NCBI RefSeq assembly: GCF_001984155.1
Contig: NZ_MTQO01000052.1
Location: 496,001-560,000 of the forward strand
Length of the DNA: 64,000 bases
From: Actinosynnema sp. ALI-1.44
Lineage (GTDB): Bacteria; Actinomycetota; Actinomycetes; Mycobacteriales; Pseudonocardiaceae
Reading direction: 5' to 3'
In this document: positions 1 through 64,000 of the stretch, one piece after another
Position numbering within the stretch: position 1 is the first letter of the stretch
Layout: each line of letters starts with the position of its first letter
Program-made: the position numbers and the translations under genes
Notes under the pieces: generated by a model
The model's database searches: none
What the model was told of the DNA's origin: nothing
What the model saw: only the letters and a program-made list of their open reading frames with translations

Positions 1-188
1 AGGATCGGGTCGATCCCGGTCACCTGCCACGCTTTCCACGTCAGCATCGCGACGAGCACGAGGAACGCGCCCTGTGCGACGTTGACGATGCCCATGATGC
101 CGAAGACCAGCGTCAGCCCGGCCGCCATCAGGGCGTAGACCCCGCCGATCAACACCCCCAACGCGACCGTCTGCACCGCTTGGGTCAT
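1..188 (-). CDS. Branched-chain amino-acid ABC transporter permease (LivH type), partial
   Basis: N-terminal 62 residues of an inner-membrane permease of the LivH/LivM type, cut by the window edge. The translation opens MTQAVQTVALGVLIGGVYAL and runs into the hydrophobic stretch AAGLTLVFGIMGIVNVAQGA. The pattern GxxYALxAxGLxLxFGxxxxxNxAxG is characteristic of the first membrane segments of LivH. Its ATG overlaps the stop codon of the upstream binding-protein gene in an ATGA, so the two are translationally coupled. The remaining LivM, LivG and LivF components would be expected beyond position 1. Substrate specificity (branched-chain amino acids, amides or urea) cannot be told from this fragment. 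Confidence 0.88.
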   Translation of the reverse strand, partial: MTQAVQTVALGVLIGGVYALMAAGLTLVFGIMGIVNVAQGAFLVLVAMLTWKAWQVTGIDPI

Positions 189-1405
189 GGCCACGCCGGC
201 TTGGGGAACACGATCCTGTCGGTGGTCGCCGCCGGTTTGGGCGAGACGACCTCGACCTTGCCGTTCTGCCACTGGGCCACCATGTACGAGCTCTGCGGCT
301 CACCGTTCGCGGCCCACCTGAGCGGGCCGAGGATCGTCGGCACCTCGTTGGCGCGCAACCAGTCCGCCAGCGCGACCTGGTCGATCCGGCCGACCTTGGT
401 CACGGCCTCCTGCAGCACCTGGCCCGCGGCGAACGCGTCCGCCGCGTCCTCGGTCGGCGGGCCGTTGAAGCGCTTGCGGTACTCCTGCGCGAACTCGGCG
501 TTCACCGGCGTCTTGGCGGCCTCGCTCCAACTGGTGCTGTACAACACGCCTTCGGTCGCGTCCTTGCCGACGCCGTCGCTGTACTGGTTGCCGTTGCCGG
601 GCGCGTTGGTCTGGAAGAAGACCTTGGGCGAGAACCCGACCTGTCGCAGCGCGCGCACCGCGCCGATGCCGTCCTCGAACTGGGCGCCCTGCGCGAACAG
701 GTCAGGCGACTCGGCCACGGCGGCGCTGACGATCGGCTGGAAGTTCGTGGTGTTGGCCGGGTAGACGGTCGAGTGGACGGTCCGCAGCCCGGCCGCTTCC
801 AGTTGGCGCTGCAGCGACTCGATGACCGGCCGGGTGAACGGGTCATCCTGCGTGATGAACGCGGCGGTCCTGGGCCGTTGCGCCTCGGGCAGGGACTTCA
901 CCCACTCCGTGACGCCGTCCGCGTGGTGCGGCGCCGTCGCCGGTTGCGCGAAGAACAGCATTTTGAACCCGCGGGTGAACATGTTCGGCGCGGCGCCCGC
1001 CGGTTCGACGAAAAGCATCTGGTTGCGCTCGGCCACAGCGGAAGCGGCGTAGTTGAGCAGCGACGAGAAGCTGCCGAGCAGGAGGTCCACCTTGTCCTGC
1101 GTGATCAGCTTGGTGTAGTCGGCGATGATCGTGTCCTGGTTGCTGGCGTCGTCGGTGACGCGCAGGTCCACCTGCCTGCCGAGCAGGCCGCCCGCGGCGT
1201 TGACCCGGTCGCGCCAGATCTCGTAACCGCGCCTCGCCTCGCCACCGGGCTGGGAGAACTGCCCGGTGAGCGGCAACGACGTGCCGATCAGGATCGGACC
1301 ACCCCCGCCGCCGGCCTGGCCACCGCCCCCGCACCCGGCGCTGACCAGCAACGCCGCGCACGCGACGAGGGCACGCAGCCTGAGCCGGACGGATCGTTCT
1401 CGCAT
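185..1405 (-). CDS. Branched-chain amino-acid-type ABC transporter substrate-binding lipoprotein
   Basis: Extracellular type-I periplasmic-binding protein (Peripla_BP_6/LivK-like), 406 residues, delivering a ligand to the LivH-type permease that follows. The N-terminus is a lipoprotein signal: basic MRERSVRLRLR, a hydrophobic core, then LLVSAGC with the lipidated cysteine, and a Gly-rich tether. The mature part starts with ILIGTSLPLTGQFSQPGGEA, the usual LivK opening strand. The frame stays open upstream to 1573, but I place the start at ATG 1405 because GAGGAG sits 8 nt before it and the signal peptide begins there. It shares an ATGA with the downstream permease. The true ligand is unknown; amino acids, amides and aromatic acids are all known ligands in this family. 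Confidence 0.9.
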   Translation of the reverse strand: MRERSVRLRLRALVACAALLVSAGCGGGGQAGGGGGPILIGTSLPLTGQFSQPGGEARRGYEIWRDRVNAAGGLLGRQVDLRVTDDASNQDTIIADYTKLITQDKVDLLLGSFSSLLNYAASAVAERNQMLFVEPAGAAPNMFTRGFKMLFFAQPATAPHHADGVTEWVKSLPEAQRPRTAAFITQDDPFTRPVIESLQRQLEAAGLRTVHSTVYPANTTNFQPIVSAAVAESPDLFAQGAQFEDGIGAVRALRQVGFSPKVFFQTNAPGNGNQYSDGVGKDATEGVLYSTSWSEAAKTPVNAEFAQEYRKRFNGPPTEDAADAFAAGQVLQEAVTKVGRIDQVALADWLRANEVPTILGPLRWAANGEPQSSYMVAQWQNGKVEVVSPKPAATTDRIVFPKPAWP

Positions 1406-1577
1406 CACGGATCTCCTCGACGTCGTCGAAGTCCCAACCCAACCATGGCAAACGATTGCAGCACAGCGCCTTTGGTCGCACGCTGTGCTGACTTCCCTGT
1501 GACCACTAGGGGGTATCACGGCACCAAAGCCGGCACCACCCGCCATCTGTCGCGCCCGATTGGTCTCCGCCACCGGC

Positions 1578-2021
1578 TCACCGCCGGTAGGTGTAGAGGA
1601 TCAGCCCTTCGTTGTACTTGGCCAGCCTGTCGTACAGCGCGCGAGCAGGGGCGTCTGTCAGTGTGTTCCAGTAGAGGCGTGGCGCGCCGTGTTCCTTGGC
1701 GTCCGTCGCCACCCAGTTGATCATCGCCGTCGCGACGCCACGCCGCCGGGCTGCCGGCTCGACGAACAGGTCCGCCAGGTAGCACCTTCCCCCGTTGCCC
1801 CAGACACTCGCGTGGAACACGTAGTGCGCGACACCGATGGCCTTGCCGTCCAGTCGCGCGATGATCCCGCGTATCCGGTCGGCGAGCAGCTTCTGCCAGG
1901 TCGGTTCGTAGCTGTCGTCGCTGATGTCGTGCGCGAAGTGCGTGTGGTGGCCCCGCGCGAGCACTTCCCATTCGGCACGGTCGGATTCGGTCACAAGACT
2001 GATCTCCAGCACGGCGACCAT
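1578..2021 (-). CDS. GNAT-family N-acetyltransferase
   Basis: A 147-residue GCN5-related acetyltransferase, expected to move acetyl from acetyl-CoA to an amine. The acetyl-CoA-binding core is visible: CYLADLFVEPAARRRGVATA is the strand-4/motif A segment with the R-R-G-V-A pyrophosphate loop, followed by a helix. The C-terminal PRLYWNTLTDAPARALYDRL is the usual motif B with the Tyr that protonates CoA. It is the last gene of a minus-strand run and starts 26 nt after the YjbR-like gene. The substrate cannot be inferred. Confidence 0.85.
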   Translation of the reverse strand: MVAVLEISLVTESDRAEWEVLARGHHTHFAHDISDDSYEPTWQKLLADRIRGIIARLDGKAIGVAHYVFHASVWGNGGRCYLADLFVEPAARRRGVATAMINWVATDAKEHGAPRLYWNTLTDAPARALYDRLAKYNEGLILYTYRR

Positions 2022-2047
2022 CCTGCACCACAGCCGGTGCCGGGGTT

Positions 2048-2446
2048 TCAGTCTTGGCGGAACTGCTCAAGGTACTGCTTCGCCAGCCGCTTCGGCGCGC
2101 GGTCCAGCCACGCCTCGGTGACCAGCTCCGCCAGTTCGGCGACCGCGATCTCCGGCAGCCGGACGAGCACCGCCGGATACCCGTCGAAGTGCGGCGTGGT
2201 GAAGTACACCGCCGGGTCCTCGGCCAGCAGCGCTTCCTTGACGCCGACGTCGGCGACCCGCGCGCCGAGGATCGGGCCGTCCGGCGCGTCGTCGCCCAGC
2301 GCGGCCAGATCCGCCTTGCGCAACGGCCTTTCCCATACGAGCAGCTTGTCCTTCACCTGCCAACGCACTGTTCCATCGCCCGCCACCGACTCGGCGGCGG
2401 CGGGCAGTGCCATGGCGATCCGGCGGACATCGTCCCAGTCAGCCAC
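2048..2446 (-). CDS. MmcQ/YjbR family protein
   Basis: A 132-residue protein of the MmcQ/YjbR (CyaY-like fold) family. The opening WDDVRRIAMALP, the middle KDKLLVWERPLRK and the tail WLDRAPKRLAKQYLEQF match the family pattern (ALPGxxE, W-x-R-P/F-R, W-xxAPKxLxxxy). It starts with GTG 12 nt after the dienelactone-hydrolase stop with GAGGG upstream, so it is probably co-transcribed. The family has been called DNA-binding but has no settled biochemical role, and none is assigned here. Confidence 0.86.
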   Translation of the reverse strand: MADWDDVRRIAMALPAAAESVAGDGTVRWQVKDKLLVWERPLRKADLAALGDDAPDGPILGARVADVGVKEALLAEDPAVYFTTPHFDGYPAVLVRLPEIAVAELAELVTEAWLDRAPKRLAKQYLEQFRQD

Positions 2447-2458
2447 CAGGAACCGCCC

Positions 2459-3181
2459 TCACCGCAGGTGTTCGCCGAAGAACGCCTCGATCCGGTGCCA
2501 CGCGTCGGTCGCCGCCGCGGGCTGCGGTCCCATCCCGGCGATCCGCATGATCACCCGCACCGGCCGCGGCCCGATCTCCGCGTCGTTGAGGAACGAGTGT
2601 CCCGCCGACTGGTACTGCTTCACGTCGTGCGGGATACCGGCCTTCGTCAGCGCCCGCTCCAGTTTGGCCGGAACGCTCCGCAACGGCAGGTCCCGCCCGC
2701 CGTAGCTGGCCACGATCGGACACGCGCCCGCGAGCGCCGCGTCCAGATCACGCGGCAGGAAGCCGTAGTTCACCGCGGACGCGTCGAACCCGGCGTTCGC
2801 CGTCGCGAGAGCGAAGCTGCCGCCCATGCAGAACCCGATCACACCGACGTTGCCCGTGCAGTCGTCGGACTCGACCAGCCACTCGCGGGCGGACTCGATG
2901 TCGGCGAACGGCGTGCCCTCGCCCTTCCACAGCGACCGCATGGTGGACACCAGGCACTTGCGCACGCCACCCGCGCTGAACAGGTCGACCGCGAGCGCCA
3001 GGTAGCCCGCCTCGGCCAGCCGGTCGGCCTGTCTGCGAACGACGTCGTTGAGCCCGACCGCCTCGTGGATCACCACCACACCGGGCCACGGGCCGTCCCC
3101 GGACGGCCTGACCAGATAGCCGCCCAGCCGGGTCGACCCGCCGTTCTTGCGCGCCAGGTCAGTCAGATCTACGTGAGTCAC
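2459..3181 (-). CDS. Dienelactone hydrolase family protein
   Basis: Cytosolic alpha/beta hydrolase of the dienelactone hydrolase type, 240 residues. The nucleophile is a cysteine in GFCMGG, the aspartate lies in YGGRD, and the histidine in AGHSF, giving the Cys-Asp-His triad of this family. PGVVVIHEAVGL supplies the oxyanion region with the family's conserved Glu. The start is GTG at 3181, preceded by GGAGAGGGGAG; an upstream in-frame start would lack this site. It follows the EamA exporter by 54 nt on the same strand. Bona fide chlorocatechol-pathway neighbours are absent, so a general esterase/lactonase role is more likely than dienelactone turnover. Confidence 0.88.
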   Translation of the reverse strand: MTHVDLTDLARKNGGSTRLGGYLVRPSGDGPWPGVVVIHEAVGLNDVVRRQADRLAEAGYLALAVDLFSAGGVRKCLVSTMRSLWKGEGTPFADIESAREWLVESDDCTGNVGVIGFCMGGSFALATANAGFDASAVNYGFLPRDLDAALAGACPIVASYGGRDLPLRSVPAKLERALTKAGIPHDVKQYQSAGHSFLNDAEIGPRPVRVIMRIAGMGPQPAAATDAWHRIEAFFGEHLR

Positions 3182-3235
3182 ACGCCCGCTCCCCTCTCCT
3201 TCGGAACCTGGGAGACGGTAGCGATCTGTCACCGT

Positions 3236-4150
3236 TCACGCATTCCGGCGTGCGGAATGGGCGATTTTTTGTTCCGGTGGGACAGGGACCGCCGCGGCCT
3301 TCGAGCGTTCCCGTGCGGTCGCCAGCACCGATCCGCTCAGGATCAGCACGAAGGCGACGATCGTGGTCACGGTGAGGGACTCGTTGAGGATCAGCACCCC
3401 GGCCGCGACCGCGACCAGCGGGTTGACGTACGTGATCACCACCGCCTTGGACGGCCCCACCTCCTTGAACAGCTCGAAGAACACCAGCAGCCCGATCGCC
3501 GTGCACACCACCGTGAGGCCGCCGAGCGCCCACAGCACGTCCTGCGACGGCATCCGGCTCGGCCACGTCACGATCGCGGCGGGCAGGTACAGGATCGCGG
3601 CAAGCCCCAGCGAGACCGTGACCAGCACGAGCCCGGGGATCTCCTGGAGCCTGCGCACCGCGATCACCGGCGCGATGGCGTACCCGACCGCGACCAGCAG
3701 GACCTCGACGACCGCCCACGCGTCCCCGCCGCTCAGGTTGGGCGCCGCCAGCAGCGCGACACCGCCGAACCCCACCGCGAGCCCAACCCACCGCAGGCCG
3801 CTGAGCCGCTCACCTCCCATGGTCGCCAGCAGCGCGCCGACCGTCGGCACGCACGCGATCAGCAACCCCGTCATCGAACTGGACAAATGGCGTTCCGCGT
3901 CCGAAAGCAGGTACCACGGCACGAGGATCTCGGTCGCCGCGAACGCCAGGATCATCAGCCAGTGCCTGCGCAGCACACCCCAGTCGATCCGGCGCAGGGC
4001 CAGCGGCAGCAGCACCGCGGCACCGACCGCCGTCCGGACGAAGACCACCATGGGAACGGACACACCGCCCACCGCCACCTTGATCATCAGGTACGGCAGC
4101 CCCCAGATGACGCCCAACAAGCCGAACAAAACCCACCCTTTACGTGTCAC
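3236..4150 (-). CDS. EamA/DMT-superfamily transporter
   Basis: Ten-helix drug/metabolite transporter of 304 residues built of two EamA repeats, probably exporting a small metabolite or amino acid across the cytoplasmic membrane. The first repeat opens VLFGLLGVIWGLPYLMIKVA, the hallmark EamA first helix, and the second repeat begins near residue 150 (WAVVEVLLVAVGYAIAPVIA). The start is GTG 4150, which lies 10 nt after the stop of the AraC-type regulator. This tight spacing suggests the regulator and transporter are one unit. No substrate can be named. Confidence 0.88.
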   Translation of the reverse strand: MTRKGWVLFGLLGVIWGLPYLMIKVAVGGVSVPMVVFVRTAVGAAVLLPLALRRIDWGVLRRHWLMILAFAATEILVPWYLLSDAERHLSSSMTGLLIACVPTVGALLATMGGERLSGLRWVGLAVGFGGVALLAAPNLSGGDAWAVVEVLLVAVGYAIAPVIAVRRLQEIPGLVLVTVSLGLAAILYLPAAIVTWPSRMPSQDVLWALGGLTVVCTAIGLLVFFELFKEVGPSKAVVITYVNPLVAVAAGVLILNESLTVTTIVAFVLILSGSVLATARERSKAAAVPVPPEQKIAHSARRNA

Positions 4151-4160
4151 CCGGCCAGTC

Positions 4161-4976
4161 TCACCGGGGCCGCGGCGCCGAGTCTTGAACGCTGTTGCGG
4201 AAAGCACCGGGTGTGACGCCGAAGACACGCCGGAACCACCTGGTCAGATGGGCCTGGTCGGCGAATCCCGTCAAGGCGGCCGCCTGCGCGGGGCGGTGTC
4301 CCGAGGCCAGCAGCGCCCGCGCGCGGGTCGCGCGGTACTGCGACAGCCAGGCGAACGGCGGCATGCCGACCGTGTCACGGAAAACCCGCACCACCTGGAA
4401 ACGCGACAGGCCCAGCTCGTCGGCGATCTCGTGCAGACCGGGCGGATCGACCAGGCGGTCGGCGAGGCGTTCCTTGGTGACCCGCGTGACCTGCTCACCC
4501 GCCCGGACCGGGGCGAACCGCCGCGCCCCCACCGCGTGCCGGTGGACCAGTGCGGCCAGCGTCCACGACAGGCGCGACTCGGCCTCGAGCGGATCCCGCC
4601 AGCGCGTGATCATCTCGTGCGTGCGGTGGAACTCCGCCGCCAGCTCGGGATCGTGCACGACGGGCACGGGGAAGTGCGGGACACCGGCGTCGGCCAGGCT
4701 TGTCCACTGTGGATAGATGGCGCGGTAGGCGAACCCCTCCGGCACGCCAGCGCCGCCGGTGTGCGTCTCCCCCGGTTCGATCACCACGATGTCGCCGGGC
4801 CCGCCGCGGTACGACCGGGTGCCGACCCTGATGATCTCCATGCCGTCGGTGCACGCCCCGATCGCGAACTCGTCATGCGCGTGCGGGGCGAACACGTGCC
4901 GGACGAAGCGCGCCGTCATCAGGTCGAGCGGGGCGCCCTGTCCCGCGTCGACACGTGTCCACGTGGCCTGCTCCAT
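4161..4976 (-). CDS. AraC-family transcriptional regulator
   Basis: A 271-residue regulator with an N-terminal cupin sensor (residues about 20-90, containing HAHDEFAIG and PGDIVVIEPGETHTGG) and a C-terminal double helix-turn-helix. The DNA-binding part spans LHEIADELGLSRFQVVRVF and AAALTGFADQAHLTRWFRR, both standard AraC helices. Such cupin-AraC proteins typically control a neighbouring exporter, and the EamA gene begins 10 nt downstream. The gene appears leaderless: TACATT lies 6 nt before the ATG. Histidines in HAHDE could bind metal, but this is inference. Confidence 0.9.
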   Translation of the reverse strand: MEQATWTRVDAGQGAPLDLMTARFVRHVFAPHAHDEFAIGACTDGMEIIRVGTRSYRGGPGDIVVIEPGETHTGGAGVPEGFAYRAIYPQWTSLADAGVPHFPVPVVHDPELAAEFHRTHEMITRWRDPLEAESRLSWTLAALVHRHAVGARRFAPVRAGEQVTRVTKERLADRLVDPPGLHEIADELGLSRFQVVRVFRDTVGMPPFAWLSQYRATRARALLASGHRPAQAAALTGFADQAHLTRWFRRVFGVTPGAFRNSVQDSAPRPR

Positions 4977-4982
4977 GGCGCG

Positions 4983-4988
4983 AATGTA
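4983..4988 (-). promoter_or_regulatory. Leaderless -10 box of the AraC regulator gene
   Basis: TACATT on the minus strand followed by six bases (CGCGCC) and the ATG at 4976. A start of transcription 6-7 nt after the box would coincide with the initiation codon. Confidence 0.55.
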
Positions 4989-5252
4989 ACCCGCCTGGCA
5001 CGCGCGAGCCCAGCAAACGGACTCGAACGACCAGTGCTACCGTCAGGTAGGACCGGTACCGGGCGCCGCTCGGACCGGCGGTACGTCGTCAAACAGCCGG
5101 CGACGAGCCACTCGAACTCCCGGCCGGTATCCGGCCCGGAGACAGCCGTCCGATTCGGGCGGTTCCCCGTGTGGTGGCGCCGGTGAACTCCCCGACGCAA
5201 GCCGACGCCCCACGCGGTGGGCAGGTACGCGAGCGCAGAACTGTCCAGCCGA

Positions 5253-5744
5253 TTAGCGGTGACGACCTCCCCGGCCGCGCGAGCCGCCCCGGCGGCCGTA
5301 CCCGTTGTCGTCGTTGTTGTCCCGGTAGTACTCGTAGAACTTGTACGCGTAGAACGCCGCGACGTCCCAATAGGACGGCCCTTGTGGCGTGGTTGTCCGT
5401 GACGGCGTGGTCGGTTTCGGTTCGGACGACGTGGTCGCCACGGGTGGTGCCGGGGAGGGCGGGTTCTTCTTCGGCGGATCGACCGGCTGCACGGGCGGTG
5501 GCTGCACCGGGATCCGCACGGCCGACGACGCCGAAGTCACCGCCACCGGTGGGACGACCGGGATGAACACCGTTGGCGCCTGGGGTTTCCCACCGGGCCG
5601 CGCGCCGTCGAACGCACCGGCCTCGGGCACTTCGATCCGCGGCCGGTACGGCTGTTCCTCGTGCGGGTTCACGATGGCCGTCGCCACGATCACTGCCAGC
5701 ACGCCGACCGTTCCCACGGCAGCCCAGTCGAGCCTGCGCCTCAC
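5253..5744 (-). CDS. Membrane-anchored proline-rich protein of unknown function
   Basis: A 163-residue protein with no recognised family. After VRRRLDW there is one membrane segment (about residues 8-25, AVGTVGVLAVIVATAIV), then an extracellular low-complexity region rich in Pro, Thr, Ser and Val. The C-terminus has a Tyr/Asp/Asn patch (YEYYRDNNDDNGYG) and a basic GRRGGSRGRGGRHR tail. The GTG start at 5744 has GGAGGGAGG just upstream; the frame stays open upstream but without such a site. It is divergent from the ADP-ribosylglycohydrolase. The disordered, charged-tail architecture suggests a cell-surface or wall-associated role, which is only inference. Confidence 0.6.
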   Translation of the reverse strand: MRRRLDWAAVGTVGVLAVIVATAIVNPHEEQPYRPRIEVPEAGAFDGARPGGKPQAPTVFIPVVPPVAVTSASSAVRIPVQPPPVQPVDPPKKNPPSPAPPVATTSSEPKPTTPSRTTTPQGPSYWDVAAFYAYKFYEYYRDNNDDNGYGRRGGSRGRGGRHR

Positions 5745-5884
5745 CGCGCCTCCCTCCCTCGGGATCCCCGCGTGACAATGGGTAACCGCGCCACTGTGGA
5801 TAGTCAAGATCGCATGTGCGTGAGGCATCGCGACAATCCGGTTGCCCTGTCCGGCAGAATGACGCCGACGAGAGGGAGGCATTC

Positions 5885-6721
5885 GTGCTGGTCGAATTGG
5901 CTGTCGGGGACGCGTACGGCGCCGGCTTCGAGTACGCCCCCCGCGCGTTCGTCGAGGCGCGCAACACGCTGGACGGCTACGTCCAGCACGAGACGCACCA
6001 CGGCATCGGGCCTGGACGGTACACCGACGACACCCAGATGACCATCGCGGTGGCCGAAGCGCTCGTCTCCGGTGAGGAGTGGACGCCGCTGAACCTCGCT
6101 TCCCGGTTCACGCAAGCGTTTCACCGTGACCAACGTGTCGGGTACGCCACCAGGTTCCACTCGTTCCTGCTCGATGTGCGCGACGGTGCCGACTTCCTCG
6201 CCAGGATCATGCCCGAGAGTGACAAAAGTGGCGCGGCGATGCGGGTCTCCCCGGTCGGCCTGCTGCCTGGCGTGGCCGACGTGCTGCACTACGCGGCCGT
6301 CCAGGCTCGTGTCACGCACGACACCCCGGAAGGTGTCGAAGCGGCACAGGCAGCCGCGTTGGCCGTGCACTACTGCCACTACGACCTCGGGCCGGTCCGC
6401 CAGGTCGGCGAATGGATCGACGCCAGGGTGCCACGCGGCGGCTGGGCGAAGACGTGGCACGGCAAAGTCGGGCCCAAGGGCCGGATGAGCGTCACCGCCG
6501 CGCTGACCGCGTTGGCCGCCAACACGAGCATGAGCGAGTTGCTGAAAGCTTGTGTCGCGTTCACCGGGGACGTCGACACCGTCGCCACAGTCGCGTTGGC
6601 GGCCGCGTCCAGGTCAGCGGAGTACACGCGGGATCTACCCGAGCACCTGGTGTCCGGCTTGGAGAACGGACCGTTCGGCCGGGACTACCTCGCCGCCTTG
6701 GACGCGCGGTTGCAGGCCTGA
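5885..6721 (+). CDS. ADP-ribosylglycohydrolase family protein (DraG-like)
   Basis: A 278-residue member of the ADP-ribosyl-glycohydrolase fold, which removes ADP-ribose from proteins or small molecules using a pair of Mg ions. The first metal motif is seen in GRYTDDTQM (family T-D-D-T), and the opening VELAVGDAYGAGFEY matches the family's G-D-A-x-G-xx-x-E start. The C-terminal metal motif is TGDVDTVATVAL in place of the usual GGDTDT: both aspartates are kept while one Gly and one Thr are replaced. The start is GTG 5885 with GGGAGG 8 nt upstream. Its target is unknown and no ADP-ribosyltransferase gene is adjacent. Confidence 0.87.
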   Translation: MLVELAVGDAYGAGFEYAPRAFVEARNTLDGYVQHETHHGIGPGRYTDDTQMTIAVAEALVSGEEWTPLNLASRFTQAFHRDQRVGYATRFHSFLLDVRDGADFLARIMPESDKSGAAMRVSPVGLLPGVADVLHYAAVQARVTHDTPEGVEAAQAAALAVHYCHYDLGPVRQVGEWIDARVPRGGWAKTWHGKVGPKGRMSVTAALTALAANTSMSELLKACVAFTGDVDTVATVALAAASRSAEYTRDLPEHLVSGLENGPFGRDYLAALDARLQA

Positions 6722-6737
6722 CACGGCCACCGAGCTG

Positions 6738-7610
6738 TCAGGGTGTGCTGTCGAGGCCGACGGCGATGTCGGTGAGCGGGAACGGGAACTGGCCGAGCGC
6801 GGCTGTGGTCCCGGTGAAGAGGTTGACGCTGTAGAGCGTCGCCGGGCTGCCGCTCGGCGGGGTGAAGGTGGCGAACGCGGTGTTCGACACCGTCTTGCCA
6901 CCGGACAGGTCGCTGTAGACGTCGAAGCCCGCGTTGGCACCGGTGTCGACGCCGAGCGAGCCGACCGGCGCCAGCAGGCCGTTGTTGGCCGGAGCCTGCA
7001 GGACGAGCTGGTCCGCGGCCGTGTCGATGTCGAACAGCGTGGTCGCGGTGGCCGGGTTCAGGTCGTTGTTCGTGTACGCGGCCGCGGTGACGTTCCTGGT
7101 GGGTCCGAGCGCCGGTGGGGTGCTCAGGACGGCGTCCTCGACCGTGGTGTGGTCGTTGAGGTTGTGCCGCAGGTTCTGGCCCTGGTCGCTGATCACCCGC
7201 AACCGGTCGGCCGCCGGGTTGAAGTCCACGCCGAAGTTCTTGCCCCACAAGGACACGGTCAACTGCGAGACCTTCTTGACGATCACGTCCCCGACCCCGC
7301 CGGGCGGGAACGTCACCGAGTAGATGCCGCCTTTGTCGCCGACCAGGTACATGCGGCCGTCCTGGACCCGGTAGTCGATGCCGATCGCGGCGGTGTCGCC
7401 GACGAATCCGCTGATCTGCCTGAACCAGTTGAGCACCTGGGGCTGGTTGGTGGTGAACGCCGCCATGATCGTGCCGTCGGCGGAGATCCCGAACGCGGGC
7501 AGGCTCAGGGTCTGGGCCCTGCCGGTGCCCGGCGACGTCGCGAAAAATGCCGTCGACGCGGCCAGAACCGCGGCCGCCGCGGCGATTGACTTCTTGACCC
7601 GTGCTCTCAC
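6738..7610 (-). CDS. Secreted DUF4394 domain-containing protein
   Basis: A 290-residue exported protein. It has a Sec signal peptide (MRARVKKSIAAAAAVLAAST) followed by a single DUF4394 domain with the family's recurring motifs: GIDYRVQDGRMYLVG, GVDFNPAADRLRVISDQGQN, the LR-NLN segment, and a final GVDTGANAGFDVYSD strand. DUF4394 is predicted to form a beta-propeller and has no defined activity. It starts with GTG behind a strong AGGAGGACGC site. The upstream region holds a TAGCTT -10 box and two ACTGGACG repeats, described separately. Part of the promoter and 5' end is duplicated upstream in a decayed copy. Confidence 0.88.
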   Translation of the reverse strand: MRARVKKSIAAAAAVLAASTAFFATSPGTGRAQTLSLPAFGISADGTIMAAFTTNQPQVLNWFRQISGFVGDTAAIGIDYRVQDGRMYLVGDKGGIYSVTFPPGGVGDVIVKKVSQLTVSLWGKNFGVDFNPAADRLRVISDQGQNLRHNLNDHTTVEDAVLSTPPALGPTRNVTAAAYTNNDLNPATATTLFDIDTAADQLVLQAPANNGLLAPVGSLGVDTGANAGFDVYSDLSGGKTVSNTAFATFTPPSGSPATLYSVNLFTGTTAALGQFPFPLTDIAVGLDSTP

Positions 7611-7649
7611 GATGCGTCCTCCTGAGCTTCTGGTGTGGCCCGCGACCAG

Positions 7650-7686
7650 AAGCTATTCGCCGCGACTGGACGTCCACTGGACGCGG
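7650..7686 (-). promoter_or_regulatory. SARP-type promoter of the DUF4394 gene
   Basis: On the minus strand two identical octamers CGTCCAGT (plus-strand ACTGGACG at 7665-7672 and 7676-7683) repeat with an 11-bp period. Nine bases further is TAGCTT (7655-7650), a -10 box, leaving a leader of about 33 nt with AGGAGG before the start codon. Direct heptamer repeats with 11-bp spacing, placed about 8 bp upstream of the -10 box, are the known binding layout of SARP regulators. A SARP gene lies at 8498-11677. The link is inferred. Confidence 0.6.
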
Positions 7687-7690
7687 CGGC

Positions 7691-7956
7691 ACCCCGCTAC
7701 CGGAGATCCCGAACGCGGGCAGGCGGGGAACCGTCCTGCCCGCGTTCGGGGTACTTGCCCAGCCGGTGGCCCGACGTCGCCGCCGCGAACACCGCCGACG
7801 CGGCCAGAACCGCTGCTGCCGCGGCGAGCCCCCTCCGGAACCGTGTTTCTCACGATTCTCCCCTCGAACCCATCTGACGCGGCGGATCCGCCTTGGCCGA
7901 CCGGCCCTCGACGGCCATCCGCCGAGGAACACGAGGCTATCGCCGTTGATTGGACG
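7691..7956 (-). pseudogene. Decayed partial duplicate of the DUF4394 gene and its promoter
   Basis: This stretch repeats the signal-peptide end of the DUF4394 gene. A GTG (7853) with GAGAAACACG follows, then in a shifted frame LAAAAAVLAASAVFAAATSG matches the parent's signal peptide, and in a third frame LPAFGISGSG matches its first mature residues (LPAFGISADG). At least two frameshifts and a stop remove coding capacity, and the rest of the domain is absent. The promoter was copied too: TAGCCT at 7939-7934, a 9-nt spacer, then GTCCA-type repeats. A perfect 16-bp inverted repeat (7708-7723/7735-7750) lies in the decayed part. Confidence 0.6.
7708..7750. repeat. Perfect 16-bp inverted repeat
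   Basis: CCCGAACGCGGGCAGG (7708-7723) and its exact complement (7735-7750) are separated by 11 bases. The left arm is copied from the LPAFGI codons of the DUF4394 gene. The right arm looks like an inverted copy, so the hairpin probably arose during the rearrangement that made the remnant; it may now terminate transcription. Confidence 0.6.
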
Positions 7957-7981
7957 AGCGTTGGACGCCGACTGGACTACG
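7934..7981 (-). promoter_or_regulatory. Second SARP-type repeat promoter (upstream of the DUF4394 remnant)
   Basis: Three GTCCA-type units at 11-bp period (plus strand ATTGGACG 7949-7956, GTTGGACG 7960-7967, ACTGGACT 7971-7978), then a 9-nt spacer and minus-strand TAGCCT (7939-7934). The arrangement matches the intact DUF4394 promoter nearly base for base over GA-GCTAT-CGCCG. It could also act on the divergent secreted gene starting at 8051. Besides this and the remnant, I see nothing else in 7611-8050. Confidence 0.5.
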
Positions 7982-8050
7982 CAGATCGGTCCCTTGCGGG
8001 CGTCGGGCACAAGCAGCACATTGGGGCGACACAGGAATCGAGAGGACGAC

Positions 8051-8488
8051 GTGAAGACAGCCAGAGTTACGGTGATGGCGCTCTGCGCGGCGGTTTCCGT
8101 CGTGGGTATCCCGTCGACCGCGAGTGCGGGGGTGTTTCCGGCGGCACAGGCGTGTTCAACGGCTCCCTACACCGCCGAGGTGCCGCTGCGGTACCAGGAT
8201 TTGTGGACCTACACCTTCAAAGCGACGTGGTGCGCGGAGGAAGCAAGGATCGTCTGGGCGGAGGTGGCGGTCACGCACGAGGAGCACAGCGAGACCTGCA
8301 CCTGGATCGGCCGCTTGGAGGAATGGACCACGCGGGATCCGGGTACCGGTGCCTGGACTGTGTTCGACATGAGCGAGTACTCGTGCAGGACCGGGGCGGG
8401 CACAGCTCCGAAGGGCTGGACCCCGTGGGCCATGGTCACCGTGCAACCGGACGGCATCAGCATCGTGAAGGGCAAGGGATACGAGTAG
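8051..8488 (+). CDS. Small secreted protein of unknown function
   Basis: A 145-residue exported protein. The signal peptide is VKTARVTVMALCAAVSVVG ending near ASAGVFPA. The mature part is about 115 residues with five cysteines (in QACSTAP, TWCAEE, ETCTW, YSCRTG) and many aromatic residues, suggesting a small disulphide-stabilised extracellular domain. The start is GTG at 8051 with GAGAGGA close upstream. It ends 9 bp from the convergent SARP gene. No family is recognised. Confidence 0.68.
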   Translation: MKTARVTVMALCAAVSVVGIPSTASAGVFPAAQACSTAPYTAEVPLRYQDLWTYTFKATWCAEEARIVWAEVAVTHEEHSETCTWIGRLEEWTTRDPGTGAWTVFDMSEYSCRTGAGTAPKGWTPWAMVTVQPDGISIVKGKGYE

Positions 8489-8497
8489 TAGCGCGCA

Positions 8498-11400
8498 CTA
8501 AGCCCGCGCTCGCGTTTCAGACGCGGCCTGGACGAGGACGGTGCGGGCATCGACCTCGCCGAGGTGGTGCCCGGTCTCGCAGTGGATGGCCACGGCGCGG
8601 CGGGCGTGGTCGGCGGCATCCTCCCTCTTGCCCTGAGCCAGGAGGATCCCGGCGATCGCGTTCGTCGCACGGCCCTGTAGCGCTCGATACCTCGCTCGCT
8701 TGGCGAGCGTGAGGGCGCGCTGGGCGCGCTCGATGTCCGCGGTGGCCGTAGCCATGCTGATGAGGATGTCGACCTCCGGATACCTGTCGCCGGTCTCGCG
8801 GATCAGATCGAGTGCCGCACGGTAGTGGCGGATCGCGTCCTGCCGGTGGCCCAGACGCAGGCGCGTGGTGGCGAGCGCGGCGAGGGCCTCCGCACCGGCC
8901 CGGGGATCATCGGTCTCCTCGGCCAGCGTGAGACCGGCCCGCGCGTGGTCGAGAGCGTCGGTCAAGCGACCGAGGTCGCCGTACGTCACGGCCAGAAGGC
9001 TGTGTGTCTCGGCCGCGCCGCTCAGGTTCCCGGCCTCCCTGTTCAGGACAAGCGCCTGGGTGAGCAGGTCGCGCGCCTCGGTCAGCAACCCACGCACGCG
9101 CTGCACCTGGCCGAGGTTGTTGAGGTTCATCGCCTCGCCGTAGCGGGACCCGATCCGGCGATGCAGGGCCAGCGCACGGGTGTAGTGCTCGACTGCCCGG
9201 GACAGCCGTCCCATCTCCCACTGGACCACACCGAGATTGCCGAGGACGACGGCCTCGCCTGCCACCTGGCCGATCTGGCGGCTGAGCGCCAGTCCACGGC
9301 CGAGCCGGGTCGCGGCGGCGGCCAGCTGCCCCGACTGCCGGTACACGTACGCGAGGTTGCAGAGCAAGGCCGCTTGCGCCTCCACCCAACCGGCTCGCCG
9401 GGCGATCAGGATCCCGTGCGCGTAGTGCCGGACGGCCTGCCTGTACCGGCCCTGGCGGAAACGCAGATCAGCGAGGCTGAGCCGGGTGACTGCCCGTGCG
9501 CGGGGCTCCCCGGCCTCGTCGGCCGCGGCCAGTCCGGCTTCGGCCGTCGCCTGCCATTCCACCCGGCGCAGGCACATCCAGAAATAGCCACGCAGGACGT
9601 CGGCGAGTTGCCAGGCCATCGGGCGCGGCCCGGCTTGCGCGGCGCTGCGGACAGCCGCCACGAGGTTGTCACGCTCGGCGTCCAGCCAGCTCGACGCCCC
9701 GGCCAGATCGGTGATACCCGCGGGCATGCGCGCCGTGCGGGTCACCGTCTCGGGCACCGGCAGCCGCAGCATGTGCGGGTAGAGCAGCCGCGCTGCGCCG
9801 TCGACCGCGTTCAGGTACCAGTCGTACAGCCGATGCAGGGCGGCCTCGCGTTCCGCCGCGGATTCCTGCTGGTGCGCTTGTTCGGCCGCGTACCGGCGCA
9901 GCAGATCGTGGAAGCGGTAGCGGCCCGGCACGTGGTGCTCGACGAGGTGCGCGGCGGCAAGCCGGTCCAACAGGTGACTTGCCTGTCGCGGGTCCGTACC
10001 GGCGAGTGCGGCGGCTGCCTCGGCACTGACGTCAGCGCCGGAGGCCAGGCTGAGCAGGCGGAACAGCCGTTGCGCCGCACCAGGCAACGCGGCGTAGGAA
10101 AGGTCGAACGCCGTCCGCACCGCGGTTTGCTCGTCGCCCCGCACCGCGAGGGCGGCCAGCAGGTTGCCTTCGCGCAGTTCCTTCGCGTATTCCTCGATGC
10201 CGCATCCCGGGCGGTCGGCGAGGTTGGCAGCCGCCACCCGCAAGGCGAGCGGAAGGTGGGCGCACAGCTCGGCGAACTCGACGGCCGCCGCGTGCTCGGC
10301 GCGGATCCGCTCGGGTCCCAGGACATCCGCGAGCACCTCCACGGCCTCTTTGGGGCTGAGCACCTCGAGCGTGAACTGGCGGGCGCCGTGCATGGCGACA
10401 AGACCCGCCATGCGTTCCCGGCCGGTCACCACCACCAGACACCCCGGGCCCGCGGGCAGCAGCGGCCGGACCTGATCCGGACCAGCGACGTTGTCCAGGA
10501 GAACCAGCGTTCTCCGGTCCACCATCAAGGTGCGGTAGAGCGCCGACGCGGTCTCCACGTCGAGGGGTACCCGCTCGACGGGAACGTCCAATGCGGACAG
10601 GAACTGGGCGAGGACCTCGATCGGCTGCGCGGGCTCACCGTGTGTGTGCCCGCGCAGGTTGGCGTGCAACTGCCCGTCCGGGAACCGGTCCCGGACGCGG
10701 TGGGCCCAGTGCACGGCGAGTGCGGTCTTCCCGACCCCCGCGGTGCCGGAGATCGCCGCGATCGTGACCGCCCCGCCCGACCGGCCGCTCTCCGACAGCA
10801 GTGTGTCCAGTGCGGACAGTTGGGTGGCTCTGCCGGTGAATCCGCGCGGTTCCGCGGGCAACTGCCTCGGCACCTGGTGCACAGGCCGGGGCCCGCCTGT
10901 CGAGCCGGTGGCGCCACCGCCGTACAGGAGCGCGGCGTGGGCGGCGAGCAACTCCGGCCCGGGGTCGACCCCGAGTTCCTCGACGAGCCGGTCGCGGACC
11001 TCGTGGTAGGTCCGAAAAGCTTTGGCCCGTTGCCCGACGGCGTGGTAAGCGCGGATCAGGCGGGCTTGCGCGGACTCGTCAAGCGGCTGGTCGACGGCTG
11101 CTTCGGTGAGGTCGACCAGCACGTCGGCGGCGGCGCCGGTCGCGAGCATCGCGTCGCCGTACCTGGCCAGCACCTCCCTGCGTTCGATGACCAGCGAAAC
11201 GACCTTCGGATGCGTGGCGAGAAAGGGGATGTCGGCCAGTGGCCGACCACGCCACAACCGCAGTGCCGCACCAAGCAACTCCGCGGCGCGGGCCGTGTCG
11301 CCGCTGCGGTGTGCGTCGGTCGCCTCGGCGACGAGCCGCCGGACACGCAGCAGATCGACGTCCACGGCATCCCAGCGCACGGCGTAGCCGTCACCCACGT

Positions 11401-11677
11401 GCGGCAGGATCTCGCTGCTGGTGCGTGGTGGGCGGTCGGGCTCCAGCAGCCTGCGCAGGTGCTTGACGTGCGTCTGCAGCACGTTCACCGCGCTCCGGGG
11501 TGGTCGGTCACCCCACAGCGCGTCCATCAGTTCGTGTTTCGCCACCGCCTCGCCACCGGCGAGCACGAGCAACCCCAGCACCGCCCGTCGGCCTGGCGGG
11601 CCGAGTTCGAGTTCCGAGTCGTCGTGCCATACCCGCAGCGAACCCAGCACCTGGATCCGGACAGACCTTCTTGCCAC
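8498..11677 (-). CDS. AfsR/SARP-family transcriptional regulator (BTAD, NB-ARC, TPR)
   Basis: A 1059-residue cytoplasmic regulator with the AfsR layout. Residues 1-90 form a winged-helix OmpR-type DNA-binding domain (VRIQVLGSLRVW through LQTHVKHLRRLLE). Residues 90-235 form the bacterial transcriptional activation domain with EELGVDPGPELLAAHAALL. Next is an NB-ARC ATPase with Walker A GTAGVGKTAL, and then about ten tetratricopeptide repeats to the end. AfsR-type proteins activate secondary-metabolite and developmental genes by binding 11-bp-period repeats. I place the start at GTG 11677 because TACGTT lies 7 nt before it, indicating a leaderless transcript. The frame is open to TTG 11728, which lacks a ribosome site. 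Candidate targets lie at 7650-7981. Confidence 0.9.
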   Translation of the reverse strand: MARRSVRIQVLGSLRVWHDDSELELGPPGRRAVLGLLVLAGGEAVAKHELMDALWGDRPPRSAVNVLQTHVKHLRRLLEPDRPPRTSSEILPHVGDGYAVRWDAVDVDLLRVRRLVAEATDAHRSGDTARAAELLGAALRLWRGRPLADIPFLATHPKVVSLVIERREVLARYGDAMLATGAAADVLVDLTEAAVDQPLDESAQARLIRAYHAVGQRAKAFRTYHEVRDRLVEELGVDPGPELLAAHAALLYGGGATGSTGGPRPVHQVPRQLPAEPRGFTGRATQLSALDTLLSESGRSGGAVTIAAISGTAGVGKTALAVHWAHRVRDRFPDGQLHANLRGHTHGEPAQPIEVLAQFLSALDVPVERVPLDVETASALYRTLMVDRRTLVLLDNVAGPDQVRPLLPAGPGCLVVVTGRERMAGLVAMHGARQFTLEVLSPKEAVEVLADVLGPERIRAEHAAAVEFAELCAHLPLALRVAAANLADRPGCGIEEYAKELREGNLLAALAVRGDEQTAVRTAFDLSYAALPGAAQRLFRLLSLASGADVSAEAAAALAGTDPRQASHLLDRLAAAHLVEHHVPGRYRFHDLLRRYAAEQAHQQESAAEREAALHRLYDWYLNAVDGAARLLYPHMLRLPVPETVTRTARMPAGITDLAGASSWLDAERDNLVAAVRSAAQAGPRPMAWQLADVLRGYFWMCLRRVEWQATAEAGLAAADEAGEPRARAVTRLSLADLRFRQGRYRQAVRHYAHGILIARRAGWVEAQAALLCNLAYVYRQSGQLAAAATRLGRGLALSRQIGQVAGEAVVLGNLGVVQWEMGRLSRAVEHYTRALALHRRIGSRYGEAMNLNNLGQVQRVRGLLTEARDLLTQALVLNREAGNLSGAAETHSLLAVTYGDLGRLTDALDHARAGLTLAEETDDPRAGAEALAALATTRLRLGHRQDAIRHYRAALDLIRETGDRYPEVDILISMATATADIERAQRALTLAKRARYRALQGRATNAIAGILLAQGKREDAADHARRAVAIHCETGHHLGEVDARTVLVQAASETRARA

Positions 11678-11684
11678 TGGTTGG

Positions 11685-11690
11685 AACGTA
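11685..11690 (-). promoter_or_regulatory. Leaderless -10 box of the AfsR/SARP gene
   Basis: TACGTT on the minus strand, then seven bases (CCAACCA) and GTG 11677. It decides the start codon of the regulator. Confidence 0.5.
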
Positions 11691-11764
11691 ATTCGCCGAC
11701 CGGCGTGAGACAAGGACACGCCCGACAAAGGGGTCCGCTGCGACCGGCGTAGGGCCCACTCAGG

Positions 11765-14035
11765 CTAGTGGGTCCCAACCGATTGGCTTGATCCGGCTGC
11801 GACCCACGCGGCGATCTGCGAGCGCGACGCGAACCGGAGTTTGCGGAGGATGTGGTCGACGTGGACTTCGGCGGTGCGGCGGGAGATGTCGAGCCGGACC
11901 GCGATCTCCTTGTTCGTCGCGCCCTGCGCGACCAGGTCGGCCACCTGCTGTTCCCGCTTGGTCAACGGGCTGCCGCGGTCATGGCCGGACAGCACGTATG
12001 CCGACGCGGCGGCCAGCGATGCCCCGTTGGCCGTCCCGACCGCGAACGCCTCGGCGTACCGTTGCTCACCCATGACCTGCCGCAGTTGCGCGGCACACGC
12101 CTGGTGCGGTTCGAGCCACGGCTTCGAGTCCGCGAGCAGTGAGCCGCCCACCTCCGACCAGACCCGTTCCACCACACCGAGAATCGCGGCGGCACGCTCG
12201 TTCTCCTGGTTGCCGAGCGCGATCGCGGCCAGCACCTCGGCGACCATGACGAACCCGCTCAGGTCGTTGAACCGCAGGTGCAACTGGATGCTCTCGGCCG
12301 CTTCCCGCAGACACGCGGGCAGATCGCCCAGCAGCCACTTGGCCATCGCGAGCGCGTAGTGCGCGTAGGCACGCGCCCACAGTTCCCCGTGCGGCACGGA
12401 GAACTTGATGGCCCGTTCGCCCAGTTCCAGCGCTCGCCTGCCGTCCAGGCAGAACGCCGCGGTCATGCCTCTCGCGGCGTACGGCGGGAACATCCGCGCG
12501 CCGGGGTCGGGGACGCGGTCGTAGCAGTCGATGGCCTCGGCGTAGCACTTCTCCGCACTCGGGTAGTCGCCGGTCACCAACGCGCTCGTGGCACGGCAGT
12601 ACAGCGCGAGCCACAACAGTTCGTCGTTGTCCAGCGTCCGGGCGAGGTCGACCCCCTGCTGTCCCATGTGGACGGCAGTGTGCCCCTCACCGAGGCCCGC
12701 GGTGGCGTAGGCGTTGACCGCCAACGCCTGCACGCGAAGATCGGCGGGCAGGTCGAGCTTGAGCACCCGGTCGAGCCAGCGGCGCCCCTCACCGAAGAAC
12801 CCGCAGTTGAGCCAGTAGAAGTGCAGGCTCACGGCCAGCCGCGCGCCGGTCAGCCCGTCGCCGTCGGTCAGGCCGGACTCCAGCGCCGACCGGATGTTGG
12901 CGTGTTCCCTGCGGGTCTGCGCGACCAGCTCGAGCTGCCTGTGCCCGAACCACTCCGCGGCGAGCCCGCGGCCGAACTCCATGAAGTACCGGCTGTGCCT
13001 CGCGCGGAACTCGGCCAGGTGCCCGGACTGGTGCAGCCGTTCGACGCCGTACTGCCGGATCGTGTCCAGCATCCGGTAGCGGGCGATGTCCTGGTCGCCG
13101 GTGCGGATCAGCACCGACTTGTCGACGAGGTCCGCGATCAGCGTCAGGATCTCGAACCGGTCGATGTCGCACACCTCAGCCGCGGCGGCGAGGGTGAACC
13201 CGCCGTCGAACACCGAGAGCCTCGCCCACAGCTGCCGTTCCTCCGGCGAACACAGCTCGTAGCTCCATTCGACCGTGGCGGTGAGGGTCTGGTGGCGTTC
13301 CGGTTTGGTCTGCTCGCCGCGTGAGAGCAGCCGGAACCGGTCGTCGATGTTGGTCAGCAGCTCGTTGAGCGACAACACCCGCAGCCACACGACCGCCAGC
13401 TCGATGGCCAACGGCATGCCGTCGAGCCGTTGGCAGATCTTGACGACTGTCTCCTGGTTGTCCGCGTCCACCTGGAAACGGGGCGCCGCGGCGGAAGCGC
13501 GGTCGGCGAACAACGTCACCGCGTCGGTGTCTCCGACGAGCTTGCCGTTGCGCACCTGCGGAACCGGCAGCGGGTTGACCGGCAGCAACTGCTCGCCGCC
13601 GACGCCGAGGACGTGCCTGCTGGTGGCCAGGATCCGGACGTCCGGCGCGGCTTCGAGGATCTCGCCGACCAGCGTCCCGCACGCCCGCACCATGTGCTCG
13701 CAGTTGTCGAGCACCAGCAGCAACGACTTGTCCTTGAGGAAGTCGACCACTCGGCTGGTGGGTTCGTCCGGCACGTCCCGCAGGCCCAGCTCGGCGGCGA
13801 CGGTCTGCGCGAGCAGTCCCGGATCGCGCAACGAGTCCAGCGCGACGAACCGGAACTCGTCGGGGTGGTCCTGGGCGACGCGGGTGGCCAGTCGCGTCTT
13901 GCCCGCACCGCCCGGACCGATCAGCGTGACGAGCCTGCTCGCGGCGAGCCTGCGGCGGACCTGGTCGACCTCGGCCTGCCGTCCCACGAAGCTCGTCACG
14001 TCAGGCAGGATGCTCACCACAATCCGGAGGCACAT
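11765..14035 (-). CDS. LuxR-type regulator with NB-ARC ATPase domain
   Basis: A 756-residue STAND-type regulator. The N-terminal AAA/NB-ARC domain begins at LPDVTSFVGRQAEVDQV, carries Walker A GPGGAGKTRL and a Walker B-like KSLLLVLDNCEH, and is followed by a winged-helix and helical-repeat region (about 300-680). The C-terminus is a LuxR helix-turn-helix (LTKREQQVADLVAQGATNKE and a recognition helix with RRTAEVHVDHIL). These ATPases are thought to oligomerise on DNA once an unknown signal permits ATP exchange. TAGCAT lies 12 nt before the ATG, so the 5' leader is very short. GTG codons 6 and 7 are alternative starts. It is 87 bp upstream of the SARP gene, co-oriented. Confidence 0.87.
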   Translation of the reverse strand: MCLRIVVSILPDVTSFVGRQAEVDQVRRRLAASRLVTLIGPGGAGKTRLATRVAQDHPDEFRFVALDSLRDPGLLAQTVAAELGLRDVPDEPTSRVVDFLKDKSLLLVLDNCEHMVRACGTLVGEILEAAPDVRILATSRHVLGVGGEQLLPVNPLPVPQVRNGKLVGDTDAVTLFADRASAAAPRFQVDADNQETVVKICQRLDGMPLAIELAVVWLRVLSLNELLTNIDDRFRLLSRGEQTKPERHQTLTATVEWSYELCSPEERQLWARLSVFDGGFTLAAAAEVCDIDRFEILTLIADLVDKSVLIRTGDQDIARYRMLDTIRQYGVERLHQSGHLAEFRARHSRYFMEFGRGLAAEWFGHRQLELVAQTRREHANIRSALESGLTDGDGLTGARLAVSLHFYWLNCGFFGEGRRWLDRVLKLDLPADLRVQALAVNAYATAGLGEGHTAVHMGQQGVDLARTLDNDELLWLALYCRATSALVTGDYPSAEKCYAEAIDCYDRVPDPGARMFPPYAARGMTAAFCLDGRRALELGERAIKFSVPHGELWARAYAHYALAMAKWLLGDLPACLREAAESIQLHLRFNDLSGFVMVAEVLAAIALGNQENERAAAILGVVERVWSEVGGSLLADSKPWLEPHQACAAQLRQVMGEQRYAEAFAVGTANGASLAAASAYVLSGHDRGSPLTKREQQVADLVAQGATNKEIAVRLDISRRTAEVHVDHILRKLRFASRSQIAAWVAAGSSQSVGTH

Positions 14036-14047
14036 CAGGACGTGAGG

Positions 14048-14053
14048 ATGCTA
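14048..14053 (-). promoter_or_regulatory. Probable -10 box of the LuxR-type regulator gene
   Basis: TAGCAT on the minus strand, 12 nt before the ATG at 14035, predicting a leader of only about 6 nt. Confidence 0.4.
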
Positions 14054-14111
14054 CCCGCGTCGGCTGTACCCGACCGAGTGAACCTGATGCGCCAACCGTG
14101 TCAGTGCGTGG

Positions 14112-15335
14112 TTACGCCAGGCAGGCCTCCGAGCTGAGCTTGGCGAGGTCGTCCGCCACGAGGACGTGGCCGCGTTTGGTCAGGCCGCGAATCGCCTGAC
14201 GTGCCAACGGATCGAACCGCAGATCGGCGGGCGCCAGCGCGGCGATCCGGTTGAGCGCGAACACCGCCGCGACGTCGTCACGGGTCCGCGTGTACGCGAA
14301 TGCCATCGTGACCAGGTAGCGCACCTGCGAGCCGATCGGCACGCCCTGCGGCAACGACACGCCACGGGCCAGCCGCAGCGCCTTGTCCAGTCTGCCGAGC
14401 CGGACCAGCATCCGGACTTCCCTGATCCCGATCTCGGTCGGTCCACAGTAGATGGACGAGACGATCTCGTCGCGGCCGCGCCGCTGCGCGACCGCCTTGG
14501 CGGCGGTGTGCAGCGCGAACGCCTCGTCGGGCTGGTTGTCGGCCGCCGCGGCCTCCGCCGCCTGCAGCAGCAGCGCCGCCTTGATCGTCTCGTCCCGGTC
14601 GCCGGTGAGGCGCTCGGCGCAGTCGACCGCGAACTGCCGGGCCTGCGGCAGGTAGCCCATGGCCCGCATGCAGGCCGCGCGGTGCACCGACGCCGCGCCC
14701 CACAAGGCTGGTTCCCCCGGCGCCGGGTCACCGGTGCCGACCGCCACGTCCAGGCACAGCTGCGAAGCCATCCACGCGAGGTGGTCGTCGTTCATCCGGT
14801 TGGCGAACGCGCAGGCCAGGCCGTATCCCTGCACCAGCGCGGCGGCGAGTTCGGCAGACCGGTCACCGGACTGCCACACCGACCGCAGCCGCTTGAGCAG
14901 GCACGGCAACAGGCTGGCCACCACGGTGTACCGGCGCGCGGATTCACGCCAGGTGGCCAGCAGGTGGTCCAGTTCCATGCACAGCCTGCCGACCGGCGGC
15001 GTGCGCACCTGCTCGGCCAGGAACAACGGCTGCATCAACACGTCACGCAGCCGCTCGGTCAGCGGGCCGCAGTTCGGCTCGTTCTTGCCGCTGTCCTCGT
15101 CGCACCAGCCGACGAACTCGGTCAGGTCCTCGATGTGCAGCACCCGCGCGAGGTGGGTGAGCACCTCGATGCTGTCGAGCTTGCGCTGGCCGCGCTCGAC
15201 CTGGCGCAGCCATTCCTCGCTGCGTCCGACGAGGTTGGCCACCACCCGGCGCGACAGACCCTGCTGCCTGCGCCGGACACCCACCCGCTCACCCAGGGTC
15301 GCGTCAACCGTGGGCTGGCCGGGCACGGCGTACAT
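14112..15335 (-). CDS. XRE-family helix-turn-helix regulator with helical-repeat C-terminus
   Basis: A 407-residue protein. Residues about 12-75 form a Cro/CI-type helix-turn-helix (LGERVGVRRRQQGLSRRVVA, then LVGRSEEWLRQVERGQRKLD). The rest is an all-helical region resembling degenerate tetratricopeptide repeats, common in actinomycete regulators that sense small ligands or peptides. The start is ATG 15335, with GGAGGTGG 9 nt upstream; an upstream in-frame ATG exists but lacks such a site. It is the first of three consecutive regulators on this strand (XRE, LuxR, SARP). Confidence 0.86.
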   Translation of the reverse strand: MYAVPGQPTVDATLGERVGVRRRQQGLSRRVVANLVGRSEEWLRQVERGQRKLDSIEVLTHLARVLHIEDLTEFVGWCDEDSGKNEPNCGPLTERLRDVLMQPLFLAEQVRTPPVGRLCMELDHLLATWRESARRYTVVASLLPCLLKRLRSVWQSGDRSAELAAALVQGYGLACAFANRMNDDHLAWMASQLCLDVAVGTGDPAPGEPALWGAASVHRAACMRAMGYLPQARQFAVDCAERLTGDRDETIKAALLLQAAEAAAADNQPDEAFALHTAAKAVAQRRGRDEIVSSIYCGPTEIGIREVRMLVRLGRLDKALRLARGVSLPQGVPIGSQVRYLVTMAFAYTRTRDDVAAVFALNRIAALAPADLRFDPLARQAIRGLTKRGHVLVADDLAKLSSEACLA

Positions 15336-15478
15336 CGAGAGCCACCTCCGTGTGGTTTCAGCGCGGGGAACCACACCGTCCCGCAGCCCGGACCCAACCA
15401 CAATTGGGCAAAACACGTAGCTCTCACGATCGGGCTACGCATGTGTCCCGTCGAGGTAAGTGTCCTCACCGACCGTGC

Positions 15479-16222
15479 TCAATATGGCCGTTCACCAGCC
15501 GCGAGCAGCGCGACCTTCCCGAACAGGTGACTCTGCGCGTCGCGCCACAGGCCCACGCCCAACGAAACCCTGGCCACCCCCAGTCGTGCCAGTCCGGCCA
15601 CGTCCGGCCCGGTGGGCAGGTACGTGGCGTTGACCGACGCCGGGGCGAGGGCGGCGGTGAAGGCCGCCAGCACCTCCTCGTCGCGCACGAGGATCGGGTA
15701 GACGCAGTCCGCGCCAGCCGCGAGGTAGGCCCGTGCCCGTTCGATCCCCTCGTCCAGCACCGCGCTCTGGTCCCGCGCGTACAGGAAGACGTCGACACGC
15801 GCGTTGATCACCAGCCCGGGGCTCGCGGCGCGCAGTGCCGCGAGCCGGTCGGCCTGCCTGGCGGCCTCCACCAGGCCGGTCCCGCCGTGGTCGGTGTCCT
15901 CGATGTTGCAACCCGCCGCGCCCACCTCGGCCAGCCGGTCGGCCAGCTCCGCCTCGGGCAGGCCGTAGCCGCCCTCGGCGTCGACGGTCAGCGGCACGGA
16001 CACCGCGCGGGCGATCCGGGCGAACGCCCCGAACGTCTCCGCGAGCGGTGTGCCGTGGTGGTCGGAGTAACCCAGTGACTCCGCCACGGCGGCGGAGCCC
16101 GTCGCGACGACCGGGAACCCGGCCCGTTCGACGAGACGCGCCGACGCGGCGTCCCACACGTTCGGCAGGACAAGGGGCGTGCCGGGCACGTGCAGTGCCC
16201 GCAACACATCACCGGCGGTCAT
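15479..16222 (-). CDS. Isocitrate lyase/phosphoenolpyruvate mutase family protein
   Basis: A 247-residue TIM-barrel enzyme of the ICL/PEP-mutase superfamily, whose members make or break C-C or P-C bonds next to a carboxylate using Mg. Visible landmarks are PLVLPNVWDAASARLVERAG at the first strand, LTVDAEGGYG (metal-binding Asp), CNIEDTDHG (the E-D metal motif) and INARVDVFL. The catalytic-loop cysteine motif of isocitrate lyase (KKCGH) is absent, so a PEP-mutase- or oxaloacetase-like lyase is more likely. Its ATG overlaps the stop of the upstream AhpD-like gene (ATGA). No phosphonate genes are nearby. Confidence 0.88.
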   Translation of the reverse strand: MTAGDVLRALHVPGTPLVLPNVWDAASARLVERAGFPVVATGSAAVAESLGYSDHHGTPLAETFGAFARIARAVSVPLTVDAEGGYGLPEAELADRLAEVGAAGCNIEDTDHGGTGLVEAARQADRLAALRAASPGLVINARVDVFLYARDQSAVLDEGIERARAYLAAGADCVYPILVRDEEVLAAFTAALAPASVNATYLPTGPDVAGLARLGVARVSLGVGLWRDAQSHLFGKVALLAAGERPY

Positions 16223-16683
16223 GCTTCGTGCTTCGGCAGCTTCGGGCGGCCGGGGACGTTGACGCGGTTCCACGCGTTGATGACCACGATCAACCACACC
16301 ACAGCCTGGTACTGGGGCTCGTTGAACACCTTCATCGCCCGGTCGTAGAGCTCGTCCGGCAGATCCTGGGTGTCGGCGAGGCGGGTGAGCACCTCGGTCA
16401 TCTCGAGCGCGACCCGCTCCTCCTCGGTGAACAGGTCGGTCTCCCGCCACGCGTCGAGCAGGAACAGCCTGCGCGGGTCCTCGCCGAGCTTGATGCTGTC
16501 GCGGGTGTGCATGTCCAGGCAGAAGGCGCAGGCGTTGAGCTGCGAGGCCCTGATCTTGATCAGTTCGAGCACGATCTGGTCGATGCCCGCGTCGAGGCCC
16601 GACTTCTCCACTTCCTGGCCCATCGCCACCAGCGCCTTGAACGCCTTGGAGATCCCCATAGTGGTCTGGATTCGCTGTGTCAT
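16219..16683 (-). CDS. Carboxymuconolactone decarboxylase/AhpD-like protein
   Basis: A 154-residue all-helical protein of the CMD/AhpD fold. The redox motif NACAFCLDMH (C-xx-C-xxx-H) marks the alkylhydroperoxidase subgroup, which reduces peroxides or thiols, rather than the true decarboxylase. LIKIRASQLNACAFC and EERVALEMTEVLTRL are typical. The start at ATG 16683 is supported by a leaderless box (TAGCGT, 7 nt upstream); a longer reading has no support. It is translationally coupled to the downstream PEP-mutase-like gene and divergent from the NmrA-like gene. Confidence 0.88.
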   Translation of the reverse strand: MTQRIQTTMGISKAFKALVAMGQEVEKSGLDAGIDQIVLELIKIRASQLNACAFCLDMHTRDSIKLGEDPRRLFLLDAWRETDLFTEEERVALEMTEVLTRLADTQDLPDELYDRAMKVFNEPQYQAVVWLIVVINAWNRVNVPGRPKLPKHEA

Positions 16684-16690
16684 GACGACA

Positions 16691-16696
16691 ACGCTA
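16691..16696 (-). promoter_or_regulatory. Leaderless -10 box of the AhpD-like gene
   Basis: TAGCGT on the minus strand, seven bases (TGTCGTC), then ATG 16683. Confidence 0.55.
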
Positions 16697-16896
16697 TCGG
16701 GAACTTGTCCACGTTCGAGGTCCAGTTTCGAGCTGCTGCCGTGGACCAGTTGTGGTGCCGCCACCGGGCAGGTCTGTGAGGATTCCGCACGGCACAGCAG
16801 GCACTGGACATTTTGGATGGTCAACATCACCACGGGATGACGAGCGGCGCGTGGCGCGGCGGGCGATTGCGGACACTCGATGTCCGTTATCGCCCA

Positions 16897-16902
16897 TAGG
16901 GT
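16897..16902 (+). promoter_or_regulatory. Leaderless -10 box of the NmrA-like gene
   Basis: TAGGGT, seven bases (CCATTCC), then ATG 16910. Together with the box at 16691-16696 it makes the 226-bp intergenic region a divergent pair of leaderless promoters. Confidence 0.55.
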
Positions 16903-16909
16903 CCATTCC

Positions 16910-17731
16910 ATGACGATTTTGGTAACCGGGGCGACCGGCAACGTGGGCCGGCCGCTCGTGGCGCAACTCCTGGCAGCGGGTCACAGCGTGCGCGCGCTGA
17001 CCCGAGACCCGGCCAGGGCGGACCTGCCGCGAGGAGCGGAGGTGGTCACCGGCGACCTCGCCGACGCGAGCACCCTGACCGGCGTGTTCACCGGTGTCAC
17101 AGCCGCGCACCTGATCAACTTCAACGGCAAGGACGGCTCACCGCTCACCAACGGCGACGAGATCGCGGCGCTCGCCGTCCAGGCCGGTACGCGGAAAGTG
17201 ACGGTCCTCAAAGGAGAACGGGACCGCAGCCCGCTGGAGGAGGCGGTGGACGCCGCCGGTCTGGAGTGGACAGCCCTCGCGCCCGGCGAGTTCATGTCCA
17301 ACGCCCTCGAGTGGGCCACGTCGATCCGCGCGGAAGGTGTTGTCAGGGAGGCGTTCGGGGACGTGCGCAGCGCGCTGGTGCACGACGCCGACATCGCGTC
17401 GGTCGCCGCGACCGTGCTGACCACGCCCGGCCACGGCGGGCGGCAGTACATGGTGACCGGACCGGAGGCGCTGACCCACGCCGAGAAGGTGCGGATCATC
17501 GGCTCGGTGCTCGGTACGGAGATCACCTACGTCGAACTGACGCGGGAGGAGGCCGTGCGGCGCTGGCAGGAACAAGGCTACCCGGAGGAGTTCATCGCGT
17601 TCTTCCTCGACCTGATGGACAACCCGGTGGAGGAAGCGCGCACCGTCCAGCCCACAGTGGAACAGGTCACGGGCGAACCGGCCCGCACGTTCGAGCAGTG
17701 GGTGCGGGAGAACGCCGCCGCGTTCCGCTGA
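16910..17731 (+). CDS. NmrA-like NAD(P)-binding oxidoreductase (atypical SDR)
   Basis: A 273-residue protein with a Rossmann fold. The dinucleotide motif TGATGNVGRPLV sits right at the N-terminus, followed by LTRDPAR, whose Arg fits NADP preference. The catalytic YxxxK of classical short-chain dehydrogenases is absent, as in NmrA/QOR2-type proteins that act as redox sensors or quinone reductases. The start at ATG 16910 is fixed by a leaderless -10 box; the frame extends upstream without signals. It is divergent from the AhpD-like gene, so a shared redox role is possible. Confidence 0.86.
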   Translation: MTILVTGATGNVGRPLVAQLLAAGHSVRALTRDPARADLPRGAEVVTGDLADASTLTGVFTGVTAAHLINFNGKDGSPLTNGDEIAALAVQAGTRKVTVLKGERDRSPLEEAVDAAGLEWTALAPGEFMSNALEWATSIRAEGVVREAFGDVRSALVHDADIASVAATVLTTPGHGGRQYMVTGPEALTHAEKVRIIGSVLGTEITYVELTREEAVRRWQEQGYPEEFIAFFLDLMDNPVEEARTVQPTVEQVTGEPARTFEQWVRENAAAFR

Positions 17732-17801
17732 TCGTTTCGTGGCCCCGGCGACTGGCCCACCCGAATGGCTCAGTGTCGCCGCCGTACTCCAGACTGGCGG
17801 C

Positions 17802-18176
17802 ATGAAAACGGTGCTGAACGTCATCTGGCTGGTCCTGTCCGGGTTCTGGATGGCGATCGGCTACGTCGTCGCCGGGGTCATCTGCTGCGTCTTCATCATC
17901 ACGATCCCGTTCGGGCTCGCGTCGTTCCGGATCGCCAACTACGCGCTCTGGCCGTTCGGCCGCACGATCGAACAGCGCCGCGAGGCCGGGGTCATGTCGG
18001 TCATCGGCAACGTCATCTGGATCATCGTCGCAGGCTGGTGGCTGGCGATCGGCCACATCGTCACGGGGCTGCTGCAGTGCGTCACGATCATCGGAATCCC
18101 GTTGGGAATAGCCAATTTCAAGATGATCCCGGTATCGCTGGTCCCGCTGGGTTCCGAGATCGTCCCGACCGACTGA
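17802..18176 (+). CDS. YccF domain-containing membrane protein
   Basis: A 124-residue membrane protein with two copies of the YccF motif. Each has a hydrophobic helix pair followed by a conserved ITIPFG or IIGIPLG turn: residues about 1-50 (VIWLVLSGFW to FRIANYALWPFG) and 63-115 (VIGNVIWIIVAGWW to NFKMIPVSLVPLG). YccF proteins are inner-membrane proteins of unknown function. Its 3' end overlaps the 3' end of the convergent DUF6191 gene by 59 bp. Confidence 0.9.
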   Translation: MKTVLNVIWLVLSGFWMAIGYVVAGVICCVFIITIPFGLASFRIANYALWPFGRTIEQRREAGVMSVIGNVIWIIVAGWWLAIGHIVTGLLQCVTIIGIPLGIANFKMIPVSLVPLGSEIVPTD

Positions 18177-18444
18177 CCGGCACGACGGCCGTGCCCGCGT
18201 CGAGATCGACACCCGACGGCGGCGCGCCCTGCGCGTCCTGCTCGCGCATCATCGAGACCGTGTCGCGGTGGTCGAGCTCGATCCGTTTCGTGCCGTAGAA
18301 CATCGCGGTGACCTCGTTGACGTACGTCTCCGCGAGTGGCGTTCCGGTTTGTTTGCGCCGCTTGACCCGAACGAGCTCCCATGAACCCACGAGTATCAGC
18401 AGCACGACCGCGGCCGGGCCGGTCAACGCCAACGCTGTCTCCAC
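18118..18444 (-). CDS. DUF6191 domain-containing membrane protein
   Basis: A 108-residue protein with one N-terminal membrane helix (TGPAAVVLLILVGSWELV) and a basic cytosolic segment (RVKRRKQ). A charged motif follows, running through YVNEVTAMFYGTKRIELDHR, then MMREQDAQGAPPSGVDLD and GTAVV. The ending with a Met-Arg-acidic stretch, GAPP and VDLD is the DUF6191 signature seen in actinobacterial proteins. The GTG start at 18444 precedes the helix; the reading frame is open much further upstream, where it only shadows mobA. Function unknown. Confidence 0.6.
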   Translation of the reverse strand: METALALTGPAAVVLLILVGSWELVRVKRRKQTGTPLAETYVNEVTAMFYGTKRIELDHRDTVSMMREQDAQGAPPSGVDLDAGTAVVPVSRSGRSRNPAGPAIPGSS

Positions 18445-18485
18445 AGTGGGCCAACGACACGCGGGGCACGGTCGTTCCCCGCGCC

Positions 18486-18491
18486 TATGAT
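18486..18491 (+). promoter_or_regulatory. Leaderless -10 box of mobA
   Basis: TATGAT, seven bases (CTCCGCC), then GTG 18499. It fixes the start four codons inside the longest reading. Confidence 0.6.
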
Positions 18492-18498
18492 CTCCGCC

Positions 18499-19281
18499 GT
18501 GAGTACAGCGAACGCGGTTCTGGCAGGCGTGGTTCTGGCAGGCGGGCGTTCCACGCGGATGGGGCGCGCCAAGGCGGATCTCGCTTGGCACGGCTCGACG
18601 TTCCTGTACCGCACGAGCGCATTGCTGCGCCGCACCGTGGACGGCCCGGTCGTCGTGGTCGCCGCACCGGGGCAGGACCTGCCGGATCTGCCCGCGGGGG
18701 TCGAGGTCGCCGTGGACCCGGTGGAGGGCCTCGGCCCGATGCAGGGCGTGGCGGTCGGTCTGGCGAGCGTCGCCGACCGGGTGGAGTCCGCGTTCGTGTG
18801 CTCCACGGACATGCCCTTCCTGCATCCCGCGTACATCCGGCGTGTCATGCGCGCGTTGGCCGAGACCGGGGCGGACATGGTGCTGCCGTGGGTGAACGGG
18901 CACCGGCAGCCGCTGGCGACGGGGTACCGGACCGCGCTGCACCCGTTGATCACCAGGTTGGTCGGCGAAGGGGACCTGCGGCCGGGGATGTTGCCGAAGC
19001 ACTGCGTCGTGGCCCGGCTCGACGACGAGATCCTGCTGCGGGACGAAGATCTGCGACGGTTGGATCCCCGGCTGGATTCGGTGGTGAACGTGAACACGCC
19101 GGAGGACTACGCCGACGCCTTGGCCCGTGCGCTCCCGGAAATCACCGTCAACGGGCACGCCGTACGCGCGGCGACGCTGGGCCGCGCGGCAACCTCGGTT
19201 GTGCTCAACGGCGCCGACGTTTCCCCCGACCCTCGCCTGCCACTGGTCACGGGCGATTCGGTGACGGTGCTCGAGGACTGA
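18499..19281 (+). CDS. mobA: Molybdenum cofactor guanylyltransferase with C-terminal extension
   Basis: MobA transfers GMP from GTP to molybdopterin to make the guanine dinucleotide cofactor. The nucleotide-binding opening VVLAGGRSTRMGRAKADL is the classical LAGGxSxRMGxxK loop, and VCSTDMPFLHP carries the Mg-binding aspartate. The usual MobA ends near residue 205 (VNVNTPEDYADAL). Here about 50 more residues follow (ITVNGHAVRA to VTGDSVTVLED), whose VNG start and GD-V-VL end resemble a small beta-grasp (MoaD/ThiS-like) domain without the terminal Gly-Gly. Leaderless GTG start. No other molybdenum-cofactor gene is close by. Confidence 0.85.
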   Translation: MSTANAVLAGVVLAGGRSTRMGRAKADLAWHGSTFLYRTSALLRRTVDGPVVVVAAPGQDLPDLPAGVEVAVDPVEGLGPMQGVAVGLASVADRVESAFVCSTDMPFLHPAYIRRVMRALAETGADMVLPWVNGHRQPLATGYRTALHPLITRLVGEGDLRPGMLPKHCVVARLDDEILLRDEDLRRLDPRLDSVVNVNTPEDYADALARALPEITVNGHAVRAATLGRAATSVVLNGADVSPDPRLPLVTGDSVTVLED

Positions 19282-19349
19282 GTCAGCCGACCCGTTCGAC
19301 GCAGAAATCTCACCAGTGGAGGAATAACCCGAAAGGGGGAAATCTGGGG

Positions 19350-19378
19350 TTGTGGCCCCGTCACGACGTGCCTAGAGT
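19350..19378 (+). promoter_or_regulatory. Sigma-70-type promoter of the SsuA-like lipoprotein gene
   Basis: TTGTGG (19350-19355), a 17-bp spacer and TAGAGT (19373-19378), giving a leader of about 55 nt before ATG 19440. Confidence 0.5.
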
Positions 19379-19439
19379 GACCGGTCGTACCCCCGGTGTA
19401 ACCCATCCGGGCTAACCCCATTTAGGTTCAGGAGCGGCA

Positions 19440-20450
19440 ATGGTGCGACGCCCCACGGTGTTGCTGGCGATCGTGGCGACCGTACTCGCGACACTGTCCG
19501 GCTGCGGACTGCTCGGCGGCTCGTCCGGTGACGACGCAGGCCCGACGGACAAGGTCGAGAAGTCCAAGATCCGGCTCGGCCTGCTGCCCGTCGTCGACGT
19601 GGCCTCGGTACACCTGGCGATCCAGGAGGGTTACTTCAAGCAGGAGGGTCTCGACGTCGACCTGATCAACATCCAGGGCGCCGGTGCCGCGATCCCCAGC
19701 CTGGTCAGCGACAACGCCAGCTACGACATCGTCTTCGGCAACTACGTCTCGTTCTTCAACTCGCAGGCCAAGGGCATCGCGCAGAAGGTCGAGGGGCTGA
19801 AGTTCGTGGCCGACGGCTACGTCGCCAAGCCCAACACGTGGATGGTGCTGGCGGGCAAGGACTCGGCGGCGAAGAAGATCACCGACCTGCCCGGCAAGAA
19901 GATCGCGGTGACCACGAAGCAGAGCCTGGCGGAGGTGAGCATCCGCTCGGTGCTCAAGGTCAACGGCGTGGACGCCACCCAGGTGACCTTCATCGAGATG
20001 CCGTACACCGACATGGGCGCGGCGCTGTCGGCCAACCGAGTGGACGCGGCACTCCTCGCGGAGCCGTTCATCACCCAGGCCGGCAAGGACTACGGGGCCG
20101 TGCAGCTGTTCGACGCGGCATCCGGCCCGACCGCCGACCTGCCGATCGCGGGCTACGGCACGACCGGCAAGTTCGCCAGGGAGAACCCGAAGACGATCGC
20201 GGCCTTCCAGCGCGCCTTCGCCAAGGGTCAGGAAGCCGCGGGCACGGACCGCTCGAAGGTGGAGAAGCTGCTGCCGGGCTACGCCAAGATCGACCCGCAA
20301 ACCGCGGCACTGGTCAACCTCGGCGGCTTCCCCTCGCGACTGGAGTCGACCAGGTTGCAGCGCATCCCCGACCTGATGCTCGAGTTCGGCATGCTCAAGG
20401 AGCGCATCGAGGCGAGTTCGATGATCCTGTCGGGTTCCCCGACCGGCTGA
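19440..20450 (+). CDS. Orphan ABC transporter substrate-binding lipoprotein (SsuA/THI5-like)
   Basis: A 336-residue extracellular binding protein of the nitrate/sulfonate/taurine (NMT1/SsuA) class. The lipoprotein signal ends LATLSGC. The mature part starts KIRLGLLPVVDVASVHLAIQ, and EGYFKQEGLDVDL is the family's conserved loop. AGGAG sits 8 nt before the ATG. No ATPase or permease gene is adjacent, so it must work with distant components. It resembles the minus-strand protein at 26084-27079 along its whole length, for example LPGKKIAVTTKQSLAE versus VAGKKVAVTAKGTLAE. The ligand is unknown. Confidence 0.88.
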   Translation: MVRRPTVLLAIVATVLATLSGCGLLGGSSGDDAGPTDKVEKSKIRLGLLPVVDVASVHLAIQEGYFKQEGLDVDLINIQGAGAAIPSLVSDNASYDIVFGNYVSFFNSQAKGIAQKVEGLKFVADGYVAKPNTWMVLAGKDSAAKKITDLPGKKIAVTTKQSLAEVSIRSVLKVNGVDATQVTFIEMPYTDMGAALSANRVDAALLAEPFITQAGKDYGAVQLFDAASGPTADLPIAGYGTTGKFARENPKTIAAFQRAFAKGQEAAGTDRSKVEKLLPGYAKIDPQTAALVNLGGFPSRLESTRLQRIPDLMLEFGMLKERIEASSMILSGSPTG

Positions 20451-20468
20451 CACGGCTCTTTCGATTCA

Positions 20469-20501
20469 CCCCGCCATGGCTGCTTGCCCGCCATGGCGGG
20501 G
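20469..20501 (+). terminator. Hairpin terminator after the SsuA-like gene
   Basis: CCCCGCCATGGC (20469-20480) and its perfect complement (20490-20501) with a 9-nt loop, followed by TTTGG, 19 bp after the stop codon. Confidence 0.75.
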
Positions 20502-20517
20502 TTTGGTGCGTTCCTGA

Positions 20518-20574
20518 TATGTTCAGCGCATGGTTGTAGCTGGTTCGGTGGTATGGCGCGGTCCGTCCGAGTAG
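20518..20574 (+). other. Leaderless short open frame upstream of the methyltransferase
   Basis: TATGTT (20518-20523), six bases, then an ATG at 20530 opening a 14-codon frame (MVVAGSVVWRGPSE) that stops at 20574. The box-to-ATG spacing matches the leaderless genes of this window. The frame may be a leader peptide or the broken 5' end of the downstream methyltransferase. Confidence 0.35.
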
Positions 20575-20658
20575 ACGGCCCGTTCATCCCCCATCGAATC
20601 GAGCCGTCTTCGGACGGCAGCACGCTTCCCTGACCGCCGAGGACGGCTCCCACTGGCT

Positions 20659-21681
20659 TTGGGAGTCCAGGTGGAGTCCACCGTTGTCATCGGCGACGAG
20701 TCGACAGCCGACCACGCACTGAAACTGGCCAGGCAAGGCCGGATCCTGGTGTGGCGTGGTGATTACCGCAACGCTGTGCAGTTGCTCGCCGCCATGCGGC
20801 GCAGAGTCGGCAAGGTCCGGCGTGGTTCCAGTCCGGCGGACACGTTCCGCCGCTACCGTGCCGCCGCCGCGCGCCGGGCGCGGCTGCTCGGTCAGGTCCA
20901 GGTCGACGTCGGTCCCGGTTATGCGCTTGAGCTTCCGCACGCGCCCGACGTCGCCGAAGCGTGCACGTTGGCGTTCGGCCCGTCGACTGGGCGGATGCCG
21001 TTGACTGACATCATGGGTGCGCTCGGGGCGCATCGGTGGCGGGTCCGGGGCGTCCACGTACCGGCGCTCGGCGCGAGGATCCATCCGCACTACGGTGTTT
21101 TCGCGCCCACCCGGCACGAGTACGTCGATCTCGTCGGGTCCATGCCGTGGCCCGGTCCGTCGAAGGTGTTCGACGTCGGCACGGGGACCGGTGTGCTGGC
21201 GGCCCTTCTGGCTCAGCGGGGCGCCGATGACGTTGTCGCCGTTGACATCGAGCCGCGGGCAGTCGAGTGTGCCCGTGCCAACGTCGACAGGCTCGGGCTG
21301 GCGGCGAGCATCCGGGTCGGGCAGCGGGACCTCTTTCCCGCCGGAACCGCGGACCTCATCGTGTGCAACCCGCCGTGGTTGCCCTCTGCGGTGTCGTCAC
21401 CGCTGGACACGGCGGTCTACGACCCGGGCTCACGGATGCTGCGCGGGTTCCTCCGGGGCGTGGCCGGGCACCTGACCGCCGACGGGGAGGCGTGGCTGAT
21501 CGTCTCCGACCTCGCCGAACGGCTCGGGTTGCGTGCGCCGACGCGGACGTTGATCACCGGCGCTGGCTTGGTCGTGCGTGACCGCATGGACGTCCGTCCC
21601 CGGCACAGGACGCGCAAGGACGACCCGCTCGCCGAGTACCGGGCAGCCGAGGTCACGTCGCTCTGGCGGATCACCCGTTAG
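20659..21681 (+). CDS. Class I SAM-dependent methyltransferase, possibly frameshifted at its 5' end
   Basis: The main part is a SAM-binding Rossmann methyltransferase: VFDVGTGTGVLAALLAQRGA (motif I), VVAVDIEPRA (motif II) and VCNPPWLPS (an N-P-P-W motif typical of methylation of a planar amide or amine). The preceding TADHALKLARQGRILVWRGD and ARIHPHYGVFAPTRHEYVDL belong to a conserved bacterial methyltransferase family. No good start exists: TTG 20659 lacks a ribosome site. Upstream codons in another frame read LTAEDGSHWLWESRW, which resembles the family's N-terminal strand. A frameshift near 20660-20680, between the two GGAGTCCA repeats, would explain this. The substrate is unknown. Confidence 0.72.
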   Translation: MGVQVESTVVIGDESTADHALKLARQGRILVWRGDYRNAVQLLAAMRRRVGKVRRGSSPADTFRRYRAAAARRARLLGQVQVDVGPGYALELPHAPDVAEACTLAFGPSTGRMPLTDIMGALGAHRWRVRGVHVPALGARIHPHYGVFAPTRHEYVDLVGSMPWPGPSKVFDVGTGTGVLAALLAQRGADDVVAVDIEPRAVECARANVDRLGLAASIRVGQRDLFPAGTADLIVCNPPWLPSAVSSPLDTAVYDPGSRMLRGFLRGVAGHLTADGEAWLIVSDLAERLGLRAPTRTLITGAGLVVRDRMDVRPRHRTRKDDPLAEYRAAEVTSLWRITR

Positions 21682-21809
21682 GACCGGCCGAGGTTTAACA
21701 GGACGAGCAGTGGGGAACGAGGAACCCCAAAGGTGAGGCACTCCGCCCGTACGGTTGGGAGTGACGTGCGGGCGAGGCCAGGAACCGGCACGCCCAGGAA
21801 GGGCTACCG

Positions 21810-22763
21810 GTGGACCACGACCAACCCGCGGTACCCGGCCTGGACGGTCCTGTCCCGGCGAACCAGGACGGCGACTCGCCTGTCCGGAGAACATCCCCGA
21901 TGACACGCGCGCAGTTGACGGCGGCCCTGGCCGCGGCCCAGCAGGAGCTCAAGGAGCTCAAGCACGAGTTGGCCGAGACCAACAGCGGCGTCGTGGCGAT
22001 GTACGTGGAACTGGAGAAACGCGACGAGCAGCTGCGCCGCTCACACGCGGTGATCTTCCGTCAGCTCGAGGACGCGCTACGACCGCAGCCGCCGACGGTG
22101 CCGGGTGTCGGCCTCTCCGTGCACTACTCCCCTGCCGACGCCGACGCGCCGACCGGCGGTGACCTGTTCGACTGGTTCGTGTTGCCGGACGGCACGCTGC
22201 ACATCACAGTCGTCGACGCGGTCGGGCACGGCGTCGCCAGCACTCGTGACGCGCTGGACGTGACACACGCGATCCGCACGCTGGCGTTGGAGGGTCACCC
22301 CCTGGCGCAGCTCATCGGCCGTGCCGCGGAAACGCTGGGCCGGGTCTTCCCGCGGCTGATGGCCACCGCGCTGGTGGCCAGGATCGATCCGGCCACCGGT
22401 CGGTTCCACCTCGCCAACGGCGGTCACCCGCCCGCGTTGCTGCTGCGGCGCGGCGCGGCTTCCTACATCGAGATCGACGGGCGCGGTGTGGGTTTCCCGT
22501 TGCCCGGCAGCGCCGTGGTGTACACCGGCCACCTGGAGACCGGTGACACGTTGCTGCTGTACACCGACGGGCTGACCGAGGGCCACGGCTCGATCATCGA
22601 CGGTGAGCAACGCCTGTCGGCGTCCGCGCTCCGCAACAGCGGCCCTGACCTCGACGCCATGACGTCCGCGATCGTGGCCGACATCCACGACGGGCGGCGG
22701 TACGCGGACGACACGCTGCTCATCGGCGTCCGATATGGACGTCACACGGCCGAGCACGCGTGA
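21810..22763 (+). CDS. PP2C-family protein phosphatase (SpoIIE/RsbU type)
   Basis: A 317-residue cytosolic serine phosphatase of the SpoIIE/RsbU class. These enzymes dephosphorylate anti-anti-sigma factors in partner-switching control. An N-terminal coiled coil (about residues 32-80, LTAALAAAQQELKELKHELA) is followed by the metal-binding PP2C core: GGDLFDW, TLHITVVDAVGHGVAS with the conserved D-x-x-GHG, GGHPPALL, LLLYTDGLTE and YADDTLLIGVR. All four acidic metal positions are kept. The coiled coil is likely where a sensor partner docks. It begins at GTG 21810 with AGGAAGGG upstream. No anti-sigma or anti-anti-sigma gene is adjacent. Confidence 0.88.
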   Translation: MDHDQPAVPGLDGPVPANQDGDSPVRRTSPMTRAQLTAALAAAQQELKELKHELAETNSGVVAMYVELEKRDEQLRRSHAVIFRQLEDALRPQPPTVPGVGLSVHYSPADADAPTGGDLFDWFVLPDGTLHITVVDAVGHGVASTRDALDVTHAIRTLALEGHPLAQLIGRAAETLGRVFPRLMATALVARIDPATGRFHLANGGHPPALLLRRGAASYIEIDGRGVGFPLPGSAVVYTGHLETGDTLLLYTDGLTEGHGSIIDGEQRLSASALRNSGPDLDAMTSAIVADIHDGRRYADDTLLIGVRYGRHTAEHA

Positions 22764-23018
22764 TCGGTTGACCACTCTCGGTCGAACCAGCCGCCACCAG
22801 TACACTCCACGGTGACCGGCGCCACATCCGTCTACATAGGAACTCTTACCAGAAATGCCGCTCTGGCGCCAATTCCCGGCCTGGGCGTCCGGTGGGTGGT
22901 ATGAATTGGCGTCCGGCGCCCGGGGTGGGGACAGTGACGGCCGGACTCGGCGGTCGACCACCGCCGGGCCGATCCGCCCAGGGGACAGCCCAGGAGAAAG
23001 CACAGGGGAAAGGCAGCC
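22764..23018 (+). promoter_or_regulatory. Structured leader upstream of metQNI (candidate regulatory RNA)
   Basis: The 255-bp gap before metQ holds a TACACT -10 candidate near 22800. It then has two hairpins: CCAGA/TCTGG (22849-22853/22862-22866), and GGCGCCAATTC (22865-22875) pairing with GAATTGGCGTC (22903-22913, one mismatch). GGCGTCCGG occurs twice. The S-box and SAM-IV core GGCAACC is not present. A regulatory role is inferred from length and pairing only. Confidence 0.3.
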
Positions 23019-23972
23019 ATGTCGGAGCAGAGTTCTTCTCCAGAGAGCACACCACTCGGCCTTCCGGAGAAGCCGAAGCGCAACCGCGGCCTGGTGATCG
23101 GGATCGCCGTCGTCGTTGTCGTGGCGGTCGCCGCGGTGGTGGTGTTCCTCACCACACGGGGATCCGACACCGCCGAAGGCCGCACCACGGTCCGGATCGG
23201 AACGACGGAGGCCAGCTCGTCGTACTGGCCCGTGTTCAAGGATCTGGCCGCACAGCAGAACATCGACCTGCAGGTGGTCAACTTCAGCGACTACACGCAG
23301 GCCAACCCGGCGCTGTCGCAGAACCGCATCGACCTGAACCTGTTCCAGCACCTGCTGTTCCTCACCAACTACAACGTGGCGAACAACGACACGCTGACGC
23401 CGATCACGTCCACCTACATCGTGCCGCTGTCGCTGTACTCGCGTAAGCACAACGCCGTCGCCGACATCCCGGCAGGCGGGACGATCGCGATCCCGAACGA
23501 CGCCACCAACCAGGCGCGGGCGCTGCTGGTGCTGCAACGGGCCAAGCTGATCACGCTCAAGGGCGGCGGGAACGTGCTGTCCACGCCCGCCGAGATCGAC
23601 AAGGCCGCCTCCAAGGTCAACGTGACGCCGGTGGACGCCGCGCAGACGGTGGCGTCGCTGCCGTCGGTCGACGGTTCGGTCGTGAACAACAACTTCGCGC
23701 TCAACGGTGGCCTCGACCCGTCGAAGGCGCTGTTCTCCGACGACCCCGCCGACCCGTCTGCCGAGCCGTACATCAACGCGATCGTCGCCCGCGCCGCCGA
23801 CAAGGACAACCCGGTCTACGCCAAGGTCGTGCAGGTTTTCAAGGACCCGCGGGTGACTGACAAGGTCAAGGCCGAGTCGAAGAACACCGCGGTGCTGGTC
23901 AACCGGCCCGCCGCCGACCTGGCCGCGATCACCGCCCGGCTGTCCCAGACGATCCGCGCCGGCCGGTCGTGA
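23019..23972 (+). CDS. metQ: MetQ/NlpA-family methionine-binding protein with membrane anchor
   Basis: A 317-residue D-/L-methionine-binding component of the MetNIQ importer. The ligand domain begins TTVRIGTTEASSSYWPVFKD and includes NRIDLNLFQHLLFL, AIPNDATNQARALLVLQRAK and NNNFALNGGLDP, all typical of NlpA lipoproteins. Unlike most family members it has no lipobox cysteine. It has a charged cytosolic stretch (PEKPKRNRG) and one transmembrane helix (about 24-46, GLVIGIAVVVVVAVAAVVVF), so it is tethered rather than lipidated. GGAAAGG precedes the ATG. It overlaps metN by a GTGA. Confidence 0.88.
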   Translation: MSEQSSSPESTPLGLPEKPKRNRGLVIGIAVVVVVAVAAVVVFLTTRGSDTAEGRTTVRIGTTEASSSYWPVFKDLAAQQNIDLQVVNFSDYTQANPALSQNRIDLNLFQHLLFLTNYNVANNDTLTPITSTYIVPLSLYSRKHNAVADIPAGGTIAIPNDATNQARALLVLQRAKLITLKGGGNVLSTPAEIDKAASKVNVTPVDAAQTVASLPSVDGSVVNNNFALNGGLDPSKALFSDDPADPSAEPYINAIVARAADKDNPVYAKVVQVFKDPRVTDKVKAESKNTAVLVNRPAADLAAITARLSQTIRAGRS

Positions 23973-25006
23973 GCACTCCGCTGATCGAGTTCCGGGGCGC
24001 GGGCAAGACGTTCGGCACCGGGGGCAGATCCGGGGGCAAAGCCGTGACCGCGCTCGACGGCATCGACCTGAGCATCGAGGCCGGTGAGATCTACGCGGTC
24101 ATCGGCCACTCCGGCGCGGGCAAGAGCACCCTCGTCCGGCTGATCAACGCACTGGAACGGGCCACGTCCGGATCGGTGCTGGTGGACGGCGTGGACATCA
24201 CCGCGCTGCCGGAACGGCGGCTGCGGGAGATCCGGCTGGGCATCGGCATGGTGTTCCAGCAGTTCAACCTGATGCGCTCGCGCACGGTGTTCGGCAACGT
24301 CGCGTACCCGCTGAAGATCGCGGGCTGGGCGAAGGCCGACCGGGAGAAGCGGGTCGCGGAACTGCTGAACTTCGTCGGGATCGCCGACAAGGCGTGGCAG
24401 TACCCGGACCAGCTGTCCGGCGGGCAGAAGCAGCGCGTGGGCATCGCCCGCGCGCTGGCGACGAACCCGAAGATCCTGCTCGCCGACGAGTCGACGAGCG
24501 CGCTCGACCCGGAGACCACCGGTGAGGTCCTGCGCCTGCTCAAGCGGGTGAACAGCGAGTTCGGCGTGACGATCGTGGTGATCACGCACGAGATGGAGGT
24601 GGTCCGCGAGATCGCCGACCGGGTCGCGGTTCTCAAGGACGGCAAGGTGATCGAGCACGGGCCGGTGCGCACGGTCTTCGCCTCGCCGCAGGAGCCGACC
24701 ACGCAGCGGTTCGTGGAGACCGTGTTGCGGGCGCGGCCGGATGACGACGACCTGTCCCGCATCCGGGAACGCCACCCGGGCCGCCTGGTGATCGCCAAGA
24801 TCAGCGACGACAGGCGGATCGGATCGGTGCTGTCCGAGGCGAGCAGCCGCTACGACGTGCGCTTCGAGGTCGTGCACGGCGGCGTGAAGGAACTGGGCAG
24901 CACGTCGTTCGGCAGCCTCACGCTCGAGCTGATCGGCGCGGACTCCGCGGTGGACAGGCTGATCGCCGACCTGCGGACCACCACGGATGTCGAGGAACTG
25001 GTCTGA
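23969..25006 (+). CDS. metN: Methionine ABC transporter ATP-binding protein
   Basis: A 345-residue ATPase of the MetN family, energising methionine uptake. It contains Walker A GHSGAGKST, Q-loop FQQFNLMRSRTV, signature LSGGQKQR, Walker B ILLADEST and the H-loop ITHEM. After residue 250 comes the NIL (ACT-like) domain (RLVIAKISDDRRIGSVLSEA onward) that binds methionine in MetN proteins and shuts the transporter when internal methionine is high. The start is GTG in the stop codon of metQ, and it ends in a TGATG shared with metI. This completes the metQ-metN-metI order. Confidence 0.94.
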   Translation: MSTPLIEFRGAGKTFGTGGRSGGKAVTALDGIDLSIEAGEIYAVIGHSGAGKSTLVRLINALERATSGSVLVDGVDITALPERRLREIRLGIGMVFQQFNLMRSRTVFGNVAYPLKIAGWAKADREKRVAELLNFVGIADKAWQYPDQLSGGQKQRVGIARALATNPKILLADESTSALDPETTGEVLRLLKRVNSEFGVTIVVITHEMEVVREIADRVAVLKDGKVIEHGPVRTVFASPQEPTTQRFVETVLRARPDDDDLSRIRERHPGRLVIAKISDDRRIGSVLSEASSRYDVRFEVVHGGVKELGSTSFGSLTLELIGADSAVDRLIADLRTTTDVEELV

Positions 25007-25668
25007 TGGGCACCAACTGGGACAACCTGCGGCCGATCCTGCTCGACGCGGTCGGCCAGACACTGTGGATGGTCGCGGCGACGATGGTCGTCGGCGGGTT
25101 CCTCGGGCTGCTGCTGGGAATCGCGCTGTACAGCACGCGCCCCGGCGGCATCCTGGCCAACCGCCCGGTGCACACCGTGCTGAACGTGCTGGTCAACATC
25201 GTCCGGCCGATCCCGTTCATCATCTTCATCACCGCGATCGGCCCGGTCACCATCGCCGTGGTGGGCACCCAGCTGGGGACGACAGCGGCGACGTTCGCCC
25301 TGATCTGCGCGGCCACGTTCGGCATCTCCCGGATCGTCGAGCAGAACCTGGTCACCATCGATCCCGGTGTGATCGAAGCGGCCCGTGCGATGGGCGCGAG
25401 CCCGTGGCGGATCATCACGACGCTGCTGGTGCCGGAGGCGTTGGGGCCGTTGATCCTCGGTTACACGTTCGTGTTCGTCGCGGTGGTCGACATGTCCGCG
25501 GTCGCGGGCGCGATCGGTGGCGGTGGCCTGGGCGATTTCGCTATCGTGTACGGCTACCAGCGGTTCAACTGGGGTGTGACGGCCGTGGCCGTCGCCATCA
25601 TCATCGTTCTGGTCCAGGTCGCCCAGTTCGTCGGCAACCGCCTCGCGCGCCGCGTGTTGCGACGATGA
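25006..25668 (+). CDS. metI: Methionine ABC transporter permease
   Basis: A 220-residue inner-membrane permease with five predicted helices. The N-terminal helix follows LDAVGQTLWMVAAT, a typical MetI opening. The EAA loop that touches the ATPase is seen in VIEAARAMGASPWRIITTLL, and SAVAGAIGGGGLGDFAIVYG is the conserved MetI C-terminal motif. Its ATG overlaps the metN stop in TGATG. With the preceding two genes it forms a complete methionine importer. Confidence 0.94.
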   Translation: MGTNWDNLRPILLDAVGQTLWMVAATMVVGGFLGLLLGIALYSTRPGGILANRPVHTVLNVLVNIVRPIPFIIFITAIGPVTIAVVGTQLGTTAATFALICAATFGISRIVEQNLVTIDPGVIEAARAMGASPWRIITTLLVPEALGPLILGYTFVFVAVVDMSAVAGAIGGGGLGDFAIVYGYQRFNWGVTAVAVAIIIVLVQVAQFVGNRLARRVLRR

Positions 25669-25725
25669 GTAGCCGCCACGTTACTGTTGAGTAGGACTAC
25701 GCTGCCGGGCGATCCGGGTGCCCCA

Positions 25726-25731
25726 TACGTT
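25726..25731 (+). promoter_or_regulatory. Leaderless -10 box of the small membrane protein gene
   Basis: TACGTT, seven bases (GGTAGGC), then ATG 25739. Confidence 0.5.
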
Positions 25732-25738
25732 GGTAGGC

Positions 25739-26077
25739 ATGGACATCACGCCACCCAAGGGCACCGGGACCGCCCGGCTGGTGTTCGGGCTGTCCCCGCT
25801 CGTGCTCGCCGCGTTGGTCGGCTACTTCACGAGTTTCGTCCTGGTGATGGGTTCGGACAGCTGTTTCCCGGGCACACCGAGGCTGATCTGCTCGCCGACC
25901 GTCCAGCAATGGGTCGGCTGGCTGCCGATGGGCGGCGCGGCGGCCGGACTCGTGGTCGGAGTTCTGCGGGGCTGCCGCGCGATCCGCCGTGACCGGCCGG
26001 TGGCACAGGCCATCGGAACAGCCTGGCTGGTCTGGGTGCTGGCTGAGATGCTCGCGGTGATCCTGGGAACGACCTGA
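25739..26077 (+). CDS. Small integral membrane protein of unknown function
   Basis: A 112-residue protein with three predicted membrane helices (about 14-37, 59-80 and 92-110). Two cysteines in the first extracellular loop (SCFPGTPRLIC) could form a disulphide. No family is recognised. The start at ATG 25739 is set by a leaderless -10 box; an in-frame ATG seven codons earlier lacks signals. It ends 6 bp before the convergent SsuA-like gene. Confidence 0.6.
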   Translation: MDITPPKGTGTARLVFGLSPLVLAALVGYFTSFVLVMGSDSCFPGTPRLICSPTVQQWVGWLPMGGAAAGLVVGVLRGCRAIRRDRPVAQAIGTAWLVWVLAEMLAVILGTT

Positions 26078-26083
26078 CGCACC

Positions 26084-27079
26084 TCAGCGCGACGGGGTGG
26101 TCAGCGTGGGAGCGGGCGGCGCCAGCAGCATCGGCTTGACGTCGAGTTCCTGCTTGAGCAGCCCGAACTCGGTCATCAACCGGGAAACACGCTGGATGGC
26201 CGCGGGATCGAGCGCGGTGCGGAACAACGGGAGCTTGGTCCGTGCCGCGACCTCACGGTCGATCTTGGCGACGTCCGCCAGCAGCGGTTCGATCTTGGCG
26301 CGGTCAGCGCTCTCGTCGGCCGCCCGGCCGATGCCGCGCTGGAAAGCCGCGACCGTCTTGGGGTTCGCGGAGACGAACGCGCTCGTCGCGCCGAACCCGG
26401 TGAACGGCAAGTCGGTCAACGAGCCGGTCGCCAGATCGAGCAACGGCGTGGCACCGACGGACCGTTGCGCCGCGGTGACGAACGGCTCGACCATCATCGC
26501 CGCGTCGACAGTGCCCCGGTCCAGTGCTGTCGGCATGTCCGGGAACGGCATCTCGACGAACGTGACCGTCTCCGGCCGCACGTTCCGCGTCGCCAGTGTC
26601 GAACGCACCATCAACTCGGCCAACGTGCCCTTCGCGGTGACCGCGACTTTCTTGCCCGCGACGTCCGCGGCCGTCTTGAGCGTGGACGACTTGCCGACCA
26701 CGAGCATCGCGGTGCCGGGTGCGGCGGCGGAGTTGGCGGCGATGAGCTTCACGTCGGCGATGTTCTTCGACTGGGCGAGAAGCAGCGGCGGGTAGGTGGA
26801 GTAGACGATGTCGTACTGCCCGTTCACCATCCCCTCGACGGTCTGCTGGCCGCTGCCCGCGATGGTGACCTTCACTTCGAGCCCGTCGGCGGCGAAGTAG
26901 CCGTTGCGGATGGCGAGTTCCAACGGCGCGATCTCCACGGTCGGCAGGATCGCGACGTTGATCCGGGACTTCTCCAGCGGACCGGACGAAGCGGTCTCCC
27001 CGGACTGCCCGCTGATCGCGGAACACCCACCCACCAGCAGGGACAACGCAAGCACGGCACCGCAAGCACGAGACGACAT
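26084..27079 (-). CDS. Second orphan SsuA/THI5-like substrate-binding lipoprotein
   Basis: A 331-residue extracellular binding protein of the NMT1/SsuA class with signal peptide MSSRACGAVLALSLLVGGC (lipobox LVGGC). The mature domain opens EKSRINVAILPTVEIAPLEL and carries the GYFAADGLEVKV loop. It is a paralogue of the protein at 19440-20450. As there, no ATPase or permease gene is adjacent. The ATG at 27079 directly precedes the signal peptide; longer readings add only charged residues. The ligand is unknown; nitrate, sulfonates and pyrimidine precursors are family ligands. Confidence 0.87.
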   Translation of the reverse strand: MSSRACGAVLALSLLVGGCSAISGQSGETASSGPLEKSRINVAILPTVEIAPLELAIRNGYFAADGLEVKVTIAGSGQQTVEGMVNGQYDIVYSTYPPLLLAQSKNIADVKLIAANSAAAPGTAMLVVGKSSTLKTAADVAGKKVAVTAKGTLAELMVRSTLATRNVRPETVTFVEMPFPDMPTALDRGTVDAAMMVEPFVTAAQRSVGATPLLDLATGSLTDLPFTGFGATSAFVSANPKTVAAFQRGIGRAADESADRAKIEPLLADVAKIDREVAARTKLPLFRTALDPAAIQRVSRLMTEFGLLKQELDVKPMLLAPPAPTLTTPSR

Positions 27080-27269
27080 GGTCCGCCATTCTCGACCCGA
27101 CCGGCCTCGACCACAACCAGCGTGTAGACCATGACACACCGTGCACACGACCGAGCCGGTCGCACTGCTCATGGGTGCACTGTGGACGGTCGAGGTGGCG
27201 CCATGGCGCACAGGCAGGTACGGCGAGAATCGACTGATTGACCAGCGGATTCAGGAGAAGCTCTCTCGC

Positions 27270-28100
27270 TCAGGGTTTGCGGGCCACCGCGCCGTACATG
27301 GCCACGTCGGTGTCCGCGATCGGGCCGGCGTCCGCGTCCGGCCGCCACTTGTGGACCTGGACCACGCCTGGTTCCTCAAGGTCGAGGCCGTCGAAGAAGC
27401 GGACGGCCTTGTCCTTCGTACGGAACTGCAGTACCTCGCCGTGGTCCCGGTACTGCCGCTGGACCTGGGCGAGCGGCACCGGGTCGAAGTCGTCGGTGGC
27501 GATCGAGGCGGCCAGGTAACTGCCGGACGGCAGGACGTCCACCACCTGCTTGACCACGCGGTACGCCTCGTCGTCGTCCTCGATGAAGTGCAGCATCGCG
27601 ATGACCAGCAGGCCGACCGGCTCGCCGAGGTCGAGCACGTCCCGCAGTTGCGGTGAGGCCAGCAGGGCCTCGGCTTCGCGCATGTCGGCGTGGATGTAGG
27701 CGATGCGGCCCTCGTTCGTGCTGGACATCAGCGCACGGGCGTGGGCGAGGACGATCGGGTCGTTGTCGGTGTAGACGATCCGGCTGTCGGGCCGGTGTTT
27801 CTGCACGATCTGGTGCAGGTTGGGCTCGGTCGGGATGCCGGTGCCGATGTCGAGGAACTGGCTGATGCCCCGGTCGGCGGCGAGGAACCGGCCGACCCGG
27901 TGCATGAACGTGCGGCTGGCCCACATGTGCGTGCGCAATGCGGGCCATGCCTGCATCGACGCGTCACCGACCTCGCGGTCGACCGCGTAGTTGTCCTTGC
28001 CGCCCAGGATGTAGTCGTAGATCCGCGCACCGTGCGCCCGGTCGGTCCGCAGGTCGACGGGTTCGTCATCCGACATATGACGGCCACTGCCCGACACCAT
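27270..28100 (-). CDS. DUF574-type SAM-dependent methyltransferase
   Basis: A 276-residue protein of the actinobacterial DUF574/Methyltransf_19 family. Family landmarks are HGARIYDYILGGKDNYAVDR near the N-terminus, FLDIGTGIPTEPNLHQ (an unusual motif I), VYTDNDPIVLAHARAL (motif II) and VGLLVIAMLHFIEDDDEAYR. Actinomycetes carry many such paralogues, mostly without known substrates. I place the start at ATG 28100, because TAGGAT lies 7 nt before it. ATG 28076 (MSDDEPVDLR) and ATG 28109 are alternatives. It follows the FAD oxidoreductase by 32 bp, and may also be read from that promoter. Confidence 0.87.
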   Translation of the reverse strand: MVSGSGRHMSDDEPVDLRTDRAHGARIYDYILGGKDNYAVDREVGDASMQAWPALRTHMWASRTFMHRVGRFLAADRGISQFLDIGTGIPTEPNLHQIVQKHRPDSRIVYTDNDPIVLAHARALMSSTNEGRIAYIHADMREAEALLASPQLRDVLDLGEPVGLLVIAMLHFIEDDDEAYRVVKQVVDVLPSGSYLAASIATDDFDPVPLAQVQRQYRDHGEVLQFRTKDKAVRFFDGLDLEEPGVVQVHKWRPDADAGPIADTDVAMYGAVARKP

Positions 28101-28107
28101 GCGGATC

Positions 28108-28113
28108 ATCCTA
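28108..28113 (-). promoter_or_regulatory. Leaderless -10 box of the DUF574 methyltransferase gene
   Basis: TAGGAT on the minus strand, seven bases (GATCCGC), then ATG 28100. Confidence 0.45.
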
Positions 28114-28132
28114 CCGATTACGGATCATCGTG

Positions 28133-29164
28133 TTACCTGGCCATGAATCGCATGCTTGCCACAGTGCCCCGGACGACACGCTCCTTGATGTACGCCGCGG
28201 TCCGGCCCGTGACCATCCGTTCCTTGGGCGCGTCATCGGCGTGCAGCAGTTGGAACAGGCCGTTGTCCCGGCCGAGGCTCATGCACACCCCGGCGTACCG
28301 GAACCACAGCGGTTTGGCCTGCTTGCCGCGCAGGTCCAGCGCGATGTTCTTGCCCGCCCGCCAGCCCTGCGGGATCGCGGCGGCACAGCACATCCGCAGG
28401 TTCCCCGCCGAGTCGCCGATCGCGTAGACGTCCGGGTGGGACGTCGAACGCAACGTGTCGTCGACGTCGACCCGGTCCGCCGCGTTCAGCCTGATCCCGG
28501 CCGACGCGGCCAGCTCCGTGTTCGGGGCCATCGACGCCGCCCACACGATCACGTCGCTGTCGATGTCCGCCGGGGTGACCTTGACACCTTCCACCAGGTC
28601 GATCCCCATGCCCGCCATGGTGGAGCGGACGTAGTCGCGGCTCTTGCCCGACAGCCTCGGGCCGATCTCGCCGCCGGTCACCATCCGCACCCGCCAGTCC
28701 GGCACCTGGGTGGCCAGCTCGGTGGCGACCTCGATGCCGGTCTCGCCGCCGCCGACCACGGTCAGCTCACCCGGGCCGTCATCGAGGCGTTTACGCAGGT
28801 AGCCGGCCTTCTCGGTGGTGAAAACCCGGCCGTCGTCGGCTTCGGCGGCCCTGGTGCGGCTGCCGAGCGCATAGACGAGGCGGTCGTACGTGTGCGTCTG
28901 GCCGTCGTCGGTGCGCACCTCGCGCCGGTCGGGGTCGATGGCGGTGGCGCGGGCGGCGACGTGCCGGACCGGCTTCTTCGTGGTGAACGACGCCAGCGGG
29001 TGGGTGACGTCGGGGCGTCCCGCGGCCAGCTCGTGCCAGCGCACGCGCTCCGAGAAGCTGGCCGTCGGTGCGATCAGAGTGACATTCGCCTGGTCAGCGG
29101 CGCGCAAGGCGGCCATCAGTCCGCTGTATCCGGCTCCGAGTACGACAACACTTGGCTTAGTCAT
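28133..29164 (-). CDS. NAD(P)/FAD-dependent oxidoreductase (NDH-2-like), ECF41 partner
   Basis: A 343-residue two-dinucleotide-domain flavoprotein related to type II NADH dehydrogenases. The FAD-binding Rossmann motif is VVLGAGYSGLMAAL at the N-terminus, the NAD-binding motif is TVVGGGETGIEVATELA near residue 160, and the FAD phosphate-binding strand is HPDVYAIGDSAGN. No C-terminal membrane helix is evident. Its ATG lies 8 nt after a CGTC element of an ECF41-type promoter, and the divergent gene is an ECF41 sigma factor. ECF41 genes are typically neighboured by such oxidoreductases (the COE group). The electron acceptor is unknown. Confidence 0.88.
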   Translation of the reverse strand: MTKPSVVVLGAGYSGLMAALRAADQANVTLIAPTASFSERVRWHELAAGRPDVTHPLASFTTKKPVRHVAARATAIDPDRREVRTDDGQTHTYDRLVYALGSRTRAAEADDGRVFTTEKAGYLRKRLDDGPGELTVVGGGETGIEVATELATQVPDWRVRMVTGGEIGPRLSGKSRDYVRSTMAGMGIDLVEGVKVTPADIDSDVIVWAASMAPNTELAASAGIRLNAADRVDVDDTLRSTSHPDVYAIGDSAGNLRMCCAAAIPQGWRAGKNIALDLRGKQAKPLWFRYAGVCMSLGRDNGLFQLLHADDAPKERMVTGRTAAYIKERVVRGTVASMRFMAR

Positions 29165-29172
29165 GCCATACA

Positions 29173-29200
29173 GACGACAGAGACCCCACAAGGTGTGACA
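29173..29200 (-). promoter_or_regulatory. ECF41-type promoter of the FAD oxidoreductase gene
   Basis: Minus-strand TGTCACA (29200-29194), a 17-bp spacer and CGTC (29176-29173), then 8 nt to ATG 29164. TGTCACA and CGTC are the -35 and -10 elements described for ECF41 sigma factors. Confidence 0.8.
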
Positions 29201-29208
29201 TTGACCTG

Positions 29209-29236
29209 TGTCACACCCGGCGGGGGCTGTCTCGTC
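29209..29236 (+). promoter_or_regulatory. ECF41-type promoter of the sigma-factor gene (autoregulation)
   Basis: TGTCACA (29209-29215), a 17-bp spacer and CGTC (29233-29236), then 8 nt to ATG 29245. It mirrors the opposite-strand promoter. The outer 16 bp (CATGCCATACAGACGA at 29162-29177) are repeated exactly in inverse at 29233-29248. Confidence 0.8.
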
Positions 29237-29244
29237 TGTATGGC

Positions 29245-30141
29245 ATGAGCGATGAAACGGAGCTGGCTGCGGCGTACACGCGGGCACGTCCACGTCTGGT
29301 GCGAGTCGCCTACGCCGTGACAGGCAGCGTCGCCGAGGCCGAGGACGTCGTGTCCGACTGCTGGCTACGGCTGGTCGCCGCGCACAAAACCGCACCGGTG
29401 CACGACATCGAGTCGTGGGCCACGGTGACGGTCGCGCGACGGGCGTTGGACACGCTGCGGTCGGCGCGTGTGCGCCGGGAGACGTACGTGGGGTCGTGGC
29501 TGCCGGAGCCGTGGGTCGAGTCGCCGGACCCGGCCGACCGGGTCACGCTCGACGACCAGGTCAGCTTCGCGCTCATGGTCGTGCTGGAACGCCTCAGCCC
29601 GACCGAGCGCACCGCATGGGTGCTGCACGACGTGTTCGGCATGGAATTTCCCGAGGTCGCGCGGATCGTGGGCCGGTCGTCGGCCGCTGTCCGGCAGCTC
29701 GCGGCACGGGCCCGCAAGCACGTCGCCGACGGCACGCCACGTGTCCGGGTCGATCACGGCACGCACGAGGCGGTGGTGGCCGCGTTCAAACTCGCCGCCA
29801 CACAAGGGGATCTGCCCGCACTGATGAGCGTGCTGGATCCCGACGTGACGCTGACGAGCGACGGCGGCGGCCAGGTGGCCGCGATCCGCCACCCGTTGCA
29901 CGGCGCCGAACAGGTCGCCCGGTTCATGGTGATCGGCATGGGCATGCTGGCAGAGGCGGGTCACGACCTGGCGATCGAGCTGGTCAACGGCCGCCCGGGG
30001 CTGGTGATCACCGGCGCTGGCAAGTACGACTCGGTCATCTCGCTGACCGTCGACGGCGGTGTCGTGTCCAGAGTGGACGTGGTGCGCGCGCCGGACAAGC
30101 TCGCGATCACCCGGCGACTTCGTGCCTGGCGGTCGCCCTGA
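29245..30141 (+). CDS. ECF41-family RNA polymerase sigma factor with C-terminal SnoaL-like domain
   Basis: A 298-residue extracytoplasmic-function sigma factor (SigJ/ECF41 type). Region 2 (about 15-75) includes AEAEDVVSDCWLRL and region 4 (about 108-160) includes LSPTERTAWVLHDVFGMEFP. The linker carries WLPEP (85-89). A fused SnoaL-like domain of about 120 residues follows, with DGGGQ (206-210, family DGGGK) and APDKL near the end (family NPDKL). These are the three ECF41 hallmark motifs; the extra domain tunes activity in place of an anti-sigma factor. Its own promoter has the ECF41 elements. The 3' end overlaps a convergent gene by 35 bp. Confidence 0.93.
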   Translation: MSDETELAAAYTRARPRLVRVAYAVTGSVAEAEDVVSDCWLRLVAAHKTAPVHDIESWATVTVARRALDTLRSARVRRETYVGSWLPEPWVESPDPADRVTLDDQVSFALMVVLERLSPTERTAWVLHDVFGMEFPEVARIVGRSSAAVRQLAARARKHVADGTPRVRVDHGTHEAVVAAFKLAATQGDLPALMSVLDPDVTLTSDGGGQVAAIRHPLHGAEQVARFMVIGMGMLAEAGHDLAIELVNGRPGLVITGAGKYDSVISLTVDGGVVSRVDVVRAPDKLAITRRLRAWRSP

Positions 30142-30529
30142 TCCACCACAGTCCGAGGATCGGCAGCACCACCGGCACGAACCCGTAGCCGCGGCCGTAG
30201 AACGACCACACCGTGGCGTCCGGGAACAGCTGCGGCGCGAACAGGCTCACAGTCCCCACGACGAGGACACCGACCAGTTCGACCGCGCACGAGATCATGG
30301 CGATACGGCGTGATGTCCTGCTGCCCTTGACCAAGCACACCAACGCGACGATGTAGATGACGGCGGCGACCGCCGAAAGCACGTAGGCCAGCGGCGCTCT
30401 GCCGAAGTGGGTGGCGATCTGGACCGCCGACCGGGCCGTCGCGGCGATCACGAAGATCCCGTACACCGCGATCAGCAGCCTGCCCGGCCCCGACCGGGTC
30501 ACCTGCTTGAGGTCGCCCTGCTCAGCCAT
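30107..30529 (-). CDS. Four-helix membrane protein of unknown function
   Basis: A 140-residue protein with four predicted membrane helices (about 17-36, 47-66, 74-95 and 110-130) and a short charged N-terminus (MAEQGDLKQVTRSGPGR). The segment VWSFYGRGYGFVPVVLPILG resembles a widespread but uncharacterised actinobacterial membrane family. Its ATG lies inside the last codons of the preceding membrane-protein gene (8-bp overlap), so the two are coupled and may form a complex. Confidence 0.65.
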   Translation of the reverse strand: MAEQGDLKQVTRSGPGRLLIAVYGIFVIAATARSAVQIATHFGRAPLAYVLSAVAAVIYIVALVCLVKGSRTSRRIAMISCAVELVGVLVVGTVSLFAPQLFPDATVWSFYGRGYGFVPVVLPILGLWWIRATARHEVAG

Positions 30530-30902
30530 GTCCGTCCCAGATCTGCCGCAGCCGCAGGATCAGCACCGGCACCGTGAGGCAGCCGATCACCAGAACCGCC
30601 GAGCCCCAACGGGACCGCTCCGCCGCGGCCCACACCGCGGCCAGCGGCACGATCAGCACCGGACCCACCAGGTAGCCGATGAACGTGCCCGTCGCGACGT
30701 TCCGGTCGGTCGAGAACACGTTGACCAGACCGGCGACCATCTGCACGAGCAGTCCCAGTTCCAGCAGCAGCACCGCACCGGCCAACGCGAGCCCGTACGG
30801 CCGGTTCAGCGCGAACCGCCGGTTGGCCACCACGAGCACCACGCCCCAGAGCGCCACGGCGAGGGAGGCGTAGGTCAGAACAGTGGCAAGTACCTCGACC
30901 AT
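30522..30902 (-). CDS. Small membrane protein coupled to the preceding entry
   Basis: A 126-residue protein with four predicted helices (about 2-22, 34-56, 68-90 and 97-115). No named family is recognised. The start at ATG 30902 is preceded by GAGGAGAGGG about 10 nt upstream. It overlaps the start of the next membrane-protein gene. The pair is co-directional with the copper operon, but it lies downstream of the DJ-1-like gene across a 111-bp gap. Confidence 0.6.
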   Translation of the reverse strand: MVEVLATVLTYASLAVALWGVVLVVANRRFALNRPYGLALAGAVLLLELGLLVQMVAGLVNVFSTDRNVATGTFIGYLVGPVLIVPLAAVWAAAERSRWGSAVLVIGCLTVPVLILRLRQIWDGHG

Positions 30903-31013
30903 CCAGCGGTTCCCTCTCCTCGGCGGACCAGGCAAGCCTAAACCTGTGACCACCAGCACTTTCGCGAGGTGTCACGTCACCGGCACCGCCGGGAGTGACC
31001 CCACCTTCAAGAC

Positions 31014-31703
31014 CTAGGAATTGCGCCAGACGGTGCCGCGGCGCTCGTACTCCAGGACCGTCTCGACCTCGGAGGCGAGTTTGACGCCGAGGAACCGTTC
31101 GATCAGCCAGAGCGCGCCGTCGATGCCGGAGGTGATCCCCGCGCAGGTGACGAGGTCGCCGTCATCGACCACGCGTGCGTTGATCACCGTCGCGCCCTGT
31201 TCGGCGAGGTACGGCTTGGCGACTGTGTGCGTGGTGGCGGGCCTGCCACGGGTGATCCCGGCGGCGGACAACGCCATCACGCCGGTGCACACGCCCACCT
31301 TGACCAGTTTCGCGTCGGCCAGGCGCCGCATGAATCCCTTGTCCGCGATCAGCTTGTGCAGTCCCGATCCCGGCTGGTTGTGCATCCCGCCGCCCGGCAC
31401 GACCAGGACGTCCGCGTCCTGCGGCGACCAGCCGCGGGGCACTTCGACGCGGATGCCCTTGGCGGTGGTGATCGTGGTCGGCCGGTACGGCGACACGAGC
31501 GTCGTGCGGATGGCACCACCCTTGTCGGCGGCCCTGTGGAGCACGTCGTACGGGCCGACGTAGTCCAGGTCCTCGGCGCCTTCGAAGGCCAGAACCTGCA
31601 CGCGCAACGGCGACTCGATCGACACCGCGGACGCGATCGGCGCTCCGGCCACCACGATCCCGGCGGAGAGAGCCGACGCGCGCAGAAAAGTACGGCGTTC
31701 CAA
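31014..31703 (-). CDS. Tat-exported DJ-1/PfpI-family protein
   Basis: A 229-residue DJ-1/PfpI-fold protein. The N-terminus MERRTFLRASALSAGIVVAG has a twin-arginine-like signal (R-R-x-F-L), so the folded protein is probably exported. The fold is marked by VLAFEGAEDLDYVGPYDVL, VLVVPGGGMHNQ and the nucleophile elbow VGVCTGVMALSAAG with its cysteine. Related enzymes include isonitrile hydratase and glyoxalase-like proteins; the activity here is not known. It starts with TTG, 7 nt after GGGAGG, and only 3 bp after copA. This makes it the last gene of the copper operon. Confidence 0.82.
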   Translation of the reverse strand: MERRTFLRASALSAGIVVAGAPIASAVSIESPLRVQVLAFEGAEDLDYVGPYDVLHRAADKGGAIRTTLVSPYRPTTITTAKGIRVEVPRGWSPQDADVLVVPGGGMHNQPGSGLHKLIADKGFMRRLADAKLVKVGVCTGVMALSAAGITRGRPATTHTVAKPYLAEQGATVINARVVDDGDLVTCAGITSGIDGALWLIERFLGVKLASEVETVLEYERRGTVWRNS

Positions 31704-31706
31704 CGC

Positions 31707-33848
31707 TTACCTCCCGAATGAAGTTCTCTCCTGAGTAGTCGTGCGGACACCGGTCCCCGGTTCCCGGCCGAATCGGCGCAATCGGAGGCTGTTGGACACC
31801 ACGAACACCGACGACAACGCCATCGCGGCACCGGCGACCAACGGGTTGAGCAGTCCGAACGCGGCCACCGGCAACGCGGCCAGGTTGTAGCCGAACGCCC
31901 AGGCGAGGTTGCCGCGGATCGTGCGCAGGGTTCTGCGCGACAGGCTGATCGCGTCGGCGACCGCCGTGAGGTCGTCCCGCACGATGATCACATCGGCCGC
32001 GGCGAGCGCGACATCCGTGCCCGTGCCGACGGCCATACCGAGGTCCGCCGTGGCCAACGCGGGCGCGTCGTTGATGCCGTCGCCGACGAAGGCGACTCCA
32101 CGGCCCTCGCTGCGCAGCCGCCGCACGAGCTCGGCTTTCTCCTCCGGCCGGACACCGGCGTGCACCTCGTCGATGCCGACCTCCGCCGCGACCGCGCGGG
32201 CGGTGGTCTCGTTGTCGCCCGTGACGAGAACCGGAGTGAGGCCACGGGTGCGCAGCAGCCGGATCGCTTCGGCGGCGCTCGGTTTCGGCTTGTCCCGCAG
32301 AGTGATCACGCCACGCGCGGCGCCGTCCCAGCCGACCAGGACGACCGTGTCCTCGGATGCCGTGTCCACCGGTATGTCCCAGCCGCGTTCGGTGAAGGCG
32401 ACGGCACGCCCGGCCAGTACGGTCCTGCCTTCGACGGTTCCGGTCGCACCGAGGCCCGGCAGCGCATGGAAGTCCGTGACCTCGGGCAGCGTGCCGTACT
32501 TCTCGATCGCCTCCGCTGTGATCGCCCGGCCGACCGCGTGTTCGGAGGCGGACTCCAGCGCTCCCGCGATCCGCAGCACGTCGCCGACGACGCCCGACAC
32601 GTGCATCCGGCCGGTGGTGACCGTGCCGGTCTTGTCCAGCAGGACCGTGTCGACGTCCCGCACGGCCTCCAGCGCCTGCGGGCCACGGATCAGGATGCCC
32701 AGCTGCGCTCCCCTGCCGGTGGCCACCAGCAGGGCGGTCGGCGTGGCCAGGCCGAGCGCGCACGGGCACGCGATGATCAGCACGGACAGCCCGGCCCGCA
32801 TCGCGTCCATCGTGGCCCCGCCGGTGAACAGCCACACCGCGGCCGTCACCAGGGCCAGGCCGAGAACCGCGGGCACGAACACCGACGAGGCCCGGTCGGC
32901 GAGGCGCTGCACGTTCGCCTTGCCGGTCTGGGCCTGCTCGACGAGCTTGGCCATCTGGGCGAGCTGGGTGCTCGCGCCGACCTTGGTCGCGCGCACGACC
33001 AGGCGGCCGGACAGGCTGATCGTCCCGCCGACCACCGCTGTCCCGGCCTCGGCGGAGAGGGGGACCGGTTCACCGGTGACCATGCTGGTGTCCACGTCGG
33101 AGAAACCGGATTCGACAACGCCGTCGGTCGCGATCTTCTCCCCCGGCCGGACCACGAACGCGTCCCCGGCCCGGAGCGCGGCGACCGGGACGAGTCGCTC
33201 GACGCCGTCCTTGAGCACTGTGACGTCCTTGGCGCCCAGCATGGACAGCTTGCGCATCGCGTCACCGGCTGCCCGCTTGGCCTTCGCCTCGAAGTACCGG
33301 CCGGCCAGCAGGAACGTCGTCACACCCGCGGCGACTTCGAGGTAGCTGCCGCCGTCGGGGTGGGCGAACACCGTGAACACGGACCAGCCGAACGCCACCA
33401 ACACACCCAAGGACACCAGCGTGTCCATGGATGTGCTGCCGTGCAACGCGTTCTTCACCGCCGCGCGGTGGAACGGCAACGCGCACCAGAACACGACCGG
33501 CACGGCGAGAGCGAGGCAGACCCACTGCCAGCCGGGGAACCGCAGCTGCGGCAGGAACGTCGTCGCCAGTGACAGGTCGCCGAGCGGGACCATCAGCACG
33601 ACGGCGACGATCAGCCTGCGCCACAACGCCTTGACCGGGTCTTTTCGTACCGCGGACGCCGTGTACCCGGCGTTGGTGACGACCTTGACGAGGGTTTCCA
33701 CGTCCACATCGGACGATGTGCGCACACTGGCGCGTTCGGTCGCGTAGTTCACCGTCGCTTCGACGCCGTCGACCTTGTTCAGCTTGCGTTCCACGCGGTT
33801 CGCGCACGCGGCACAGGTCATGCCGCCGATCTCGAGTTCGATCGTCAC
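31707..33848 (-). CDS. copA: Copper-translocating P-type ATPase
   Basis: A 713-residue P1B-type ATPase that pumps Cu(I) out of the cytoplasm. It has one N-terminal heavy-metal domain with MTCAAC, then eight membrane helices. Signature motifs are MVTGEP (actuator), ACPCALGLATP with the CPC metal site in helix 6, DKTGTVTTG (phosphorylated Asp), SEHAVGRAI (His motif) and GDGINDAPAL. The YNLAALP and MALSS motifs in helices 7 and 8 are those of copper rather than zinc pumps. Its ATG overlaps the stop of the upstream CopD/CtaG gene (ATGA). No CsoR operator was recognised. Confidence 0.94.
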   Translation of the reverse strand: MTIELEIGGMTCAACANRVERKLNKVDGVEATVNYATERASVRTSSDVDVETLVKVVTNAGYTASAVRKDPVKALWRRLIVAVVLMVPLGDLSLATTFLPQLRFPGWQWVCLALAVPVVFWCALPFHRAAVKNALHGSTSMDTLVSLGVLVAFGWSVFTVFAHPDGGSYLEVAAGVTTFLLAGRYFEAKAKRAAGDAMRKLSMLGAKDVTVLKDGVERLVPVAALRAGDAFVVRPGEKIATDGVVESGFSDVDTSMVTGEPVPLSAEAGTAVVGGTISLSGRLVVRATKVGASTQLAQMAKLVEQAQTGKANVQRLADRASSVFVPAVLGLALVTAAVWLFTGGATMDAMRAGLSVLIIACPCALGLATPTALLVATGRGAQLGILIRGPQALEAVRDVDTVLLDKTGTVTTGRMHVSGVVGDVLRIAGALESASEHAVGRAITAEAIEKYGTLPEVTDFHALPGLGATGTVEGRTVLAGRAVAFTERGWDIPVDTASEDTVVLVGWDGAARGVITLRDKPKPSAAEAIRLLRTRGLTPVLVTGDNETTARAVAAEVGIDEVHAGVRPEEKAELVRRLRSEGRGVAFVGDGINDAPALATADLGMAVGTGTDVALAAADVIIVRDDLTAVADAISLSRRTLRTIRGNLAWAFGYNLAALPVAAFGLLNPLVAGAAMALSSVFVVSNSLRLRRFGREPGTGVRTTTQERTSFGR

Positions 33849-35728
33849 ACTCTGTCTCTTTCGGCTTCTCTTCCGGCGAGCTTGGACAGCATCGCGTTGT
33901 ACGCCGCCAGTTCGTCATCGGACTCGGGGTTGCGGTCGTGTCTGCGCGCGTCGCGTTCGTCCGACCGGGACCACTGCACCAGCAGGGCGATCACGACGAC
34001 GAGGACGGGAAGCTCGCCGGACGCCCACGCGATGCCGCCGCCGAGGCGTTGGTCGGCGAGCAGGTCGCCGATCCACGGGACGGCGAGCGACCGGTAGAAG
34101 TTCTCGGCGATCACGGTCTGCGAGGACATGATGATCACGCCGAAGAAGCCGTGGAACGGCATGACCGCGAACAGCATCGCCAGCCTGCCCAGGTACGGCG
34201 GGCGGCGCGGGCCGGGGTCGATCCCGATGACCGTCCAGTAGAACAGGTAACCGACGAGCAGGAAGTGCGTGTTCATCAGCAGATGGGCCCAATGCCACCG
34301 CACGGCCTGGTCGAAAAGGCCGGTGAGGTACAACGCGTAGTACGACCCGACCAACAGGACACACGCGACCAGCGGGTTGGTGAGCACTCGCGCGAACCTG
34401 CTGTGCAGCACGGCGAGCAGCCATTCCCGTGGGCCTGGTTCCTCTTTGCTCGGGCGCAACGCGCGCAAGGCCAACGTCATCGGCGCCCCGAGCACCAGCA
34501 GTACCGGCGCGAGCATGTTCAACACCATGTGGGTCACCATGTGCACGCTGAACACGCCTGCCGCGTAACGCCCCACGCCGGAGGACGTGGCCAACAGCAG
34601 AACAAGGCAGCCCAGCAACCACGCCACAGTCCTGCCCACCGGCCATTGGTCGCCGCGTCGGCACAACGTCCGTACCGCGAGCGAGTACGCGACCGCGAGC
34701 GCGATGGCCACGACACCGAAGATCAGCGAGAACCGCCACGCCGTGAAGAAGTCCCAGACGCTGGGCGACGGCGAGACGTCGTACCCGATCAGCGTGTCCA
34801 TCGGTGTCTGCTCCTGGAAGAAGCCCGACGGTGGCTGCCTGGCCATCCCGACCGAGACCCCGATACCCACCGCCATCACGAGCATCTGCGTCCACAGTGC
34901 ACGCTTGAGGAACAACGCCAGCACGGCCAGCAACCCGACCTTGGCCAGCAACAGAATGCCGTAGCGGGTGGTCAGGATGTCGTTGACGGGCGTGAAGACC
35001 AACCCCACCAGCACACCGGAGACCGCGACGACGCCGAAGCACACCATCGACAGGACCGTGAAGCGTTTGCGCATCCGCTCTGTCGCCTTGTGCCTGCGCA
35101 CAGCGAAGACCACGAGCGTGCCGACCCACGCCGCCGCGGCGGTCACGTGCCAGATCGAAGCATCCGTGGAAACGTCGTGGTCGGCACCCGTGGCGGCATG
35201 CCCGGACACGACCACCGGCAGCAGGGCGAACAGCGCGATCACAGCCATCGCGGCACAGGACAGCCAGGTCAGCGCGATCCGGCTGGCGACCGCGATGACG
35301 AACGCGAGCGCCGCGGTGATCAACCAGGCTTTCGGCGTCTCCAACGCGTCGACACCGGCGACCAGCCTCGGAATGTCCATTTCAGACAAAGGCTGCCCGG
35401 ACGAGTCCGCGACGTCCAGCACGACCATGGCAGCCGCGGCGGCCACCCACACCGTGGAAGCCCAGCACGCGATGCGCAGACCAGCGTATCCCTCAGCCTT
35501 GAGCACACCGTCACGGCGTGCCGACGCGATGAAGACCGCGAACAGCAACCCGCCGACCGTGAGCACGCCCGCTCCGTCCGCCACCAACCTCACCAGCGCC
35601 GCGCCGAACCGGACGAACGCGCCCGGATCGGCGTCACCCAGCAGAGCGTGCGCGGAACCGCCGATCACCGCTGTGATGGCGAGAACGGTCGCAGCACCGG
35701 CAAGGGCCGCCCCAACTGATCGGATCAC
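33845..35728 (-). CDS. CopD/CtaG fusion membrane protein
   Basis: A 627-residue polytopic membrane protein made of an N-terminal copper-resistance CopD domain (about 40-320) and a C-terminal caa3-oxidase assembly CtaG domain (about 355-590). The CopD part has HVTAAAAWVGTLVVF; the CtaG part has SVHMVTHMVLNMLAPVLLVL and the His-rich HWAHLLMNTHFLL. Such fusions are common in actinobacteria and are thought to move copper across the membrane for oxidase assembly or resistance. It leads the operon CopD/CtaG-copA-DJ-1 and starts with GTG 35728. A 184-bp gap separates it from the divergent LAL regulator. Confidence 0.9.
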   Translation of the reverse strand: MIRSVGAALAGAATVLAITAVIGGSAHALLGDADPGAFVRFGAALVRLVADGAGVLTVGGLLFAVFIASARRDGVLKAEGYAGLRIACWASTVWVAAAAAMVVLDVADSSGQPLSEMDIPRLVAGVDALETPKAWLITAALAFVIAVASRIALTWLSCAAMAVIALFALLPVVVSGHAATGADHDVSTDASIWHVTAAAAWVGTLVVFAVRRHKATERMRKRFTVLSMVCFGVVAVSGVLVGLVFTPVNDILTTRYGILLLAKVGLLAVLALFLKRALWTQMLVMAVGIGVSVGMARQPPSGFFQEQTPMDTLIGYDVSPSPSVWDFFTAWRFSLIFGVVAIALAVAYSLAVRTLCRRGDQWPVGRTVAWLLGCLVLLLATSSGVGRYAAGVFSVHMVTHMVLNMLAPVLLVLGAPMTLALRALRPSKEEPGPREWLLAVLHSRFARVLTNPLVACVLLVGSYYALYLTGLFDQAVRWHWAHLLMNTHFLLVGYLFYWTVIGIDPGPRRPPYLGRLAMLFAVMPFHGFFGVIIMSSQTVIAENFYRSLAVPWIGDLLADQRLGGGIAWASGELPVLVVVIALLVQWSRSDERDARRHDRNPESDDELAAYNAMLSKLAGREAERDRV

Positions 35729-35912
35729 TCAGCACCAGTCGGACGCGTACACGCCCGAGTTCCCGCTTGTGACCGCTCGCACACCTGTAGCGAGGCGACG
35801 CATCGCCGCCTGTTCCAGGATCGAACGACCTGCATGGATTCGCCCGCAGGTGGCAGTCTGTCGTCGTCGGACTTGACGACATCCCATCCGGGCTGGGAGG
35901 GCGGGCGGCGCG

Positions 35913-38534
35913 ATGCGGGGACCGAGCCACGAGCTGATCGGCCGCGACGCCGATCTCGCGGTGCTCCGGGCCGCCTACGACCGGCTGCCGGGTGTCGTTC
36001 TGGTGTCCGGCGAGGCCGGGATCGGCAAGTCCCGGCTGGTGGCGACCTTCACCGCGGCTCTCGGCGGCGACCCGCTGCTGTTGGGCGGCGGCTGTCTCGA
36101 AATCGGCGCCGAGGGGTCGCCGTACGTGCCTTTCCTGCCGGTCATGCGTGACCTCGGCCTGCGGCCGGGGCCTCGGGTCCTGGCGGAGGTCCTCGAGCAG
36201 GTCACGTCGGCCGCCGAGCAGCGACCCGTGGTCATCACGATCGAGGACCTGCACTGGGCGGACGCGTCGAGCCGGGAGCTGTTCGCGTACCTCGCCCGCA
36301 ACTTGGCAGGCTCGGTGCTGCTGGTCGGCACGGTCCGGACCGGTCAGCAGGCCATGGGGCATCCGAACCGGCGGCTGATCGCGGAACTCGGCAGGCGTGC
36401 CGTCACCAGGATCGACCTGCGCCCGTTGACCGTCGACGACGTCATGGATCTGCTCACGGCCCTCGAAGGCCACCGGCCCGACCCGGCGCGTGGGCAGCGG
36501 GTGCACCGCCGCAGCGGCGGCAACCCGCTGTTCGTGGAGGCGTTGAGCACCTCGGACACAGCCGGTGACCTGCGGACCCTGTTGCTCGAACGGATCACCC
36601 GCCGTGCCGAGATGCAGGCGCTGGCCGTGGCGGGCGCACCGGTGCCCGACGAGCACCTGGCTGGGGTGTGCGGTGCGGACGCGATCGCGGAACTGATCGA
36701 CCACGAGCTGGTCGTGGCCGCCCCTGACGGGTACGCCATCCGGCACGACCTGATCCGTGCAGCCGTCTACGACTCCACGCTGCCCGCGCGGCGCAAGCGG
36801 TTGCACGCCCACTTCGCCGCGCTGACACCGGACAGTGCGGTGGCCGCGCGGCACTGGCTCGCCGCGGGCGAGGTCGACCGGGCGCTGCCCGTCGCCTGGC
36901 GGGCCGCGGGGGCGGCGGCTGAGCAGAGCGCGTACGACGAGCAGCTCCACCTGCTGGAGCTGATTCTGGCGCAGTGGTCCGACGCGTTGGCCGTCGACCG
37001 CGCCACGGTCATGGAGCACGCGGCCGTGGCCGCGCTCGCCGCGGGGAAGTCCGCGATCGGGATCGCGCACAGCACAGCCGCGCTCGATCTGGCGACCGAC
37101 CAGCAGCAGGTGGCGCGGCTGCTGGGTCTTCGGGGCCAGCTGCGCAACCGCGTGGACGGCACCGGCATCGAGGACCTGGAACGGGCGATCGCGATCGCAC
37201 CGCACGGGTGGCTGTTCGCGGCGTTGGCGTTCGTCGAGGTCGTGGCCAATCGCTACGACAGCAGCCGGGTCCACGCCCTGCAAGCGTCGCGGATCGCGGA
37301 CGAGTCGGCGGACGACGCCCTGCGCGCCAGGGCCCTTCTGGTGATGGCCGCGCTTGACGGCGCGTCGGGTCTGGTCGAGCAAGCCAGGAACACCTTCGCG
37401 ACCGCGCGTGCCCTCGCGTACCAGGTCGGCGACGAGCACGCGTTCCTCACCACCTTCCAGTGGGAGGCGGGTCTGCTGGCGGCCACAGGTGAGTACGCTC
37501 AGGCCGCCGAGCTCGCCCTCGAAGGCCGCGAGGCGGCGGAACGACTGGGGCACTGGCGTTCCCGCGGCAGCATGCTTGCCGTCGCCCGCGCGGTGCCGTT
37601 ACGGCTGCTGGGCCGGTGGGACGAGGCGCTGGCGTTGGTGGACGAAGCGCTCGCGGACGCGCCGCCACCGCTCTACAGCGCCTTTCTGCGGTTGGTCGCG
37701 GCCGACATCGCCCGTTGCCGGGGTGACGCCACCAGGTTCGAGGCGCTGATGCGTGGACTGGCGGAATTCGCGCGGCACGCGCAGAACGCGGCCGAGGCGA
37801 CGGTGGAAATCACCATCCAACGAATCGAGTGGGCGCTGGCGCGGGGTGAGCTGGACGTCGCCGACCGCGACCTGCGTGATCACCTCACCGCGAGTCACCC
37901 GGTTCGGGAGGTGACGCGCCTGGCCATCCTCGGCGCACGCATCCAACGAGCCCGCCGCGCGGCCGCGCCACGCAATCGCCGGCTCGCCCAGGAGGTCACG
38001 GCTCGTTTCGACGAACTCGCCGGTGTGGTCGACGCGGTCACGGCGCCGCCGGTCTACCGGCGTACCTTCCAGGCGCTGGTCTCCGACTCGCTGTCCGCTT
38101 GGGACGCGGCAGTGGCCGCGTGGCGCGCGGTCGGCAACCCCTACGAGACAGCGATGGCGTTGACCGGCGCGGCGACAGCCGCACTCGCCACGAACAACCG
38201 CCCCGGCGCCCGAACGAGGCTGGACGAGGCACGGGAGCTCGCGGCGGCGCTGAACGCCGCGCCGCTGGTCAGCCGGATCGACGGGCTGGTCAGCCGCAAC
38301 AGGCTCGACGACGTCACGAAGCCCAAGGCTGACAACGATTTCGGGCTCACCCGCCGTGAGGTGGACGTACTGCGGGTGCTGGCGCGAGGCCGGTCGAACC
38401 AGCAGATCGCCGACGAGCTGTTCATCAGCACGAACACGGTCGCCACCCATGTGGCCCGGATCCTGGTCAAACTCGGCGCCACCACGCGTACCGAAGCGGT
38501 CGCCCGTGCACGCGACACCGACCTGCTCGGCTGA
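35913..38534 (+). CDS. LAL-family (large ATP-binding LuxR) transcriptional regulator
   Basis: An 873-residue regulator. The N-terminal AAA domain opens with ELIGRDADLAVL, has Walker A GEAGIGKSRL and Walker B VVITIEDLHWAD, and is followed by a long helical-repeat region (about 300-790). A C-terminal LuxR helix-turn-helix (GLTRREVDVLRVLARGRSNQ, then QIADELFISTNTVATHVARI) completes it. LAL proteins activate sugar-metabolism and antibiotic gene clusters in actinomycetes in response to ligands bound by the ATPase region. GGGAGGGCGGG precedes the ATG. Its targets are unknown; the divergent neighbour is the copper operon. Confidence 0.9.
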   Translation: MRGPSHELIGRDADLAVLRAAYDRLPGVVLVSGEAGIGKSRLVATFTAALGGDPLLLGGGCLEIGAEGSPYVPFLPVMRDLGLRPGPRVLAEVLEQVTSAAEQRPVVITIEDLHWADASSRELFAYLARNLAGSVLLVGTVRTGQQAMGHPNRRLIAELGRRAVTRIDLRPLTVDDVMDLLTALEGHRPDPARGQRVHRRSGGNPLFVEALSTSDTAGDLRTLLLERITRRAEMQALAVAGAPVPDEHLAGVCGADAIAELIDHELVVAAPDGYAIRHDLIRAAVYDSTLPARRKRLHAHFAALTPDSAVAARHWLAAGEVDRALPVAWRAAGAAAEQSAYDEQLHLLELILAQWSDALAVDRATVMEHAAVAALAAGKSAIGIAHSTAALDLATDQQQVARLLGLRGQLRNRVDGTGIEDLERAIAIAPHGWLFAALAFVEVVANRYDSSRVHALQASRIADESADDALRARALLVMAALDGASGLVEQARNTFATARALAYQVGDEHAFLTTFQWEAGLLAATGEYAQAAELALEGREAAERLGHWRSRGSMLAVARAVPLRLLGRWDEALALVDEALADAPPPLYSAFLRLVAADIARCRGDATRFEALMRGLAEFARHAQNAAEATVEITIQRIEWALARGELDVADRDLRDHLTASHPVREVTRLAILGARIQRARRAAAPRNRRLAQEVTARFDELAGVVDAVTAPPVYRRTFQALVSDSLSAWDAAVAAWRAVGNPYETAMALTGAATAALATNNRPGARTRLDEARELAAALNAAPLVSRIDGLVSRNRLDDVTKPKADNDFGLTRREVDVLRVLARGRSNQQIADELFISTNTVATHVARILVKLGATTRTEAVARARDTDLLG

Positions 38535-38597
38535 CCAGCGGCCGATCCCGGCATATGGGAGGCGGAATAGGGCCTCGACGGCGTCGTTGCACCCGTC

Positions 38598-39371
38598 ATG
38601 TCGAACTTTGTTTCCGAGTGGCAGGAATGGCACACCGCACGGGTGAAGGACCTCGTCGACCCGTACGGGTGGCTGGCGCTGGTCTCACTCGACTGGCTGG
38701 ACGACAAGCCACGCTCCTACGGCGACTTGCCGGGATTGTGGTGGCAGGACGAGGAAGCGGCGTACGTCGATCCGCAGGGCAGCGACCTCGTCCACGAAGG
38801 CAAGCCGGTGACCGCCGTCCAGCGTTTCGAGTTGGTCAACAGCGGGCCGGGCACCCGGGTTGTCGCCGGGGACGTGGAGATCGAGATCGCCAGGCGGTCG
38901 GGGTACCTGATCCGGGTGCACGACCCGAAAGCCAAGGCGCTGGCCGACTTCCGCGGTGTGCCCGCGTACGAACCGAAGCCGGAGTGGGTCCTCAAGGGCC
39001 GCTACGAGGCCTACGACGAGCCGAAGCCGACGACGGTCGGTGCCGTGGTCGAAGGACTCAGCCACGTCTACCAGGTGCCGGGCGTCGTGCGGTTCGAACA
39101 CGACGGCGCCGAGCACACGCTGGCCGCGTTCAACGGCAAGCAGGGCGGGCTGAGCATCCTGTTCACCGACGCCACCAGCGGTGTCACCACCTACGCCGCC
39201 GTGCGGTCGGTCGCCGTGGCCCTGCCGGACCAGGGCGACGACGTCGTCATCGACTTCACGCGGGCGACGAACCTGCCCTGCGCGTTCACCGAGTTCGCGA
39301 CCTGCCCGATCCCGCCCGCGGGCAACCGGTTGCCGTTCGCCGTCGAAGCCGGGGAGAAGACCCCTCACTGA
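38598..39371 (+). CDS. DUF1684 domain-containing protein
   Basis: A 257-residue cytosolic protein covering a whole DUF1684 domain. Family features are the N-terminal WHTARVKDLVDPYGWLALVS with LDWL, the central YEPKPEWVLKGRYE, and the C-terminal ATNLPCAFTEFATCPIPPAG followed by NRLP and EAGEK. DUF1684 proteins are widespread and often annotated only by this number; no activity is established. It lies 63 bp after the LAL gene on the same strand. It once ended at a palindromic terminator, now split by the IS30 element. Confidence 0.88.
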   Translation: MSNFVSEWQEWHTARVKDLVDPYGWLALVSLDWLDDKPRSYGDLPGLWWQDEEAAYVDPQGSDLVHEGKPVTAVQRFELVNSGPGTRVVAGDVEIEIARRSGYLIRVHDPKAKALADFRGVPAYEPKPEWVLKGRYEAYDEPKPTTVGAVVEGLSHVYQVPGVVRFEHDGAEHTLAAFNGKQGGLSILFTDATSGVTTYAAVRSVAVALPDQGDDVVIDFTRATNLPCAFTEFATCPIPPAGNRLPFAVEAGEKTPH

Positions 39372-39442
39372 GACGACCCCTCACCCCGTGACCGTTCGTG
39401 CAACCAATGTGGCCTTTGTAGCGTTTTTCGCAACGAAGGCCA

Positions 39443-40684
39443 GGTGGATTCATGCGGTCGTCGCAACATGTTCTTATGTGGACAGTAGCATGTTGAGTTT
39501 CTCTTGGGGGGTCAGCCAGTTCAGGGTTTTGCGGGGCCGGGTGTTGAGCTGTTCGGCGACCGCGTCGAGGTGCTCGGCGGAGTGGACCGACAGGTCGGTG
39601 CCTTTGGGGAAGTATTGGCGCAGGAGGCCGTTGGTGTTCTCGTTGGTGCCGCGTTGCCAGGGCGAGTGCGGGTCGCAGAAGTAGATGGCCAGGTCAGTGG
39701 CCAGAGTGATCTGGGCGTGCGCGGCCATCTCGTTTCCCCGGTCCCAGGTCAGCGACCGTTTCAGCGCCTCGGGCAGGGTCTGGATGGCGGTGATCATCGC
39801 GTCGCGTACCGCGGCCGCGTCGTGGCTGTGGGGCAGGTGCAGCAGCAGGCAGTAGCGGGTGCTGCGCTCGACCAGGGTGCCGATCGCCGAGCCGTTGGCC
39901 TTGCCCAGGATGAGATCGCCTTCCCAGTGGCCGGGCACCGCCCGGTCCTCGGCCTCCGCGGGACGTTCACTGATCGCGACCAGGTCCGGTATCCGCGGTG
40001 GCCGGGCCGTCCTGGCCTGGGTCTGTCGTCGAGGTGCGCGCAGCGCCCGCCCGGTCCGCAGGCACCGGGTCAGCTCACGACGCAGCGCACCCCTGCCCTG
40101 CACGTACAGCGACTGATAGATCGTCTCGGTCGACACCCGCATCTCCAGTTGGCCGGGAAACTCATCCGCCAGCCTGGCCGAGATCTGCTCCGGCGACCAC
40201 CGTCGCTGCAACCGCGCCTGCACATGCTCCCGCAACGGGGCATGAGCGGGCTGGGCCAGCTTCGCGGTCTTGGGCCGACGCGCCCGCTCTCGCGCGGCCG
40301 CGTCGGCCACATGCGCCCGATACCGCTCACGGCCACCGTTGTTGGCCACTTCCCGGCTGATCGTGGACGGCTCACGTCCCAACCGCCGCGCGATCCGCCG
40401 GAACGTCTCGTCCCTGGCGATACCCCGGGAGATCTCCTCCCGCTCGGCCAACGACAGGTACCGACCACCCAGCTCCCGCGGAGCGTTACCGATCACCCCA
40501 CCAGCCTCGGCGAACCACCGCTGCCCAGTCCCGTGCGACACACCCGCCGCCCGTGAGGCAGGCGCCACAGCCAACCCAGCCCGCACCCCACCCCAAAACG
40601 CCACCCGCACACCACGCCCCAACGGAACACGACCCACCATCACAACCTCCGATCACCGGTGTTGCGACGACCCTCTGAACTCAA
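39443..40684 (-). mobile_element. IS30-family insertion sequence
   Basis: An element of about 1242 bp containing one transposase gene. The ends are imperfect inverted repeats of about 25 bp, the inner 12 bp being identical (GGTCGTCGCAAC at 39456-39467, inverse at 40661-40672). The outer part is weaker (GTGGATTCATGC versus TTGAGTTCAGAG). A direct GCCA at 39439-39442 and 40685-40688 is the likely target duplication. The exact ends could differ by 1-2 bp. The element appears intact. Confidence 0.82.
39474..40640 (-). CDS. IS30-family transposase
   Basis: A 388-residue transposase. The N-terminal part carries a helix-turn-helix (SLAEREEISRGIARDETFRR, then a second helix around GREPSTISREV) that binds the IS ends. 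The DDE catalytic core has its aspartates in HWEGDLILGKANGSAIGTLV and LTWDRGNEMAAH, and its glutamate in PWQRGTNENTNGLLRQYFP. This is the full IS30 layout without frameshift, so the element may be active. The start is ATG 40640 with GGAGG 5 nt upstream; the GTG one codon earlier is too close to that site. Confidence 0.93.
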   Translation of the reverse strand: MVGRVPLGRGVRVAFWGGVRAGLAVAPASRAAGVSHGTGQRWFAEAGGVIGNAPRELGGRYLSLAEREEISRGIARDETFRRIARRLGREPSTISREVANNGGRERYRAHVADAAARERARRPKTAKLAQPAHAPLREHVQARLQRRWSPEQISARLADEFPGQLEMRVSTETIYQSLYVQGRGALRRELTRCLRTGRALRAPRRQTQARTARPPRIPDLVAISERPAEAEDRAVPGHWEGDLILGKANGSAIGTLVERSTRYCLLLHLPHSHDAAAVRDAMITAIQTLPEALKRSLTWDRGNEMAAHAQITLATDLAIYFCDPHSPWQRGTNENTNGLLRQYFPKGTDLSVHSAEHLDAVAEQLNTRPRKTLNWLTPQEKLNMLLST

Positions 40685-40703
40685 GCCACATTGGTTGCAA
40701 AAG

Positions 40704-42857
40704 TTAGGCCGCGCGTGCCGCACCCGGGTAACGCTTGTCCAGCATGATCGCCACGGGCCCTGCTGTGGCCACTGTGGACACAGTGCCTGCCACGAGGCCG
40801 AGCAGGAGTGCCAGCGCGAAGTCCGCGAGCGAACCGTCGCCCAGGACGAGCAACGCGCCGAGTACGAACAGGACACCGATGCCGGTGTTCACCGTGCGCG
40901 GCAACGTCTGCAGCACCGCCGCCCCGACCGTTTCGGCGAACGGCTGCTTCGGTCGTTTGCCCCGGATCTCGCGTACCCGGTCGAAGACCACGACCGAGTC
41001 GTTCACGGAATAGCCGATCACCGTCAGCAAAGCGGCGAGGAACACGCCGTCCATCGGCCTGCCGAGCCACGCGAAGATGCCCAGGATGATCAGCACGTCC
41101 TGGGCGAGCGCGACGACGGTGGCCACACCGAGCCGCCAGTCGAACCGCACTGCCAGGTAGACCAGCTGCGCGGCGATCGCGAGCCCCAGCGCGATCAACG
41201 CCTTCGTGCGCAGTTCGGCGCCGAGGCTCGGGCCGATCTGCTCGTCGCGGAGCTGGTCGGCCTTGCCGCCCACCTGCGCCACGGCGTCCCTGATCTTGTC
41301 CGTCGCGGCCTGGTCGAGCGGTTCGGTCCGGATCGAGACGGCGTCGTTCCCGCTGGCCTGGACGACCGCGCGCGGGAACCCCGCGTCGGACACGGCCTGC
41401 CGGACCTGTTCGGGATCGGCGTTGGTGCTGTACTCCAGCACACGACCGCCGGTGAACTCGATCCCCAGCCGGGGACCGGCGAACACCAAACCGGCCAGCG
41501 CGATCAGCACCACGGCGGTCGCGGCCGTCAGCCACCGCCGTGGCTTGGCCAGGAAGTGGGGACTGCGCCCGTTGACCCACCTGCGGACGCGACCGTCCCT
41601 CGTCAGGCCGGAGATCTTCGGCGAACGCACGGCGTAGTGCATCAGCAGGCGCGTGAGCACGAGCGTGGTGAACATGGCCGCGAGCACACCGATCGTCAGC
41701 GTCACACCGAAGCCCTGCACCGGCCCGGACGCCAGCAGGAACAGCAGACCGGCGGCCAGCAAGGTCGTCACGTTCGAGTCGACGATCGCCGACAGCGCGC
41801 CCTTGAAGCCCTTCTCGATCGCCCGGGGCAGCGGGCTGCCGCGTTCCTCTCTGGCCCGCTCGAACACAAGGACCGTGGCATCGACCGCCATCCCGATCGC
41901 CAGTACGAACCCGGCGAGACCGGGCAACGTCAGCGTGGCGCCGATGGCGAGCAGGGCGGCGTAGGAAACCAAGGCGTAGCAGGCCAACGCGAGCACGGCG
42001 ACGAACCCGGCGAACCAGTAGACCACCAGCAGGAACGCCGCCGTGAGCGCGAGTCCGATCACCGCGGCCCGTGCGCTGTCCTCGATCGCCGCCGCGCCGA
42101 GCGTCGGGCCGACGGTCCGCTGTTCGATGATCTCCACCGGCACCGGCAACGCGCCCGCGTTGATCAGCAGCGCCAGGTCCTTGGCCTCGGCCTGGCCGAA
42201 CTGGCCGGTGATCCGGATCTTGTCGCCGATCATCCCGATCTGGCAGCGGGCCTGTGCGTTGACCTCCGGCGACGAGATGACCTTGTCGTCCAGCACGATC
42301 GCGACCCGGCGCATCGGGTCGCCCATCGGCGAGCACGCCGCCTGGCCGGTCAGCTTCTCCCACTGCCTGGCCGCGTCGCCGGTGAAGTCGATGCTGACGA
42401 ACCAGCCGGGCCCCTCCTGCGGGCTGGTCTCGGCCCGCGCGTCCTCGACGCCCTCACCGGTGAGCGCGACCGGGCCGAGGCCGAGCTGCCCGTCCGTGCC
42501 CGAGACCCCGGTGACGGAGTGGAACTTCAGCTGCGCCGTCTTGCCGATGACCTCGATGGCCTCCTTGGGGTCCTGCAGGCCGGGCAGCTCGATGATGATC
42601 CGGTTGGCACCGGATCGCGCCAGCATCGGCTCGGCCACCCCGAGCTGGTCGACACGGCGCCGCAGCACCTCCAGCGTGCGGTCGGTGGCGGCGTCGTCTG
42701 CTTCCGCCTTGGTTTCCAGCACGACCTGCGTGCCGCCACGCAGGTCCAGCCCCAGGCGGGGCGCGGTGGTCAGCAACAGGTAAACAGACGCGGCGAGCAC
42801 GAACAGGCACGTGACGATGCGCCCAGTCATGCATCGCCGCGCGGGAGCGCGCGACAA
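40704..42857 (-). CDS. secDF: Fused SecD-SecF protein-export membrane protein (accessory copy)
   Basis: A 717-residue RND-type membrane protein joining SecD (about 1-425) and SecF (about 430-717), which uses proton motive force to pull preproteins out of SecYEG. SecD landmarks are LGLDLRGGTQVVLET (motif D1) and GFVLAIGMAVDATVLVFERA (D4). SecF landmarks are LGIEFTGGRVLEYS (F1) and GYSVNDSVVVFDRVREIRG (F4), with the proton-relay aspartates kept. The start is TTG 42857, with AGGAG 6-10 nt upstream. Actinobacteria normally have separate secD and secF, so this fused copy is probably an extra paralogue. Confidence 0.9.
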   Translation of the reverse strand: MSRAPARRCMTGRIVTCLFVLAASVYLLLTTAPRLGLDLRGGTQVVLETKAEADDAATDRTLEVLRRRVDQLGVAEPMLARSGANRIIIELPGLQDPKEAIEVIGKTAQLKFHSVTGVSGTDGQLGLGPVALTGEGVEDARAETSPQEGPGWFVSIDFTGDAARQWEKLTGQAACSPMGDPMRRVAIVLDDKVISSPEVNAQARCQIGMIGDKIRITGQFGQAEAKDLALLINAGALPVPVEIIEQRTVGPTLGAAAIEDSARAAVIGLALTAAFLLVVYWFAGFVAVLALACYALVSYAALLAIGATLTLPGLAGFVLAIGMAVDATVLVFERAREERGSPLPRAIEKGFKGALSAIVDSNVTTLLAAGLLFLLASGPVQGFGVTLTIGVLAAMFTTLVLTRLLMHYAVRSPKISGLTRDGRVRRWVNGRSPHFLAKPRRWLTAATAVVLIALAGLVFAGPRLGIEFTGGRVLEYSTNADPEQVRQAVSDAGFPRAVVQASGNDAVSIRTEPLDQAATDKIRDAVAQVGGKADQLRDEQIGPSLGAELRTKALIALGLAIAAQLVYLAVRFDWRLGVATVVALAQDVLIILGIFAWLGRPMDGVFLAALLTVIGYSVNDSVVVFDRVREIRGKRPKQPFAETVGAAVLQTLPRTVNTGIGVLFVLGALLVLGDGSLADFALALLLGLVAGTVSTVATAGPVAIMLDKRYPGAARAA

Positions 42858-42892
42858 GGGAATCTCCTAGCTGAAAAGTCCGGACAGGGGTG

Positions 42893-43228
42893 TCAGAGCA
42901 CTGCCTGTCCGGCAGGAGGGCCTCGGTCGTCCGCGACCGGGAGCACCGCGCCGCGCGAGACCAGCGGCACGTCCTCGTCCTGCTCGCCCAGCTGGACCAG
43001 CACCGGTTCGGGGCTGGTCATCTCGGCGAGGCTTTGTACTTTCAGCAGGCCCGGGTCCGCCGCGGGGCGCCCGGCGGCACGGATCGGCGGCACGGCCTTG
43101 GCGACGGCCTGCTCGATCGCGACGGTCTCGTTGTCCGACGGTGGCGGCGTGGGTTCGCCGCGCGGGGTGAGGACCAACGACATCAGGACAGCGGCGACCA
43201 GCAGCAGGAGCAGGCGCCGGGCTGTCAC
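42893..43228 (-). CDS. Small exported or membrane-anchored protein of unknown function
   Basis: A 111-residue protein with an N-terminal hydrophobic segment (VTARRLLLLLVAAVLMSLVL) acting as signal or anchor, then about 85 extracellular residues rich in Pro, Glu and Val. No cysteine for lipidation and no family are seen. The start is GTG 43228, 7 nt after TACCCT, fitting a leaderless transcript. It lies 14 bp after the TetR stop and 35 bp before the fused secDF, with which it is probably co-transcribed. Confidence 0.6.
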   Translation of the reverse strand: MTARRLLLLLVAAVLMSLVLTPRGEPTPPPSDNETVAIEQAVAKAVPPIRAAGRPAADPGLLKVQSLAEMTSPEPVLVQLGEQDEDVPLVSRGAVLPVADDRGPPAGQAVL

Positions 43229-43235
43229 GTGCCCC

Positions 43236-43241
43236 AGGGTA
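43236..43241 (-). promoter_or_regulatory. Leaderless -10 box upstream of the small exported protein and secDF
   Basis: TACCCT on the minus strand, seven bases (GGGGCAC), then GTG 43228. It would let these genes be expressed independently of the TetR gene. Confidence 0.45.
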
Positions 43242-43242
43242 C

Positions 43243-43878
43243 TCAATCCGACCAGTTGGCGGCGACGAGCTCGCGGACCGGGGCGAGGTCCGGCGCGGGG
43301 ACCGGACCGGTCGCCCCCAGCAAGCCGAGCGCCATCTCGACGTAGCGTTCGGCCAGTTCGTCCAAAGTGAACGGACCCGTCGGCGAGTACCAGCGCGCGA
43401 TGCCGCTGCACATCTCCAGCAGTGCCAGCCGGGCGACGCCGCGGGAGCTGGGACGCAGCAGGCCCCGGTCGCAGCCGTCGTCGATCGCGGACTGCCAGCA
43501 GGCTTCGTACTCGTCGCGCAGTGCGATGATCCGCGGCCGGTGTTCCGGCGACAGCGCCCGGATCTCGCCGTCGACCACGCGGGTTTCCAGCTGCTGCTCG
43601 GCGTGGGTGTAGACGTGCAACGCCACGAGGTTGGTGACGCGGCCGATCGGGTCCGGCACGTCGGCGGTGACCTGGCAGGCGGCGGTGACCAGCCGGTCGA
43701 GGCTGGCACGCATGATCGAGACGAGCAGTTCTTCCTTGGTCCCCATGTAGTGATAGAGCGTCGCCGAGGACAGGCCCGCGGCCTCCGCCAGGTCGCGGAT
43801 GCCGGTGCCGTGGAAGCCGCGCGTGGCGAACAGTTCGATCGCCGCCTGCCGGACCCGGCGCGCTGTGGCCTGCGACAT
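43243..43878 (-). CDS. TetR-family transcriptional regulator
   Basis: A 211-residue repressor. The N-terminal helix-turn-helix is complete (RQAAIELFATRGFHGTGIRD, then LAEAAGLSSATLYHYMGTKE), and the C-terminal ligand domain includes a WYSPTGPFTLDELAERYVEM segment seen in TetR proteins beside acyl-CoA genes. It is divergent from the acyl-CoA operon and separated from it by a 16-bp palindrome, its probable operator. The start is taken at ATG 43878; ATG 43917 and GTG 43884 are alternatives. A CoA-ester ligand is inferred from context. Confidence 0.87.
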   Translation of the reverse strand: MSQATARRVRQAAIELFATRGFHGTGIRDLAEAAGLSSATLYHYMGTKEELLVSIMRASLDRLVTAACQVTADVPDPIGRVTNLVALHVYTHAEQQLETRVVDGEIRALSPEHRPRIIALRDEYEACWQSAIDDGCDRGLLRPSSRGVARLALLEMCSGIARWYSPTGPFTLDELAERYVEMALGLLGATGPVPAPDLAPVRELVAANWSD

Positions 43879-43938
43879 CTCCACCCCGCTCTTGTTGACC
43901 GGTCCGCTGAGCCACATCTACCCTACCCGCTGAGTCTA

Positions 43939-43954
43939 TCGATCGATCGATCGA
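43939..43954. promoter_or_regulatory. TCGA tandem palindrome, candidate TetR operator
   Basis: Four tandem TCGA units form a perfect 16-bp palindrome midway between the divergent TetR (43878) and enoyl-CoA hydratase (43969) starts. It overlaps the region just upstream of the GAGGAG ribosome site. The length and symmetry fit a TetR dimer site. Confidence 0.5.
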
Positions 43955-43968
43955 GAGGAGATCCGCTG

Positions 43969-44694
43969 GTGAGCGTCGACTACGAGGCCCGGGACGGCAT
44001 CGCCCGCGTACACCTCAACCGGCCGGAACGGCTGAACGCCGTCACGACCGAGCTGACCGAGGGCCTGCTGGCGGCGCTGGACCGGGCGGCGGCGGACGGC
44101 GCGCGTGCGGTCGTGCTCGCCGGGCGCGGCCGGGCCTTCTGTTCGGGCCACGACCTCAAGGAGCCCGTCCCGGTCGAGACCGCCATCGAGACCCGGCGGC
44201 GCGTCGACCGTCTCCAGGAGGTCACCCGCCGGATCCGGGCGTTCCCCGGTGTCGTCATCGCCGCCGTGCACGGGTACGCCGTCGGCGCGGGCTGCGAGTT
44301 CGCGCTCTGCTGCGACCTGATCGTCGCCGACGAACACGCGCAGTTCGGGTTTCCCGAGGTCGGGCTGGGCCTGAGCGTGACCGGCGGGATCTCGGCACTG
44401 CTGCCCAAGATCGTCGGTCTCGCCGCGGCCAAGGAGATGCTCCTGCTCGGCGAGCGGTTCGCCGCCGCCAAGGCGGCCGAACTCGGCCTGATCAACCGCG
44501 TGGTCCCCGCGGGCGAGCACGAGAAGGCCGCGCTCGAGTGGGCGGCGACGGTCGCGGCCCGGCCGCCAGTGGCCGTCAGCCTGGCCAAACAGGTGCTCAA
44601 CCAGGGCATGGACGGGGGCATGGCCGAAGCGCTCGCCACCGAGGCCGATCACGCCGTCCTGACCAGCGTCGTCGGCGAGTACGGCCATGGCTGA
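43969..44694 (+). CDS. Enoyl-CoA hydratase/isomerase family protein
   Basis: A 241-residue crotonase-fold enzyme acting on CoA thioesters. It has the oxyanion loops FCSGHDLKE and GYAVGAGCEFALCCDLIVAD, then FGFPEVGLGLSVTGGISALL. The catalytic Glu pair of a standard hydratase is only partly present: the first position lies in AVGAGCEFAL, and the second falls in FPEVGLGL. A hydratase, isomerase or hydrolase role is therefore all possible. The GTG start at 43969 follows GAGGAG; the frame is open upstream across the TetR gene but only as a shadow. First of five overlapping genes. Confidence 0.87.
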   Translation: MSVDYEARDGIARVHLNRPERLNAVTTELTEGLLAALDRAAADGARAVVLAGRGRAFCSGHDLKEPVPVETAIETRRRVDRLQEVTRRIRAFPGVVIAAVHGYAVGAGCEFALCCDLIVADEHAQFGFPEVGLGLSVTGGISALLPKIVGLAAAKEMLLLGERFAAAKAAELGLINRVVPAGEHEKAALEWAATVAARPPVAVSLAKQVLNQGMDGGMAEALATEADHAVLTSVVGEYGHG

Positions 44695-46075
44695 CCTGGT
44701 CGAAGCGATCGCCGAGGCCGCGAGGAAGTGGCCGTCGCGCGTCGCGTGGACGTTCGACCCCGGCGAGCGGTTGACGTTCGCGCAGGTGCACGAGCGCTCG
44801 TCCGGTTACGCGCAGGCGTTGCGAGACAAGGGGATCCACGCGGGCGACCGGGTCGCGGTGATGCTGCGCAACCAGGCCGAGTTCCCGCTGATCTGGTTCG
44901 CGCTGGTGAAGCTGGGCGCGGCGATGGTGCCGGTGAACGTGAAGTACCAGTCGGTCGACGCCTCCCACCTGCTGCGGTCGTCGACAGCGGTGGCCGTGGT
45001 GACCACCAAGGAGTTCGGCCCGCTGCTCGACTCGATCGACGCACCGCCTGTCCACTACGTCGAGACGCTGCCCCCACGGCCGGGCTTCCAGCAGGGGCCA
45101 GTCAATCGCGTGGTCAACGTCCAGTACACGTCCGGCACCACGGGCAGCCCCAAGGGATGCGTGCTGTCCCACGAGTACTGGCTGCGCCTGGCAGGCAGTC
45201 TTATCGACCACTTCCCGCACCTGACCGAGCACGACGTCATGCTGACCGCGCAGCCGTTCCACTACATCGATCCGCAGTGGAACGTCGTGGCCGCGCTGCT
45301 GGCCGGGGCGGAACTGGTCGTCCTGGACGGGTTCCACCCCTCGAGCTTCTGGGCGAAGGTCCGCGAGCACCGGGTGACGTACTTCTACTGCCTCGGCGCG
45401 ATGCCCGCGCTGCTGCTGAAGATGCCGCCCGACCCGGCCGACCGCGAGCACCGGGTCCGGGTCGTGCAGGCGTCCGCGATCCCGCCCGCGCTGCACCACG
45501 CGCTGGAGGAACGCTGGGGCGTCGGCTGGTACGAGGCGTTCGGCATGACCGAGACCGGCGCCGACATCCGGATCACGGCCGAGGACCACGACGCCTTCGT
45601 CGGCACGGGATGCCTGGGCAAGCCCGCGCCACATCGCGAGGTCAGGATCGCCGACGGTGAACTGCTGCTGCGCGGTCCGGGCATGATGGACGGCTACCTC
45701 GGCCGTCCGGACGTGTTCGACGACGGCTGGTTCCCCACCGGCGACCTCGCCCATATCGACGAGAACGGCCGCGTGTACCACCGTGGCCGGATCAAGGACA
45801 TGATCCGGCGCAGCGGTGAGAACATCGCCGCGCACGAGGTGGAAGAAGTGCTCATGAGCCACCCGGGCGTGCGGCTGGCCGCCGTGATCGGCGTGCCGGA
45901 CGACATCCGCGGCGAAGAGGTCAAGGCGTTCGTCGTCGGCGACGCGGCACGGGAAGAGCTCGCCGCGTTCTGCGCGGAACGGCTCGCGGCGTTCAAAGTC
46001 CCCCGGTTCTGGGAGTTCCGGGCCGACCTGCCGCGCACCGCGTCCGAACGGGTGGCCAAGGAGCGGCTGCGGTGA
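44687..46075 (+). CDS. Acyl-CoA synthetase (AMP-forming, ANL superfamily)
   Basis: A 462-residue adenylate-forming ligase that activates a carboxylic acid to acyl-AMP and then acyl-CoA. Motifs are YTSGTTGSPKGCVLSH (P-loop, A3), YEAFGMTETGADI (A5), GWFPTGDLAHIDENGRVYHR (A7) and GRIKDMIRRSGENIAAHEVE (A8). Near the C-terminus, RTASERVAKERL stands where the acetylatable lysine motif (PxTxxGKxxK) normally lies: the G-K pair is replaced by ER, and Lys only follows later. The catalytic lysine is thus shifted or missing. It is about 50 residues shorter than typical fatty-acid ligases. Overlaps the hydratase gene by 8 bp. Confidence 0.88.
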   Translation: MADLVEAIAEAARKWPSRVAWTFDPGERLTFAQVHERSSGYAQALRDKGIHAGDRVAVMLRNQAEFPLIWFALVKLGAAMVPVNVKYQSVDASHLLRSSTAVAVVTTKEFGPLLDSIDAPPVHYVETLPPRPGFQQGPVNRVVNVQYTSGTTGSPKGCVLSHEYWLRLAGSLIDHFPHLTEHDVMLTAQPFHYIDPQWNVVAALLAGAELVVLDGFHPSSFWAKVREHRVTYFYCLGAMPALLLKMPPDPADREHRVRVVQASAIPPALHHALEERWGVGWYEAFGMTETGADIRITAEDHDAFVGTGCLGKPAPHREVRIADGELLLRGPGMMDGYLGRPDVFDDGWFPTGDLAHIDENGRVYHRGRIKDMIRRSGENIAAHEVEEVLMSHPGVRLAAVIGVPDDIRGEEVKAFVVGDAAREELAAFCAERLAAFKVPRFWEFRADLPRTASERVAKERLR

Positions 46076-46458
46076 GCTTCCAGTGGGACAGCCCGGTCTA
46101 CTTCGACGAGTTGGACCTCAACGGGACGCTGCACAACACCCGCTTCGCCCTGCACGTCGAACGCGCGCAGTCGGCGTTGTTCGAACAGCTCGGCAAGGGC
46201 TGGGAGAGGTTCGACGACCGCGACGACGACCTGCGGTACGTCGTGCGGGAGCTGCGGATCGAGTTCCTCGCCGCGTTCACGTCACCGGGAATCCTGCCGG
46301 TCGAGCTCACCGCCGAGCGGATCGGCACCACGAGCGCGGTGTACGGATTCCAGTGCGGGCACTACGCGCGCGGCCACCGCGTGATCGTGAAAGTGGACGC
46401 CGACGGGCGGCCCGCGGCGTGGAGTGACTGGTACCGGACGATGTTCGCGGAGCTGTGA
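46072..46458 (+). CDS. Hotdog-fold acyl-CoA thioesterase (4HBT type)
   Basis: A 128-residue single-hotdog thioesterase. The N-terminal VYFDELDLNGTLHNTRFALH has the conserved Asp-(x)n-Gly/H-N-x-R/Y-F layout of the 4-hydroxybenzoyl-CoA thioesterase family, with the active-site acid in the first strand-helix. It should hydrolyse an acyl- or aryl-CoA made or processed by the two upstream enzymes. The GTG start overlaps the ligase stop (GTGA). The acyl group is unknown. Confidence 0.82.
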   Translation: MSFQWDSPVYFDELDLNGTLHNTRFALHVERAQSALFEQLGKGWERFDDRDDDLRYVVRELRIEFLAAFTSPGILPVELTAERIGTTSAVYGFQCGHYARGHRVIVKVDADGRPAAWSDWYRTMFAEL

Positions 46459-48014
46459 TGATCGAAGCAGACCTGGTGCTCAAGAACGCCGACGTGGTCA
46501 CGCTGGACGGCCCGGACGCCTCAGCCGTGGCCATCCTCGGTGACCGGATCGTGGCGCTGGCGGAGGTCCCCGCCAAACGCGTGATCGATCTCGACGGCGC
46601 GACCGTGACCCCCGGATTCCACGACGCGCACAACCACATGAGCTGGTACGGCCTCACCCTGTCCGAAGTGGACGTCCGGGTGACGAGCCTCGACTCCCTC
46701 TACGCGGCCATCGCGACGGCGCCGGACGACGATGAGTGGATCATCGCCTCGGGCTACGACGAGAACAAGTGCGGCGGGCACCCGACGCGTGACGGCCTGG
46801 ACCGTGCCGCTCGTGGCCGCAAGGTGCTCGTGAAGCACACGTCCGGGCACATGTGCGTGGTCAACTCCCCGGTCCTGCGCGAGCTGGGCATCGACGAACA
46901 CGCCGTCGAGGTGGACGGCGGCCTGGTGGTCACCGACAGCGCCGGGCGACCGACCGGTCTGCTCCAGGAGCAGGCGCAGCAACTGGTGAACCCGCTGATC
47001 CTGCCGTACCCGGTGGACACCCTGGTCGACGCGATCGACCGCGCCGGGCGGCGCTACCTGGCCGAAGGCATCACCAGCTGCGTGGAGGCCGGGATCGGCG
47101 GCGGCTGGATCGGCAAGAGCCCGGTCGAGCTGGAGGCGTACCACCGCGCCCGTGAACAGGGGAAACTCCACGTCCGGGTGGAGCTGATGATCGCCGCGGA
47201 CGTGCTGCACCCGGTCGCCGAACTCGGAGTCGGGCTCGATCTGGGCATCCGGACCGGGTTCGGCGACGACTGGCTGAGCATCGGCCCGGTCAAGGTGTTC
47301 TCCGACGGCTCGCTGATCGGCCACACCGCCGCGATGTGCCACGAGTTCGCCGACACCCCCGGCAACCGCGGCTACCTGCAAGGCGACGCCGACGCCCTGA
47401 CCAGCACGATCCTCGCCGCGCACAGGGCGGGCTGGCGGGTGGCCACGCACGCGATCGGCGACGCGGCGATCGACCTCGTGCTGGACGCGTATGCCACCGC
47501 CGGGGACCCGGCCAGGCGGCACCGCATCGAGCACTTCGGGGTGGCCCGGCCCGACCAGGTGCTGCGCGCCCGTGACCTCGGTGTCGTCCCGGTGCCGCAA
47601 GGGCGGTTCGCCAACGAGATCGGCGACGGCATGCTGCGCGCGCTCGGCCCCGAGCGGTCGGCATGGGCCTACCGGCAGCGGTCCCTGCTTGACGCCGGGA
47701 TCGTCGTCCCCGGCAGTTCGGACCGGCCCGTGGTCACCGGCGCTCCGCTGCTCGGCATGCACGACATGGTCAACCAACGGACCGCGTCCGGCGCGCCGTT
47801 CAACCCCGGTGAGGCGGTCACCGGGCTGGAGGCGTTGCGCGCCTTCACGTACGGCTCGGCGTACGCGTCCAAACAAGAACACCGGAAGGGCACGATCACC
47901 GTGGGCAAACTGGCCGACCTCGTGGTGCTGTCGGACAGTCCGGCGCGCGTGGACCCCAGCCGGATCAAGGACATCGAGGTGCTGCGGACCATGGTCGGCG
48001 GGGAGTTCCGGTGA
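46458..48014 (+). CDS. Amidohydrolase family protein (YtcJ-like)
   Basis: A 518-residue metal-dependent hydrolase of the amidohydrolase superfamily, YtcJ/amidohydrolase_3 branch. The beta-sandwich start is DLVLKNADVVTL. The first metal ligands are in TPGFHDAHNHM (H-x-H), then VEAGIGGGW, RVATHAIGDAAIDLVLDAY with its histidine, RIEHFG, and the final VPGSSDRPV aspartate. Family members hydrolyse amides, formamides or N-acyl groups. It begins in a TGATG with the thioesterase gene; GTG 46455 is an alternative. Its place in a CoA-ester operon suggests cleavage of an N-acyl compound, which is inference. Confidence 0.88.
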   Translation: MIEADLVLKNADVVTLDGPDASAVAILGDRIVALAEVPAKRVIDLDGATVTPGFHDAHNHMSWYGLTLSEVDVRVTSLDSLYAAIATAPDDDEWIIASGYDENKCGGHPTRDGLDRAARGRKVLVKHTSGHMCVVNSPVLRELGIDEHAVEVDGGLVVTDSAGRPTGLLQEQAQQLVNPLILPYPVDTLVDAIDRAGRRYLAEGITSCVEAGIGGGWIGKSPVELEAYHRAREQGKLHVRVELMIAADVLHPVAELGVGLDLGIRTGFGDDWLSIGPVKVFSDGSLIGHTAAMCHEFADTPGNRGYLQGDADALTSTILAAHRAGWRVATHAIGDAAIDLVLDAYATAGDPARRHRIEHFGVARPDQVLRARDLGVVPVPQGRFANEIGDGMLRALGPERSAWAYRQRSLLDAGIVVPGSSDRPVVTGAPLLGMHDMVNQRTASGAPFNPGEAVTGLEALRAFTYGSAYASKQEHRKGTITVGKLADLVVLSDSPARVDPSRIKDIEVLRTMVGGEFR

Positions 48015-48613
48015 GGCTCGTGCCCGCGGGATCGCTGTCGGCGGCCCACCTCGACCGGGTCCGTGAGATCTACGAGGAAGGCTTCGGCGAACGCCTGCGC
48101 GCCCCGTTCGACGACCTGCTCACCGACCGCGCGCTGGTGCTGACCGACGGCGCGCCGCTCGGTCTCGCCGTGCTGCGCGAGCTGGGACCGACCGGCTGGG
48201 TGTTCCTGCGGTACTTCGTCGTCGGCGACCGCGGCCGTGGGCTCGGGGCACTGCTGTGGACGGAGATCCGCCGCGAACTGGCCGGGTTCACCCGGATCGT
48301 GTACGACGTCGAGGACCCCGGCGAGGACGGCATCGACGACGCCGAGCGGACCACCAGGGAGCGCCGGATCGCCTTCTACCTGCGGCTCGGCGCGGTGCTG
48401 CTGCCCATCACGGGCTACCACCAGCCGGGCGAGGACGAGTCGCACCCGATGCGGCTGATGGCTGCCGACCTGACCAGGCCGCGGACCCACCCGATCGTCG
48501 GCGAGGACCTGCGCGACACCCTGCTGGCGGTCTACCGGTACCGCTACGGCCTGGCCGACGCCGATCCTTTGGTGATGCATGTATTGAGATCAACTGGCCT
48601 CATGGTGTCGTAG
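48011..48613 (+). CDS. GNAT-family acetyltransferase in the CoA-ester operon
   Basis: A 200-residue GNAT-like protein. FLRYFVVGDRGRGLGALLWT is the acetyl-CoA motif with R-G-R-G-L-G, and YDVEDPGEDGIDDAERTTRE precedes the YLRLGAVLLPITGYHQPG strand. The latter half matches actinobacterial acetyltransferases of unknown substrate. GTGA overlap with the amidohydrolase makes it the fifth gene of the operon. An N-acyl transfer complementary to the hydrolase is possible but not shown. Confidence 0.8.
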   Translation: MRLVPAGSLSAAHLDRVREIYEEGFGERLRAPFDDLLTDRALVLTDGAPLGLAVLRELGPTGWVFLRYFVVGDRGRGLGALLWTEIRRELAGFTRIVYDVEDPGEDGIDDAERTTRERRIAFYLRLGAVLLPITGYHQPGEDESHPMRLMAADLTRPRTHPIVGEDLRDTLLAVYRYRYGLADADPLVMHVLRSTGLMVS

Positions 48614-48621
48614 GTTTGCCC

Positions 48622-48627
48622 TACGAT
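48622..48627 (+). promoter_or_regulatory. Leaderless -10 box of the following GNAT gene
   Basis: TACGAT, seven bases (CCGCCGC), then ATG 48635. It separates this gene from the preceding operon. Confidence 0.55.
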
Positions 48628-48634
48628 CCGCCGC

Positions 48635-49180
48635 ATGCGGATCGACAGTGTCAACGCCGAACAGCTCGGCGATCTTCGCTCAGCGTTGCACGAGCTGTAC
48701 CGGCTGTGTTTCGCCGACCCGCCGTGGAACGAGTCGAAGACCAGGCTGGACAACTTCGCCAACATCCTCACCAAGCACCTGGCACTGCCTGATCTGTCCG
48801 GGTCCGTGGCGTGGGACGGGCGCGCGCTGCACGGCGTGGCGTACGGGCGGCCGATGCCGCCGCGACTGCCGGAAGACGCGTTCCACACCATGGTCACCCA
48901 GGTCGTCCCCGCCGAGCGCCTGGTCGCCCCGGCGTTGACCGTCATCGAACTGATGGTGCACCCGGGGTCACGGGGCCAGGGCCTCGGCCGTGCCGTGCTT
49001 GACCACTATGTGAGAAACCGCCCGGAGGCGTGGCTGGTCACACACCCGGCGGCACCGGCGTGTTCGCTGTACGAATCCATGGGCTGGACCAGGTCGGACG
49101 AGTTCCGCACCCCGTACGGCGACCGGCGGGTCGTGTACGAGCGATCGGCCGGGGACAGGCAGTCCGCCGCTACACAGTAG
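48635..49180 (+). CDS. GNAT-family N-acetyltransferase
   Basis: A 181-residue acetyltransferase. The core is VIELMVHPGSRGQGLGRAVL (motif A with R-G-Q-G-L-G), followed by WLVTHPAAPACSLYESMGW (motif B). The N-terminal half has no special feature apart from LCFADPPWNES. It is transcribed from its own leaderless promoter, unlike the operon before it. The substrate is unknown. Confidence 0.83.
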   Translation: MRIDSVNAEQLGDLRSALHELYRLCFADPPWNESKTRLDNFANILTKHLALPDLSGSVAWDGRALHGVAYGRPMPPRLPEDAFHTMVTQVVPAERLVAPALTVIELMVHPGSRGQGLGRAVLDHYVRNRPEAWLVTHPAAPACSLYESMGWTRSDEFRTPYGDRRVVYERSAGDRQSAATQ

Positions 49181-49249
49181 ACTCAGTGGTCTCACGGAGC
49201 GTCACCACAGTCCATTGTCGACCGCTCCCATAGAGACGACAGGAGCGGG

Positions 49250-50506
49250 TTGTTGTCCGCAGAACGCCCCACCGCGGCGGACATCGTCGCGGCGGCGCAC
49301 CGGTTCGCCGGAGTGATCGAGCCAAGCCCGTTGCAGCGCAACGACAGGTTGTCGCGCCGACACGACCTGGACGTGTGGATCAAGCGAGAAGACCTCCACA
49401 CAGTCCGCTCGTACAAGGGACGCGGCGCGTACAACTTGCTCAGTGAGTTGCCCGCCGATCAGCGTGAACGCGGTGTTGTGTGCGCCAGCGCGGGCAACCA
49501 CGGCCAAGGCGTCGCGTTCGCGTGTGCGTCGCTTGGGATCGCCGCCCGCGTGTACCTGCCCCGGACGACGCCACGGCAGAAGCGCGAGCGTGTCGCCGTG
49601 CTCGGCGGCAGGTACGTGCAGATCGTCGTCGAAGGTGACACGTATGACGACGCCGCGGCAGCGGCCTACGCGGACGCGGAGACGAGCGGGATGACGCTCG
49701 TGCCCGCGTTCGACGACCCGCGGACGATCGCGGGCCAGGGCACCGTGATCAAGGAAGTGATCGAGCAACTGGGGCACGCGCCCGACGCGGTCGTCGTCCC
49801 GGTGGGCGGCGGTGGGCTGATCGCCGGAACCCTGGTGTGGCTGCGGGAGAACCACCCCGGCGTGACGGTGGTCGGCGCGGAACCGCTCGGCGCGACGAGC
49901 ATGGCCGCCGCGCTGGAACACGGCGGGCCGGTCGACCTCGACCACCTCGACCCGTTCGTCGACGGCGCGGCCGTGCGCAAGGTCGGGCGGCACACGTACA
50001 CCGAGGTCGCCGAGAGCCTGCCGCGGCTGATCGCCGTGCCGGAAGGCCAGATCTGCGTCGAGATGCTGAACCTCTACCAGTCCGACGGGATCATCGCCGA
50101 ACCCGCGGGCGCGCTCTCGACCACCGCGCTGGACCTCGATCTGGGCCTCGAGCCGGGGTCGACGGTGGTGTGCGTCCTGTCCGGCGGCAACAACGACGTC
50201 AGCCGATATGCGGAGATCGTCGAGCGGGCGTTGGTCTACGAGGGCCGCAAGCACTACTTCCTCGTCGAGTTCCCGCAGGAACCCGGTGCGCTGCGGCGGT
50301 TCATCGACGACGTGCTCGGGCCGGACGACGACATCACGCTGTTCGAGTACGTCAAGCGCAACAACAGGGAGACCGGGCCCGCGCTGGTCGGCGTCGAACT
50401 CGGTGCGCCGGAGAACCTCGAGTCGATGTTGAAGCGGATGAACACGGTGCCGCACCGGATCGAACGCGTTCCGCCGGACAGCCCGCTGTTCGCCTTCATC
50501 GTCTGA
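49250..50506 (+). CDS. ilvA: Threonine ammonia-lyase (threonine dehydratase)
   Basis: A 418-residue PLP enzyme that deaminates threonine to 2-oxobutyrate at the start of isoleucine synthesis. The PLP lysine is in VRSYKGRGAYN, the phosphate-binding loop in VPVGGGGLIAGTL, and the substrate loop in CASAGNHGQG. After residue 325 comes a single ACT-like regulatory domain (HYFLVEFPQEPGALRRFIDD). This is the short biosynthetic form found in actinobacteria, probably feedback-inhibited by isoleucine. It starts with TTG, AGGAG lying 4-9 nt upstream. No other branched-chain amino-acid gene is adjacent. Confidence 0.92.
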   Translation: MLSAERPTAADIVAAAHRFAGVIEPSPLQRNDRLSRRHDLDVWIKREDLHTVRSYKGRGAYNLLSELPADQRERGVVCASAGNHGQGVAFACASLGIAARVYLPRTTPRQKRERVAVLGGRYVQIVVEGDTYDDAAAAAYADAETSGMTLVPAFDDPRTIAGQGTVIKEVIEQLGHAPDAVVVPVGGGGLIAGTLVWLRENHPGVTVVGAEPLGATSMAAALEHGGPVDLDHLDPFVDGAAVRKVGRHTYTEVAESLPRLIAVPEGQICVEMLNLYQSDGIIAEPAGALSTTALDLDLGLEPGSTVVCVLSGGNNDVSRYAEIVERALVYEGRKHYFLVEFPQEPGALRRFIDDVLGPDDDITLFEYVKRNNRETGPALVGVELGAPENLESMLKRMNTVPHRIERVPPDSPLFAFIV

Positions 50507-50556
50507 ACAGCGTGTTCACCGTGTCATTGCGGGGGACACGGCTTACCGCAAATCAT

Positions 50557-50562
50557 TAGTGT
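50557..50562 (+). promoter_or_regulatory. Leaderless -10 box of phoD
   Basis: TAGTGT, six bases (TGACGC), then ATG 50569. Confidence 0.45.
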
Positions 50563-50568
50563 TGACGC

Positions 50569-52332
50569 ATGAACGCAACACCCAGCCGCAGGTCGATTCT
50601 CAAGGGGGCGGCACTCACCGCGGCAGCGGTGGCCGGACCGATCCGCGTCTTCGACGCCGAAGCCGCCGCGGCACCCGCCGCCAACGGTGTCTTCGGCTAC
50701 GGCGTGGCCAGTGGCGACCCGCTGCGCGACGCGGTGATCATCTGGACACGCGCGACACCGCCGTGTGCGGACGACCGGATCGCCGCGCCGGGCAGCGGTT
50801 TAGGCAATCCCTTACCGGTGCGGTGGGAAGTCGCCAGGGACGAGGCCTTCCGCACCGTGGTCAGCCGCGGCGTCGTGGTGACGTCCGCCGCCTCGGACCA
50901 CACGGTCAAGGTCGACGTCACCGGGTTACGGCCGTACACGCGCTACTTCTACCGGTTCCACGCCGAAGGCGAGACGAGCCAGGTCGGCCGGACGCAGACC
51001 ACCCCGGACGACGGCGATCGCCTGCACGCGCTGCGGTTCGCCTTGACCTCGTGCGCCAACTACACCGGCGGTTACTTCGCCGCGTACCGTGCGATGGGGC
51101 AACGCACGGACCTCGACTTCGTACTGCAGGTCGGCGACTACTACTACGAGCAGGGCAACGGCGACGACCGCTCCGGCCCGCCTGAGCTGATCGGCGTCCG
51201 GGACGCCAACCCACCGACCGAGACCCTGGATCTGCGGGGCTACCGGCTGCGGCACGCGCTGCACAAGGCCGACCCGGACCTGGCGCTGGCGCACCGGCAG
51301 CACCCGTGGATCACGATCTTCGACGACCACGAGGTGGCCGACAACACCTGGAGCGACGGCGCGTCCAACCACCAGCCGGACACCGAGGGGTCGTTCGGCG
51401 CGCGGAAACGCGCGGCCTACCAGGCGTACATGGAGTGGATGCCGTTCCGGCTGCCGCACCAGCGGCGGATCCCGCACCAGGGCACGAGGTTCTTCCGCAG
51501 CTTCAGCTTCGGGCCGCTGGCCGACTTATCCATTGTGGACACCCGGCAGAACCGCGCCGAACAGGTCAGCCTCCCGCCGTACTCGGCACGCGGCGGCGGG
51601 CTCGTGCCGGTCGGGATGAGCCCCGAGGTGGACGCCCAACTCGCCGATCCGGCACGGCACCTGGTCGAGCCGGAGCAGATGGCCTGGCTGAAGAACAACG
51701 GCAGGACCAAGCCATGGCACCTGATCGGCAACCAGGTGATCCTCAGCCCGTTGCGGATCCCCGGGGCGGTACTGGGATTCCCGCCGGGCACGACACTGGT
51801 CAACTCCGACCAGTGGGACGGCTACCAGGCGCAGCAGACCGAGCTGATCAACCACATCGCGGCCCAGTCGAACGACGTGGTCCTGCTGACCGGCGACTTC
51901 CACACGTCCATGGCCATGGACATCCCGTCGAAGCCCGACCTCGGCTACACGCCGGTGGGCGTCGAGTTCGTCTGCCCGTCGGTGACCAGCGACGGCTTCT
52001 ACGAGATGGTGCGCGGCAAGCTGCCGAAGGGAACCCCCGCCGACGCCGTGGTCCTCGCGACCAGGACGCTCACCGCGACAGTCAGCGCCCGCAACCCGTG
52101 GATGAGGATGTTCGACGGCGTCGCCCACGGCTGGGTGCTGATCGACGTCACGCCGGACCGGGTGCAGGCGGACTTCCACCACACACCGGTCCCCACCCTC
52201 CTGCGACACGACCCGCGCATCGACAAGAACGCCACGACGTCCCACGCGGTGAGCTGGCAAACCTTGGCCGGATCGCACAAGGCGATCCCGGCACTCACCC
52301 CAGTGGGGCCCCGCTCGGACGAGCCCGCGTAG
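50569..52332 (+). CDS. phoD: PhoD-type alkaline phosphatase/phosphodiesterase, Tat-exported
   Basis: A 587-residue extracellular metallophosphatase of the PhoD family, releasing phosphate from mono- and diesters such as teichoic acids. The N-terminus MNATPSRRSILKGAALTAAA is a twin-arginine signal (SRRSILKG). A fibronectin-like PhoD N domain (about 40-140) is followed by the catalytic domain with LQVGDYYYEQG, IFDDHEVADNTW and LTGDFHTSM, which carry the Fe and Ca ligands. A leaderless promoter precedes it. Family members are usually induced by phosphate starvation; I did not recognise a PhoP box. Its 3' end overlaps the convergent gene by 38 bp. Confidence 0.92.
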   Translation: MNATPSRRSILKGAALTAAAVAGPIRVFDAEAAAAPAANGVFGYGVASGDPLRDAVIIWTRATPPCADDRIAAPGSGLGNPLPVRWEVARDEAFRTVVSRGVVVTSAASDHTVKVDVTGLRPYTRYFYRFHAEGETSQVGRTQTTPDDGDRLHALRFALTSCANYTGGYFAAYRAMGQRTDLDFVLQVGDYYYEQGNGDDRSGPPELIGVRDANPPTETLDLRGYRLRHALHKADPDLALAHRQHPWITIFDDHEVADNTWSDGASNHQPDTEGSFGARKRAAYQAYMEWMPFRLPHQRRIPHQGTRFFRSFSFGPLADLSIVDTRQNRAEQVSLPPYSARGGGLVPVGMSPEVDAQLADPARHLVEPEQMAWLKNNGRTKPWHLIGNQVILSPLRIPGAVLGFPPGTTLVNSDQWDGYQAQQTELINHIAAQSNDVVLLTGDFHTSMAMDIPSKPDLGYTPVGVEFVCPSVTSDGFYEMVRGKLPKGTPADAVVLATRTLTATVSARNPWMRMFDGVAHGWVLIDVTPDRVQADFHHTPVPTLLRHDPRIDKNATTSHAVSWQTLAGSHKAIPALTPVGPRSDEPA

Positions 52333-52753
52333 CCCAGTACCGCCTGAACAGCAGCAGCGCCGCGACCACACCGAGCGCTGCTGCTGCCAGGTTCAACCAC
52401 CAGAACCAGTTCAGCCACGTCAGCGCGGACGCCAGGTCGCGTCGCACGGTCTCGAGGTCGGCGGACCCCGGAGCCATGAGATCGCCCGTGACAGCGGCGC
52501 CACCCGTGTAGCCGGAGGTGCCGGACACGAGCACCCACACCACCGGTGCGAGCAACATGATTCCCGCAGGGACGTAGCCTCGCTGCCGGTTGAGCGCGAT
52601 CAGGCCCAGCACCGCGCCGACGACGGGCAGCAACGGCAGGATGCCCAGCGTCAAGGACACCATCATCCCGTAGCGGCTGGTCGCGATCGCCGTGACAGCA
52701 AGGCACAAGGACGCCACCACCAACGCGATCTGCGTCCACAGCAACCACTTCAT
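52295..52753 (-). CDS. Membrane protein, paralogue of the following entry
   Basis: A 152-residue protein with four predicted helices. It begins MKWLLWTQIALVVAS, has GLIALNRQRGYVPAGIMLLA in the middle, and ends in a W-rich helix (WLNWFWWLNLAAAALGVVA). It aligns throughout with the protein at 52750-53226 (MRWMLWTQLALVAAS, GLIALNRRGLRVPAVVMLAA, WMNWSWWLLLAAAALGVVS), showing a tandem duplication. Its ATG overlaps the stop of the upstream copy (ATGA). A leaderless -10 box (TACGGT) lies 6 nt before it. No known family. Confidence 0.68.
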   Translation of the reverse strand: MKWLLWTQIALVVASLCLAVTAIATSRYGMMVSLTLGILPLLPVVGAVLGLIALNRQRGYVPAGIMLLAPVVWVLVSGTSGYTGGAAVTGDLMAPGSADLETVRRDLASALTWLNWFWWLNLAAAALGVVAALLLFRRYWATRARPSGAPLG

Positions 52754-53226
52754 CCGGCGACCGTATCGGCTTGACCGGCTCCGCGAAGCCGGAACAGCGA
52801 TACCGACGACACAACACCCAGCGCCGCCGCGGCCAGCAACAGCCACCAGGACCAGTTCATCCACGCCAGGAGCGCGTCCACCTCGCGCCGCGCGGTCTCG
52901 TACTCCGAAAGCGAGAAGTACCCCGCCATCCCCACCCCGGTGGCCAGCGGGTTCAGGTCCGCCGCGGTGTCCCCGCCGTCGGTGACGACCAGCAAGGACA
53001 TGACCAGCAGAACGGCGGGCGCCGCCAACATCACCACCGCGGGGACGCGCAACCCGCGCCGGTTGAGTGCGATCAGCCCCAGCGCGGCACCAAGGACGAC
53101 CAGCGACGACATCAAAACCACTGTCCCGCCGCTCACCGCGGCATAGCGGCTCCGGGTCATGGCGACGATGAAGACACCTGCGGACGCGGCCACCAGGGCG
53201 AGCTGCGTCCAGAGCATCCATCTCAT
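52750..53226 (-). CDS. Membrane protein, tandem paralogue
   Basis: A 158-residue protein with four predicted membrane helices, first at residues 5-25. It is the upstream copy of a tandem pair (see 52295-52753). Its ATG overlaps the stop of the VanZ-RDD gene (ATGA), and TAAGGT lies 6 nt before the ATG on the minus strand. The function is unknown. Coupling to the VanZ-RDD gene suggests a joint membrane complex. Confidence 0.68.
   Translation of the reverse strand: MRWMLWTQLALVAASAGVFIVAMTRSRYAAVSGGTVVLMSSLVVLGAALGLIALNRRGLRVPAVVMLAAPAVLLVMSLLVVTDGGDTAADLNPLATGVGMAGYFSLSEYETARREVDALLAWMNWSWWLLLAAAALGVVSSVSLFRLRGAGQADTVAG
52760..52765 (-). promoter_or_regulatory. Leaderless -10 box of the downstream membrane paralogue
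   Basis: TACGGT on the minus strand, six bases (CGCCGG), then ATG 52753; the box lies inside the last codons of the upstream paralogue. Confidence 0.4.
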
Positions 53227-54347
53227 CCGGCGACCTTATCCCGATCACGCACGACAGCGACGTTGACCGTGCGGGTGAGCCGTTCGTACGGCGCGGATTC
53301 GTGGCCGAAGAAGACCGCGAGCGGTGTCCAGACGACGACCACGAACACCGAGACGACCGCGCCCGCCGGGATCAGCAGCTGTTCGGGGCGGGCGAAGACG
53401 TCCCACTCGTCCACCGACAGGGCGATCCACAGCAACCACAGCGGTGACAGCAGGATCCCGTACCTGGCGGCGAGCGAGATCGGGCCCGCGCGGTGGCCGT
53501 CGGTGCGTTCGATCCGCAGCAGCATCGCGCGTTTCCCCGGCGTCGCGCCGGTGAACGTCGGCACGAGCAGGAACCAGATCAGCGCGAGCATCACGATGAT
53601 CGGTCCGCGCGGGGGTACACCACCGAAAAGTGTGAACAGGCCCAGCACGAAGGCGACCAGTGCGGCGAACCCGACCGCGTCGGTGAGCAGGGCGAACAGG
53701 CGGCGGCTCGGTGTCACGCGTTCCGCGTAGCGCCTGCGGTCCCGTTCGGCTTCCAGTCTCGGCAGCAGACGACGCAGCGGACCGGCGAGCAGCCATCCCA
53801 TCGAGGCGCCCGCCGTGTTGAGGATCAGGTCGTCCACACTGAACAGCCGGTACGCGCACGGGTAGACGAACCACAGGCCGGTCAGCTGGGTCAACTCGAA
53901 CAACAACGACGTGCCGAAACCGATCGCGGTCGCCGCGACGAAGCGGACGCCTGACATGTACCGCAGGAAGAAACCCAGTGGTAGCAACAGGACCACGTTC
54001 AGTGCCGTTGTCCACAGTGCTGGATTCCGCATCAGCGCACCTGGGGACCACCTGCCTCGTGCGCGCTGCTCGACGACCTCGACGAAGTAGAACGGGCGCA
54101 GCTGCGGGCTGCTGGCGTAAGTCTGGGTCGCGCAGTACAGCTCGGGATCCCGGGGCAACGGAATCACCGTCTGCATCACCGCCGCCAGCAGGTAGAACAG
54201 GAAGCAGTAGAAGACCACCGTCGCCCAGCCGCCAGCGCGGCCCCTGCGCCGGTAGCTCACCACCGCCACCGGCAGCATCACCAGCAACACGATGACCGGG
54301 AACAGCAGCAACGCCGTCTTGACCGGAAGCAGGTAGGTGGCAACCAC
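53223..54347 (-). CDS. VanZ-RDD fusion membrane protein
   Basis: A 374-residue membrane protein with an N-terminal VanZ-like domain (about 40-195) and a C-terminal RDD domain (about 205-350). The VanZ part has ALNVVLLLPLGFFLRYMSGV and TGLWFVYPCAYRLFSVDDLI, ending with ILNTAGASMGWLL. The RDD part has the R near TPSRRLFALLTDAV and the conserved GPTPGKR-like turn GATPGKRAMLLRI. VanZ in enterococci gives low-level teicoplanin resistance; RDD domains are of unknown function. The start is GTG 54347. It leads a coupled set with the two membrane paralogues. Confidence 0.82.
   Translation of the reverse strand: MVATYLLPVKTALLLFPVIVLLVMLPVAVVSYRRRGRAGGWATVVFYCFLFYLLAAVMQTVIPLPRDPELYCATQTYASSPQLRPFYFVEVVEQRARGRWSPGALMRNPALWTTALNVVLLLPLGFFLRYMSGVRFVAATAIGFGTSLLFELTQLTGLWFVYPCAYRLFSVDDLILNTAGASMGWLLAGPLRRLLPRLEAERDRRRYAERVTPSRRLFALLTDAVGFAALVAFVLGLFTLFGGVPPRGPIIVMLALIWFLLVPTFTGATPGKRAMLLRIERTDGHRAGPISLAARYGILLSPLWLLWIALSVDEWDVFARPEQLLIPAGAVVSVFVVVVWTPLAVFFGHESAPYERLTRTVNVAVVRDRDKVAG
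53233..53238 (-). promoter_or_regulatory. Leaderless -10 box of the upstream membrane paralogue
   Basis: TAAGGT on the minus strand, six bases (CGCCGG), then ATG 53226; it sits inside the last codons of the VanZ-RDD gene. Confidence 0.4.
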
Positions 54348-54425
54348 GACGCATTGTTACCCAATGGGCACGGCTTCCAAGCGCGGAGCCCGGCGCGGGC
54401 CGTCGCCCGGGTGGGGGCGGCGTCT

Positions 54426-54468
54426 ACCAGGTCTCCGGCACGTGATGATCACGCGCCGGAGACCTGGT
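54426..54468 (-). terminator. Strong hairpin terminator after the ricin-type lectin gene
   Basis: A perfect 14-bp inverted repeat (ACCAGGTCTCCGGC at 54426-54439, inverse at 54455-54468) with an inner CGTGA/TCACG pairing, 15 bp past the lectin stop. It lies between this gene and the start of the co-oriented VanZ-RDD gene, and may insulate them. Confidence 0.8.
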
Positions 54469-54483
54469 CGTCAGACCCGCGGG

Positions 54484-54996
54484 TCAGAACCAGCGCTGCT
54501 CAGGAGTGCCCAGCCGAGTCCACTGGATCGCCTGCGCGCCGTCGTCCTTGCTCGCACCCGCGATGGCCAGTGCCTTTCCGCTGCCCTGGTTGACGAACTC
54601 CCACCCGGTGCTGGTCACGCTCGCGAACCAGCGCTGGTCGGTGATGGCCAGACACGTCCATTGGATCGCGTGTGCGCCTTCACCGGTGCTCGACCCCCCG
54701 ATCGCCAGGCACTTCCCGCTGTTCTGGTTGATGAAGGCGTACAAGCCGCTGCCCATGTGGCGCAGGTACCACCTCTGGTCGGGGATGCCCATGCACGCCC
54801 ATTGGATGGCTTTCGCGCCGTCGTCCTTGCTCGCTCCTCCGATCGCCAGGCACTTTCCACTGTTGGAGTTGTGCACGTAGTAGTAGCCATCGGGGATAGG
54901 GCCTGCCGCGCTGGCGGACGCCGATACGGCGAATACGCCGCTGAGCACAATTCCGAGTGCCGTGAACAAGGTGATGAGTCGTTTCCTCGCGCTCAT
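54484..54996 (-). CDS. Secreted ricin-type beta-trefoil lectin domain protein
   Basis: A 170-residue exported protein. After a Sec signal (RKRLITLFTALGIVLSGVFA, ending ASASAAG) the mature part is a single beta-trefoil with three repeats: NSNSGKCLAIGGASKDDGAK, NQNSGKCLAIGGSSTGEGAH and NQGSGKALAIAGASKDDGAQ. Each is followed by an AIQW and a Q-R-W motif (the QxW signature). Such domains bind galactose- or xylan-like sugars. No catalytic domain is attached. GAGAGGAACTCC precedes the ATG. It is divergent from the STAND-WD40 gene across 147 bp. Confidence 0.9.
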   Translation of the reverse strand: MSARKRLITLFTALGIVLSGVFAVSASASAAGPIPDGYYYVHNSNSGKCLAIGGASKDDGAKAIQWACMGIPDQRWYLRHMGSGLYAFINQNSGKCLAIGGSSTGEGAHAIQWTCLAITDQRWFASVTSTGWEFVNQGSGKALAIAGASKDDGAQAIQWTRLGTPEQRWF

Positions 54997-55143
54997 GGAG
55001 TTCCTCTCGATGGGAAGCGGCCGGGTATCCAGCCGGCCGGTCGCCCCTCTTGTCTAAGGCAGCTGGTTTGTCCGGTTCCGCCGGACGGGATCGGACAACC
55101 AACGACCTGACAACGAGCAGGCCGAAGCAAGGAGGACAAGGCG

Positions 55144-58100
55144 GTGCCCCGGCGGGAAAGACCCTTGGACGCGACGGACGGCGTCCTGCCACGATTCGCC
55201 GCTGACCTCCGTCGATTGCGCGAGAACGCGGGCGGCCCGACTTATCGTGAGCTGAGCAGGACCGCGCACTACTCACCAACGATGTTGTCCGAGGCCGCGA
55301 GCGGCCGAAAGCTGCCCAGTCTCGCGGTCACGCTGGCCTATGTGCGTGCCTGCGGCGGCGACACCGCCGAGTGGCGGGCTCGTTGGCATGACACGGCGGC
55401 CGAACTGGCGGGCCCGGACAATGGCGGAGCCGACAATTCTTTGTCACCGTACGTCGGGCTGAGCGCGTTCCAACCGAATGACGCCGATCGGTTCTTCGGA
55501 CGTACCCGGCTGGTCGACGAACTACTGGACGGGGTCCGTGGCCGACGGTTCCTCGGCGTGTTCGGCCCATCGGGCTCAGGCAAGTCGTCCGTGCTGCGCG
55601 CGGGTCTGGTTGCCCGGGTGCGGGCCGGGAACAAGCCGGCGCTGCTGGTGACGCCAGGGGCGCACCCGCTGGAGGAATGCGCCGCCCACCTGGCGGCCCT
55701 GACCGGCGAGTCGGTGGTGTCGCTGCACACCGAGTTCACCGCCGATCCCGAGAACCTCCACCTGCGCATCCGGCAAGCCACGGGCGAGAGCGAGATGCTG
55801 CTGGTCGTCGACCAGTTCGAAGAGGTGTTCACGCTGTGCCGGGACGACGGGGAGCGGTCCCGGTTCATCCAGGCACTGGTCACGGCGGCGACCCGGGAGA
55901 CCAGCCGCACCCGGGTGGTCATCGGCGTGCGTGCCGATTTCTACGGCCACTGCGCACAATACCCAGAACTGGTCACGGCACTGCGCGACGCACAGATCAT
56001 GGTCGGCCCCATGACGGCGGACGAGCTGCGGTGCGCCATCGTCGGACCGGCGGCCAAGATGGGTTACACCGCCGAGACAGCACTGGTCGCGCGGCTGATC
56101 GCGGATGCGGCCCGGGAGCCTGCGGCCCTCCCCTTGGTCTCGCACGCGCTGTTGGAAACCTGGCGACGACGGCGCGGCACCCGGCTTACGCTGGACGGTT
56201 ACGAGGAAACCGGCGGTATCCACGACGCGATCGCTCGCAGCGCCGAGAGTGTCTACGCGGGATTGAACGCCGCTCAACAGCTCGTGGCCAAACACCTGTT
56301 CCTGCGGCTGACCGCGTTGGGTGAGGGCACCGACGACACCAAGCGCCGGATCACCCGGTCCGAGCTCGACGCCGACCTCGACACCGAGATCGTCCTGGAG
56401 AACCTGACCCGCGCCCGCCTGGTCACAGTGGACGACGGGAGCGCCGAGATCGCCCACGAAGCACTGATCCGCTCCTGGTCTCGCCTGCGTGACTGGCTGA
56501 CCGACGACCGCGAAGGTCTCCGCGTGCACCGCCGTCTCACCGAGGCGACCGAGGCATGGGAAGCCCACGAGCACGATCCGGGATCCCTCTACCGCGGCAC
56601 ACGTCTGTCGCTGACGCAGGATTGGGCAAGCGACAACAGGGATGCGTTGACCGAACGGGAAGGACGATTCCTCGCGGCCAGCCTTGCCGCCGATCGCGGC
56701 CGTGCTCGCCGTCGGCGCCAGATCACCGCCGCGCTTTTCGTCTTGTTGCTCGTCGCGATCGCGGCCACCGTGGTCGCCGTCGACGCCGGGAACACGGTCT
56801 CCGAACAACGCAACGTCGCCATCGCCCGGAAGGCCGCCGACGACGCCGCCGCGACACACGCCACCGATCCGGCCTTGTCCGTCCAGGTGAGACTTGCCGC
56901 CTACCAGCTCGCCAGGACCGCGGAGACCCGCGACGCCCTGCTCAGCGCTTTCGCCGCCCCGTACGCCAGCCGCGTCGTCGGTCATGTCGGCACCACTGTT
57001 GTCGCATTCCACCCCGGCAAAGCGATGTTGGCGACCGGGAGCATCGACGGTACAGCGCGATTGTGGGATACCGCCGATGCCAACCGGCCGCAGGAGTTGG
57101 CCACACTCCGCCTTCCCGAGGGCGTCACGCAAATGGCGTTCGGACCAGCCGGACGGGTTCTGGCCACAGCCGGTGACAGCACCGTCCGGCTGTGGGAGGT
57201 GACCGATCCGCACCAGCCTCGCGAACTGGGCATCCTGCCTGCGGACAGCAAGGCAGGCGGCGGCGTGGCGCTCAGCCCGGACGGCAGGACAGCCGCCACC
57301 GTCAACGACACGTCAGTGCGACTGTGGGATGTATCCGACCCCCGCAATCCACTCAAGCTGTCCACAATCACCGGCCACACTTCGCGAGTGTCATCCGTTG
57401 CCTTTCGCCCGGATGGGCGTGCGCTGGCCACAACCGACACCACCGTGCGATTGTGGGACATCAGCGATCCGCGACAGGCACGCCCGTTGCGTTTCCTGAG
57501 CGGCCACCGTGCCGCGGTGTCCGGAGTGGCGTTCAGTCCGGATGGCCGCACGCTCGCCAGCGCGGGCTGGGATCACGCAGTGCGGCTGTGGGACATCAGC
57601 ACTCCGGACGTTTCCCGGGAACTGGCGACACTCACCGGCCATACCGCCATCGTCTGGTCGGTCGCGTTCAGCCCGGACGGCCGCACGCTCGCCTCGACCT
57701 CGGGTGAGACCCGGCTCTGGGACGTGTCCGATCCTACCCGCTCTCGATCGTTGATCGCACTCACCGGCGGTCTGTATTCGACGGCGTTCAGCTCTGACAG
57801 CAACGTCCTCGCTGTTGCGGACGACGCCGGAGTGACACGTGTATACGATCTTCGAGGATTGCCACTGGTCGGTCACAACGACAACGTCTCCGCCGTGGCG
57901 TTCAGCCCCGATGCGTCGACATTGGCCACCGGCAGCTGGGATGGCAGTGTACGACTGTGGGATGTCAGCGATCCGCACACCCGCCGCCCACTGGCCAAGT
58001 TGACCGAGCACAAGGGATTCGTCCGGTCGGTCACGTTCGGCCGAGATGGTCGCGTCCTCGCCACGTCGAGCGACGACGGCACCGTGTCGTTGTGGGACAT

Positions 58101-58878
58101 GAGCGATCGGACCAACCCGCGCAAGGTTGGTTCCCTGACGCACGATGGGGGTGCCATCCGCAGTGTGGCGTTCAGCCCGGACGGCCGTACGCTGGCCACT
58201 GGAGGCCGTGACACGGCAAGGCTGTGGGACGTGTCGGACCCTGCCAAACCGCAGGCACTGGCAGCGTTGCCCTTCCCAGGCGTGGCCTGGCTAACGATCT
58301 TCAGCCCCGACGGCCGAGTCCTCGCAGGCGGAGACGACGGCGACATGCTGTCGAAGCTGTGGGACGTCACCGATCCCCGCCGCCCGCACGAGGTGCCGTT
58401 CCCGTTCAGTGGCACGGACTTCGTCGGGGCGTTCGCTCCTGACAACCGAATGCTCGCCGCCATCGGCAAGGGCGGGGTCCGGCTGGTCGACATGACTGAT
58501 CGCGATCGACCACGACAGCTGACGACGCTGACCGGGAACGGCGGCGCTGTCATCGCGGTGGCGTTCAGTCCCGACAGCAACCGGATCGCCATCACCAGCC
58601 AAGGCGCCGACGTGCGGCTGTGGGACATCACCAAGCCCGCCGTGCCGAAGGAGGTGGGCAGGTTCATCGGACACACCGGTTTCGGTGCCACCGTGGCGGT
58701 CAGCCCGGACGGTCACACCCTGGCCACCGGTGGCTCGGACTTCGCGGTTCGGCTCTGGGAAACCGACATCGATCGCGTCGTGGCCCGGATATGTGCGGTC
58801 GCGTACCCGAGGATCACACAACCACAATGGGAACAGTACTTTCCCGACCTGCCCTACAAGCCACCGTGCTCACCGTGA
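55144..58878 (+). CDS. HTH-nSTAND1-WD40 signalling protein
   Basis: A 1244-residue protein. Residues about 12-80 are an XRE-type helix-turn-helix (FAADLRRLRENAGGPTYREL, with SPTMLSEAASGRKLPS). Residues about 98-510 form a STAND NTPase of the nSTAND1 kind (YVGLSAFQPNDADRFFGR, Walker A GPSGSGKSS, LLVVDQFEEVFTLCRDD). One membrane helix follows at about 523-545. The C-terminus has 14 WD40 repeats, enough for two seven-bladed propellers, most ending in RLWDVSDP. Such proteins sense a signal with the propeller and act through the N-terminal domain. GTG start with AGGAGG upstream. Its 3' end overlaps the convergent monooxygenase by 25 bp. Confidence 0.9.
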   Translation: MPRRERPLDATDGVLPRFAADLRRLRENAGGPTYRELSRTAHYSPTMLSEAASGRKLPSLAVTLAYVRACGGDTAEWRARWHDTAAELAGPDNGGADNSLSPYVGLSAFQPNDADRFFGRTRLVDELLDGVRGRRFLGVFGPSGSGKSSVLRAGLVARVRAGNKPALLVTPGAHPLEECAAHLAALTGESVVSLHTEFTADPENLHLRIRQATGESEMLLVVDQFEEVFTLCRDDGERSRFIQALVTAATRETSRTRVVIGVRADFYGHCAQYPELVTALRDAQIMVGPMTADELRCAIVGPAAKMGYTAETALVARLIADAAREPAALPLVSHALLETWRRRRGTRLTLDGYEETGGIHDAIARSAESVYAGLNAAQQLVAKHLFLRLTALGEGTDDTKRRITRSELDADLDTEIVLENLTRARLVTVDDGSAEIAHEALIRSWSRLRDWLTDDREGLRVHRRLTEATEAWEAHEHDPGSLYRGTRLSLTQDWASDNRDALTEREGRFLAASLAADRGRARRRRQITAALFVLLLVAIAATVVAVDAGNTVSEQRNVAIARKAADDAAATHATDPALSVQVRLAAYQLARTAETRDALLSAFAAPYASRVVGHVGTTVVAFHPGKAMLATGSIDGTARLWDTADANRPQELATLRLPEGVTQMAFGPAGRVLATAGDSTVRLWEVTDPHQPRELGILPADSKAGGGVALSPDGRTAATVNDTSVRLWDVSDPRNPLKLSTITGHTSRVSSVAFRPDGRALATTDTTVRLWDISDPRQARPLRFLSGHRAAVSGVAFSPDGRTLASAGWDHAVRLWDISTPDVSRELATLTGHTAIVWSVAFSPDGRTLASTSGETRLWDVSDPTRSRSLIALTGGLYSTAFSSDSNVLAVADDAGVTRVYDLRGLPLVGHNDNVSAVAFSPDASTLATGSWDGSVRLWDVSDPHTRRPLAKLTEHKGFVRSVTFGRDGRVLATSSDDGTVSLWDMSDRTNPRKVGSLTHDGGAIRSVAFSPDGRTLATGGRDTARLWDVSDPAKPQALAALPFPGVAWLTIFSPDGRVLAGGDDGDMLSKLWDVTDPRRPHEVPFPFSGTDFVGAFAPDNRMLAAIGKGGVRLVDMTDRDRPRQLTTLTGNGGAVIAVAFSPDSNRIAITSQGADVRLWDITKPAVPKEVGRFIGHTGFGATVAVSPDGHTLATGGSDFAVRLWETDIDRVVARICAVAYPRITQPQWEQYFPDLPYKPPCSP

Positions 58879-60107
58879 GACGCCCGTGCGCCTGCCTCCG
58901 CCAGGTACCGCATGGACGCCTCCGGGTCGGTCAGCCATCCGGTGTAGTTCACCGGGTTCTCGAAGAGGTGGGCGAACCTGTGCGCCACCTCGGGGACGCG
59001 CTGGGCGGTATCGAGGGTGGCCAGCACGTGCTCCGGCGGCGGGGCGAGCAGGTCGTTGTTGAACCGGGTCGCGTGCTGGGCCACTGACCAGTACCGGGCG
59101 AACGCGTCGTGCATGAACTTCTCGTCGAACTCACGGTCTTCGTTGGCCAGAACGGCTTCCTCGTAGGACCTCGCGGCGTGGGCCGCCATGTTCGCGCCCT
59201 GCCCGCCGACGGGGTCGTTGGTCACCGCCGTGTCCCCCATGGCCAGCACGCGCCTGCCGGACGGGAGCGTGCCCACCGGGTGCCGGACGATCGGCGTGAT
59301 CCGGCCGTGCAGCGTCTCCAGCGGCCCGACCGGTTCCGCGTTGTCCAGGATCTCGGTGTGCCACGGGAAGAACCTGCGCGTCAGGCCACGGGCGATCTCC
59401 AGGTGCTGCCCGGGGTCGGCGATGTCGTGCCAGACGTCCATCGGCCCGCCCGGCACGCCGAAGAAGCCGACGCCGAGGACCGGGCCCTGCACGGACAGCA
59501 CCGGCATGGCGAAGTTCTCGCCGTACGGACTCAGGTTGAACGTCAGCCCGTCGATGACCGGGTGCGAGGTCCGCACGTAGATGATCCCGATGTCGCGTTG
59601 CGCCTCGGTGTACGGCGAGAACTCGGGTTCGCGCGGGAACAGCGCGTCGAACTGCGGCCCACGGCCCGCCGCCACGACGACCAGGTCGAACTCGGCGGCG
59701 TACGCGTCGAGGTCGTCCGGGGTGACGCGGTGGATCCGGATCTCGCCGCCCAGTCCGGCGAAGTGCGCCATCCAGTCGGACACCTTCACCCGTTGGTCCA
59801 CCGACTGCGCCGCGTGGTCGAACTCCGCCCGCCACGAGATCGCCGGGGTGCCGCCGCCGGCCGGGTCCACCGCCTTGAACTCGATCTCGCCGATCGGGGT
59901 GACGTCCCGGTCCCAGAGGTTGATGCCGAGTTCGCGTTCCCTGGCCAGCGCCGGGTGGAAGACGCACTGGTTGGAGATCAGCCTGCCCGACCGGACCTCG
60001 TCGGGCGGGCGCTCGGCCACCACCGTGACGTCGTAACCGTGTCGCCGCAACCCGATGGCCAGCACCAGACCGGCCTGACCCGCACCGATGACCGCGATTC
60101 GCCGCAT
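58854..60107 (-). CDS. StyA-like FAD-dependent monooxygenase
   Basis: A 417-residue flavoprotein related to the oxygenase StyA of styrene monooxygenase and to indole epoxidases. The FAD-binding motif IAVIGAGQAGLVLAIGLRRH lies at the N-terminus, and the second FAD motif is RRVLAMGDTAVTNDPVGGQG with GANMA. The PHBH-type DG motif is replaced by a DLVVVAAGRGPQF strand, as in group E monooxygenases. These use free reduced FAD from a separate reductase (StyB). No StyB-like gene is near. The start is ATG 60107 after GGTGGGGTG; the substrate is unknown. Confidence 0.82.
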   Translation of the reverse strand: MRRIAVIGAGQAGLVLAIGLRRHGYDVTVVAERPPDEVRSGRLISNQCVFHPALARERELGINLWDRDVTPIGEIEFKAVDPAGGGTPAISWRAEFDHAAQSVDQRVKVSDWMAHFAGLGGEIRIHRVTPDDLDAYAAEFDLVVVAAGRGPQFDALFPREPEFSPYTEAQRDIGIIYVRTSHPVIDGLTFNLSPYGENFAMPVLSVQGPVLGVGFFGVPGGPMDVWHDIADPGQHLEIARGLTRRFFPWHTEILDNAEPVGPLETLHGRITPIVRHPVGTLPSGRRVLAMGDTAVTNDPVGGQGANMAAHAARSYEEAVLANEDREFDEKFMHDAFARYWSVAQHATRFNNDLLAPPPEHVLATLDTAQRVPEVAHRFAHLFENPVNYTGWLTDPEASMRYLAEAGARASHGEHGGL

Positions 60108-60451
60108 CACCCCACCGTGGCAGGCCTTCGCCAGGCGAGGAAAGGACCACAAGGCTTGACTTGGGGGCGGCCGGTCGGACACCCTGACTCAGGAGAGCGC
60201 TCTCCCGAACACGGTCCGCACGGCATCGGTGCCTGCCCATCGAGGCCGGTCCACCCTGCCACGGCACCAACTGGGTGAAGGAACAGCCCTACCTGCGACC
60301 GGACCAGCTGGCGGTCATCCAGAACTTCCAGCGCCAGGGCACGGTACCCGGTGACGTCGACGAGTTCGTTGCGGGGCAAAGAGGAGCGTTGTCCACGACA
60401 GTGGTTCGTTGTCGAGTCGATGCCTCACCGATGACGAACTACAGTTCTCCC
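60108..60451 (+). other. Intergenic stretch with a protein-like remnant
   Basis: This 344-bp gap has no complete gene. One plus-strand frame (about 60236-60400) reads NWVKEQPYLRPDQLAVIQNF and then QRQGTVPGDVDEFVAGQRGA, which looks protein-like, but it has no start signal and runs on in frame into the GNAT gene. It may be the end of a lost gene. The rest shows no RNA gene or strong repeat; a GAGAGCGCTCTC palindrome lies near 60193-60204. Confidence 0.3.
60440..60445 (+). promoter_or_regulatory. Leaderless -10 box of the GNAT gene
   Basis: TACAGT, six bases (TCTCCC), then ATG 60452. It fixes the start; the frame is open upstream to 60275. Confidence 0.5.
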
Positions 60452-60901
60452 ATGATCAGCCAAGCCACCGGCGACCACCGCGGCACAGTCGAGGAGATCG
60501 TGCGCGCCGCCTACACCAAGTGGATCGAGGTGACGGGCAGCGAGCCGCTGCCAATGCTGGCGGACTACGCCGCGCTGATCGACGCGGGCACCGTCTGGCT
60601 GCTCGACTCGATGGACGGGCTCATTGTCCTGGTCGACGAGCCGGACGACGGCGTGCTGCTCGTGGAGAACGTCGCCGTTCGCCCGTCGGCACAGGGCAAG
60701 GGTCTCGGCCGTCAACTGCTGGCGTTCGCCGAGGAACAGGCGCGCCATCGTGGCCTGACCGCGTTGCGCCTGTACACCAACCAGAAGATGACCAGCAACA
60801 TCGCGCTCTACCTGGCGTTGGGCTACCGCGAGACCGGCCGCGCGGAACTCGACGGCCGCCAGGTGGTGCACATGCTCAAGGACCTGAACGCCGTCCCCTA
60901 G
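60452..60901 (+). CDS. GNAT-family N-acetyltransferase
   Basis: A 149-residue acetyltransferase. The motif VENVAVRPSAQGKGLGRQLL (Q-G-K-G-L-G) binds acetyl-CoA, and LRLYTNQKMTSNIALYLALG is motif B with the catalytic Tyr. It is close to typical GNATs that acetylate small amines or phosphinothricin-like compounds. The start at ATG 60452 follows a leaderless box. The stop codon lies in a CTAG shared with the stop of the convergent META gene. Confidence 0.86.
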   Translation: MISQATGDHRGTVEEIVRAAYTKWIEVTGSEPLPMLADYAALIDAGTVWLLDSMDGLIVLVDEPDDGVLLVENVAVRPSAQGKGLGRQLLAFAEEQARHRGLTALRLYTNQKMTSNIALYLALGYRETGRAELDGRQVVHMLKDLNAVP

Positions 60902-61251
60902 GCGACGTCCTCGGTGAACTCGATGGCCACTTCGTCCGTGCTGATTCGCAGGCGCGGTCCGGACAGCTCCCAGAACGGCCGGGCAGTCAGCACTGCTGCC
61001 AGCCATTCGTCCTGCGCCGTCAGTTCCTCCGAGCACCCCTTCAAGGTCATCCCCATGACGGACACGGTGATCCGGCCGTCGGACACGTCGACGTCGCCGC
61101 CCAGGATGTTGCAGTCGGCACTGAGGCGCAGTTTTCCCGGCCGGGTGAAGTCGAGCTTCACCCGGGAACCCGGCACCAGCGCGAACGGTGCGCCGTCCTT
61201 GGTCACGGCCGTAGACACGAACACGCGGCCGTCCATCACGTGAGTCCGCAT
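60898..61251 (-). CDS. META domain-containing protein (HslJ-like)
   Basis: A 117-residue protein with one META domain, as in E. coli HslJ and Leishmania META. The family pattern includes the central SADCNILGGDVDVSDGRITV and then VMGMTLKGCSEELTAQDEWL, with the two cysteines of the motif kept. No signal peptide is seen, unlike many META lipoproteins, so it is probably cytosolic. META proteins have been linked to heat-shock and novobiocin resistance without a known mechanism. Its stop overlaps that of the GNAT gene. Confidence 0.85.
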   Translation of the reverse strand: MRTHVMDGRVFVSTAVTKDGAPFALVPGSRVKLDFTRPGKLRLSADCNILGGDVDVSDGRITVSVMGMTLKGCSEELTAQDEWLAAVLTARPFWELSGPRLRISTDEVAIEFTEDVA

Positions 61252-61285
61252 ACATGTCGAACGCGCGCAAGGAAAACCGGGTTCC

Positions 61286-64000
61286 CTAGCCCGTCTCGGT
61301 GAGTGTGGCCTGAATGTCCCTGGCTCGCGGGTCGGCCAGTTCCACCATCGTCGTCATGGCCGATGTCAGGACGGCGCGGGCGATCCGGGGGTGACCCGCG
61401 GCGTTGAGGACCTTGCCGAGGTCGGTCAGCACGATCGCCTCCCCGCGGCGGTTGACCGCGGCACGGTGGAACGAGATCGCCGTCCGGTAGGCGCGCACGG
61501 CTCGTGGCACGTCGCCGAGACCCGCGTAGGCAAGGCCGAGGCCGTGCTGGTTGAACGCCTCGATCATCTCGTCACCCGTTCGCAGGAACCACTGGTGTGC
61601 TCGCAGATGGGACTCCACGGCCGCCGCGTGGTCGCCGGAGACCGTCTGCGCGATGCCGAGGTTGTCGAGGTTCTGCGTGATCCCGCGCGAGTCGTCCAAC
61701 TGCTCGAAGAGTTCCAGCGCCCGCTTGGCGTTGTCACGGGCCGTGCCGCCGTCACCGAGTTGGGCGTTGGCGATCGACAGGTTCCCCAGCGCCATTCCCT
61801 GGCCACGGAGCAGGCCACGCTCGCGGAACCGGGCCAGCGACCGTTCGAAGAACGACTTCGCCGTGCCGCACTCGAGCTTGTCCAGGTGAATGCAGCCGAT
61901 CGAGTTCAGCAGGTACGCCTCGCCCACCCGCTCCCCCGCTGCTTCGGCGTCGGCGAGCGCACTGGCGTAGAAGTTCAATCCGTCGCGCCACTGGACCACG
62001 CTGTCGAGCAACGTCGTCAACGCCAACGCGTTGCGCCACGCGTACCCGTCCCAACCGTTGGCGCCCGCCCACATCACGATGGACCGCAACGTGTCGTACT
62101 CGTCGTCGAACCAGGCCGCTGCCTCCTGCGCGTCGGCGAAGGCCGGGGGCGGGACACGGGCCTTGTACGGCACGAGGAAATCCCGGTTGCGGTGCGGGTT
62201 GAGCAGCATGTCCGCAGCGACCGTGGCGTGCAGGTACCAGCCGAGCACGCGCTCGACGGCCTCGTCCCGTTCGGCCTGTGGCTCGTGGCTCATCGCCATG
62301 TCGGTGGCGTACAGCCGGACCAGGTCGTGCAGCTGGTAGCGGCCTGGCCGTGGTTGTTCGAGCAGGTTCGTCGCGATCAACTGGTCGAGCGCGTCCTTGG
62401 CCTGGCCACGGGGCAGGCCGCTCAACGCCGCCGCCGCGTCGAGGCCGATGTCGTTGGCGGGCACCAGCCCGAGCTTGCGGAACACCAACGCGGCCGACTT
62501 GCGCAGCGCGCGGTAGGACCAGGACAACGCGGCGCCCAGGTCGGTGTGCGGGTCGTCCTCGCCGCTGCCGAGGTTGTCCAGCCTGGCTTTCTCGTCCTCC
62601 AGGGCCAGGACGACGTCGGCCAGTGATTCGCTGCGGTGCGCCCGCTCGGCCACGATCGCCAGCGCCAGCGGCAGGTAGTCGCACAACCTGACCAGCCGGG
62701 CCGCCGCGGCCGGTTCCTCGGCCACCCGGTGTGCTCCGATCGCCGCCGCCAGCAGGTCGACCGCCTGGGCGTGCGGCATGGGGCTGAGCGTCACGCGGTG
62801 GGCGCCGTCACGGACCGACAGCCCGCGCAGCTGGTTGCGGCTGGTCACGATCACCAAGGCCGACGTACCAGGCAGCAGGGGGCGCACCTGCCCCGCGTCC
62901 AGCGCGTTGTCCAGCAGGATCAGCGGACGGCGATCTGCCAGTTTGCTGCGCAGCAGCGCCGACCGCTCGTCGACGTCTGAGGGGATGGTGTCACCGGCGA
63001 CACCGAGCTCACGCAGCAACGCCTCGGCCGCCGCGTCCGGCGTCACCGGCTCACCGGGACCGTAGCCGCGCAGGTTCAGGTATAGCTGGACGTCGGAACA
63101 CCGGTCGGCGACGCGGTGCGCCCAGTGCAGCGCGAGCACGGTCTTGCCGATGCCGGGCGCGCCGTCGATCGACACGATGACCGGCGCACTGCCCCGCTTG
63201 TGCAGCAGCGAGTCAAGCCTGGTGAGCTCGTCCTGCCTGCCGATGAACTTGGCGCTGTCGTGCGGCAGCTGGCGTGGCGTCGGCGCGCGGGTGGCCGGTT
63301 CGGCCCTGCCGTGCAGCACCTCGTGGCGCAGCCGTTGCAGCTCAGCGCCCGGGTCGATGCCGAACTCCTCGTTGAGCACGCGGAAGACCTGCGTGTACGC
63401 CGCGAGCGCGTCGTCGTGCCTGCCCGCCTTGTGCAACGCCAGGATCAGCCGAACCCAGAGCGACTCCCTGGCCGGGTACTGGCTGGTCAGCTCGTGCAGG
63501 TCGGCGATGACCGACGCGGACGGACGGGCGCCGAGCTCGATGTCGATCCGGCGTTCGGTGGCGGCGAACCACTCCTCGGTCAGCCGCGGCACCACGTCCC
63601 GCTCCAGCCACAGGGACGCCACATCGGCGAACGGCCTGCCACGCCAGAGCCCCAGCGCCTCGCCGAGCAGCTCCACCTCGCCTGGCGCGCCCTCGTCGGC
63701 GCGCGCGAGCCGCAGCAGCTCACGGAACCGGCACAGGTCGACGCGGTCGGGGTCGACGCTGAGCTGGTAGCGGCCCGCCGAGACGCGCTGGATGACGCCG
63801 TGGCCGAGCAGCTGCCGCAACCGGCCGATGTAGGTGTGCAGCGAGCCGCGGGCGTTGCCGGGCTGATCACCGGGCCAGAGGCGTTCGGCGAGGGTGTCGG
63901 TGGTGACCGGTTGGTTGGCCGAGACGACCAACGCGGCCAGCAGGACGCGCAATTGCCCCGGCGGGACCGGCACGATCTCGCTGTCGACGCGGATCTCCCA
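61286..64000 (-). CDS. AfsR/SARP-family transcriptional regulator, partial
   Basis: The window edge cuts the 5' end; 904 residues are present, reading through WEIRVDSEIVPVPPGQLRVL at the start. The winged-helix domain (to about LHTYIGRLRQLLG) precedes a BTAD region (LNEEFGIDPGAELQRLRHEV). An NB-ARC ATPase follows with Walker A GAPGIGKTVL and RPLILLDNALDAGQVRPLLP. A C-terminal set of tetratricopeptide repeats runs to the end. It has the same architecture as the protein at 8498-11677. SARP-class regulators often sit next to the gene cluster they control; this cluster may lie past the window end. Confidence 0.9.
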   Translation of the reverse strand, partial: WEIRVDSEIVPVPPGQLRVLLAALVVSANQPVTTDTLAERLWPGDQPGNARGSLHTYIGRLRQLLGHGVIQRVSAGRYQLSVDPDRVDLCRFRELLRLARADEGAPGEVELLGEALGLWRGRPFADVASLWLERDVVPRLTEEWFAATERRIDIELGARPSASVIADLHELTSQYPARESLWVRLILALHKAGRHDDALAAYTQVFRVLNEEFGIDPGAELQRLRHEVLHGRAEPATRAPTPRQLPHDSAKFIGRQDELTRLDSLLHKRGSAPVIVSIDGAPGIGKTVLALHWAHRVADRCSDVQLYLNLRGYGPGEPVTPDAAAEALLRELGVAGDTIPSDVDERSALLRSKLADRRPLILLDNALDAGQVRPLLPGTSALVIVTSRNQLRGLSVRDGAHRVTLSPMPHAQAVDLLAAAIGAHRVAEEPAAAARLVRLCDYLPLALAIVAERAHRSESLADVVLALEDEKARLDNLGSGEDDPHTDLGAALSWSYRALRKSAALVFRKLGLVPANDIGLDAAAALSGLPRGQAKDALDQLIATNLLEQPRPGRYQLHDLVRLYATDMAMSHEPQAERDEAVERVLGWYLHATVAADMLLNPHRNRDFLVPYKARVPPPAFADAQEAAAWFDDEYDTLRSIVMWAGANGWDGYAWRNALALTTLLDSVVQWRDGLNFYASALADAEAAGERVGEAYLLNSIGCIHLDKLECGTAKSFFERSLARFRERGLLRGQGMALGNLSIANAQLGDGGTARDNAKRALELFEQLDDSRGITQNLDNLGIAQTVSGDHAAAVESHLRAHQWFLRTGDEMIEAFNQHGLGLAYAGLGDVPRAVRAYRTAISFHRAAVNRRGEAIVLTDLGKVLNAAGHPRIARAVLTSAMTTMVELADPRARDIQATLTETG

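Follow-up and report, generated by a model that had tools for sequence, protein, structure and literature searches.

The closest described relative of the locus analysed here is the ECF41/COE module, in which an ECF41 sigma factor has a COE-type oxidoreductase as its neighbour. Table 4 of Wecke et al. 2012 (PMC3426412) covers 373 ECF41 genes, of which 55 lie divergently to a COE gene; among these 55 pairs, the promoter motif precedes the ECF gene in 36 and the COE gene in 41. The consensus in its main text is TGTCACA-n16-CGTC, with a spacer of 16 +/- 1, and the paper gives a WLPEP motif plus three C-terminal motifs that are left unnamed. It also describes one target locus per tested ECF41. For B. 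licheniformis and R. sphaeroides, where ECF41 promoters were mapped by 5'-RACE, it reports leaders of 22/23 nt with ribosome-binding sites. At the protein level, family knowledge as presented in PMC8999054 has the SnoaL-like domain restraining the ECF41 sigma factor.

A divergent ECF41/partner pair with a promoter on both sides is thus an already published arrangement. Here we describe such a pair in a 64-kb window (the whole stretch of DNA that was analysed) from the genome of a soil bacterium (11.7 Mb in 54 contigs), referred to below as G000.

Promoters, genes and start-codon spacing

On each strand of the intergenic region we found TGTCACA, a 17-bp spacer, CGTC, 8 nt and an ATG, just as the earlier note on this DNA had claimed (Table 1). 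The A of the ATG lies at 29164 on the minus strand and at 29245 on the plus strand, and both promoters fit the ECF41 target consensus of TGTCACA, a spacer of 16 +/- 1 and CGTC. The exact inverse copies reported at the outer ends are also real, but they are 17 bp long rather than 16 and start at 29161 rather than 29162, so that each arm takes in a -10 element, a start codon and the 8 nt between them. TGTCACA-N15-18-CGTC matches the 64-kb window twice, both times at this promoter pair; shuffled windows gave a mean of 0.27 matches, and two were reached in 4 of 100 shuffles. Perfect inverted repeats of at least 16 bp with a gap of at most 100 bp also number two in the window, and none of 20 first-order Markov simulations contained any. 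The second of these repeats lies at 7708-7750. As single-stranded DNA, the 88-nt region is predicted to form one long hairpin (-32.9 kcal/mol, z -9.2), and the same region of a sister genome, G002, likewise gives one hairpin (z -8.5).

Table 1. Features of the divergent locus, with positions counted in the window
Feature	Position	Strand	Details
SAM-dependent methyltransferase (PF04672)	27270..28109	-	23 nt behind the oxidoreductase, same strand
Pyr_redox_2 FAD/NAD(P)-dependent oxidoreductase, 343 aa	28133..29164	-	Presumed COE-type partner/target
Left arm of the perfect 17-bp outer inverted repeat	29161..29177	.	TCGTCTGTATGGCATGA on the minus strand
ECF41-type promoter, oxidoreductase gene	29173..29200	-	TGTCACACCTTGTGGGGTCTCTGTCGTC (29200 down to 29173); TGTCACA 29200-29194, N17, CGTC 29176-29173
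Centre separating the back-to-back -35 elements	29201..29208	.	8 bp
ECF41-type promoter, sigma gene	29209..29236	+	TGTCACACCCGGCGGGGGCTGTCTCGTC; TGTCACA 29209-29215, N17, CGTC 29233-29236
Right arm of the perfect 17-bp outer inverted repeat	29232..29248	.	TCGTCTGTATGGCATGA on the plus strand
ECF41/SigJ-type sigma factor, 298 aa	29245..30141	+	Sigma2, WLPEP linker, sigma4, SnoaL-like C-terminal extension (DGGGQ, APDKL)

By its translation, the plus-strand gene is an ECF41/SigJ-type sigma factor, as had been proposed. It scores 315.9 bits against the NCBIfam SigJ family NF007214 (cut-off 271), matches PF04542 and PF08281 in sigma2 and sigma4, and aligns with the solved SigJ structure PDB 5xe7 over residues 11-263 (E 1.8e-49); against TIGR02957 it reaches 295.4 bits, under the cut-off of 323.25. 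About 138 residues follow sigma4, where the family carries an extension of about 100 aa. Pfam SnoaL_2 scores 16.5-18.9 bits on this gene, below its cut-off of 27, and the SnoaL-like assignment of the extension therefore rests on the SigJ match. The WLPEP linker, DGGGQ and APDKL named in the earlier note are all present in the translation. The last two would be variants of DGGGK and NPDKL, the motifs that the earlier note assigns to the ECF41 SnoaL-like domain, and a simple pattern search found DGGGK/L/V and NPDKL/NPEKL in paralogues of the same genome; these motif names are absent from the main text of PMC3426412. Between G000 and G002 the sigma gene differs at 16, 8 and 62 first, second and third codon positions, respectively, and is under purifying selection. 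We took its start as 29245, because an ATG at 29240 reads just ATG-GCA-TGA and is absent from G002; for the same reason this ATG was ruled out as a regulatory mini-ORF.

The minus-strand gene matches Pyr_redox_2, which bears out the oxidoreductase partner proposed for the sigma gene, and its best PDB match is the NADH dehydrogenase-like YjlD (E 2e-18). We infer that it is of the same COE type as the partners in PMC3426412. The methyltransferase behind it may be the second gene of a minus-strand operon. This gene is conserved in G002 (90% identity), and tblastn found none at the oxidoreductase loci of three other congeneric genomes, G003, G004 and G001 (L122-L124). No anti-sigma gene was seen among the neighbours of the sigma gene, and a 140-aa gene behind it on the opposite strand had no Pfam match.

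ECF promoters start transcription about 7-9 nt past CGTC, which would leave little or no leader at this locus; a ribosome-binding site with its leader would not fit into the 8 nt between CGTC and ATG. The same distance is seen repeatedly within the family. Among 150 family genomes, a pattern containing GGCATG was matched 24 times, in 21 genomes, and in 15 of these matches the ATG lies exactly 8 nt past CGTC. A less specific pattern ending in ATGA, with 25 possible distances, gave 73 matches in 51 genomes, of which 21 fell at 8 nt and nine in the next bin, at 6 nt; its reversed control gave 22 matches in total, fewer than one per distance. The 21 matches at 8 nt are not all independent, because nine of them are this one locus in five genomes of the same genus; the other 12 come from eleven genomes of four other genera.

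Relatives of the sigma gene were checked as well, in 44 rows in which the window locus appears twice; a promoter lay within 300 nt in 13 rows, and none was found over that distance in the remaining 31. In six relatives at 50-52% identity (L036, L064-L068), a GTG in the sigma reading frame lies 8 nt past CGTC, and L039 has an in-frame ATG at 7 nt. Longer leaders are found at L034, L063 and L077. The closest sigmas outside the genus are L062 (62%), with no ECF41-type promoter within 300 nt, and L063 (55%), which has the promoter and no start codon 8 nt past CGTC. The second mirrored pair of G000 has ordinary leaders. Within the family, the repeated occurrence of the 8-nt spacing makes leaderless or nearly leaderless mRNAs likelier. 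Of the M. tuberculosis genes with a primary start, 26% lack a leader (as reported in PMC3898074). The main text of PMC3426412 does not speak of an 8-nt spacing and has 0 occurrences of the word 'leaderless', and we found no literature that combines leaderless, ECF sigma factor and divergent promoter in that wording. The locus would be a small two-way switch of natural origin, from which one clear prediction follows: both mRNAs should be leaderless, each at the fixed spacing of 8 nt.

Sigma factors that may read the promoters

Positive autoregulation, as the earlier note had it, is a plausible reading of a sigma gene that carries an ECF41-type promoter, but the congeneric genomes complicate it. 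An intact sigma/oxidoreductase pair is present in G000 and G002, of eight congeneric genomes. G003 keeps both promoters, and its sigma is reduced to a 123-aa frame in which much of sigma2, sigma4 and the C-terminal domain is missing. G004 also keeps both promoters, with no sigma piece at E 1e-3 and weak scraps only. G001 keeps the oxidoreductase promoter, with no mirror site and no adjoining sigma match, and the oxidoreductase matches of G005-G007 are distant ones (38-45%). Full-length sigma matches in G001, G003 and G004 reach 51-52% at best. The G004 stretch (L123) is identical to that of Kibdelosporangium aridum DSM 43828 (L161), and we take the genus to be Kibdelosporangium on this ground. 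Because G003, G004 and G001 retain the promoter without an intact adjacent sigma, another sigma is presumably able to drive the oxidoreductase promoter.

These observations raise the question of whether the two promoters are served mainly by other ECF41 sigmas, the adjacent one being interchangeable with them in a shared network rather than part of a private circuit. G000 encodes 10 sigmas above the SigJ cut-off plus four at 240-262 bits, and sites with the same consensus adjoin other SigJ-type sigmas of this genome (L003/L004, L014, L021). Against such sharing, the sigma is intact in both G000 and G002, and its differences fall mostly at third codon positions, so that it appears to have been maintained; the single target locus per tested ECF41 described by Wecke et al. 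(PMC3426412) points the same way. We therefore regard cross-talk as a serious rival to private autoregulation, though on balance an unlikely one. A private feedback loop is at most plausible, since promoters outlast a gutted sigma in related genomes and ten SigJ-type sigmas coexist in G000. The two congeners with a gutted sigma and retained promoters offer a natural test of how far loops of this kind are private.

The same multiplicity bears on the regulon. The earlier note had proposed to define it by searching the genome for the motif, which works poorly: G000, with its 10 SigJ-type sigmas, has 29 matches, and the reversed pattern has 14. After a check against open reading frames, about eight of the 29 looked promoter-like by judgement (L003, L004, L010, L014, L016, L021, L025, L026). 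We rejected these matches as the regulon of this sigma, as they are not assignable to it.

Similarity of the two arms

The symmetry of the intergenic region had been called unusual. With respect to mirrored promoters this does not hold, as they are not rare in ECF41 (see the counts of Wecke et al. above); what is unusual, among 32 mirrored loci compared, is the exact identity of the 17-bp arms. Of 394 genomes of the class, 23 contain mirrored TGTCACA pairs in which CGTC follows at least one of the elements, 35 matches in all, versus 4 for the reversed pattern; both arms were complete in 10 of the 394, with two such sites in G000. In genome_contigs, a more stringent pattern that required both arms in full around a 7-10 bp centre returned 20 stretches, including Nonomuraea, Mycolicibacter, Conexibacter, Acidobacteria and Chloroflexi records. 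The fetched DNA of 12 of the 20 matched this sigma at E 1e-5, whereas that of the Chloroflexi and Mycolicibacter stretches did not. For the oxidoreductase, 46 stretches of genome_contigs fit a peptide pattern, none of which was confirmed as a relative.

The arms of G000 both read CGTCTGTATGGCATGA and those of G002 both read CGTCTGTACTGCATGA, such that the two genomes differ by the identical two substitutions in each arm. The flanking genes have diverged over the same interval, with 92% identity for the sigma and 85% for the oxidoreductase, and with differences at 42 of 189 and 46 of 186 fourfold sites, respectively. In G003 and G004 the arms are unequal, with TTCAC/TAGGA and TTGAG/CAGGA before GGCATGA. 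Because the arms differ within each of these two genomes, arm identity probably arose on the G000/G002 line. The pattern leads us to the suggestion that the two arms change together in G000 and G002, and a suggestion it stays, because there is just one informative genome pair.

Arm identity could come about in several ways. First, the symmetry could be a relic of a recent inverted duplication that made the second promoter. Near-identical arms would be expected from such an event, and a comparable case exists in G273 (L096), whose arms share 22 of 27 positions versus 21 at the window locus. However, G003 and G004 hold both promoters with diverged arms, so the pair seems older than the G000/G002 split, and duplicated arms should drift apart rather than change in step over the distance recorded at the fourfold sites; we consider this origin improbable. 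Second, exact symmetry could itself be selected, the outer repeat being an operator for a dimeric regulator or the region forming a cruciform. The perfect 17-bp arms, the strong hairpins of G000 and G002 and the joint difference of both arms between these genomes would all be in keeping with selection. Yet the unequal arms of G003 and G004, which keep both promoters, indicate that symmetry is not needed for the arrangement. Moreover, an operator would hardly be expected where the arms lie, across -10 elements and start codons, and mirrored -35 elements would give a hairpin core in any case. Selected symmetry thus seems to us quite unlikely as well.

Third, promoter constraint and coincidence might suffice: the same sigma and the same leaderless start would shape both arms, and the two shared substitutions would be independent. 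GGCATGA at 8 nt recurs in the lineage, which leaves only about five bases per arm free, and there is a single informative pair of genomes. On the other side, we estimate that two changes per arm would hit a matching pair among eight free sites, and bring in matching bases, about 1 time in 250 (1/28 x 1/9, a rough figure). Identity at 12 of 12 downstream bases occurred only in G000 and G002 among the 32 mirrored loci and in none of 992 cross-locus comparisons, and 27 of the 32 had at most 6 of the 12 bases after CGTC in common. Coincidence is a possibility we take seriously while leaning against it.

The 32 loci were retained from 48 after dropping those with one arm lacking the consensus and repeats of the same site, and they still include likely chance or coding sites (e.g., L158, L171). 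Over the 27 compared positions, arm matches number 22 in G273, 21 in G000, 19 in G002 and 18 in Nonomuraea ceibae (mostly spacers). Mean arm similarity across the set was 11.2/27 versus 9.0 across loci, a total that 0 of 5000 permutations reached, but as a general property of mirrored ECF41 promoters this excess is weak, since composition and kinship are shared within a locus and several loci belong to one genus. Of the eight congeneric genomes, just G000 and G002 contain CGTCTGTANNGCATG, in each case at the two arms and nowhere else. It was also considered as an extended recognition sequence of a larger regulon and rejected, being confined to these arms (the reversed control gave 2 matches in the 8 genomes).

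Finally, template switching between the arms of an inverted repeat is described in PMC8604942 and PMC8794818 as a source of arm homogenisation and paired substitutions. On this reading, the divergent promoters of one sigma factor would form a quasi-palindrome, and template switching during replication might copy one arm onto the other, automatically keeping the promoters of regulator and target identical and producing concerted evolution of the input and output of the loop. We put this forward tentatively, with doubts that outweigh our confidence; G000/G002 would be its main case, with G273 and Nonomuraea ceibae as possible further ones. If the arms truly change together, regulator and target would stay tuned without selection on each promoter separately.

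Proposed mechanism and known systems

The account that we favour, and consider probable as a whole, is a divergent ECF41 module in which a sigma, its own or a sister, reads both promoters, with feedback, leaderless mRNAs, competing polymerases and arm copying. The SnoaL-like C-terminal domain, by analogy with the family, would hold the sigma in check until a signal comes. The released sigma, or a sister ECF41 sigma, would then read both TGTCACA-N17-CGTC promoters with RNA polymerase. The plus transcript would yield more sigma, a positive feedback, and the minus transcript the oxidoreductase, probably together with the methyltransferase behind it; both mRNAs would begin at the AUG or a few nt from it. 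Because the -35 elements are just 8 bp apart, two polymerases probably compete for the site, which makes competition likelier than the equal firing in both directions that had been assumed and that we find unsupported. The shared GGCATGA and the 8-nt spacing may be a habit of this promoter lineage, and the identity of the remaining arm bases probably comes from arm-to-arm copying by template switching on the hairpin rather than from a need for equal firing. This template-switching step is the least certain part of the explanation.

Several known systems share parts of this picture. The homogenised arms and paired substitutions of G000/G002 resemble the template switching described in PMC8604942 and PMC8794818, although the cases presented there concern yeast coding DNA and RNA genes, not divergent promoters. 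The PhyR / NepR-EcfG stress module of alphaproteobacteria, as outlined in PMC8103513, also has divergent units, promoters of the same response and amplification; it uses a sigma of another group, with an anti-sigma factor and a response regulator, neither of which was seen here. Mycobacterium tuberculosis SigJ (PDB 5xe7) has the same domain order as the sigma factor, while the match to it stops before the final 35 residues. The nearest likeness is to the ECF41/COE module of PMC3426412, as characterised in its main text: a SigJ-like sigma with a WLPEP linker and a C-terminal extension, an oxidoreductase neighbour, TGTCACA-n16(+/-1)-CGTC promoters and a divergent layout. The present locus differs from it in its 17-bp spacers, in its perfect 17-bp outer repeat and in leaving no room for leaders like those mapped there. 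The locus is thus a genuine and neat case of a known module, in which the start-codon spacing recurs and the promoters give a hint of evolving in concert.

Mirrored ECF41-type promoters beyond the window

The window's genome carries a second mirrored ECF41 promoter pair (G000:C22:78139-78216, loci L003 and L004), which adjoins another SigJ-type sigma factor gene. Here the -35 elements lie 24 bp apart, and the sigma side has an ordinary leader. Compact divergent pairs were found in two congeners.

Compact divergent ECF41-type pairs in congeners of the window's genome
Position	Feature
G003:C49:26734-26826	ATGA 10 nt after CGTC, GGTATGA on both sides
G006:C1:8104291-8104383	ATGA 10 nt after CGTC, GGTATGA on both sides

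Complete mirrored TGTCACA/CGTC pairs also occur at four Mycolicibacter loci (L160, L167, L169 and L174), where the fetched DNA contained no match to the window's sigma factor at E 1e-5.

Likeness of the two arms

In G273, both arms of a mirrored ECF41 promoter (L096/L115) share GGCTACGTCGTCAACAGGGC, while the congeners of G273 differ; this looks like another homogenised pair. The window itself holds a further perfect inverted repeat, of 16 bp with a short gap, at 7708-7750.

Neighbouring genes and a doubtful record

One record (JOAA01000036.1, L157), titled Rhodococcus rhodnii NRRL B-16535, has the same sequence as G003 over the compared stretch. Genome classification assigns G003 to the same genus as the window, so the record is probably mistitled.

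In Kibdelosporangium aridum (L161, strain DSM 43828, and L123, the oxidoreductase locus of G004), the sigma-side start, MSDEAQ, now leads into a short frame, which continues into an apparent gene for a small membrane protein; this gene may have taken over the promoter.

At L036, L064, L065 and L067, the 51-52% sigma relatives are directly preceded, on their upstream side, by genes distantly related (32-34%) to the PF04672-type methyltransferase of the window. Thus, the methyltransferase and this sigma branch are adjacent more than once.
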